A stretch of DNA of 35,191 nt from Candidatus Aquidulcis sp. (GCA_020723345.1 DYJA01000030.1:28543-63733); one strand, 5' to 3'. Numbered from the stretch's first letter, positions 1-35,191 are shown. Numbers and translations are program-made. Notes: a model not told the origin generated them from the sequence alone.

Positions 1-1093
1 TTTGTTCATCGTGAGGAGCAAAAGGAGATTTCCCCACACGCGTGGGGGTGAACCGATGGATTTTGTTCATCGTGAGGAGCAAAAGGAGATTTCCCCACAC
101 GCGTGGGGGTGAACCGCCGAAGCCAAGCCCAGTCCTGCAAATTCAACGGATTTCCCCACACGCGTGGGGGTGAACCGCAAATAATACAGAACTCGGAATT
201 CGCATCGACGATTTCCCCACACGCGTGGGGGTGAACCGTCGTGGGATTTCCCAGCAATCAACCCGCCGAGGATTTCCCCACACGCGTGGGGGTGAACCGG
301 GCACGTCTAATCGCTATCCGCTAGAAACAGTGATTTCCCCACACGCGTGGGGGTGAACCGTTTTGTTCCAAACAGTACGTTGCGAATATCCTGATTTCCC
401 CACACGCGTGGGGGTGAACCGGAAGAAACTAAAAAGACAATTCACCCGCGTCTCGATTTCCCCACACGCGTGGGGGTGAACCGCGTGCTGACAAAGTTGC
501 TGATACAGAAGAGCAGATTTCCCCACACGCGTGGGGGTGAACCGTCCAGCGTACCATCGGTCGATCCGCCATCGACGATTTCCCCACACGCGTGGGGGTG
601 AACCGCCATGCAACGGCTACAGTGGGCAAGGATCCACGATTTCCCCACACGCGTGGGGGTGAACCGGCGTCTAGCACCACGTGTCCCAGAATGAACGCGA
701 TTTCCCCACACGCGTGGGGGTGAACCGGATGGTCTGAATTGACGCGGCGCGCTTGACAACGATTTCCCCACACGCGTGGGGGTGAACCGTTGGCGGCGGC
801 GCATCGACGCGGCATCAAGTTGATTTCCCCACACGCGTGGGGGTGAACCCAGCGCAACTTGACGCTATCTGCGCCGCGTTGCCGATTTCCCCACACGCGT
901 GGGGGTGAACCGCGGCAATGGCGCACAGTCCGATTGCCAATAAAGATTTCCCCACACGCGTGGGGGTGAACCGATTACGGGGACGCCGACCTGGGACGGT
1001 CAATCGATTTCCCCACACGCGTGGGGGTGAACCGCGGTGAACCATGCTCGAATCTTTGGTCTGGATGATTTCGCGCGGTCCATCCACAAACCG
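1..1093 (+). CRISPR. Type I-E-like CRISPR array, truncated at left edge
   Basis: Seventeen near-identical 29-nt repeats start at 27, 88, 149, 210, 271, 332, 393, 455, 516, 577, 638, 699, 761, 822, 884, 945 and 1006. Each begins GATTTCCCC and ends GGTGAACCG, with an internal CCCCAC/GTGGGG hairpin. Spacers are 32 nt, except 33 nt at 422-454, 728-760 and 851-883. Repeat length, the hairpin and the AACCG end match the I-E family (E. coli-type) read on the plus strand, so the leader and any cas genes should lie to the left, outside the window. The repeat at 822-850 ends in C instead of G. After the last good repeat comes a 32-nt spacer (1035-1066), then a decayed repeat at 1067-1093 that keeps GATTTC at its start and AACCG at its end. 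This marks the leader-distal end. No cas gene is visible, so the subtype is inferred from the repeat alone. Confidence 0.97.
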
Positions 1094-1110
1094 GAAGTAG
1101 CAAAACAGAT

Positions 1111-1139
1111 TTGCGAAATCGCCGCGCTTGTGATAAACT
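1111..1139 (+). promoter_or_regulatory. Probable tRNA-Arg promoter
   Basis: A -35-like TTGCGA (1111-1116) and a -10-like TAAACT (1134-1139) are separated by exactly 17 bp. The predicted start lies a few bases before the mature tRNA at 1152. It fits a sigma-70-type promoter; this is inferred from sequence only. Confidence 0.45.
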
Positions 1140-1151
1140 AGCCATTGCAGT

Positions 1152-1224
1152 GCCCCTGTAGCTCAGTGGATCAGAGCAGCGGCCTCCGGAGCCGTGCGCG
1201 CGAGTTCGAGTCTCGCCAGGGGTA
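1152..1224 (+). tRNA. tRNA-Arg (anticodon CCG)
   Basis: A full cloverleaf can be drawn. The acceptor stem GCCCCTG pairs with CAGGGGT (with a G-U first pair) and the discriminator base is A1224. The D-arm is GCTC/GAGC. The anticodon stem GCGGC/GCCGT holds the loop CTCCGGA, whose anticodon CCG reads the Arg codon CGG. The T-arm is GCGAG-TTCGAGT-CTCGC. CCA is not encoded. A run of eight T follows directly and probably ends the transcript. The gene lies about 60 bp beyond the decayed end of the CRISPR array. Confidence 0.95.
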
Positions 1225-1295
1225 CTTTTTTTATTTGCGCCGGACGTAGCCCCTTTTTCCTAGCGCGGCGCGCGCCAATTTGCCCAAAAATCCCA

Positions 1296-1324
1296 TTGCG
1301 ACGATGCCGGGGTGGTCTTAGAAT
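1296..1324 (+). promoter_or_regulatory. Putative promoter of the pilin-like gene
   Basis: TTGCGA (1296-1301) and TAGAAT (1319-1324) are spaced by 17 bp, which fits a sigma-70-type promoter driving the gene that starts at 1360. Inference from consensus only. Confidence 0.4.
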
Positions 1325-1359
1325 GACAAGTGAAGTTTAGAATCACCCAAGGAGGCGCA

Positions 1360-2073
1360 ATGCGATCCACAACGCGATCTCAAACGGGACAAGGTTTTGT
1401 CGAATATGTGCTGATCCTCGTGTTTGTCGTATTGGTTTCTCTCGCGGGGTTGAAATTGTTCGGCGCAGAGGCGGCGACCGGATATTGGAAAGTCGTCACC
1501 GCGTTTGGATCGATGGCGGACGATTTCAATCAGGGCTTGAGTCGCTGGTCGGCGGCGACCGGCTCGCTCATGTGGAACGGGCTGCGGCAAGCCGCGGGCG
1601 GATGGAAAACCAAAGACGGTCGAATGATTGGCGATCGCTGGGCGTTGAATATGTTCAACAACTATACCGGCAGCGATCTTTCGATTGACCTCAAAGGCGC
1701 GAAAATAGACACCCAGGGTTCCGATTGGAATGGCTACGGGACGCTCTTTCGCGGGACGCAGAACAAGAATGGCACTTGGAGTGGTTATGGCTTTGAGTTC
1801 GAAGAGCACCCCAAGGGGACCGTCAAAATGTATTTCAGCCGGTTTGACAACGGCTATCAAACGAAAATCGGCAAAACCGCTACTGTGCCGGCGGGCTTTA
1901 CATTGAAAGACGCGCAGAACGTTACTGTGAACGCCAAAGGCAGCACCTTCGCGGCGACTTGGAATGGCAAGTCGCTTGTTACGGCGACTGACAAAACATA
2001 CAAGAGCGGTCAGGTTGGGGTTTTTACAAACTACGGCTCGGCGGCGTCGCTTGATGGCTTTGCGATTCGATAG
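1360..2073 (+). CDS. Flp-pilin-like N-terminus fused to a lectin-like jelly-roll domain
   Basis: Protein of 237 aa. The ATG at 1360 is chosen because AAGGAGG (1349-1355) sits 4 nt upstream; an earlier in-frame GTG at 1330 has no such site. The N-terminus has the TG|QGFVEY signature of Flp/Tad type IVb prepilins, with Glu at +5 after the predicted prepilin-peptidase cut, followed by one hydrophobic helix (LILVFVVLVSLAGL). The remaining ~180 residues are Trp-, Gly- and Asn-rich with alternating beta-strand character, like a concanavalin-like or DUF1080-type glycan-binding domain; this fold call is an inference. The protein is therefore probably displayed on the cell surface through a pilin-like stalk. 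It is followed 18 nt later by another membrane-anchored beta-sandwich gene, suggesting a two-gene operon. No tad assembly genes are in the window. Confidence 0.8.
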   Translation: MRSTTRSQTGQGFVEYVLILVFVVLVSLAGLKLFGAEAATGYWKVVTAFGSMADDFNQGLSRWSAATGSLMWNGLRQAAGGWKTKDGRMIGDRWALNMFNNYTGSDLSIDLKGAKIDTQGSDWNGYGTLFRGTQNKNGTWSGYGFEFEEHPKGTVKMYFSRFDNGYQTKIGKTATVPAGFTLKDAQNVTVNAKGSTFAATWNGKSLVTATDKTYKSGQVGVFTNYGSAASLDGFAIR

Positions 2074-2091
2074 CATCCCAGGAGAAAAACC

Positions 2092-2526
2092 ATGTCAACG
2101 GAAAAATCCCCCTCGATTGGTCAGGTCGAAATTCATGCGACGGCTGCGCCGCCGCGCCGCGGTTTGTCCCGCGAAGCGCGTTGGGTGATCATCGGCGTTT
2201 TGTTGATCGTTTTCTTGGTGCTGTCTTTTTTGGGTTTTCTCCCGCGCGATTCGCTGGAACGCTTGGCAGGTACCGGCAGTATCGTCGGCACGGTCGTCGA
2301 TGCCAGCGGCAAACCGATTGCGGCGAACGTGCTGGTCGTCCAGACCGATCTGGAGACGCAGACCGACGCGCAGGGACGCTTTGAATTGCGCGGCGTCCCG
2401 GTCGGCGATCAGCTCGTCGTCGTCGCGCTCACCGTGTCCGGTGTCGAATATCACGTGCGGGTTGAGGCAGGGCAGGTCGCCGATATGGGTCAACTGCCCG
2501 CTCCGGCAGAAGACAAGGGCAAGTAA
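2092..2526 (+). CDS. Membrane-anchored carboxypeptidase-regulatory-like domain protein
   Basis: Protein of 144 aa. The start is supported by AGGAG about 8 nt upstream. A basic cytoplasmic segment (to about residue 28) is followed by one transmembrane helix (WVIIGVLLIVFLVLSFLGFL) and then an extracytoplasmic beta-sandwich. The pattern GxVVDASGKPIAxxxV...TDAQGRFELRGVPVG is typical of the CarboxypepD_reg / Cna-B-like fold, a non-catalytic adhesion or structural domain. It is 18 nt downstream of the pilin-like gene and is followed by a terminator, so the two are probably cotranscribed and may act together at the cell surface. Confidence 0.75.
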   Translation: MSTEKSPSIGQVEIHATAAPPRRGLSREARWVIIGVLLIVFLVLSFLGFLPRDSLERLAGTGSIVGTVVDASGKPIAANVLVVQTDLETQTDAQGRFELRGVPVGDQLVVVALTVSGVEYHVRVEAGQVADMGQLPAPAEDKGK

Positions 2527-2557
2527 ACAAATTGAACTTTTTTCCGACGTAGTGTAA

Positions 2558-2591
2558 AATGCGCCTGATTGAAATACAGGCGCATTTTTTT
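2558..2591 (+). terminator. Rho-independent terminator
   Basis: AAATGCGCCTG and CAGGCGCATTT form a GC-rich stem around a 9-nt loop, followed by a run of seven T. It lies 32 nt after the stop codon at 2526 and ends the two-gene surface operon. Confidence 0.9.
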
Positions 2592-2659
2592 ATGTGAATT
2601 GTTCTGCCTTGTTTTGCGCGGTCGAGGATTTCGCAAGTTCCGAAATCGCTGGAGGAAAA

Positions 2660-3619
2660 ATGGCGACGACGCTCTACCTCACAGAATCCGATGTGGAAAA
2701 AATCTTGACGATGCCGGACGCGCTGCGCGTCGTCGAAGACGCTTTTCAAGAATTGGGACGCCGCGCGGCGATCAATCGTCCGCGTCAACGCGTGCGTGTC
2801 GCGTCGGGCGTTTTGCACGTCATGTCGGCGGGCTTGCCGATGCGCGGGTACGTCGGTTTCAAGTACTATACCGCGTTCGAATCGCGGACGCGGTTTTGGT
2901 TTCATTTGATCGACGCGCACACTGGCGATCTGCTCGCCGTGATGCAGGCAGACCGCCTGGGACAACAGCGCACCGGCGCGGCAAGCGGTGTCGCGACGAA
3001 ATATCTCGCGCGCGCCGACGCGTCCGTCGTCGGGATCATCGGCGCGGGATGGCAAGCGGAGAGCCAGTTGCAAGCCGTTTGCCTCGCGCGCTCGATTCGC
3101 GTAATCAAATGCTACAGCCGCGATGCGCCGCGCCGAAACGCCTTCGCGCAAAAAATGAGCGCGCCGTTGAAAGTCGAGGTGCGCGCGGTCGAGCGCGCCG
3201 AAGACGCCGCGCGCGACAGCGATATTGTGATCACGGCGACCAATGCGCGCGATCCGGTGTTGTTAGGTGAGTGGCTTGCGCCGGGCGCGCACGTCAACGC
3301 GGTTGGCGCAAATCGGGTGCGCGCGCGCGAGATGGATGATCAGACGCTGGCGCGCAGCGCGTTCGTCTGCGTGGATTCGCTGGAGCAGGCGAAGATCGAA
3401 GCCGGAGATCTCATCGCGCCAATCGAGCGCGGCGTTTCGTCCTGGGCGCGTGTGCGCGAACTCGGTGAAGTTGTCGTCGGCAAAACGAGCGGGCGGATGG
3501 AACGCGACGACATTACACTCTTCAAATCGCTCGGCGTCGCGCTGGAAGATGTCGCGGTCGGCGCGTGGGTGTACGAACGCGCGCGCGAGCACAAAATCGG
3601 CAGAGCGATCGTCTTGTAA
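2660..3619 (+). CDS. Ornithine cyclodeaminase / mu-crystallin family protein
   Basis: Protein of 319 aa from the ATG at 2660 (GGAGG at 2651-2655); a longer frame opening at 2594 lacks a ribosome site and falls next to the terminator. Features are those of the OCD/mu-crystallin NAD(P)-binding family: an N-terminal substrate half with GFKYYTAF (the conserved Lys region), a QADRLGQQRTGAASGVA segment, and a Rossmann motif VGIIGAGWQAESQLQAV near residues 124-140, followed by DIVITATNARDPV. Members convert ornithine to proline or reduce cyclic imines and alanine-type substrates; the substrate cannot be assigned from sequence. The length is normal for the family. It appears to be transcribed alone. 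Confidence 0.88.
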   Translation: MATTLYLTESDVEKILTMPDALRVVEDAFQELGRRAAINRPRQRVRVASGVLHVMSAGLPMRGYVGFKYYTAFESRTRFWFHLIDAHTGDLLAVMQADRLGQQRTGAASGVATKYLARADASVVGIIGAGWQAESQLQAVCLARSIRVIKCYSRDAPRRNAFAQKMSAPLKVEVRAVERAEDAARDSDIVITATNARDPVLLGEWLAPGAHVNAVGANRVRAREMDDQTLARSAFVCVDSLEQAKIEAGDLIAPIERGVSSWARVRELGEVVVGKTSGRMERDDITLFKSLGVALEDVAVGAWVYERAREHKIGRAIVL

Positions 3620-3644
3620 CGAAAGGATCGGGCGATTCGTATGT

Positions 3645-3673
3645 TTGAAAAATATTTGAACGCGTGTTATAAT
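3645..3673 (+). promoter_or_regulatory. Strong sigma-70-type promoter
   Basis: TTGAAA (3645-3650) and a perfect TATAAT (3668-3673) are separated by 17 bp. The predicted start near 3680 gives a short leader before the ATG at 3693. An upstream in-frame ATG at 3672 lies inside the -10 box and so cannot be the start. Confidence 0.75.
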
Positions 3674-3692
3674 GGGCGTGAAGGAAACTAGT

Positions 3693-4520
3693 ATGCAGAT
3701 CAAAAAGATTTTTGGCGTTGCGATTCTTTTTGCGCTTGGATTCTTTTGTTTGACCGCGCTGCCGGTGTTGGCATGCGAACCGGAGGGCGATAATTTGGCG
3801 AACGGCTTGAAAGATCCCCGCTGTCGTCTCGTTCTGCCGGGCAACCGCGCCGCGCAGCCCGCGCGCACAAATGGTAGCGGCGCGGTGATCGTCGCCAGCG
3901 CAGGCAATCCCGTCGTCAATTCCGGTCCGATCGATTATGTGCTCAGCCCCGGCTGTTATCTGCCGGATGGCGCGAGTGCGACGAACGCGCTGGGCATCGG
4001 CGAAACGTGTCCGCCGCCGTTTCTGCCGCCGCGCGCGACCCGAGTTCCGACTCCCGTCGCGACATTGACCGCATCGACGGTCGTGACCAAAACGCAACCC
4101 AAAGGTGATTCGCCCTACACGGCGCGCATCATGACCGGCGAATGGGAAACGATTCAACCGGGCGCGCAGATTTGGTATCGCATCGACAACGGGAATAATT
4201 TTTATCTCGATGTGTGGATGGATACGTACGGCAGACCGGGCGTAACGTTTGTGGTCTTTTCGCCGGAGCAAGCCCATAATCTTTCTGCCACAACTACGCC
4301 CAAGGGTCGCAGCGCGGCAATCAAATCCGATCCCACTCATGACTGGTGGTGGAAAGGCGCGCAGGCGGTCGGGATTTGGCACGTCTTGGTGACGAATACG
4401 ACTTCGACGCCGATGCAATACAGAATCGGCAACAAGCAATCCACCGAGGAGCGCAACTGCCGCAGTTACTGGGAAACTCTGCCGACCGGACTGTACGTGT
4501 ACTGGACGGCTTGCCGGTAA
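3693..4520 (+). CDS. Secreted protein of unknown function
   Basis: Protein of 275 aa from the ATG at 3693; AAGGAAA sits upstream and a clear promoter precedes it. The N-terminus (MQIKKIFGVAILFALGFFCL..ALPVLA|CE) is a signal peptide; the Cys right after Ala could be a lipobox-like site. A Pro/Thr-rich stretch around residues 110-140 separates a Cys-containing N-terminal part from a C-terminal domain of about 130 residues with Trp- and Tyr-rich strands (GEWETIQPGAQIWYRID, then WWWKGAQAVGIWHVLV). The latter resembles a beta-sandwich pre-peptidase C-terminal-like domain, but I do not recognise the family with certainty. It is monocistronic: a promoter precedes it and a strong hairpin follows. Confidence 0.75.
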   Translation: MQIKKIFGVAILFALGFFCLTALPVLACEPEGDNLANGLKDPRCRLVLPGNRAAQPARTNGSGAVIVASAGNPVVNSGPIDYVLSPGCYLPDGASATNALGIGETCPPPFLPPRATRVPTPVATLTASTVVTKTQPKGDSPYTARIMTGEWETIQPGAQIWYRIDNGNNFYLDVWMDTYGRPGVTFVVFSPEQAHNLSATTTPKGRSAAIKSDPTHDWWWKGAQAVGIWHVLVTNTTSTPMQYRIGNKQSTEERNCRSYWETLPTGLYVYWTACR

Positions 4521-4547
4521 GAGCGCGCGGGTGACCTTCGAGATTTC

Positions 4548-4580
4548 AGAAACCAGGTTTCTCTCAGAAACCTGGTTTCT
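4548..4580. terminator. Perfect 15-bp foldback, likely terminator
   Basis: AGAAACCAGGTTTCT (4548-4562) and its exact reverse complement (4566-4580) are separated by CTC and followed by TT. It lies 28 nt after the stop at 4520. The stem length and 3-nt loop are the same as in the foldback at 13089-13121, although the sequence differs. Confidence 0.75.
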
Positions 4581-4590
4581 TTGCGCTTGA

Positions 4591-4619
4591 TTGACGCGCC
4601 GCGCGCGTTATGCTATGAT
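4591..4619 (+). promoter_or_regulatory. Sigma-70-type promoter
   Basis: TTGACG (4591-4596) and TATGAT (4614-4619) are separated by 17 bp. The promoter sits upstream of the small ORF at 4651 and, further on, the restriction-modification gene at 4814. Confidence 0.65.
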
Positions 4620-4650
4620 AATGCCACAGCGCGCGAGCGAGGAATCCAAA

Positions 4651-4755
4651 ATGATTGACGCGCGCTCACTCGCTTTAGGCAAACCCGCGTGCGTGAACGT
4701 GCGGATCGACGCGGAAGCGAGCGTGGCGGTCAGCGCAAATTCGACGGTGGGGTGA
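4651..4755 (+). CDS. Small ORF of 34 codons, function unknown
   Basis: ATG at 4651 to TGA at 4753-4755. AGGAA lies about 6 nt upstream and a consensus promoter about 30 nt upstream. The peptide starts MIDARSLALGKPACVNVRI and continues DAEASVAVSANSTVG. It could be a leader peptide for the downstream methylase, or the surviving N-terminus of a longer protein cut off by the word-like repeat that follows at about 4757. I do not recognise it. Confidence 0.4.
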   Translation: MIDARSLALGKPACVNVRIDAEASVAVSANSTVG

Positions 4756-4813
4756 GAAAATTTTCGATTTTCGATTTAGGATTTATGATTTGAAGATCGA
4801 TGGGGGTTGATCT
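4756..4813. repeat. Short tandem-word spacer (TTTTCGATT type)
   Basis: AATTTTCGATTTTCGATTT followed by degenerate copies (aggatttatgattt). The same word recurs at 8362-8456, partly inverted, and at 14568-14583. It abuts the start of the restriction-modification gene. Confidence 0.5.
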
Positions 4814-7800
4814 ATGCCGACCGACAATGAGCAAAATGTGAGCATTGACGCGCAAGATTCCCTGCGGCTGGCGTCGGAAAAACTCGCGGCGGCAGTCGCG
4901 GATTTGATGCGCCGCGCGCAATCCGAAGAGGATTTGCGGATCGGCGTCGAAAAACTTTTGGAGCCGTTGTTGCAAAGTATCGGCGTTGAAGCGGAGCCGC
5001 GCTACGAGCGCATGGGCGCAAAGACGATTTATCGCGGGCGTCCCGACGCGGTGCATGGTCAAGTCGTCATCGAGTACGAACCGCCGCGCGCGTTCGCGTC
5101 CGAGCGCGCGGTCGAGCACGCGCACGCGCAACTGGTTGGCTACATCACCGCGGAGGCGCAAGCGCAAGCCGCCGATTCAGACGCCGCGCTGAAACGACTC
5201 GTCGGCATCGGCTTCGACGGCGAAGCGATTTTCTTCGTCCAGCATCGCGCGCGCGCAAGTGGGAAAAAGAAAATCGAAGCGGACGCGTTCACGCGCCAGG
5301 GACCTTTTCCATTCGACGCCGAAAGCGCGCGCACGTTTCTGACTTTTTTGCGCGCGTTGTCGCGCTTGCCGTTGTCGGCGGAACATCTCGCGGAACGCTT
5401 CGGACCGCAAAGCAAAATCGCGCCGCTCGCCATTTCCGCGTTCGCGGACGCGCTGGAGAATTGGGGCAACGCGCGCGTCCAGGTTTTCTTCACCGAGTGG
5501 AAGCGTTTGTTCGGCATCGTTTACGGCGAGCAGTTCGCGGCGCATCAAGCGGAGGACGCCAAGACGCTTGCCGCGCTGTATCGCGTCGAAAAAGAAACCG
5601 ATTTTCAAGAGTTGCTCTTTTGCGTTCACACCTACTTTGCGTTCTTGATGAAATTGATCGCGGCGGAACTGGTCACGATGGGCGAGACGCCTTTCGGCTT
5701 GTCGTTTTCGTATCGCTTGACGCACGCGGCAAAAGAGGATTTGCGGGCGCAACTTGATGAGGTCGAAAACGGCGGCGTGTACGCGCAGCGCGGCATCGTC
5801 AATTTCCTCGAGGGTGATTTCTTCCGCTGGTACCTCGACGGCTTTTCGCCGCGCCTCGAAGAAGCGCTGCGCGAAATCGCGCGCGGCTTTGCCGAATTCG
5901 AACCCGCGACGACGGCGATTGATCCCGAAGCGGGGCGCGACTTGCTCAAGAAACTGTACCAGTACCTCGTGCCGCAGCAAGTCCGTCACAAACTCGGCGA
6001 GTATTACACGCCCGATTGGTTGGGCGAATTGTTGCTCGACGAGGCGGGCTACGACGGCGATACGTCCAAGCGTCTGCTCGATCCGTCGTGCGGGTCTGGG
6101 ACGTTCATCGTGTTGGCGATTCAGCGCGCGAAAGATTTCGGGCGCGCGCACAAACAGCCGCTGCTCGAACGCGCGAAGCGGATCGTCGCGAATATCTGGG
6201 GATTCGATCTCAATCCGCTCGCGGTGATCGCGAGTCGCACGAATTATCTGTTCGCGCTCGGCGATCTCGCGGACAAACTCGCGTCGTTCGAAATTCCGAT
6301 TTATCTCGCGGACTCGGTGCTGTGGCCCCAGCGCAACGGACAACTCGCGCTCAAGCCGCGCGGCGAATCGGTCGAGGTCGCGACCTCGCTGCAACCCTTC
6401 TTCGTGCCGACGATTTGGATCGAGGACAGCGGCTTTCTGATGGCGCGCGCCGCGCCGCTCATCGAGCGAATAGTCAAGCAAAAGTACAGCGCGGCGGAAG
6501 CGCTGCGGCGATTGAAGGATGAAGGTCTCGTTTTTCCGCCGCACGAACAAGTCGTCCAAGATTTTTACGATCAGATGATCGAGTTGGAGCGGCAGGGCAA
6601 GAACGGCATCTGGGCGCGCTTGCTCAAAAATATTTTCGCGCCGATGGTCGCGGGCAAATTCGATTTCGTCATCGGCAATCCGCCCTGGGTGCGCTGGGCG
6701 TACCTTTCGCAGGAATATCGCGCGGCGACGCTTCCGATGTGGCAAGGTTACGGGTTGTTCTCATTGAAAGGACACGCGGCGCGGCTTGGCGGTGGCGAAA
6801 AAGATTTTTCGATGTTGTTCACTTACGCGGTCGCGGATTACTACCTGGCAGACGGCGGCAAACTGGGATTTCTCATCACGCAAGAAGTTTTCAAATCGAA
6901 GGGCGCGGGTGAAGGTTTTCGGCGCTTCCGACTTGGCGAAGGCGCGCCGCTCAAAGTGTTGAAGGCGCACGACCTGGCGACGGTGCAACCATTCGAAGGC
7001 GCGGCAAATAAGACGGCGGCGATCATCCTGACCAAAGGCAAGCCGACGACGTACCCGGTGCGGTACACGCTTTGGACGCGCAAAAAAGGCGTCGGCAAGG
7101 TTCCGACCAATTATCACTTGAAGGATGCGCTGCCGTTGTTGCAGAAGAAACGATTGTCCGCGCGTCCCATCGGCGCGCCGACAAGTTCGTGGCAGACAGT
7201 TTCTGAGAGTCAGAAGGGATTGAGCGAGATCGAGGGAGCGAACGCGTATCAAGCGCGACGCGGCGCAAGCACAGAACCATACGGCGTATTCTGGTTAGAA
7301 GTCACCACCGTGCTTGAGGGCTTTGTGTATGTTTCCAACCTCAGCAAACGCGGCAAATACAAAGTTCAGCAGATTGAGGAACTGATTGAGCCCAAGATGG
7401 TATTCCCAGCGGTTTGTGGAGCGGACATTTGGCGATGGGGTGCTCATCATCCTGCTTGTGTCTTGATAACGCAAGATCCCAAAACTCGCGCGGGGTATTC
7501 AGAAGAAACGATGAAGATCGAATACCCACGAACTTATACGTATCTTCTGAGATTCAAGCGATTGTTGTTAGAACGCGCTTCATACAAGAAATATCATGCG
7601 GATGTGGGCAATCCGTTTTACAGTCAATACAACGTTGCCGCATATACTTTTGCGCGTTACAAGGTTGTGTGGAAACGTATGGCAAACGATCTCGTTGCAG
7701 CAGTCATTTCGCAAGGGAAGACGAAGTTTGGATGGAAGACTCTCATTCCAACTGACACAACTGCATTTTTCCCTGTTGACAACGAGGACGAAGCGCATTA

Positions 7801-8059
7801 CCTCTGCGCGATTCTCAATTCGACCGTCGTACGCGAGTTCGTCAAGTCGTACTCGTCGGCAGGGCGTGGATTTGGTGCGCCGTCGGTGATGGAGCATGTT
7901 GGCATTCCCAAGTTCGACGCGAAGAACAAGACGCATGCAAAACTCGCGCAGTTGTCGAAAGAACTTCACGAAGCGAGATCGCAAAGCGCGTTGGAAAAAA
8001 TGCCGCGCTTGGAAAAGCAGGTTGACGATGCGGTTGCCCGATTGTTTGGGATAAATTGA
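4814..8059 (+). CDS. Type IIG-like restriction-modification protein (N6-adenine methylase with fused nuclease-like domain)
   Basis: Protein of 1081 aa. The N-terminus carries GRPDAVHGQVVIEYEPP (about residues 75-91), a PD-(D/E)xK-like signature with PD at 77-78 and E87-x-E89, consistent with a fused endonuclease domain. The central gamma-class N6-adenine methyltransferase has GEYYTPDWLGELLLD, SAM motif I DPSCGSGTF (about 422-430), GFDLNPLAV, and the catalytic motif IV NPPW (about 622-625, in FDFVIGNPPWVRW). The C-terminal ~350 residues, ending in a coiled-coil-like helix, should hold the target-recognition domain. This order is that of Eco57I/Type IIG single-chain enzymes, in which one polypeptide methylates and cuts. 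The last nuclease residue is Glu rather than the usual Lys, so cleavage is not certain. The adjacent gene at 8061 is coupled. Confidence 0.85.
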   Translation: MPTDNEQNVSIDAQDSLRLASEKLAAAVADLMRRAQSEEDLRIGVEKLLEPLLQSIGVEAEPRYERMGAKTIYRGRPDAVHGQVVIEYEPPRAFASERAVEHAHAQLVGYITAEAQAQAADSDAALKRLVGIGFDGEAIFFVQHRARASGKKKIEADAFTRQGPFPFDAESARTFLTFLRALSRLPLSAEHLAERFGPQSKIAPLAISAFADALENWGNARVQVFFTEWKRLFGIVYGEQFAAHQAEDAKTLAALYRVEKETDFQELLFCVHTYFAFLMKLIAAELVTMGETPFGLSFSYRLTHAAKEDLRAQLDEVENGGVYAQRGIVNFLEGDFFRWYLDGFSPRLEEALREIARGFAEFEPATTAIDPEAGRDLLKKLYQYLVPQQVRHKLGEYYTPDWLGELLLDEAGYDGDTSKRLLDPSCGSGTFIVLAIQRAKDFGRAHKQPLLERAKRIVANIWGFDLNPLAVIASRTNYLFALGDLADKLASFEIPIYLADSVLWPQRNGQLALKPRGESVEVATSLQPFFVPTIWIEDSGFLMARAAPLIERIVKQKYSAAEALRRLKDEGLVFPPHEQVVQDFYDQMIELERQGKNGIWARLLKNIFAPMVAGKFDFVIGNPPWVRWAYLSQEYRAATLPMWQGYGLFSLKGHAARLGGGEKDFSMLFTYAVADYYLADGGKLGFLITQEVFKSKGAGEGFRRFRLGEGAPLKVLKAHDLATVQPFEGAANKTAAIILTKGKPTTYPVRYTLWTRKKGVGKVPTNYHLKDALPLLQKKRLSARPIGAPTSSWQTVSESQKGLSEIEGANAYQARRGASTEPYGVFWLEVTTVLEGFVYVSNLSKRGKYKVQQIEELIEPKMVFPAVCGADIWRWGAHHPACVLITQDPKTRAGYSEETMKIEYPRTYTYLLRFKRLLLERASYKKYHADVGNPFYSQYNVAAYTFARYKVVWKRMANDLVAAVISQGKTKFGWKTLIPTDTTAFFPVDNEDEAHYLCAILNSTVVREFVKSYSSAGRGFGAPSVMEHVGIPKFDAKNKTHAKLAQLSKELHEARSQSALEKMPRLEKQVDDAVARLFGIN

Positions 8060-8060
8060 A

Positions 8061-8360
8061 ATGAACAAATCAAACCAATCACAGATGGTGATGGGCGTCG
8101 CGGTGTATCTGCCGCATCAATGGGAGCGATTGTTGGCGACGGCGGAAGATCGCGAGAAACTTGAAGGCACATGGGATGAATGGCGCGCGGTGCTCGACGA
8201 GAGTGAACGCAACATGCGCGCGATTGGAATCAAGCCAATCGAAGTCGTGCTGGACATGGACGAATTCGAAAAATATTGCGCCGAGCGTGGTTTGACCAAT
8301 GTCGGCGGCACGCGCGCCGAGTACGTGGCAGAACGATTACGCCAAGCATCGCAATGGTGA
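8061..8360 (+). CDS. Hypothetical protein coupled to the restriction-modification gene
   Basis: Protein of 99 aa whose ATG lies one base after the methylase TGA (8057-8059), a spacing that implies translational coupling. It is acidic with a Trp-rich helical middle (LEGTWDEWRAVLDESERNM) and has no membrane segment. The sequence is not recognised; the central VVLDMDEFEKYCAERGL resembles small acidic partner proteins. Its position suggests a role with the upstream enzyme, for example as a modulator, but this is inference from context only. Confidence 0.65.
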   Translation: MNKSNQSQMVMGVAVYLPHQWERLLATAEDREKLEGTWDEWRAVLDESERNMRAIGIKPIEVVLDMDEFEKYCAERGLTNVGGTRAEYVAERLRQASQW

Positions 8361-8361
8361 A

Positions 8362-8456
8362 TTTTCGATCCTTCGACTTCGCTCAGGACAGGTTTTCGAT
8401 TGCTGATTTTCGATTACGAGTAAATCAGAAATCGAAAATCGGAAATCGAAAATCAA
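8362..8456. repeat. Composite intergenic repeat: TCCTTCGACTTCGCTCAGGA element plus foldback
   Basis: 8369-8390 holds TCCTTCGACTTCGCTCAGGA followed by CA, a word I recall as recurring in intergenic DNA of many bacteria. It is followed by a foldback: GATTTTCGATT (8405-8415) against two copies of AATCGAAAATC (8430-8440 and 8444-8454). It separates the R-M pair from the MFS gene. Confidence 0.6.
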
Positions 8457-8475
8457 TAATTGGACAAATAGATCA

Positions 8476-9699
8476 TTGAACACTGACACCCAAGAATCTC
8501 CAACCTCGAATCACCAATCCTGGCAACTGCTTACCTTCCTCTTCGCGCTCGCGAATTTCCTCGAAGTCGCGGTGGTCGCGCATTTCGTTTTGTTTACGCC
8601 CGCGTTTCTCCTCGCGATTGGTTTCGGCAAAAGTGAGATTGACGCGTGGACAGGACCGATTTCCTCGCTCGCGTTTTTGTTCGGTGTTTGGTTCGTGCCA
8701 TTTTGGGGCGTCTTCGCCGATCGCTATGGACGCAAGCCGCTGGTTCTGCGAAGCCACTATGTCGAAATGATCGCGATGGCGCTCGCGGCGATCTCCAACC
8801 ACATCTGGCTGTATCTGATCGCGCGCGCCTTGACAGGACTCGCGCTTGGCAACACGGGCTTGATGTACGCGTCGCTCACCGAAGCCGCGCCGAAAAACCG
8901 CGTCGCGCTCGCGTTGGGATTGGTGAACGCGTCTGCGCCGCTGGGCGCGCTCGTCGGTGGGTTGCTGGGCGGCTGGCTCGTTTCCGAATTCGGCGTCCAC
9001 GCGCTTTTTGGCGTCGACGCGGCGATTTGTCTGATCACCGCGGTCATTCTGACCGCGTTCTATCGCGAGACGTTCACGCCGCGACCGACGCCGCCCGTGT
9101 CCACAATGCTCGGTGACGCGTTGCGCGCGGTGATTCATTCGCCTGTCGCCGTGACGATTTTCGTCGTCAGTTTCATTTCGTCGTCCGCGTTTTTCGTCGC
9201 GTATCCGTACTTGCCCGTGCGCGTCGGTGAACTGGTCGGCGAACGCGCCGCGCCCGCGATGATCGGCTTGACGCAAGGACTCGCGGGCGTGACGACGTTG
9301 CTCGGCTCCGCGCTGTGGGGCGCGCTGGCAGATCGCGCGGGGCATCGGCGCTTGCTTGCGGCGTTGATGACGCTGATGCCGTTGCTGTGGCTGCCGATAT
9401 TTTTCGCGCAAGACATGACCGCGCTCACAGTCGGCTGGGTGCTGCTTAACGCGGTCAGTCCATCGGTCAGCAGTTTGATGTACACGATCATCAGTCTCAA
9501 CGTGCCTGCGGAAAAACGCGGATCGGTCTTGAGCATGATCTATTTGCCGATGAACCTCGCATTCATCGTGGGACCATTTGCCGCGTCGCTCATCGCGCGC
9601 AGTTTGGAGGTGCGCGATGTGTTTCTGGTTTCGGCGGGCTTGGCGCTGATCGCGCTGGTGATTTTTGTGGGGAATGTGGGGAGAACGCGGGAAAAGTAA
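8476..9699 (+). CDS. Major facilitator superfamily transporter
   Basis: Protein of 407 aa with about twelve hydrophobic helices. MFS motif A appears in the loop after the second helix as GVFADRYGRKPLVLRS, and a related G..ADRAGHRR occurs at the start of the second half. The Gly-rich LGALVGGLLGGWL helix is typical of drug or sugar efflux-type MFS proteins. The start is a TTG at 8476 without a convincing ribosome site; no better start keeps the first helix, so the N-terminus is uncertain by a few residues. Substrate unknown. Apparently monocistronic. Confidence 0.85.
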   Translation: MNTDTQESPTSNHQSWQLLTFLFALANFLEVAVVAHFVLFTPAFLLAIGFGKSEIDAWTGPISSLAFLFGVWFVPFWGVFADRYGRKPLVLRSHYVEMIAMALAAISNHIWLYLIARALTGLALGNTGLMYASLTEAAPKNRVALALGLVNASAPLGALVGGLLGGWLVSEFGVHALFGVDAAICLITAVILTAFYRETFTPRPTPPVSTMLGDALRAVIHSPVAVTIFVVSFISSSAFFVAYPYLPVRVGELVGERAAPAMIGLTQGLAGVTTLLGSALWGALADRAGHRRLLAALMTLMPLLWLPIFFAQDMTALTVGWVLLNAVSPSVSSLMYTIISLNVPAEKRGSVLSMIYLPMNLAFIVGPFAASLIARSLEVRDVFLVSAGLALIALVIFVGNVGRTREK

Positions 9700-9714
9700 T
9701 TTTCGGTCTTTCGG

Positions 9715-9792
9715 CTTCTTGGACACTGATAAACACTGATGAACACTGATTTCGCTATCTGTGTTTATCTGCGTTCATCTGTGTTCAAAGAA
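9715..9792. repeat. Foldback element of the ACACTGAT/ATCTGTGTTC family, copy 1
   Basis: Three tandem arms of the form GGACACTGATAAACACTGAT plus one more unit are followed by ATCTGTGTTTATCTGCGTTC plus one more unit in inverse complement, giving an imperfect stem of about 36 bp. The core of the element at 33755-33886 is the same family. It lies between the convergent MFS gene and the antitoxin-like gene and could act as a bidirectional terminator. Confidence 0.75.
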
Positions 9793-9864
9793 TTTTCGCT
9801 GTCGCGATAGTCTTCATAGGGGAATGCCATAAATCGGAAAGCAACCGCGTTTCGGAAGAGGACA

Positions 9865-10110
9865 TTACAATTTGGCAAGGCGCTCAAACAAGGTGCGGTT
9901 CTCACGGACGAGTTTTTCGGCGAATGGAATTGCGCTCTCCGCAAAGCGGGATTGCGATTGAGATTCGTTTCTTTCTTTCGCTTGCGCTTGGACGCGCAGC
10001 CACGCCTCGACGGCTTCGACGACGAAGGCGCGGACTTGTTGCGCCGAGATGCGATGATGGTCAAGTTCTTGCGTTACCGATTCAGGCAGCTCGATTGTAA
10101 TTCTGTCCAT
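9865..10110 (-). CDS. Orphan antitoxin-like small protein
   Basis: Protein of 81 aa from the ATG at 10110 (MDRITIELPE..), with GAGGA about 8 nt upstream. An upstream TTG at 10140 overlaps the -10 box and is unlikely. The N-terminus ITIELPESVTQELD followed by two helices (QQVRAFVVEAVEAWLRVQ) resembles ribbon-helix-helix or VapB-like antitoxins; the C-terminal half is polar and helical. No toxin gene lies next to it, and the downstream 150 bp hold only the foldback. It is divergent from the SDR gene at 10170. Confidence 0.6.
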   Translation of the reverse strand: MDRITIELPESVTQELDHHRISAQQVRAFVVEAVEAWLRVQAQAKERNESQSQSRFAESAIPFAEKLVRENRTLFERLAKL

Positions 10111-10139
10111 CAGAGGTTCCTCATTTTCAATCTGACGCA

Positions 10140-10168
10140 ATTATAACACATTGCGAATAGGGAGGCAA
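10140..10168 (-). promoter_or_regulatory. Promoter of the antitoxin-like gene
   Basis: On the minus strand, TTGCCT (10163-10168) and TATAAT (10140-10145) are separated by 17 bp. It overlaps the ribosome site of the divergent SDR gene, so binding by the antitoxin-like protein here could affect both genes (inference). Confidence 0.6.
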
Positions 10169-10169
10169 C

Positions 10170-10922
10170 ATGTTTCGTCTCGACAACAAAATCGCGCTGG
10201 TCACGGGCGGCGGGCGCGGACTGGGACGCGCGATCGCGCTCGCGTTGGCGGAAGCGGGCGCGGATGTCGCAGTGACGAGCCGCACGCTCGAACAACTGAA
10301 CGAGGTCGCGGAGCAAATCCGTACGCGCGGTCGCCGCGCGCTCGCGGTAGAAACGGACGTGAGCGACAGCGCGTCGGTCGCGCAGATGGTCGAGGCGGCG
10401 CGCCAAGAGTTCGGACGGATTGACGTGCTGGTGAATTGCGCGGGCGTTGGCTGGGCGGAGAAACTCGCGGAGATGAGCGACGGCACGTTCGATTGGATCG
10501 TCAAGACGAATTTGTACGGGACGTTCTATTGTTGCCGCGAAGTGTTGCGCGGAATGATCGAGCAAAAGAGCGGGAGCATCATCAACATCGCGTCGGTCGC
10601 GGGCGCGAAAGGTGTCCCTGGGCTGGGCGCGTACGGCGCGAGCAAAGGCGGCGTCATCACGCTGACCAAAGCGCTCGCGATGGAAAACATGCGGCACAAT
10701 GTCCGCGTGAACGCGATCGCGCCTGGCTATTTTCGCACCGATATGAATTCTGCGATTCTCGACGATCCTGACGCGGGTCCCAAACTCATCAAGCGAATTC
10801 CGATGCGCCGCGCGGGCGATCCGAAAGAAATTGGCGGACTCGCGATTTATCTCGCAAGCGATGAATCGTCATTTGTGACGGGGGAAGTGTACTTTATCAG
10901 CGGCGGGGAGATGGCGCAGTGA
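10170..10922 (+). CDS. SDR family oxidoreductase (FabG-like)
   Basis: Protein of 250 aa; GGAGG (10161-10165) is 4 nt before the ATG. Classical short-chain dehydrogenase motifs are present: cofactor site TGGGRGLG (12-19), NCAG at 89-92, N114, S142 in IASVAG, and the YxxxK pair Y155/K159. VNAIAPGYFRTDM and the FVTGEVYFISGG end are typical of 3-oxoacyl-ACP reductase/glucose-dehydrogenase-like SDRs. Arg residues after the second strand (TSRTLEQL) suggest NADP(H). The gene is alone, so the substrate cannot be inferred and a fatty-acid role is not implied. Confidence 0.9.
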   Translation: MFRLDNKIALVTGGGRGLGRAIALALAEAGADVAVTSRTLEQLNEVAEQIRTRGRRALAVETDVSDSASVAQMVEAARQEFGRIDVLVNCAGVGWAEKLAEMSDGTFDWIVKTNLYGTFYCCREVLRGMIEQKSGSIINIASVAGAKGVPGLGAYGASKGGVITLTKALAMENMRHNVRVNAIAPGYFRTDMNSAILDDPDAGPKLIKRIPMRRAGDPKEIGGLAIYLASDESSFVTGEVYFISGGEMAQ

Positions 10923-10964
10923 GGGAGCGAGACGCGAGAGGCGAGGGGCGCAGGCAAGATGCGA

Positions 10965-11450
10965 CTATTCGTTGGCTTGGCGTAAAACCGAATCAACCAC
11001 GTCTTGACTGATGCTGAATCCCTGTTGTCGCAGTTGCTCAATGTCAGGACGGATTGCCGCTAGAAGACCTGTCCGTTTCGCTTTGAGCAAAATGCCGAGC
11101 GTCCCAATCTTCTTCAATTTCAGTTCGGCAAGTTTGCGGCGTCCCCTTTTTTCATCCATCAGCACCCAGTCCGCGCCGATTTCGCGCGCCAATACAATTG
11201 TTTCAGCTTCGCCCAAGTCCATTTCATCCAGCAGGACATCAACTGCCAAGCGGTCTTGGACGCGAACAGTCTTTATCCACGTTGCAGCGGATACCTCGCG
11301 TTTTGCGCCGCCTTCTTCGCGCCCTCGTGCTACGGCTTCATCGTACACCGCTTGCGCGATTTGGATTTCGCCAAAGAGGTGCTTGAGCAGATCGAAGCGT
11401 TGAATTGTTGCGAGTCCAATCAAGGGCGTGGTGTTCGAGACAACAATCAT
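10965..11450 (-). CDS. DUF3368 PIN-like toxin of a TA module
   Basis: Protein of 161 aa. The N-terminus IVVSNTTPLIGLATI, the central LGEAETIVLAREIGADWVLMDEKRGR and the C-terminal helices match DUF3368, the PIN-like RNase toxin partner of UPF0175 antitoxins. Acidic residues E and D of the PIN core are visible (GEAET, LMDE), but the first position is Asn (VSNTT) rather than Asp. Its ATG overlaps the last 4 nt of the antitoxin gene (11447-11450), so the pair is translationally coupled. Confidence 0.85.
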   Translation of the reverse strand: MIVVSNTTPLIGLATIQRFDLLKHLFGEIQIAQAVYDEAVARGREEGGAKREVSAATWIKTVRVQDRLAVDVLLDEMDLGEAETIVLAREIGADWVLMDEKRGRRKLAELKLKKIGTLGILLKAKRTGLLAAIRPDIEQLRQQGFSISQDVVDSVLRQANE

Positions 11451-11728
11451 CGGTTGGGCTTGACCTCCAATTTTTCGACTGCCTCAAACTCTTCGTCGAG
11501 TTCTTCGGGAGTGTAGTTAATGTAAGCGATGCCGCGCGCACGAAGCAAAGCCAAGAACTCGACGCGAGTGATGTTCAACAGACGCGCCGCCTTGCCCGAA
11601 GAAACATGCCCTTCAGTGAACAGCGTCAAGACCAGCCACTCAACAAGGCGACGTTGTACCGCGTTTTGGTCAAAGCCATATTGAAGGAGCGGTGCGGGGA
11701 TGCGAACTTGAAATGTTGTTTCAGTCAT
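11447..11728 (-). CDS. UPF0175 family antitoxin
   Basis: Protein of 93 aa from the ATG at 11728, with AGGAGG 7 nt upstream; the frame runs further upstream without another ribosome site. The core LVEWLVLTLFTEGHVSSGKA-ARLLNITRVEFLALL-RARGIAYINYTPEELDEE is characteristic of UPF0175, a winged-helix-like DNA-binding antitoxin. It precedes and overlaps its DUF3368 toxin by 4 nt. A promoter with 17-bp spacing lies just upstream, where autoregulation would be expected. Confidence 0.87.
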   Translation of the reverse strand: MTETTFQVRIPAPLLQYGFDQNAVQRRLVEWLVLTLFTEGHVSSGKAARLLNITRVEFLALLRARGIAYINYTPEELDEEFEAVEKLEVKPNR

Positions 11729-11763
11729 CCAATTTCCTCCTGTGACACAATCGTCTGAAACCG

Positions 11764-11792
11764 ATTGTATCGCAAAAGAGCAAATTTGCCAA
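11764..11792 (-). promoter_or_regulatory. Promoter of UPF0175-DUF3368 module
   Basis: Minus-strand TTGGCA (11787-11792) and TACAAT (11764-11769) are separated by 17 bp, 36 nt upstream of the antitoxin ATG. Confidence 0.6.
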
Positions 11793-11859
11793 TTGGGAAC
11801 AGAGCAACGTTGTCGCGCAACCACATCCTCGTATTCGCATCGGGCCTAATCGCCACTCA

Positions 11860-12056
11860 TCACACAAATTTCGCCGCGAGAATCCGCGCAACCTCTTCCA
11901 GAAATCTGCGATCTTGCGCGGTGAACGCGGCAGGCACGTCGCTGTCAATGTCAATCTCGCCAAAGACGCGCGCGCCGCGCATAATCGGCACGACGATTTC
12001 GCTGCGCGTTTGCAAACTGCACGCGATATATTCCACGTCCGCGTTCACTTCGTCTA
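11860..12056 (-). pseudogene. Truncated copy of the GAF/fRMsr-like gene
   Basis: The 62-codon open stretch reads NADVEYIACSLQTRSEIVV through to FLEEVARILAAKFV and is nearly identical, in protein and DNA, to the C-terminal 40% of the complete GAF gene at 12601-13071. The similarity stops abruptly near 12055, where the toxin end of the next TA module begins. The first ~90 residues of the domain are missing, including the GICG region, so it is almost certainly non-functional. Confidence 0.85.
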
Positions 12057-12068
12057 CTCCGAACTACG

Positions 12069-12338
12069 TTACAAACGAGAAATCAATTTCTCATAATCCG
12101 CATGCGCGCCGATCCAAAACCAAACCACCACATCTCCATCGCGAGTTCCAACAGCGCGATAATCCAAATTGATTCGCGCTGAGTAAATTGGTCTGGTCGG
12201 ATGTATTTGCTTGAAATGCAAACTTGGGTGATACGGATTTTGTTTGAAAAATCTGTACGCCTGGCGGGCTTGACGCTGGACATGTTGCGGCAACTGCTCC
12301 AACGCTTTGCGAAAATGCTCGGTGGTATGCGAGGTCAT
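12069..12338 (-). CDS. RelE/ParE-family toxin
   Basis: Protein of 89 aa. FRKALEQLPQHVQRQARQAY, then FFKQNPYHPSLHFKQI, then YSARINLDYRAVGTRDGDVVVWFWIGAHADYEKL follow the compact RelE/ParE fold of ribosome-dependent mRNA interferases or gyrase poisons. The C-terminal HADYEKLI end is typical of this toxin group. The start codon overlaps the stop of the upstream antitoxin by 4 nt. It lies between a truncated and a complete copy of the GAF gene. Confidence 0.85.
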   Translation of the reverse strand: MTSHTTEHFRKALEQLPQHVQRQARQAYRFFKQNPYHPSLHFKQIHPTRPIYSARINLDYRAVGTRDGDVVVWFWIGAHADYEKLISRL

Positions 12339-12553
12339 AACTTGTCTGGGTCAAGCACCTGAGTTCGTCCAGCCCGAAATTCCGCCAGCGCTTCATCCGC
12401 CAATTGCTCAAGCGCGTGAGGCGACTTGGCAAAGAGTTCATCCCATCGTCGTTCCGAAGCAAGTTCTTCAAGTATCCAAGTGGCGACTGTATCTTGTTCT
12501 TGCTGAGGCAATTTGGACGCCTCGACGAATGCCCTCTCTAAAAGTTTTGTCAT
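12335..12553 (-). CDS. Antitoxin partner of the RelE/ParE toxin
   Basis: Protein of 72 aa from the ATG at 12553; AAGGAG lies 7 nt upstream. It is an acidic helical protein, LLERAFVEASKLPQQEQDTV followed by ATWILEELASERRWDELFAKS, ending in a segment that should wrap the toxin. This pattern is common among small antitoxins paired with RelE/ParE toxins. It overlaps the toxin by 4 nt. A TATAAT -10 box (minus strand, 12575-12580) precedes it, without a good -35. Confidence 0.8.
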   Translation of the reverse strand: MTKLLERAFVEASKLPQQEQDTVATWILEELASERRWDELFAKSPHALEQLADEALAEFRAGRTQVLDPDKL

Positions 12554-12600
12554 CGCGACGCTCCTTTCGCTTCGATTATACACGAAATTGCGCCGACGCG

Positions 12601-13071
12601 CTATTCTGTATCGCCCGCGAATCTCGCCGCGAGCAACCGCGCAACCTCTTCCAAGAATTTGCGATCGCGCGCGGTGAACGCGGCGGGCACGTCGCTGTCA
12701 ATGTCAATTTCGCCGAGGACGCGCGCGTCGCGCATAATCGGCACGACGATTTCGCTGCGCGTCTGCAAACTGCACGCGATATATGCCGCGTCCGCGTTCA
12801 CGTCGCCCACGACGACGGTTTCCTTCACGCGCGCGGCGCGCCCGCAAATCCCCGCGCCAATCGGGATGCGCGTGTGTTCGGTCGGTCGTCCGCGATACGG
12901 ACCCAGCACGAGCGTTTCGCCTTCAAGCAGATAGACGTAGACACCTGTGTAATGCGGAAAATTTTCGTGCAGCGCGGCGGTAGTTTTATCGAGCAACGTC
13001 GCGAGCGGCTCGCCCATTGATTTGTTGAGCAAGTCTATCGTTACGCGTTCGCGTGACGTACGATCATCCAT
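12601..13071 (-). CDS. GAF domain protein, free methionine-(R)-sulfoxide reductase-like
   Basis: Protein of 156 aa comprising a single GAF domain. RIPIGAGICG (C76), then YIACSLQTRSEIVVPI (C100) and GEIDIDS follow the fRMsr (YebR/MsrC) family, which reduces free methionine-R-sulfoxide. C76 and C100 align with Cys94 and Cys118 of the E. coli enzyme, while the position of Cys84 (KIACVRI) is occupied by TEHTRI here, so one of the three redox cysteines is lost. The enzyme could still use two cysteines, or act as a plain GAF sensor. AGGA precedes the ATG. A truncated second copy lies at 11860-12056. Confidence 0.8.
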   Translation of the reverse strand: MDDRTSRERVTIDLLNKSMGEPLATLLDKTTAALHENFPHYTGVYVYLLEGETLVLGPYRGRPTEHTRIPIGAGICGRAARVKETVVVGDVNADAAYIACSLQTRSEIVVPIMRDARVLGEIDIDSDVPAAFTARDRKFLEEVARLLAARFAGDTE

Positions 13072-13088
13072 TTCTATCCTCGATGGAA

Positions 13089-13121
13089 AAACCTGTCAGG
13101 TCTCCGAGACCTGACAGGTTT
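13089..13121. terminator. Perfect 15-bp foldback after nuoN, likely terminator
   Basis: AAACCTGTCAGGTCT (13089-13103) and its reverse complement (13107-13121) flank CCG. It lies 4 nt after the nuoN stop and before the GAF gene on the same strand, so it probably ends the nuo transcript. On the minus strand the hairpin is followed by only a short T-run. Confidence 0.75.
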
Positions 13122-13125
13122 CGTC

Positions 13126-14562
13126 TTATCGAATGAATCCGCCTGTCGCCCACGCAATCGCAGGCGTTGGATACAGCCCCAGCGCGATCACGCCGATCAA
13201 CGCGATGACGAGCGCGAGCGCGACGAGCGGCGCGACGCGCACGCGATCCCAGCCCGTCGCGGTCTCGCTCATGTACATCTGCACGATGGGGCGCAGATAA
13301 AAGTACGCCGACACGAGACTGTTCAGCACGCCGATTACCGCGAGCCACGCCCACCCCGTTTCGACTGCCGCGCTGAAGATGAAAAATTTCCCCGTGAATC
13401 CCGCGAGCGGCGGAAAGCCCGCGAGCGACAGCATGAAAATCGCGAACGCCGCCGCAACCAACGGATGTTTGCCTGCCGCGCCGCCAAAATCGCGAATCTC
13501 CAATCTCTCGCGCTCGCCGTCGCTCAGCGCGATCACCGCGCCGAACGCGCCCAGGTTCGTCAGTGTGTACGCGAGCAGATAGAACAGCGCGGACGACGCG
13601 CCGCTCGCGCCCATCGCGACAAGCGCGATCAAAATGTAGCCCGCGTGCGCGATGCTCGAGTACGCCAACATTCGCTTGACATTCGATTGCAGCAGCGCGG
13701 CGACGTTGCCGAGTGTCATCGTCAGCACCGCGATCACCGCAAGCGCGAGCCGCCAATCGAGCGCGGGGAGCGCGACGAGAAACGCGCGGAAGAACGCGCC
13801 GAACGCGGCGGCTTTGACCGCGACGCTCATAAACGCAGTGACCGCCGTCGGCGCGCCGTCGTACACGTCGGGCGTCCACCAGTGAAACGGCACGAGCGCA
13901 ACTTTGAACGCAAAGCCGACGAGCAGCAAGCCCATGCCAATCAGTACGAGATCGTTCGAGAAATTCTTGTTGAGCGCATCGGCAATCTTCATCAAATTTG
14001 TCGTGCCCGTGCCGCCGAAAATGAACGCGATGCCGTAGAGAAAAAACGCGGACGAAAACGCGCCGAGCAAAAAATATTTCAAGCCCGCTTCGAGCGAACG
14101 CGCATCGGCGCGCTTGAACGCGGCGAGAATGTACAGCGGCAGCGAAAGTAATTCGAGCGCGAGAAAGATGACGATGAGGTCGGTCGCGGTCGCCATCAAA
14201 ATCATGCCGACCACGGCGAACAGCACGAGCACATAGTACTCGCCTTGATCGACGCGGTGCGCGCGAATGAAATCGATGGCGAGCAAAATGCTCAACGCCG
14301 CGCCGAGCAGAATCACGAGCGTCAGAAACAAACCAAAGTCATCGGCGACGACCATTCTGCCAAACGCGCTAGCGTTCGCGTCCCACAAGCCAATCGTCGC
14401 ACCAGCCGCGACGAGCAAGCCGATCAAACTCGCAAAGCCGAGCCAGCGTTTGCGATGCGCGGGCGTGACGAGTTCGGCAAGCAAGACGACGAGCGCGGTG
14501 ATCGCGACGATCAGCGCGGGGGCGATCACGCGGAAATTTAGGTCAGGGACGGAGAGACTCAT
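13126..14562 (-). CDS. nuoN: NADH-quinone oxidoreductase subunit N
   Basis: Protein of 478 aa, one of the three antiporter-like proton-pumping subunits of complex I in the cytoplasmic membrane, with about 14 helices. The conserved charged pair is present: E137 in FLALELLSLPLYIL and K220 in GFAFKVALVPFHWWTPDVYD. The motif GAPTAVTAFMSVAVKAAAF with a further Lys is also intact. It is last in the operon; the gap to nuoM (14563-14640) holds a foldback of the word CGTGTTGCGTG, and a 15-bp hairpin follows the stop. Length is normal. Confidence 0.96.
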   Translation of the reverse strand: MSLSVPDLNFRVIAPALIVAITALVVLLAELVTPAHRKRWLGFASLIGLLVAAGATIGLWDANASAFGRMVVADDFGLFLTLVILLGAALSILLAIDFIRAHRVDQGEYYVLVLFAVVGMILMATATDLIVIFLALELLSLPLYILAAFKRADARSLEAGLKYFLLGAFSSAFFLYGIAFIFGGTGTTNLMKIADALNKNFSNDLVLIGMGLLLVGFAFKVALVPFHWWTPDVYDGAPTAVTAFMSVAVKAAAFGAFFRAFLVALPALDWRLALAVIAVLTMTLGNVAALLQSNVKRMLAYSSIAHAGYILIALVAMGASGASSALFYLLAYTLTNLGAFGAVIALSDGERERLEIRDFGGAAGKHPLVAAAFAIFMLSLAGFPPLAGFTGKFFIFSAAVETGWAWLAVIGVLNSLVSAYFYLRPIVQMYMSETATGWDRVRVAPLVALALVIALIGVIALGLYPTPAIAWATGGFIR

Positions 14563-14566
14563 AGTG

Positions 14567-14640
14567 AATTTTCGATTTTCGATTGCGTGAAACGTGTTGC
14601 GTGTTGCGTGAAAACGGAATACGCAACACGCAGCACGTTT
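14567..14640. repeat. Intergenic foldback, nuoN-nuoM gap
   Basis: After a TTTTCGATT word, CGTGTTGCGTGTTGCGTG (14593-14610) is followed by ACGCAACACGCAGCACG, its inverse complement with one change. The 18-nt left arm occurs exactly at 17847-17864 inside nuoL, and with one mismatch at 26265-26282. Confidence 0.8.
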
Positions 14641-16116
14641 TCATTTGATTGCACTTAACAAACTTGACACACTCGGCATCATCGGATCCAAGAACGTGCG
14701 CGGGTAGACGCCGATCCAGACGATAAAGACGACGAGCGCGACAAGCAGCGCGATTTCGCGCGGCGATAAATCCTTCAGCGATTTGTTTTCGTCGCGCGTG
14801 AGCGGACCGTTCATCACGCGTTGGTACATCCAAAGCAAGTAAATCGCGGACAGCACGACGCCGGTCGCGGCAACTGCGGCGTACCAGACATTCGTTTGAA
14901 ACGCGCCGACGAGAATGAGAAACTCGCCGACGAAGCCGTTCAAGCCAGGCAAACCGACAGACGAGAACATCACGATCAGCAGGAACGCCGCGTAGATCGG
15001 CATCGCTTTGGCGACGCCGCCAAAATCGGCGATGAGGCGCGTGTGGCGACGTTCGTACAACATGCCGACGAGCAAAAAGAGCGCGCCCGTTGACAAGCCG
15101 TGATTGATCATTTGCAAAATGCCGCCGCTGATTCCTTGCGCGTTGAACGCGAACAGACCGAGCATCACAAAACCCAGGTGCGATACGCTCGAAAACGCGA
15201 CGAGCGATTTGACATCGCGCTGGACTGCCGACACAATCGCGCCGTAAATAATGCCGATGAGCGCGAGCGCGATGATGATCGGCGCGAATTGTTGTGATGC
15301 TTCGGGAAACAGCGGCAGGTTGAAGCGGATGAAACCGTACGTTCCCATCTTCAACAGCACACCCGCGAGAATCACGCTGCCTGCCGTCGGCGCTTCGACG
15401 TGCGCGTCGGGCAGCCAGGTGTGGAACGGGAACATCGGTACTTTGATCGCAAAGGCGAGCGCGAACGCGCCGAACAACCACGGCTGAAGTCCGAGCGGCA
15501 CAGGCGTTCCCAACAGGTCAGGCAGCGCGAACGTGAGCGCGCCCGTCGCGTCGCGATGCGCAAAGACCAAAACCAGAATCGCGACGAGCATTAACGTCGA
15601 GCCGAACATCGTGAACAGTATGAATTTGATTGCCGCGTAGACGCGCCGCCCGTGTCCCCAAATGCCGATGAGGAACGCCATCGGAATCAACGTGAATTCC
15701 CAAAAGACGTAGAACAGGAACAGATCGAGCGAGACGAACACGCCGATCATCGCGGCTTCGAGCGCGAGGAAAAAGAGGTGATACTCTTTGACGCGCTCGG
15801 TGATACCGACCCAGGATCCGCCAATCGCGATGACCATCAAGAACGTCGTCAGCATGACGAGCAGAATGCTCAACCCGTCGACGCCGACATAGTACGAAAT
15901 GTCGAATTGCGGAATCCACGCGACGCGCTCGACGAATTGCATTTCGGCGGTGCCGCGAAAGGACGCGAAAAGTGCTACGGAAACCGCGAATTCCGCGAGC
16001 GTGACGAGCAGCGCGAAAAACCGAATCGCGCGTTCCGATTGGCGCGGGATGAAAAGCAGAATCAGCGCGCCGAGAAGTGGAATTACAATTAGGGCAGAAA
16101 GAAAATTGAATGGCAT
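14641..16116 (-). CDS. nuoM: NADH-quinone oxidoreductase subunit M
   Basis: Protein of 491 aa from the ATG at 16116 ([16 protein letters not shown]..); a TTG five codons earlier is possible, and neither start has a strong ribosome site. It is an antiporter-like membrane subunit of complex I. Key residues are E140 in [10 protein letters not shown] and K225 in [20 protein letters not shown], followed by [17 protein letters not shown]. It is preceded by the lipoprotein gene at 16152 with a 35-nt gap and followed by nuoN. Confidence 0.96.
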
Positions 16117-16151
16117 AATTGTAACAGGCAAATCGTCATTGTGAAAATGGA

Positions 16152-17273
16152 TTATTTCGTCGGCGTTGGCGTTCGCGCCGCTTCTCTGGTGTGCGCTAAG
16201 AGAAAGCGGAATGCTTCGTGCTTCATCTCTGGCGTAGTCTCATGCGCCAGGCCGGGATATTGTTTGAATTGGCTGTTGACGCCAACGGAAACAAGAAACT
16301 GGTGCAGTGCCTTCATTCGCTTGGGATTTGTGTCTCCAAGATTCTCTCGAACGAATACTTTTTCTGGCTCGGTAAAAATGTCGTTGAAAGCAAGCGGGTC
16401 GTTTTCGCGACGCGTATCATTCTCGCCTACAACGATCATGTTCGGAATCTTTTTGAACGTTTCCAGATCGAATGGTTTGCCCGCCAGAGTTTCGAGATCC
16501 CGAATCCCCAATGGATAGTCCAGCGGTTGTCCATTCAATTCCGCGACTGGGAGCGGCGCAGGCGTAAATGCGCCCAACCACATGGCGCGCACCTTTTCCG
16601 GATTCATGATCGCAAATCGGTAGGAGAATGTCGCCGGAACCGAAAACCCAAACAAGAGAACGCGTTCGTCCACATCCAGACCAGCCCCGCGCAGTGAAGG
16701 GAGATATTGATTCCACACCGCGTCGCTGAATTTGAGATCGGGGCGTCGGTGAAACTCGATGCTGGTAGTGAATGTCCCTAGATGGAGTGAATTGATATAG
16801 AGTTCCCTGGTTCTCGGCATCGCCACGCTCAAGATCGGCACGCCATAGGTTTCGGCATAGGTCCGCAACCCGCTGAGGTTTCTTTCAGTACTGGCTTCGT
16901 GCACCGCATAGTCGTTGGATGAACTGCTTGTGCCATTGGGCCAAATGCAAACGGTGATCATTTGTTTTCCGATTGCGCTTTTCGGAAAATAGGAAAACCA
17001 CGTGTACGATTTTTCGTTCGGGAATGGATGTTTGACTATTTCGCCCGATTTCAATATTTCCAACACTTGCGCCGATATTGTCGGCGTAGCAGTTGCCGTA
17101 CTGGTTGGTGTGCGCGTCGCGGTTGCGATGGGCGTTGCAGTATTTGTCGGCAACGCGGTCAAAGTAGGCGATGGCAGCGCGGTCGGTGCGACTGTTGCAA
17201 TTGGCGCGGCTGTTGGCGCGCACGCAGCCAATAGGAGCAACATTGCAATCGAAACAGCGCCGCCGATTCTCAT
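16152..17273 (-). CDS. Lipoprotein with alpha/beta-hydrolase-like domain, inserted in the nuo operon
   Basis: Protein of 373 aa. The N-terminus [18 protein letters not shown] has a clear lipobox (LAAC) with lipid-attachment Cys at 18, then a long Thr/Pro/Ala linker to about residue 75. The folded part shows [15 protein letters not shown], a G-x-S-x-P nucleophile-elbow-like motif, then [17 protein letters not shown] (candidate acid) and a late LAHETTPE (candidate His), suggesting a PHB-depolymerase/esterase-like hydrolase on the outer face of the membrane. The assignment is moderate and the substrate unknown. The ATG is 4 nt after the nuoL stop and GAGGA overlaps that stop, so it is translationally coupled to nuoL. 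It is not a known complex I subunit. Confidence 0.75.
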
Positions 17274-17277
17274 TTGG

Positions 17278-19206
17278 TCATCCTCGAAAGATCAACCACC
17301 CCAGCACGATCACCGTGCCGATCAACATCATCAGCGCGTACGCGCGTGCGTATCCGTTCTGCCAGCCGCGCATGATCCGACTGAGCGACGCCGTCGCGCG
17401 CCCCAGTCCGTTTGCGAAACCGTCAATGATTTTTACGTCGACGATTTGCCACAAGAACATCGCAAGGCGATAGCCCTTGTCGACAAAGAGCCAACTGTAG
17501 AATTCGTCAATCCAATATTTGTGCCACAGCAAATTGTAAATGCCGCTGAATCGCCGCGCGAGCGTCACGGGAATCGTCGGTCGCGCGAGGTAGAACCAGT
17601 ACGCGACGCCGATACCGAGCAAGCCCGCGGCAACTGACGCGCCGATCAGCATCCACTCGGTTGACGCGGCGAGATGCAAATCATGCGGCTTGAAGACCGG
17701 CTCGAAATACCCTTCGAGGAAATTCGCGCCGATCACTTTGGGCATTCCGACGAAACCGCCGAACACCGACAGGATCGCGAGAATCGCGAGCGGAATCGTC
17801 ATCACGGCAGGGGATTCGTGGGGACCATGCCACGCGCCGTGCGAGTCGTGTTGCGTGTTGCGTGTTCCATTCTCCCATCGCGGTTCCGTGTGAAACGTCA
17901 AGAAGAACGCGCGGAAAATGTAGAACGCAGTGAGTCCCGCGGTGATCAAGCCAATCGCCCAGATCGCGGTGTGACCGGTCGCGAACGCGCTCGCGAGAAT
18001 TTCGTCTTTGCTGAAGAAACCCGCGAAGAATGGAAAGCCCGCAATCGCGAGCGCGGCGGCGAGGAATGTGATGTACGTGCGCGGCATTTTCGCGCGCAAG
18101 CCGCCGAGTTGCCGCATGTCGACGATGCCGTTCATCGCGTGCATCACGCTGCCCGCGCCGAGGAAGAGGAGCGCTTTGAAGAACGCGTGCGTCATCAAAT
18201 GGAAAATGCCCGCGCCGTACGCGCCGATGCCGACGGCGACGAACATATAGCCGAGTTGCGAAATCGTCGAGTACGCGAGGACGCGCTTCAAGTCCATCTG
18301 CACGAGCGCGATCGTCGCGGTGTAAATCGCGGTGAGCGCGCCTGTCCACGCGATGACATTCGACGCGAGCGGCGACAGTTCGAACAAGGCGTGGGAGCGC
18401 GCGACCATATAAACGCCCGCGGTCACCATCGTCGCGGCGTGAATGAGCGCGCTGACGGGCGTGGGACCTTCCATCGCGTCGGGCAGCCAGACGTAGAGCG
18501 GAATCTGCGCAGACTTGCCGACCGCGCCGGCGAACAAAAGCAGAGTGATGACAGTAATCACCGTTTGGTTGACTGCTTCCGCGTGCGCGAACACATCGGC
18601 GAAGTTGAGCGTGCCGAAAGTCGTGAAGATGAGGAGCACACCGAGTCCGAAACCGAAATCGCCGACGCGTGTCGTGATGAATGCTTTTTTGCCCGCCGAT
18701 GCCGCTTCGGGTTTGTGGAACCAGAACGAGATCAGCAAGTACGAGCACAAGCCGACGAGTTCCCATCCGACGTACATCAGCAAATAGTTGCTGCCGAGCA
18801 CGAGCATCAGCATCGAGAACACGAAAAGGTTGAGGTACGTGAAGAATCGTCCGTAACCCTCGTCGTGTTCCATATAGCCGATGGAATAGACGTGGATGAG
18901 AAAGCCGACGCCGGTGACGACGAGCAGCATCAGCGCGGAAAGCGGATCGAGCAAGAACGCGACGTCAATCCGAAAATCGGAAACAGGTATCCAGGTAAAC
19001 AAGGATACGTTGATGACGCGATGCGCTTCGTCCGCGTATTGCATCACGCAGAACGCGAGCAGCGACACGACAAACGACGCGCCAACCGCGCCGCATGCGA
19101 TTACGCTGACGAGCCAGCGCGGCATGCGAAGCATGCGCGAAAAGATTGCATTGATTGTTGCGCCCGCGAGGGGAAGCGCAGGGACGAGCCAGAGATAGTT
19201 GATCAA
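17278..19206 (-). CDS. nuoL: NADH-quinone oxidoreductase subunit L
   Basis: Protein of 642 aa with a TTG start at 19206 and AAGGAA about 8 nt upstream; a duplicated 5' copy at 20053-20169 also uses TTG. It is the largest antiporter-like subunit of complex I, with the long lateral helix at the C-terminus. E149 in YVGWELVGLCSYLLISFW and K231 in GAVGKSAQIPLYVWLPDAMEGPTPVSALIHAATMV are conserved. A hydrophilic loop after PRWENGTRNTQHDSHG is encoded partly by the 18-nt word CGTGTTGCGTGTTGCGTG (17847-17864), which is otherwise intergenic in this operon. Confidence 0.96.
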   Translation of the reverse strand: MINYLWLVPALPLAGATINAIFSRMLRMPRWLVSVIACGAVGASFVVSLLAFCVMQYADEAHRVINVSLFTWIPVSDFRIDVAFLLDPLSALMLLVVTGVGFLIHVYSIGYMEHDEGYGRFFTYLNLFVFSMLMLVLGSNYLLMYVGWELVGLCSYLLISFWFHKPEAASAGKKAFITTRVGDFGFGLGVLLIFTTFGTLNFADVFAHAEAVNQTVITVITLLLFAGAVGKSAQIPLYVWLPDAMEGPTPVSALIHAATMVTAGVYMVARSHALFELSPLASNVIAWTGALTAIYTATIALVQMDLKRVLAYSTISQLGYMFVAVGIGAYGAGIFHLMTHAFFKALLFLGAGSVMHAMNGIVDMRQLGGLRAKMPRTYITFLAAALAIAGFPFFAGFFSKDEILASAFATGHTAIWAIGLITAGLTAFYIFRAFFLTFHTEPRWENGTRNTQHDSHGAWHGPHESPAVMTIPLAILAILSVFGGFVGMPKVIGANFLEGYFEPVFKPHDLHLAASTEWMLIGASVAAGLLGIGVAYWFYLARPTIPVTLARRFSGIYNLLWHKYWIDEFYSWLFVDKGYRLAMFLWQIVDVKIIDGFANGLGRATASLSRIMRGWQNGYARAYALMMLIGTVIVLGWLIFRG

Positions 19207-19266
19207 GTTAATAATTCCTTGGCAAAAGTATCATGTTGCCGATTTTAAGACTTGCGCGCAAACTTT

Positions 19267-20028
19267 TTATGGCTTGCTCTGCTTCTCTAGTATGCAGTAC
19301 AGATTGTGGGAAAAGTACTCTGTCAAGAACGGAACCTGACTGATCAAGGAGAACAGCCGTGACACTGGGCGTTTGCTGGCGTTGACCTGTAGGAAGATTA
19401 TCGCCATTCCACAAGAGCGAAAGAGACGTAGATACTCAGCCAAGGGTAAAGCGTTCAATCCTAAATCATGGATCGAGGTGACCTTTTGAGAATCAAATCG
19501 ATTATGCCAGTTGACCAGGAAGCGCTCGGGGAAGAGCGCATGTCCCCACGGTCGAAGCATCCTAGTCCGCCCGTGATCCCCAAAGGGACTGTTCCATAGA
19601 GGACCAAAGCCAGCATAGACCCGACCACCCACCTTGAGACGCTTTTTCATCTCTGCCAAGACCTGCTCTAAACCAATGACATGTTCAAAAGTGTCCTTCG
19701 AGACAAAGTAGTCGATGTCCGATTCCGGTGCTTCACTCAAGTTCTGAAAACGAAATTCAATCGTATCCGCGAATTGAGGATAATTACGCCTTAGATTCTC
19801 GTTGGCAAAGTCAATTAGGCGCATGTTCAAATCGAGTCCAATAACCCGTCTAGCCCCTGACAGAGCAATATCGACGCAGAGACTGCCGTGCCCACAGCCC
19901 AAGTCGATGACCACCGCGTCTTTGAAATTGGGTTTCCCCCCGAGGCGTCCCCAATAGCGCGGGTTCTCAACCTGACCGAGGTTGAAGTAGTCAATGTCAT
20001 CTTGTTGCAGCATCAGCATTGCGCACAT
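19267..20028 (-). CDS. Class I SAM-dependent methyltransferase, inserted upstream of nuoL
   Basis: Protein of 253 aa. Motif I VIDLGCGHGSLCVDIAL, the acidic end of strand 2 GLDLNMRLIDFA, and YFVSKDTFEHVIGLEQVLAE-MKKRLKVGGRVY show a Methyltransf_11/UbiE-like fold. The C-terminal ~90 residues (FPERFLVNWHNRF.. onward) resemble methyltransferases of polysaccharide or lipid clusters, which fits the glycosyltransferase nearby; the substrate is not known. The start is uncertain among closely spaced ATGs, with no good ribosome site. Base composition is visibly lower in GC than nuoL. It lies between nuoL and a duplicated nuoL 5' stub, so it arrived with or after that duplication. Confidence 0.82.
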   Translation of the reverse strand: MCAMLMLQQDDIDYFNLGQVENPRYWGRLGGKPNFKDAVVIDLGCGHGSLCVDIALSGARRVIGLDLNMRLIDFANENLRRNYPQFADTIEFRFQNLSEAPESDIDYFVSKDTFEHVIGLEQVLAEMKKRLKVGGRVYAGFGPLWNSPFGDHGRTRMLRPWGHALFPERFLVNWHNRFDSQKVTSIHDLGLNALPLAEYLRLFRSCGMAIIFLQVNASKRPVSRLFSLISQVPFLTEYFSHNLYCILEKQSKP

Positions 20029-20052
20029 TGCAATCTCGAACTTTCAATCTTG

Positions 20053-20169
20053 TCAATTCTCTTTGATAATGACGAGCCAGCGCGGCACGCGGAGCGTCCG
20101 CGAAAAGATTGCGTTAATTGTTGCGCCCGCGAGTGGGAGCGCAGGGATGAGCCAGAGATAGGTGAGCAA
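20053..20169 (-). pseudogene. Duplicated 5' stub of nuoL (38 codons)
   Basis: TTG at 20169 opens MLTYLWLIPALPLAGATINA, then IFSRTLRVPRWLV, and ends at once in IIKEN and a stop. It matches the first ~33 residues of nuoL with a few conservative changes. DNA similarity runs from the ribosome site (AAGGAA) across about 115 bp (20070-20184 against 19109-19224) with roughly a dozen mismatches. It is therefore an old duplication that left a truncated copy in the position nuoL would normally hold downstream of nuoK. Confidence 0.85.
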
Positions 20170-20210
20170 GTTAGTAGTTCCTTGATGATTTAATTGGGCG
20201 GTATTGAGAG

Positions 20211-20262
20211 TTTTGTGTAAATTCCCAAAATCCACGCTTGGCGGAAACACATTTACACAAAA
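20211..20262. repeat. Foldback TTTTGTGTAAAT / ATTTACACAAAA
   Basis: TTTTGTGTAAAT (20211-20222) and its exact reverse complement (20251-20262) are 28 nt apart. It lies upstream of the nuoL stub and downstream of the CorA-topology gene. It may be a terminator-like structure. The rest of the 20170-20331 gap shows no gene. Confidence 0.6.
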
Positions 20263-20331
20263 TTCGGCGAACCGCCTTTAATTGCGATAATACCAGGATG
20301 GATTTGGGAGTACGTCTTGACCGTCGTCAGA

Positions 20332-22002
20332 CTATTCGACTGTGCTTCCCATCACCTTTTGCAAATCTTGGATTTTCTTTTCTACCATTAGGCTCGGTGG
20401 GGGTGATTTGGTTCCGCGCAAGAACAGCACCCTCAGAATCACCATGATTATGCCAAATATCAATCCATTCAGCCCAACCCAATACCATGGGTAGACTTGG
20501 GAGAATAAAGGATAGGCTCTAAACTCACTGGTTAGTAACGGCGAAAGCACCTCGGTTAATCCAAAAGCAGCAGTTGCCGAAACCACAATGTTGATTACTG
20601 CCAGGGCATTGCTTTGTCGTTCATTTGTCAGGCTTAGACTATGTATCCCTCTTAGGATATCTATTTCTTGCTCATTTTGCTGTTGCTGCCTTATTCGATC
20701 TTGGATAATAACAGCTTGGTCTATCTCATCGTCCAAACGTCTTGCTTTCGCTTCTACCAACTCAGTCGCAGGACGATATTTCAGGCCTGGATTTCCAAGT
20801 AGCCGCCGATAGAGGGGCTCAAGCTGTGCCCCATGGAAAAGGTTGAAAAAATCAAAAGTTCGGATTGAGCGCGTTATTCTCCTCCGCTGCTCAATGATCC
20901 GGATAATTGCTTTCGGGTCATTAGCTGCTCCGGAGGAGATTTCCTCAAGCATTTTTTCTAGCTCACCATCGAATGCATGCACCAGTGCAGTTTGCAGATT
21001 AAGAAGCTCGAAAATTCGTACGATTTCTATATCGACGAGACCATATTTGTCGATCCGATTAGTGCCACTTTCTCCCAAGATGAAGTCAGCAGCCTGGTTA
21101 ATGTGGATAGCATGATTTGGCCAAACGAATAAAGCACGAGACTCTCTTCTCTCTTCGTTATCCAATTGCACCACTTTGTCACTCAAGTCTCTATCCCGAC
21201 CATCAGTGAATAGCCAGGATATCTCCTGTGCATGCTCCCTACAGAACGAGTGCCAATCAAAATTAGAGCGATCTAGGCCATCTATACCCCATATATTTAG
21301 AATCGGACCAAAGCTAGTTGGAAAGAGCGAGTGGCTTCTTTGTGAATTGTGAAGATCGCGCAAATATTTGCAACCAATAGGATCTTCCTCGTGACACATC
21401 AGGACGTACCACTCTTGATCTACAGATTGTGGATCGTATTCGGTCCCTAACGCTTGCCCAAGTGATCTATGTATCTGTATGAAATAGTAATTCATTACCT
21501 CGCGCAAATAGAGAAAGGTGACTTGATCTTCGGACGGAAGACAGACCTTAAGATGTACAGGTTGTCCAGATCCATCTTTTGCGAGTAACCACTGACGCGT
21601 AAGGAACGTGATCTCTTCCATAGAAAAAGCATCATCTCCTTGGGCATTAGGCTGAGACATACAGAGATTGAATACACCGAACCCGCTTCCTCCATCTATC
21701 AATAGGTTTACCCTAATGGGTGTAGTTAACTCACGTTCAGTTCCAACTTTTTGAGTCACCAATTCAAATGGTTGTAAATGGACGCGCACCAATTTGGTGC
21801 TATCCAAGAAGCGTACATCAAACAAGTCGAGATCAATTTCATCAACCTCATCCGGCTTACCAACACGAGCAAGGTCTTTCACAAGCGAATGCTTTCTCAG
21901 ATTAGGTAGGGCGGATTCTAAAGCATCTTGTTCCAAGCCAAAATCATAAGCACGCAACCAACAAATGGAAAATGCAGAAACGCGCAAGGTGAAGGGCTTC
22001 AT
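20332..22002 (-). CDS. Unknown membrane protein with CorA-like topology
   Basis: Protein of 556 aa with GGAGGAGG just before its ATG. A large soluble N-terminal region (about residues 1-440) has mixed alpha/beta character, followed by a Gln/Glu-rich coiled-coil segment (QDRIRQQQQNEQEIDILRGI) and two C-terminal helices (LAVINIVVSATAAFGLTEVL and WVGLNGLIFGIIMVILRVLF). A big cytoplasmic domain, long helix and two terminal membrane helices is the topology of CorA-type metal channels, but the diagnostic GMN motif is absent, so a transport role is not supported. I do not recognise the family. GC content is distinctly lower than the nuo genes, pointing to horizontal acquisition. Confidence 0.7.
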   Translation of the reverse strand: MKPFTLRVSAFSICWLRAYDFGLEQDALESALPNLRKHSLVKDLARVGKPDEVDEIDLDLFDVRFLDSTKLVRVHLQPFELVTQKVGTERELTTPIRVNLLIDGGSGFGVFNLCMSQPNAQGDDAFSMEEITFLTRQWLLAKDGSGQPVHLKVCLPSEDQVTFLYLREVMNYYFIQIHRSLGQALGTEYDPQSVDQEWYVLMCHEEDPIGCKYLRDLHNSQRSHSLFPTSFGPILNIWGIDGLDRSNFDWHSFCREHAQEISWLFTDGRDRDLSDKVVQLDNEERRESRALFVWPNHAIHINQAADFILGESGTNRIDKYGLVDIEIVRIFELLNLQTALVHAFDGELEKMLEEISSGAANDPKAIIRIIEQRRRITRSIRTFDFFNLFHGAQLEPLYRRLLGNPGLKYRPATELVEAKARRLDDEIDQAVIIQDRIRQQQQNEQEIDILRGIHSLSLTNERQSNALAVINIVVSATAAFGLTEVLSPLLTSEFRAYPLFSQVYPWYWVGLNGLIFGIIMVILRVLFLRGTKSPPPSLMVEKKIQDLQKVMGSTVE

Positions 22003-22123
22003 ATAGGACCTCCTCCGAGAATTTTCTGTGCGAACTGGCTTAGTTTATCCGGCAAGTGACAATTTCTCCGACTGTACTTTTTGACGAAGCGCTGCAACAG
22101 TTCAAAACGACTCTATTCGGTCT

Positions 22124-23362
22124 TCACCTTTGTCCCATTTCCACCAGCGGCTTAATTGTTTCCGCAAAGATCCGTTCCCATGTGTACTTCCGCAACAAAC
22201 GCCGCTTCAATTGATAGCGTGCGTCTTGCGCGAAGAACCGTGTGATGCGGTCTGAAATCACTGCCGGTGACTCATCGAGTGAAAAATAATGTGCCCACTT
22301 ACCTGCTGATTCTCGAAAAGGAGGAATATCCGAACAGAAGACTGGAAGGCGTGTAACTCCCGCTTCCAAAATCGGTATGCCAAAACCTTCACGTACGCTT
22401 GTGAACAATAGGGCATCAGCAAGGAGATATAGATCGCGTCGTACTTCATCGTTCACGAAACCATATTCTAGGAGAAAGGTGATTGCATCGTCTACACCTC
22501 GCTCGTGCCGCAACCTGTACAATTCATCCAAATACGAAGTATTCGCAGGGTTGTGCGGGCCCAGTGGTCCCATTACAATCAACCGGGGCATGTACCCACG
22601 GTTACGTAGCGCAGCGATGATTTCAATCGCCAATTCGATGTTCTTACGTCTTGTGACGCGTATAGGCATCAGAAATAACGGCATGGCACCAAGCAAATTC
22701 ATCTCGCTAACCCACTGCGCTGTCGTCTGCGTGACGCCCAAAAATTCACATGTATCTATACCCACCGGCACAACTGCTATGTCAGCTTCAGAGATTTCCA
22801 ACAGATGTGCGAGTTCCTTACGCCGTGCCTCGGAAATGACAACATATTTCACACCTATCCATGCTTTTCTTAAGAGATCCCAAGGTGCTCCTGTATGCAT
22901 TTCTTTTTCGTAAACAGGATCGCTCCAAGCGAAATCGTGACACCACCCGATTAAGGATACGCGCTGCGTCTGTACGATTTCATGCAACGCGTTTGTCAGG
23001 GCAAGATTCTTGTGAAGTGTTAAAACATTGTGTGCGATGCACACATCCACATCTGCCAGTGCGCTTTCGAGGCAGTCACGCACAGTAGCGGTGAGCGAGC
23101 AAAAGTTGCTGGAGATGATTCCCATCGCCAATTCGTGAGTAACTTCGGTAACATAGGGATGCGTTGAATCTACTGCCGGAATGATCTGCACAGGCACACG
23201 CGCGTCGAATTGATCACCTCGCCCTGCGATAATCTTCACAGGATAATCGTGATCTGTGAACAATCGCGCATGTGTGGCAATCGTGGATTCGACGCCGCCA
23301 ATGGTCGGCGGTGCGGCGTAGTGCAAGAGTGCTAGGCGCGGCCTTTCGCGGTTTATCATCAT
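22124..23362 (-). CDS. Glycosyltransferase family 4-like protein
   Basis: Protein of 412 aa from the ATG at 23362, with GGAGAG 6 nt upstream; the frame is open 21 codons further but without a ribosome site. The GT-B architecture is visible: the N-terminal GGVESTIATHARLF loop, then PVGIDTCEF between the domains, PIRVTRRKNIELAIE (the Arg/Lys phosphate-binding pair), and the C-terminal EGFGIPILEAG with the E-x7-E-type retaining motif. Such enzymes transfer a sugar from a nucleotide donor to lipids, polysaccharide or protein. It lies in the nuoK-nuoL insertion on the same strand and has lower GC than the neighbouring complex I genes. Confidence 0.87.
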   Translation of the reverse strand: MMINRERPRLALLHYAAPPTIGGVESTIATHARLFTDHDYPVKIIAGRGDQFDARVPVQIIPAVDSTHPYVTEVTHELAMGIISSNFCSLTATVRDCLESALADVDVCIAHNVLTLHKNLALTNALHEIVQTQRVSLIGWCHDFAWSDPVYEKEMHTGAPWDLLRKAWIGVKYVVISEARRKELAHLLEISEADIAVVPVGIDTCEFLGVTQTTAQWVSEMNLLGAMPLFLMPIRVTRRKNIELAIEIIAALRNRGYMPRLIVMGPLGPHNPANTSYLDELYRLRHERGVDDAITFLLEYGFVNDEVRRDLYLLADALLFTSVREGFGIPILEAGVTRLPVFCSDIPPFRESAGKWAHYFSLDESPAVISDRITRFFAQDARYQLKRRLLRKYTWERIFAETIKPLVEMGQR

Positions 23363-23425
23363 TTCTCTCCTGCCATGCATTGGAAACATAGCATATAGAC
23401 CACGAACTTGTCGCCGGGCAGCCAC

Positions 23426-23651
23426 GTTATGATGCCGCTCTTCACCTTTGACCCTAGGTCAGATCGGTCCGACTGCAATCTACCCGATAACAAGCATAAC
23501 GCCAATACTCCCTTCGCGGAAATGAATTCTGTTCTCACTCGCGGGTCCACATCTCGGCCGGCCCGGATTGCCAAATCAACGGCTATCGATCTCAAAACCT
23601 GCTTCGTGGGCTTGCCGCGCGCCAGTCCCGGAATTTTATCCGAGAGCGTCT
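23426..23651. other. Gap without a confident gene
   Basis: 226 bp between the glycosyltransferase and the V4R gene. A minus-strand frame stays open from just after the V4R stop (reading GVKTLSDKIPGLARGKPTKQ.. to about 23359) and overlaps the glycosyltransferase start, but it has no start codon with a ribosome site. It could be decayed coding DNA at the left boundary of the insertion. No other signal seen. Confidence 0.4.
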
Positions 23652-24269
23652 TTACGCCTCCAACGCCACCCTAAACTTGCACAACTCGTCGCCCTTCGCG
23701 CGGCATGAAATTTCCTGCACCTGGAAATCGTCGCCGTCGAGCGCCCACGCGACGATGCCGTGAATGAAACCTGCGACCGCGTGACACACGGACGCGTCGT
23801 GCGTCCAGCCCTTGCAATACGCGCAATTCCACGCCTCGTAGTAAAAGTACTGCGCGTCCTCGGAGATCGTCACGTGCGTATTGAGTTGCTCGTTGACTGC
23901 TTTTGCCGCCGTGTCGAGCGCGAACTTGACCTTGTGTCGCCGCGAGAAAAATTTTGCCGCCAACTTCGCCGCATTCGCGAGCGCGGCGTTTGCTTCCAGT
24001 CCGAATTTCGCTTGCCCGCGCCCGACGCGCTGCATGATCGCGCGTGAGCCGCGCGCGCCGTAAATGTCGAACAACGCGCGATTGACTTTTCCAATGTCGC
24101 TCAACCTTTGTCCGTTGCGTTCGGTATCGTTGGGCGGATAATTGTTAATGAACTGCGCCAAGCCCCCTTGCTGCAAAATGGTCGCCAGGCCTTGTGCGCC
24201 TACAACATCTTCAACCCCGAGTAAAATCGCGCGGAATGCTTTGTTGGCTACGAGCGAATCTTGATCCAC
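23652..24269 (-). CDS. V4R (4-vinyl-reductase-like) domain protein, coupled to nuoK
   Basis: Protein of 205 aa starting at a GTG 3 nt after the nuoK TAG, in the same reading frame as nuoK; AAGGG lies 8 nt upstream inside nuoK. The N-terminal ~110 residues are helical. The C-terminal part (about 112-205) has the V4R pattern YYEAWNCAYCKGW..VCHAVAGFIHGIV..ISCRAKGDELCKF. Cysteines 149, 152, 162, 189 and 197 could bind metal. V4R domains occur in BchJ-like proteins and in sensors that bind small hydrophobic molecules; none is an established complex I subunit. Tight linkage suggests co-expression with complex I. Confidence 0.8.
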   Translation of the reverse strand: MDQDSLVANKAFRAILLGVEDVVGAQGLATILQQGGLAQFINNYPPNDTERNGQRLSDIGKVNRALFDIYGARGSRAIMQRVGRGQAKFGLEANAALANAAKLAAKFFSRRHKVKFALDTAAKAVNEQLNTHVTISEDAQYFYYEAWNCAYCKGWTHDASVCHAVAGFIHGIVAWALDGDDFQVQEISCRAKGDELCKFRVALEA

Positions 24270-24272
24270 GAA

Positions 24273-24578
24273 CTAACCCTTCAGCGTATTTGCTTCGTCG
24301 ACGTTGACGGTTTGCCGCGTGCGGAACAACGCGACGATGATCGCGAGTCCGACCGCGACTTCGGCGGCGGCAACAGTGAGAATCAGAAACACGAACACCT
24401 GACCGTCGATGCTTTGCAGATAGCGCGAAAAGCCGACGAACGCGAGATTCACCGCGTTCAGCATCAACTCGATGCTCATAAACATGATCAGCGGATTGCG
24501 CCGCATCAGCACGCCGACCGCGCCGATGCTGAAAAGAATCGCGCTGAGGATGATGTAGTGATTTACGGTTAGCATCAT
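24273..24578 (-). CDS. nuoK: NADH-quinone oxidoreductase subunit K
   Basis: Protein of 101 aa with three transmembrane helices, the usual size of NuoK. The essential buried glutamates are present: E37 in [14 protein letters not shown] and E73 in [11 protein letters not shown]. It stops with TAG, and the V4R gene follows in the same frame after one sense codon. The gap to nuoJ contains a foldback of TTCAGTATTCAGCG words. Confidence 0.96.
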
Positions 24579-24592
24579 AACACCAAGTCAAT

Positions 24593-24645
24593 CAGTGTTC
24601 AGTATTCAGCGCCACATTCACTGAACGCTGAATACTGAATACTGG
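24593..24645. repeat. Intergenic foldback, nuoK-nuoJ gap
   Basis: GTTCAGTATTCAGCG (to 24611) is followed by CGCTGAATACTGAATACTGG (24626-24645), its inverse complement with one change over 15 bp. The word occupies most of the 87-nt gap. Confidence 0.75.
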
Positions 24646-24665
24646 ATACTGAGCATGAACAGTGC

Positions 24666-25172
24666 TCATTGTCTTTTCTTCGCCAACACAATCACGCCCA
24701 CAATCGCGACGAGCAGCAACAGCGACGTGATTTCAAACGGCAAGAGAAAATCGGTGAAGAGCGACGCGCCAACCGCTTGCGTGCTCCCGATTTGCGCGAT
24801 CAATTCGGGTGTGAATGGTCCCCGCGTCGGTGGCAGGACGGCGAGCGCGATGACGAGCGCGAGTTGCGCGACAAGCGCGACGCCGAAAATCACCGCGAGC
24901 GGGCGCTGCCATTTCAATTCCTCTTTCAAAGGATCGCTGCCTGGGCTAAGCAGCATAATGACGAACACAAACAGGATCAAGATCGCACCCGCGTAGATCA
25001 TCACTTGCGCGGCGGCGAGGAACGGTGCGCTCAACAAAACGTACAGCCCCGCCAGCGAAACGAACACGACGGCGAGACAGAGCGCGCTGTAAACCGGGTT
25101 TCGCAGCATGACGACACCCAGGGCGGCAATGACTCCCAGCGCGGCGAGAAAATAAAAAGGAATGAGTTCCAT
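24666..25172 (-). CDS. nuoJ: NADH-quinone oxidoreductase subunit J
   Basis: Protein of 168 aa with five hydrophobic helices. ALGVVMLRNPVYSALCLAVV at the start and APFLAAAQVMIYAGAILILF-VFVIMLL, the pi-bulge helix region with the conserved Tyr, are typical of NuoJ. It forms part of the membrane arm next to NuoK and NuoA. ATG start; length normal. Confidence 0.95.
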   Translation of the reverse strand: MELIPFYFLAALGVIAALGVVMLRNPVYSALCLAVVFVSLAGLYVLLSAPFLAAAQVMIYAGAILILFVFVIMLLSPGSDPLKEELKWQRPLAVIFGVALVAQLALVIALAVLPPTRGPFTPELIAQIGSTQAVGASLFTDFLLPFEITSLLLLVAIVGVIVLAKKRQ

Positions 25173-25187
25173 TTACATTTTGGACTC

Positions 25188-25215
25188 GTAGGACAAATTT
25201 GTAAATTTGTCCTAC
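25188..25215. repeat. GTAGGACAAATTT hairpin, copy 1
   Basis: GTAGGACAAATTT and AAATTTGTCCTAC form a 13-bp inverted repeat in the nuoJ-nuoH gap, overlapping the nuoH stop region. The same family is found at 27477-27500, 34278-34304 and 34397-34424. Confidence 0.8.
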
Positions 25216-26225
25216 TTGAATATCACCATCACAATCGCGGTGACAAAAATGTTGGCGAGCGCGAGCGGCAGCAGCACTTTCCAGCCAAAGCCCATCAATT
25301 GATCGTAACGAAAGCGCGGAAGCGTGCCGCGCATCCACATCATCACGAAAATGAAAAACATGATTTTCAGAATGAGCCAATGCACGCCCGGCAGAATTCC
25401 GAACGGACCTTGATAGCCGCCCAGGAACATCGTGGACGCAATCGCGCTGACGGTCAGCATGTTGATGTACTCCGCCATGTAGAACAGCGCGAACTTGAGC
25501 GACGAATATTCCGTCTGATACCCCGCGACCAATTCCGTTTCCGCTTCGGGCAGGTCGAACGGCAGGCGATTGACTTCGGCGACGGCGGCGATAAAGTAGA
25601 TGATGAAACCGAGCGGCTGCCACACGACGTTCCAAATGAACGATTGCTTTTCTACGATGTCCACGAGACTGAGCGAGCCGCTGAGCATCAGCACGCCGAC
25701 GAGCGCAAGCCCCAGCGAGATTTCGTAACTGATCATCTGCGCGGTCGAGCGCAGCGCGCCGAGCATCGAGTACTTGTTGTTCGAGCCCCAGCCGCCGAGC
25801 ACGATGCCATAGATGCCGAGCGATCCAATCGCGAGCAAGTACAGCACCGCGATATTCACATCCGCGATATAAAAATCGATGTGGTAGCCGAAAATTTCCG
25901 TCGAAGGATGGAGCGGCATCACTGCCCACGCGAGCAGCGCGGTGCCGACGGCGATCCCCGGCGCGATTGTGTAAATGATCTTGTCGGCTTGCGCGGGCCA
26001 GAAATCTTCCTTGAAGATCATTTTGATCGCGTCCGCAATTGGTTGCAGGAGCGCGATGCCGCCAATCGCGCCGACGCGGTTCGGTCCGATACGCGATTGA
26101 ATCTTCGCGATGACGTACCGCTCGACCAGCGTCAGGTACGCGAACGCCGTCAACAACGCGATGATGACGACAATCGTTTTGATGAGCGCTTCGATTAAAG
26201 TTACGACAATCGGATCCAAGTCCAC
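25212..26225 (-). CDS. nuoH: NADH-quinone oxidoreductase subunit H
   Basis: Protein of 337 aa with a GTG start (GAGG about 6 nt upstream) and eight or so helices. It is the membrane subunit that forms the quinone chamber and links the two arms. LTLVERYVIAKIQSRIGPNRVGAIGGIALLQPIADAIKMI, then EVNRLPFDLPEAETELVAGYQTEYSSLKFALFYMAEY, are the conserved quinone-site and E-channel loops. The C-terminal MWMRGTLPRFRYDQLMGFGWKVLLP is intact. Confidence 0.96.
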   Translation of the reverse strand: MDLDPIVVTLIEALIKTIVVIIALLTAFAYLTLVERYVIAKIQSRIGPNRVGAIGGIALLQPIADAIKMIFKEDFWPAQADKIIYTIAPGIAVGTALLAWAVMPLHPSTEIFGYHIDFYIADVNIAVLYLLAIGSLGIYGIVLGGWGSNNKYSMLGALRSTAQMISYEISLGLALVGVLMLSGSLSLVDIVEKQSFIWNVVWQPLGFIIYFIAAVAEVNRLPFDLPEAETELVAGYQTEYSSLKFALFYMAEYINMLTVSAIASTMFLGGYQGPFGILPGVHWLILKIMFFIFVMMWMRGTLPRFRYDQLMGFGWKVLLPLALANIFVTAIVMVIFK

Positions 26226-26241
26226 AAACGCCTCAACAATT

Positions 26242-26282
26242 CACGCAACACGGAACACGTGCTTCGTGTTGCATGTTGCGTG
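26242..26282. repeat. Intergenic foldback, nuoH-nuoE gap
   Basis: CACGCAACACGGAACACG is followed by CGTGTTGCATGTTGCGTG (26265-26282), an imperfect inverse complement. It is the same word family as 14593-14610 and the nuoL-internal copy at 17847-17864. Confidence 0.75.
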
Positions 26283-26756
26283 TCAATCTTTTCGCAATCG
26301 CTCCACGATCTCGTCCAACTTTTCAATCGTCAAGTCTTGCAGATGTTCCGCGCCATCGATCAACATCACCGGCGCGTGATCGCAACCGCCCAGACATTCG
26401 GCTTCCTTCAAAGTAATTTTGCCGTCGGCGGAAGTTTGCCCGGCTTGGCAACCCAGTTTGTGTTCGAGATGTTCGAGCATCGTTTCGGAACCGCGCAGCG
26501 CGCACGGCAGATCGTTGCAGAACATGATCGTATGCTTGCCTTGTTGCTCGCGCGCGTACATCGTGTAAAACGTCGCGACGCCGTTTACTTCGGTTTTGGA
26601 GAGTCCGACCAAATCGGCAATTTCTTGAATCGCTTCATCAGGTAGCCAGCCCATCGCGCGCTGAACGAGATGCAGCGCGGGCATCACCGCCGAACGCGCA
26701 TCGGGATATTTCGTCATCAAATTTTGAATATCAGATTTCGCTTGTTCGGAGAGCAT
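26283..26756 (-). CDS. nuoE: NADH-quinone oxidoreductase subunit E
   Basis: Protein of 157 aa from the ATG at 26756 (a TTG one codon earlier is possible). It is a thioredoxin-like 2Fe-2S subunit of the NADH-oxidising module. The four ligands of cluster N1a are present as C80-x4-C85 (MFCNDLPC) and C121-x3-C125 (AECLGGC). It is the only hydrophilic subunit in this operon; its partner NuoF, which holds FMN, is not adjacent. The 26757-26787 gap to nuoA consists of repeated AATCTCTAATCTCC-type words. Confidence 0.94.
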   Translation of the reverse strand: MLSEQAKSDIQNLMTKYPDARSAVMPALHLVQRAMGWLPDEAIQEIADLVGLSKTEVNGVATFYTMYAREQQGKHTIMFCNDLPCALRGSETMLEHLEHKLGCQAGQTSADGKITLKEAECLGGCDHAPVMLIDGAEHLQDLTIEKLDEIVERLRKD

Positions 26757-26787
26757 CAATCTCTAATCTCCAATCTCTAATCTCTGA

Positions 26788-27144
26788 TCAATCCCACTCG
26801 AATCCGCCCTTGCGCCAAACGTACACATAGCCGATCAGCAGGACGAAAATAAAAATGCCCATTTCGATCAGCCCAAACAATTCCAACTGGCGAAAGAGGA
26901 CCGCCCAGGGATAAAAGAAAATAATTTCGATGTCGAACAAAATGAAGAGGACAGCCGTCAGGTAATACTTGATGGAGAAGCGCCGCCGGGCAGAACCGAA
27001 CGGCGGCATACCGGATTCGTACGGGGCAAGTTTAGCGGAATTCGGTCGGCGCGGTCCCGTCATCGCAGAAAGCGTTAGCGCAATCGCGGCAAACGCTACC
27101 ACGACGACAACCATCACCAGGATAGGCAAATAGTCTGCGGGCAT
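26788..27144 (-). CDS. nuoA: NADH-quinone oxidoreductase subunit A
   Basis: Protein of 118 aa with three helices and the conserved loop LAPYESGMPPFGSARRRFSIKYYL, the NuoA signature, followed by FDIEIIFFYPWAV. It is first in the operon; a consensus-grade promoter lies 40-65 nt upstream. NuoB, C and D, which normally follow nuoA, are absent here. Confidence 0.96.
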   Translation of the reverse strand: MPADYLPILVMVVVVVAFAAIALTLSAMTGPRRPNSAKLAPYESGMPPFGSARRRFSIKYYLTAVLFILFDIEIIFFYPWAVLFRQLELFGLIEMGIFIFVLLIGYVYVWRKGGFEWD

Positions 27145-27182
27145 TGATCAATCCGAATATGGCGAAGTTGAAATCTGGGCGC

Positions 27183-27211
27183 ATCATATTACAATTCAGA
27201 TCGTTTGTCAA
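27183..27211 (-). promoter_or_regulatory. Promoter of the nuo operon
   Basis: Minus-strand TTGACA (27206-27211, perfect) and TATGAT (27183-27188) are separated by 17 bp. The predicted start near 27176 gives a leader of about 30 nt before the nuoA ATG. It lies just past the terminator of the copper operon. Confidence 0.8.
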
Positions 27212-27217
27212 CAATAA

Positions 27218-27254
27218 AAATGTGCGCGAGAGGTTCGTCGTCTCGCGCACATTT
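27218..27254 (-). terminator. Rho-independent terminator of the copper operon
   Basis: AAATGTGCGCGAGA and its exact inverse complement form a 14-bp stem with a 9-nt loop. On the minus strand it is followed by TTATTG-type T-rich sequence. It lies 20 nt after the YHS gene stop. Confidence 0.85.
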
Positions 27255-27274
27255 GGAGATGCCTCGTTCTTGGG

Positions 27275-27451
27275 TCAATGTCCTGGCATCTTCATCATCG
27301 GACCCTCGCGCAAAAATTTCTCGGGGTCTTTGTCGAACGCGACCTTGCAACCGCGGCTGCAAAAATAGTACGTCGTCCCCTTGTACTCGGACTTGGCCGC
27401 TTCTTTTCCTTCGACCACCGTCATTCCGCAAACTGGGTCTTTGTGCTCCAT
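27275..27451 (-). CDS. YHS domain protein (metal-binding)
   Basis: Protein of 58 aa with AGGAGG 7 nt before the ATG. It reads [20 protein letters not shown], then [20 protein letters not shown], and ends in a Met/His-rich tail ([11 protein letters not shown]). DPVCGM and [12 protein letters not shown] are the two halves of the YHS domain, found next to or inside copper and silver P-type ATPases as a metal-binding unit. It is last in the csoR-copA operon and directly precedes the terminator; the Met/His tail fits soft-metal binding. Confidence 0.92.
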
Positions 27452-27476
27452 CTGAAATCCTCCTATGATTGTTGTT

Positions 27477-27500
27477 GGACAATTTTCAAAATTGTCCTAC
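27477..27500. repeat. GGACAATTTT hairpin, copy 2
   Basis: GGACAATTTT and AAAATTGTCC flank a single C and continue into TAC, matching the family at 25188, 34278 and 34397. It lies between the YHS gene and the methyltransferase gene. Confidence 0.75.
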
Positions 27501-28084
27501 TTGATCGCATCAATCCCGATAAACAAACTGCCGATCAACTGCCGCACTGCGCGCACGCGAAAGCCCGCGCGCTCGATCAGTTGTGCGGTGTCGCGATTCA
27601 GGTGGCAATTCCCCGCGACTTGTTTCCACAGCGGCGTGAGCGCGTCCTGCGCGCGCGCGATCAAATGATTCTTGACGCGCACGTGTTCGACCAGACGAAA
27701 CGCGCCGCCGGGCTTGAGCACGCGCTGCACTTCGCGCACTGCGCGCGCTGGATCGCCGATGCTGCAAAACGTCAGCGTGCCGACCACCGCGTCGAACGAC
27801 GCGTCGGCGAACGGCAAATCTTCCGCGCGCGCTTGGTACAACAAAGTGATCTCACCGCGCCCGTTCTTTCGCTTCATCGCGCGTTCGAGCGATTCGCCGT
27901 CGGGATCAATCGCGGCAACAGATTCGACCGCGCGATAGTGTCGCAAATTCAATCCCGTGCCAACGCCGATCTCCAGCGTTCGCCCGCGCGCCGCGCTGAC
28001 AGCCCACTGGCGCCAGCGCCGCACGCCGAGAAAATCGAACGGCGCGACGATTGGATCGTAGATCATTGCAATTATTTCGCTCAT
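27497..28084 (-). CDS. Class I SAM-dependent methyltransferase in the copper operon
   Basis: Protein of 195 aa from the ATG at 28084 (MSEIIAMIYDPIVAPFDFLG); the open frame continues 10 codons upstream to a TTG within the word repeat. Motif I TLEIGVGTGLNLRHY, then AAIDPDGESLERA, ARAEDLPFADASFDAVVGTL, and VLKPGGAFRLVEH are of the UbiE/Methyltransf_11 type. It lies between copA and the YHS gene on the same strand. It could act on a metal or metalloid, a small thiol or a quinone-like lipid; the sequence does not decide. Confidence 0.83.
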   Translation of the reverse strand: MSEIIAMIYDPIVAPFDFLGVRRWRQWAVSAARGRTLEIGVGTGLNLRHYRAVESVAAIDPDGESLERAMKRKNGRGEITLLYQARAEDLPFADASFDAVVGTLTFCSIGDPARAVREVQRVLKPGGAFRLVEHVRVKNHLIARAQDALTPLWKQVAGNCHLNRDTAQLIERAGFRVRAVRQLIGSLFIGIDAIK

Positions 28085-28089
28085 AGAGA

Positions 28090-28131
28090 GATTGGAGATT
28101 AGAGATTCGCTCAATTTCCAATCTCTAATCG
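28090..28131. repeat. Foldback of GATTAGAGATT words
   Basis: GATTAGAGATT (28097-28107) faces AATCTCTAATC (28120-28130) across 12 nt. Related words fill the nuoE-nuoA gap at 26757-26787. It lies between copA and the methyltransferase start. Confidence 0.7.
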
Positions 28132-30606
28132 CTAGATTGTCGGCGCTTTGAAATTCCGCAGCCGCAGTGAATTCGTCACGACGAACACGGACGAGAACGC
28201 CATTGCCGCCGCCGCGATGATTGGGTTCAACAGCCAGCCGAAGAACGGGTATAGCGCGCCCGCCGCGATCGGAATGCCGAGGATGTTGTAAATGAACGCC
28301 CAGAACAAATTGCCTTTGATCGTGCGAATCGTTCGTTTCGACAACGCGATTGCCGTGACGACGCCGCGCAAGTCGCCGGAGATCAGCGTGATCTCCGCGG
28401 CTTGCATCGCGACATCGGTGCCCGTGCCAATCGCAATGCCGATGTTCGCTTGCGCGAGCGCGGGCGCATCGTTGATCCCATCGCCCACCATCGCGACAAT
28501 TTCGTTTTGTTGTTGCAGTTCTTTGACCTTGTCCGCTTTTTGCCCGGGCAACACTTCCGCGAAATAGTGATCGATGCCGACTTGCTTCGCGATCGCGGCT
28601 GCGGTGCGCGGATTGTCGCCGGTCAGCATATACACATTCAAACCCAGGTTCTTGAGCGCCGCGACTGCCGCGCGCGAATTCGGTTTGAGCGTATCCGCGA
28701 CGGCGATCAAGCCCGCCGCGCGTCCGTCAATCGCCGCGAACATCGCGGTCTTGCCTTCGTCCGCCAATTGACTGGCTCGCGTTTCCAGACCATCGAGCGC
28801 GATCTTGGAATCGCTCATCAGTTTCGCGTTGCCGATCAAAAGTTCGTGTCCATCCACGCGCGCGCGTACGCCGTGCCCCGCGACCGCGCCAAACTCCGAC
28901 GGCTCAGTCAACGCGAGCCCCGCGTCTTGCGCGTGTTTGACGATGGCTTGCCCGAGCGGATGCTCACTATTCTTTTCCGCCGACGCAACGAGCCGCACAA
29001 ACTCGTCTTTTGTCATTGGTAATTTGTCATTGGTCATTTGGTCGGTGACAGAGGGCGCGCCCTGCGTCAACGTTCCCGTCTTGTCCAAAATAATCGCGGT
29101 CACCTTGTGCGCGGTTTCCAGCGCGCCGCCGGAGCGGATCAACACGCCGTTTTCCGCACCCTTGCCGGTCCCGACCATGATCGCGGTTGGCGTCGCGAGT
29201 CCGAGCGCGCATGGACACGCGATGATTAGCACCGCGACGAAATTGACGAACGCGTTCGTGAACGATCCGCCGATCACGAACCACAGTGCGAACGTAACAA
29301 GCGCGATGCCGATGACGATCGGCACAAAGACCGCGGAGATTTGATCGGCGAGCCGTTGAATTGGCGCTTTCGATCCTTGCGCGTCCTCGACCAACTTGAT
29401 AATCTGCGCGAGCGCGGTTTCTTTGCCAACTTTGCGCGCTTCGAACTTGAACGCGCCCATTTTGTTGATCGTCGCGCCAATCACCGAATCACCTAATGTC
29501 TTTTCGACGGGCAAACTCTCGCCTGTGATCATAGACTCGTCAACCGACGAACTGCCCGCGACGATTACGCCGTCCACCGGAATCTTTTCGCCGGGGCGCA
29601 CGCTGACGATGTCGCCGACGCGCACTTGCTCGAGGGCGATCTCGATTTCCTGTCCATCGCGTTCGACGCGCGCGGTCTTTGCCTGCAATTTCATCAAATT
29701 CTTGATCGCTTCGGACGTTTGTCCTTTCGCGCGCGCCTCGAGATACTTGCCGACTTTAATCAGCGTGATGATGACCGCCGCGCTTTCAAAGTAGACATGA
29801 TCGGCAATCGTGACGCCGAACAATTTTGCGATCAGCACGATGACGCTGAACCAGTACGCCGCGTTCGTGCCAATCGAAATCAACGCGTCCATGTTCGGCG
29901 CGAGCGCGCGCAGCGATTTGTACGCGCCGCGATGGTACGACCGTCCGACGTAAAATTGCACCGGCGTCGCGAGCGCGAACAGTAGCCAATCGAATTGCTT
30001 CCAACTGAACAACCAGGGCAGCACGTCCATCCGCCCCAAGCCGACGTGCAGAATATCGCGCGCCATCGCCAACGCAAACAGCGGCGCGGTGAGGATGACG
30101 CCGACGACGAGATCGCGCCACTCGCGCTGGCGTTCTTGCTCGCGCAATTCGCGTTCGCGGTCGACGATTTCCGTCGCCGCGCCGCCCACGTCGAGCACTT
30201 CATAGCCGACATCTTCGACCGCGTGCTTCAAATCGGCAATCGTCACCGCGCCGGGCACAAGTTCGACCGTTGCGCGTTCCGTCGCGAGATTGACCGCGAC
30301 GTTCAGCACGCCGGGCACGGATTTCAGCCCGTTCTCGACGTGCATCACGCACGACGCGCATGTCATCCCGCCAATCGGCAGCGTGATCTTGTCCACGACC
30401 ACATCGTAGCCCACGTCGCGCACCGCCGCGACCATTTGATCTATATTTGCCTTCTCCGGATCGAATTGCACCGTCGCGTGTTCATTTGCGAGATTGACTG
30501 CCGCGTTCTCCACGCCCGGTACTTCTTTCAGCCCGCCCTCGACGTGCATCACGCAACTCGCGCAAGTCATCCCGGAGATAGGAAGCGTAACTTGTTTGGT
30601 AGACAC
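28132..30606 (-). CDS. copA: Copper-translocating P-type ATPase
   Basis: Protein of 824 aa with a GTG start (AGGAGT 6 nt upstream). Two N-terminal heavy-metal domains each carry GMTCASC (C15/C18 and C83/C86). The actuator has TGES, the sixth-helix ion site is CPC in [15 protein letters not shown] (near residue 464), the phosphorylation site is DKTGTLT (near 508), and the nucleotide and hinge regions show HPLGQAI and [18 protein letters not shown]. The last helices carry the [16 protein letters not shown] motif typical of Cu(I)-ATPases of the P1B-1 group. It exports Cu(I) from the cytoplasm. It is cotranscribed downstream of csoR. Confidence 0.96.
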
Positions 30607-30614
30607 TGTAACTC

Positions 30615-30681
30615 CTAGTCAACCAGTCAACTAGTCAATCAGGGACTAGGCGACTGGTTAACCGATTGACTGATTGACTAG
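30615..30681. repeat. Foldback of CTAGTCAACCAGTCAA words
   Basis: Tandem CTAGTCAACCAGTCAACTAG is followed, after a spacer, by ATTGACTGATTGACTAG in inverse complement with a few changes. It fills the csoR-copA gap and touches the csoR stop. Confidence 0.75.
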
Positions 30682-30956
30682 ATCTTGCTAGTCGTTTCAA
30701 ACACATCCAGCAACTCTTTGATCACGCGCTCGCGTTCCTTCGGCTTGTCGCCGCGAATGGCGGTGGTGACGCAGTGGTTCAGGTGGCGTTCGAGCAACAG
30801 CGCGTTGAGTTTGTCGATCGCCTTTTCGATTGCCTGCGTTTGCTTGAGAATGTCGATGCAGTACGCGTCCTCGTCGATCATACGGACGACTGCGCCGACG
30901 TGCCCCTGAATGCTGAGCGCGCGGTTCTTCAATTGATCTTTTTGGATTTCTGCCAT
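30678..30956 (-). CDS. csoR: CsoR-family copper-sensing repressor
   Basis: Protein of 92 aa from the ATG at 30956 (AGAGG upstream). It is all-helical (DUF156 fold). The Cu(I) ligands of CsoR are present with canonical spacing: C33, H58 and C62 (AYCIDIL and RHLNHC), which correspond to C36-H61-C65 of M. tuberculosis CsoR. The apo protein should bind the G/C-tract operator at 30970-30995 and release it on Cu(I) binding, derepressing itself, copA, the methyltransferase and the YHS gene. Confidence 0.93.
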   Translation of the reverse strand: MAEIQKDQLKNRALSIQGHVGAVVRMIDEDAYCIDILKQTQAIEKAIDKLNALLLERHLNHCVTTAIRGDKPKERERVIKELLDVFETTSKI

Positions 30957-30969
30957 GCTTGCCTCTGGA

Positions 30970-30995
30970 TACCCCACCCCCCACCGGGGGGGGTA
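30970..30995. promoter_or_regulatory. CsoR-type operator
   Basis: TACCCCACCCCCCACC followed by GGGGGGGGTA forms an imperfect inverted repeat TACCCC..GGGGTA with G/C tracts, the form of known CsoR/RcnR-type operators. It lies just downstream of the predicted transcription start and upstream of the csoR ATG, where bound repressor would block transcription. Confidence 0.8.
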
Positions 30996-31005
30996 CGGTG
31001 CTGAC

Positions 31006-31034
31006 AGTATACGCTAGTGACGACGCTTTGTCAA
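31006..31034 (-). promoter_or_regulatory. Promoter of the copper operon
   Basis: Minus-strand TTGACA (31029-31034, perfect) and TATACT (31006-31011) are separated by 17 bp. The predicted start falls at the edge of the CsoR operator. Confidence 0.85.
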
Positions 31035-31064
31035 GCGCGTTTATTGGCGTTGGCGGATAAGCAA

Positions 31065-31097
31065 AGACCCGAAGAGTCGGTAAAACTCTTCGGGTCT
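31065..31097. terminator. 13-bp hairpin between luxR-like gene and copper promoter
   Basis: AGACCCGAAGAGT and ACTCTTCGGGTCT form a perfect 13-bp stem with a 7-nt loop, placed 26 nt after the HTH gene stop (31123, minus strand). The T-run is weak, so it could be a terminator or an attenuating structure. Confidence 0.65.
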
Positions 31098-31122
31098 GCT
31101 CGGCAGTTGCGCGGCTTGGCGT

Positions 31123-31359
31123 CTAGTTCACCGGCAATGCTTGATGCTGTTCCTGCATCGCGTATTCCGCGCGCACCAACTGGATTGCCAGTTCCGTCCG
31201 CGAATAGACGCCGGACTTGGCGAACACGCTCGTCAACGTGTTCTTCACGGTCTTGATGCTAATCGTCAATTCACGCGCGATCTCTTTATTGCTCGCGCCC
31301 GTCGCGACCAAGCGCGCGATTTCGCGTTGGCGGGGGGATAGTTTAGTGTGATAGTCCAT
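31123..31359 (-). CDS. Stand-alone LuxR/GerE-type HTH protein
   Basis: Protein of 78 aa from the ATG at 31359, with AAGGAGG 4 nt upstream. KLSPRQREIARLVATGASNK-EIARELTISIKTVKNTLTSVFAKSGVYSRTELAIQL is the complete four-helix LuxR-type DNA-binding domain with no sensory or receiver domain. Such GerE-like proteins bind DNA without phosphorylation. It lies downstream of the beta-helix protein on the same strand, separated by a 29-bp foldback. Confidence 0.88.
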   Translation of the reverse strand: MDYHTKLSPRQREIARLVATGASNKEIARELTISIKTVKNTLTSVFAKSGVYSRTELAIQLVRAEYAMQEQHQALPVN

Positions 31360-31381
31360 CGTTCCTCCTTGTATCAGTCCA

Positions 31382-31442
31382 ACAGTACGACAGTGGGACA
31401 GTGGCACAGTCATACTGTCCGACTGTTCCACTGCCTCACTGT
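31382..31442. repeat. 29-bp foldback of ACAGTGGGACAGT words
   Basis: Left arm 31382-31410 and right arm 31414-31442 are inverse complements with about six mismatches and a 3-nt loop (CAT). The arms are themselves tandem ACAGT words. It begins 2 nt after the beta-helix gene stop and could end its transcript. Confidence 0.8.
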
Positions 31443-31443
31443 T

Positions 31444-33663
<2,220 letters not shown>

Positions 33664-33685
33664 GGTCTCCTCCTTGGGGCGGTAA

Positions 33686-33754
33686 ACAGTGAACAGTGAA
33701 CAGTCATCAGTGAACAGTCAACAGTCAGCAGTAAGAGCCGAACTGTTCACTGCT
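33686..33754. repeat. Tandem AACAGTGAACAGTC words with inverse partner
   Basis: Six or so degenerate copies of AACAGTGAACAGTCA are followed by GAACTGTTCACTGCTC; related GTTCACTGCTCACTG words recur at 33886-33910, beyond the nested foldback. It is part of the gap between the beta-helix gene and the receiver-like gene. Confidence 0.65.
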
Positions 33755-33886
33755 CTAGCCACCCGACATTTTTAACCTGACGGTTCAATTGGACGCTGAT
33801 TCACACTGATTCACACTGATTTTTTTAATTATCTGTGTTCATCTGTGTTCATCTGTGTCCAATTATAAAGACTGTCGGGTCGCTAG
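33755..33886. repeat. Nested 132-bp foldback, MITE-like
   Basis: The outer arms CTAGCCACCCGACA (33755-33768) and the inverse complement CTAGCGACCCGACA (33873-33886) differ at one of 14 positions. Inside is a second imperfect inverted repeat of about 34 bp made of tandem CTGATTCACA / ATCTGTGTTC words (about 33787-33863), the same family as the element at 9715-9792. There is no ORF. Terminal inverted repeats without coding content suggest a small non-autonomous element; a target duplication is not evident. Confidence 0.6.
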
Positions 33887-33894
33887 TTCACTGC

Positions 33895-34266
33895 TCACTG
33901 TTGACTGCTCACAGGCGACTGTCTTTCAATCACTTGCACCAAATCCTGCACCGTGGTTGCCTGCGGCATTTGTCCTGACCACACGAGTATATGATTGCTG
34001 TTTGCGTCCACGCCGAGTAACAAAAGGTCGCTGCGATAGAAACGCGTTTTCCCCGAAAGGAGGAAAATGGGTTTCTCGCGCGCGTCGGGCTGCGCCAAAT
34101 CGAAAATAATTACGTCGGGGCACGCGGCGTCCAATTGCTGCGCCGCGTCCGCGCTTTCGATTTCAATCGTCACCACCTGAAAATCTGGACGATTCTGGAG
34201 TGCGAGGGCGATTCCGGCGAGCGCGAGGGTGTTGCCGTAGACGACAACGCGGCGTGAGATGGGCAT
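33895..34266 (-). CDS. Degenerate receiver-like protein
   Basis: Protein of 123 aa from the ATG at 34266 (AGAGGA upstream). The secondary-structure pattern is that of a response-regulator receiver: RRVVVYGNTLALAGIALALQ, then DFQVVTIE, CPDVIIFDLAQPD, and late helices. D56 sits at the phospho-acceptor position. The acidic pair after strand 1 is replaced by YGN and the conserved late Thr and Lys are not evident, so it is a pseudo-receiver that probably does not bind Mg or take phosphate normally. No output domain. It lies next to a complete NarL-type regulator on the same strand. Confidence 0.65.
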   Translation of the reverse strand: MPISRRVVVYGNTLALAGIALALQNRPDFQVVTIEIESADAAQQLDAACPDVIIFDLAQPDAREKPIFLLSGKTRFYRSDLLLLGVDANSNHILVWSGQMPQATTVQDLVQVIERQSPVSSQQ

Positions 34267-34277
34267 GGGTTCCTCTT

Positions 34278-34304
34278 GTAGGACAATTTGAAAAATTGTC
34301 CTAC
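34278..34304. repeat. GTAGGACAATTT hairpin, copy 3
   Basis: GTAGGACAATTT and AAATTGTCCTAC flank GAA, 12-bp stem. It lies directly upstream of the receiver-like gene. Confidence 0.8.
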
Positions 34305-34325
34305 ACACTCTACCAGCAAATCAGC

Positions 34326-34396
34326 CGCGAGGCACTAGCGCAAGCGCTAGTCCGGGCAAAAAAAAACGCTAGTCTTGAAACTAGCAAGACTAGCGC
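34326..34396. repeat. Two foldbacks of ACTAGCGC words
   Basis: ACTAGCGCAAGCGCTAGT is an 8-bp palindrome with a 2-nt loop. After an A9 tract, CGCTAGTCTTG and CAAGACTAGCG form an 11-bp stem around AAACTAG. Together with the GTAGGACAATTT hairpins on either side, the 34267-34420 gap is almost entirely hairpin DNA. Confidence 0.75.
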
Positions 34397-34424
34397 GTAG
34401 GACAATTTTGAAAAATTGTCCTAC
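34397..34424. repeat. GTAGGACAATTTT hairpin, copy 4
   Basis: GTAGGACAATTTT and AAAATTGTCCTAC flank GA. It overlaps the stop codon of the NarL-type regulator gene at 34421 and probably acts as its terminator. Confidence 0.8.
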
Positions 34425-35083
34425 TGCGCCCGCCGATCCAACCCCATCCGCGCGGCGTAGGCGATGACTTGCGCGCGGTTGTCGAGGTGCAGCCGCTCCA
34501 GAATTTCCGTCATGTGATAGCGCACGGTCGCCTCGCTGATGGCAAGTTTCTCTGCGACTTGCTCGTACTTCAGCCCCTGTGCGACGAGCGTCAGCACTTG
34601 CGTCTGCCGCGCGGATAGTTCGTCCGCGCGCGCGACGCCCAGCGATACATCCGCTGCGCCAGAAGATTGCCGCGCCAACTCACTCATAATCTTCGCGGCA
34701 AGTCCGGGCGAAAGCGGCGGCTCGCCCTGTTCGATGGCTTGCAAGCGCCGGATGAATTCCGGCGCGCGCAGACTTTTGAGGAGATAACCTGCCGCGCCAC
34801 TCTTGACTGCCTCAAACAAATGCGCGTCCTCTTCCGACGCGGTGAGCATGACGATGCGCGCCTCCGGCATTTCCGCTTTGATGAGACGTGTCGCCGCCAG
34901 CCCATCGCATCGCGGCATCGTAATGTCCATCAAGATGAGGTCGGGGCGCAGCGCGCGCGCTTGCTCCAGCGCGGCAAACCCATCCGCCGCGGCGCCGACA
35001 ACCTGAAAACCGCTCGCCGTCAAAAGATTTTGCAGCGATTCGAGAAAGAGACTGTGGTCGTCAACGAGTAGGACTCTAACCAT
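34421..35083 (-). CDS. NarL/FixJ-family response regulator
   Basis: Protein of 220 aa from the ATG at 35083; GAGG lies about 8 nt upstream, and a TTG six codons earlier is less likely. The receiver has the acidic pair D8/D9 (LLVDDH), phospho-acceptor D53 (LILMDITMP), T81 and K103 (GYLLKS). A linker leads to a LuxR-type HTH: ELSARQTQVLTLVAQGLKYEQ then VAEKLAISEATVRYHMTEILERLHLDNRAQ. All catalytic residues are present. The cognate histidine kinase is not in the window and may lie beyond the right edge, where about 110 bp hold no recognisable gene. Confidence 0.93.
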   Translation of the reverse strand: MVRVLLVDDHSLFLESLQNLLTASGFQVVGAAADGFAALEQARALRPDLILMDITMPRCDGLAATRLIKAEMPEARIVMLTASEEDAHLFEAVKSGAAGYLLKSLRAPEFIRRLQAIEQGEPPLSPGLAAKIMSELARQSSGAADVSLGVARADELSARQTQVLTLVAQGLKYEQVAEKLAISEATVRYHMTEILERLHLDNRAQVIAYAARMGLDRRAQ

Positions 35084-35191
35084 ATCGTCTGCCTCGATCA
35101 ATGAAAGGAACGGAGGGAACTATGGGAAATGATTTCCCTTAGCCTAAATTTCGCACCTTAAAAATCGAATACCAAGAGTGATGCAAAGGAG

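Follow-up and report, generated by a model that had tools for sequence, protein, structure and literature searches.

We find that the junction between nuoK and nuoL, two subunit genes of the complex I operon, is occupied by additional genes in 10 of 12 informative genomes of one bacterial family but in only 2 of 25 outgroup genomes (Fisher test, p=1e-5). As read from the gene content, this junction is a recurrent landing site for foreign cassettes, mostly toxin–antitoxin and defence-like genes. We consider it fairly probable that small non-autonomous cassettes were inserted serially at this slot with long duplication of the target.

The genome under study (G000) comprises 6.34 Mb in 132 contigs, and the locus is situated inside contig C38 (63.7 kb). 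We analyzed a stretch of 35,191 nucleotides, here called the window, and positions are counted from its first letter unless stated otherwise. From its relatives and gene set the host family looks like a group of uncultured, Chloroflexota-like bacteria. The minus strand carries the complex I operon, with the gene order nuoA, nuoE, nuoH, nuoJ, nuoK, V4R, GT4, 556-aa protein, methyltransferase, nuoL, hydrolase-like gene, nuoM, nuoN. The features at the junction are:

24273..24578, minus strand: nuoK, upstream border of the junction (Pfam Oxidored_q2 5.6e-31, NCBIfam NuoK)
23652..24269, minus strand: V4R-domain gene (Pfam V4R 3e-10)
22124..23425, minus strand: GT4 glycosyltransferase (Glycos_transf_1 5e-18)
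20332..22002, minus strand: 556-aa protein with hydrophobic C-terminal part (no Pfam, NCBIfam or PADLOC match)
20070..20184, minus strand: partial copy of the nuoL 5' end with ribosome-binding site, TTG and ~33 codons (88.7% over 115 bp to 19107-19221)
19267..20028, minus strand: class I SAM methyltransferase, bracketed by the two nuoL 5' ends (Methyltransf_31 1.6e-14)
17278..19206, minus strand: nuoL, intact, TTG start (NCBIfam NuoL 5.5e-232)

The inserted genes face the direction of the operon and may, as predicted from this orientation, be expressed with it; strand and spacing make cotranscription with nuo plausible. Between nuoL and nuoM lies a hydrolase-like gene with a lower GC3 (16152-17273, 0.58), and relatives have other short inserts at that place. 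Long tandem repeats are also present in the window, with ~61-bp units at 1-1034 and, within the gene of a surface-type protein of 739 aa (32425-33146), units of 78 bp.

Self-comparison of the window gave a 115-bp ungapped block in which 20184-20070 and 19221-19107 differ at 13 positions (88.7% identity, E=1.6e-36). The second repeat copy (19107-19221) consists of the first 100 bp of nuoL and 15 bp upstream. As a control, shuffled nuoL starts matched the window at E<1e-3 in 1 of 200 trials, and a whole-genome search found no nuoL-start sequence in G000 besides nuoL itself and the copy. The repeat pair brackets 849 bp which contain the methyltransferase gene alone. Thus the copied nuoL start with ribosome site, TTG codon and about a dozen differences, which a preliminary description of this DNA had reported, is borne out. 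The description let the copy extend from 20053 to 20184; the upper end holds, but the repeat stops at 20070, and at position 20053 lies the stop codon which ends the 38-codon frame opened by the copied TTG. Copy and nuoL differ by six synonymous and six replacement codons in 34 codons. A functional mini-protein made from the copied start is unlikely in view of this ratio and since the first copy in the relative G003 is frameshifted and the copies in G004 have no usable start. Just upstream of the copy, between it and the 556-aa gene, there is an inverted repeat of 26 nt (77%) at 20197-20276.

The junction in related genomes

The family set comprises 14 genomes, 12 of which are informative for the junction, and the outgroup consists of 25 class-level genomes with nuoK in reach. 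Each species is represented by one genome, and insertions are compared between species, not strains. G006, where the junction is split between contigs, and G001, where nuoK is off the contig, were counted as filled since V4R or other inserts border the gene. A NuoL scan of a wider contig set yielded distant relatives only and was left out.

A comparison of the junction in related genomes had been proposed as a check of the preliminary description, and it does reveal an uninterrupted arrangement: nuoK and nuoL are 3 nt apart in G013 and ~41 nt apart in G009, and the gap is at most 260 bp in 23 of the 25 outgroup genomes. The occupied junctions differ in content. G001 and G004 carry DUF4160/DUF2442, and G002 carries DUF2283 and a small partner. 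G003 has RelE-type pairs together with a TIR-like protein, G007 a NucS-like nuclease (PADLOC PDC-S11, 4e-35), G008 a nucleotidyltransferase, G010 another TIR-like protein and G011 genes of no known type. Profile searches confirmed V4R, GT4, methyltransferase, DUF4160, DUF2283 and ParE, while the small genes called RelBE-like, VapC-like, DUF4258-like and DUF2442 were named from reading the sequence alone.

Fragments of the nuoL start are also present upstream of nuoL in relatives, one in G001 and two each in G003 and G004, and each is followed by a cassette. All fragments which retain the upstream part start at -13 to -17, the point at which the present cassette begins, and all fragments end at +67 to +102; the duplicates of the nuoL start are 75-115 bases long. 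The second fragment and its antitoxin are common to G003 and G004, as are remnants of the first cassette. The fragment–cassette arrays are therefore inherited and are not assembly errors. This bears on the suspicion of an assembly or binning artefact at the repeat. The assembly is fragmented (132 contigs), but the junction lies inside a contig of 63.7 kb, the two copies differ by 13 bases and equivalent structures occur in independent genomes. Misassembly had been named beforehand as one of the findings that would overturn the preliminary description; the relatives with similar nuoL fragments argue against it, and we regard an artefact as extremely improbable.

The first copy of G003 and both copies of G004 are closest, or equally close, to nuoL or the copies of their own genome (78-83%). 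A hairpin version which is 6 nt longer (at about +66 to +90) is common to the copies of G000, G001 and G003 and absent from most nuoL genes, although it is found in altered form in nuoL of G000. The sequence GCACGCTCCGCGTGC occurs once in G001 and once in G003, both times within nuoL copies only. We discarded a dispersed hairpin repeat, as among six genomes the exact 15-mer is restricted to these nuoL copies. The mosaic of the fragments suggests conversion among copies or an old shared copy. With 11% divergence and a shared hairpin, either the duplication is old or the copies exchanged sequence. It may be that the present methyltransferase gene is not the cassette that made the duplication.

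Duplicated gene ends at other sites

The same architecture is seen elsewhere. Within the window, a toxin–antitoxin pair lies between two 3' ends of a GAF-like gene:

12601..13071, minus strand: GAF-like gene (gaf, a working label from the sequence), whose 3' part 12620-12805 is the source of the copy
12069..12583, minus strand: RelBE-like toxin–antitoxin pair between both gaf 3' ends (named from position and sequence reading)
11867..12052, minus strand: partial gaf 3' copy (186 bp, 90.9%, E=1.2e-69)

A UPF0175/DUF3368-like toxin–antitoxin pair (10965-11752) follows directly after the gaf 3' copy.

The genome has a second complex I operon on contig C25 (locus L086), which carries duplications at nuoK2 and nuoL2. 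A 91 bp copy of the nuoK2 5' end (93%) stands before a DUF4258/DUF2283-like pair (L086 14104-14190/14800-14890), and a 127 bp copy of the nuoL2 3' end (93%) after a VapC-like gene (L086 17266-17392/18187-18313). On contig C60, a 5' copy of a hydrolase gene (133 bp, 80%) precedes a ParE-type pair, and in G012 a DUF4160/DUF2442 pair has a copied peptidase 5' end at its flank. All relatives checked have the nuoK2, nuoL2 and gaf ends in single copy, and fragments of these ends occur in one genome only.

We then asked how often toxin loci are bracketed in this way. The DUF4160 and ParE loci of the 14 genomes add up to 60, and 10 of these have bracketing direct repeats compared with 3 of 240 random windows (p=9e-6), all random windows being from G000, which limits the control. 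When the three nuoL cases and a single pair of tandem paralogues are set aside, the count is 6 of 56 (p=0.002). At 50 of the 60 loci there is no bracketing repeat. The within-genome rate is based on ~420 kb of G000 and the 60 toxin loci. A direct-repeat screen of two class-level genomes also found pairs, including intergenic ones and others within long paralogous genes, and gives no clean background rate. At one of the bracketed loci, of ParE type (L223, G013:C175), the repeat of 82 bp (98%) reads like a tRNA 3' end, and this case may represent site-specific integration.

Proposed mode of insertion

The architecture and its recurrence, the relatives with an uninterrupted junction and the single-copy ends of nuoK2, nuoL2 and gaf in relatives are what a mechanism has to accommodate. 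We suggest that the insertion proceeds as follows. A cassette without a recombinase of its own, usually a toxin–antitoxin-like pair and here the methyltransferase gene, would enter the chromosome. The target, here nuoL from -15 to about +100, would be duplicated and one copy would come to lie on each side of the cassette. As the duplicated block extends past the end of the gene, the copy on the gene side would be whole, with ribosome-binding site, start codon and full frame, and the copy away from the gene would decay as a fragment. The insertion would be harmless because the block at the gene end is present twice and one copy is still attached to a complete gene. Cassettes could thereby settle within an operon of core genes and leave these genes unbroken. 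In G000 the V4R gene would have come first, the GT4 and 556-aa genes would have been added without a visible scar and the methyltransferase gene is bracketed by the duplication. Points against this account are the lack of a flanking repeat at the GT4 and 556-aa genes and at most toxin loci, and the 11% divergence of the copies with their shared hairpin. Insertion and duplication would be one event, and the joining could proceed via staggered breaks with fill-in or via homology-assisted illegitimate recombination of the incoming DNA. The repeats may later recombine with each other, so that the copies are converted or the cassette is lost. None of the 14 family genomes matched Ku (PF02735), whereas Bacillus subtilis, used as control, does. 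Ku-dependent end joining is therefore unlikely. ComEC is present in 12 of the 14 genomes, which makes DNA uptake possible.

Another explanation is that the cassette itself carries a piece of nuoL and enters each host at nuoL by homologous recombination, either by a single crossover of a tagged circle or, after transformation, by a double crossover with the incoming DNA of a relative. The fragment would then mark the homology used, and fragment and nuoL would form a slot with swappable contents. The longer hairpin, which the copies of G000, G001 and G003 have in common and most nuoL genes lack, would agree with such a travelling tag. The same holds for the gene after the copy, which is the methyltransferase in G000 and DUF4160/DUF2442 in G001, and for ComEC in 12 of the 14 genomes. 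ComEC is however common and not diagnostic. Moreover, the affinity of the first G003 copy and both G004 copies to sequences of their own genome argues against the tag, and the nuoK2, nuoL2 and gaf fragments are each confined to one genome, unlike one spreading tag. We regard this explanation as rather unlikely, and still less credit is due to the idea that the start of nuoL was duplicated in tandem long ago, unrelated to gene gain, and that cassettes later filled a non-essential spacer. The 11% divergence and the shared hairpin do point to an old copy, and an insertion into the stretch that separates the copy from nuoL would do no harm. But at nuoK2, nuoL2 and gaf the duplication is never seen without a cassette in the relatives checked, and wherever we read the sequence closely the fragments directly abut the cassette. 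Similarly improbable, in our view, is a dedicated, unrecognised activity acting in trans which inserts short toxin–antitoxin or defence cassettes at gene ends with target duplications of 70-190 bp and has the nuoK–nuoL junction as a standing slot. In the frames read at the inspected junctions we noticed no recombinase among the inserted genes.

The preferred mechanism, serial insertion with target duplication, resembles several known systems. Integrative islands of the tRNA, guaA and dusA type regenerate a gene end, and here too insertion is at a gene end and leaves the gene complete; the present repeats, however, are longer and site-dependent, and no integrase was seen in the inserts. As with integron gene cassettes, small genes are captured serially at a single site and in one orientation, yet what is repeated here is part of the adjacent gene instead of attC, and among the insert frames read no integrase was noticed. 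Defence and toxin–antitoxin hotspots hold different defence-like genes at one locus in different relatives. The cargo of the junction likewise differs between relatives, but this slot lies within a respiratory-chain operon between two subunit genes.

The closest match is the insertion with long target duplication which is described for restriction–modification genes in Helicobacter (Nobusato et al. 2000, Gene 259:99, as cited in PMC1643837 and PMC3031569). Both patterns combine a gene cassette that lacks a transposase with flanking direct repeats of the target, which are long and variable, and with cargo of the addiction type. Flanking direct repeats derived from the target are found here at nuoL (115 bp), gaf (186 bp), nuoK2 (91 bp) and nuoL2 (127 bp), and relatives without the insert exist for nuoK2, nuoL2 and gaf, which are single-copy there, and for nuoK–nuoL in G013 and G009. 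Restriction–modification cargo is true of the first examples but not defining; in our case the cargo is mostly toxin–antitoxin-like pairs and one lone methyltransferase. Further, the first examples were found by comparing strains of Helicobacter, whereas we compare Chloroflexota-like species in which one start of a core-operon gene is used repeatedly. We found no literature account of the pattern in Chloroflexota or in complex I operons, which is weak evidence as most subscription papers are outside our coverage. Thus the pattern of long target duplication is known, and what is new is that a single slot in a core operon has been used repeatedly and that the cargo is toxin–antitoxin-like.

These observations bear on how toxin–antitoxin and defence genes move without transposases. 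The family offers insertions of differing age with the target visible on both sides, together with relatives in which the site is empty. Foreign genes are tolerated, and have arrived repeatedly, even within an operon that encodes core complex I subunits, because duplication of the target would leave the subunit gene whole.

Origin of the inserted genes

The preliminary description had regarded the extra genes as mostly lower in GC. This applies to GT4 (GC3 0.50), the 556-aa gene (0.43) and the methyltransferase (0.58), which look foreign by composition next to nuoH/J/K/L/M/N (0.72-0.80), but not to V4R (0.72). It had further proposed insertion into an uninterrupted nuoK–nuoL with duplication of the nuoL start, which stands, and a single island acquired in one event, which does not: the repeat brackets the methyltransferase alone, V4R is older and the gene content is different in every relative. 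Nor is there a conserved trio which would support the suggested functional unit of sugar transfer, methylation and membrane protein. The three genes have separate distributions. A search of 301 genomes of the phylum at 1e-20 gave no homologue of the methyltransferase, a search of 400 gave a single one of the 556-aa protein (50%, in G296), and the GT4 family is widespread elsewhere, being present in 66 of 301 genomes; a GT4 paralogue (66% identical) is located on contig C9 of G000. G296 has homologues of both GT4 and the 556-aa protein, which lie ~5.5 kb apart in a cluster with a GH13-like phosphorylase (named by sequence reading), and these two genes might have a common origin. As to the CorA topology ascribed to the 556-aa protein, neither Pfam nor PDB gave a sequence match, and the structure model is unusable (pLDDT 36). 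The methyltransferase is a lone SAM enzyme with no restriction partner.

Judged by codon use and position, V4R has been at the junction for longer, since seven family genomes, G000 included, have V4R in the same place after nuoK and its codon use is host-like. The orthologue of G002 is at the equivalent position and 80% identical, and homologues in G003, G004, G006, G007 and G008 are 42-53% identical. Two or three tandem paralogues are found in G002, G003, G004 and G008. The genes fall into two old paralogous lineages, which are often arranged in tandem; both occur in G002, a member of the same genus, and one in G000. Distant V4R homologues had no nuo neighbour within the 1.5 kb inspected. The V4R genes after nuoK, up to three in tandem, have conserved cysteines, and a role together with complex I is possible.
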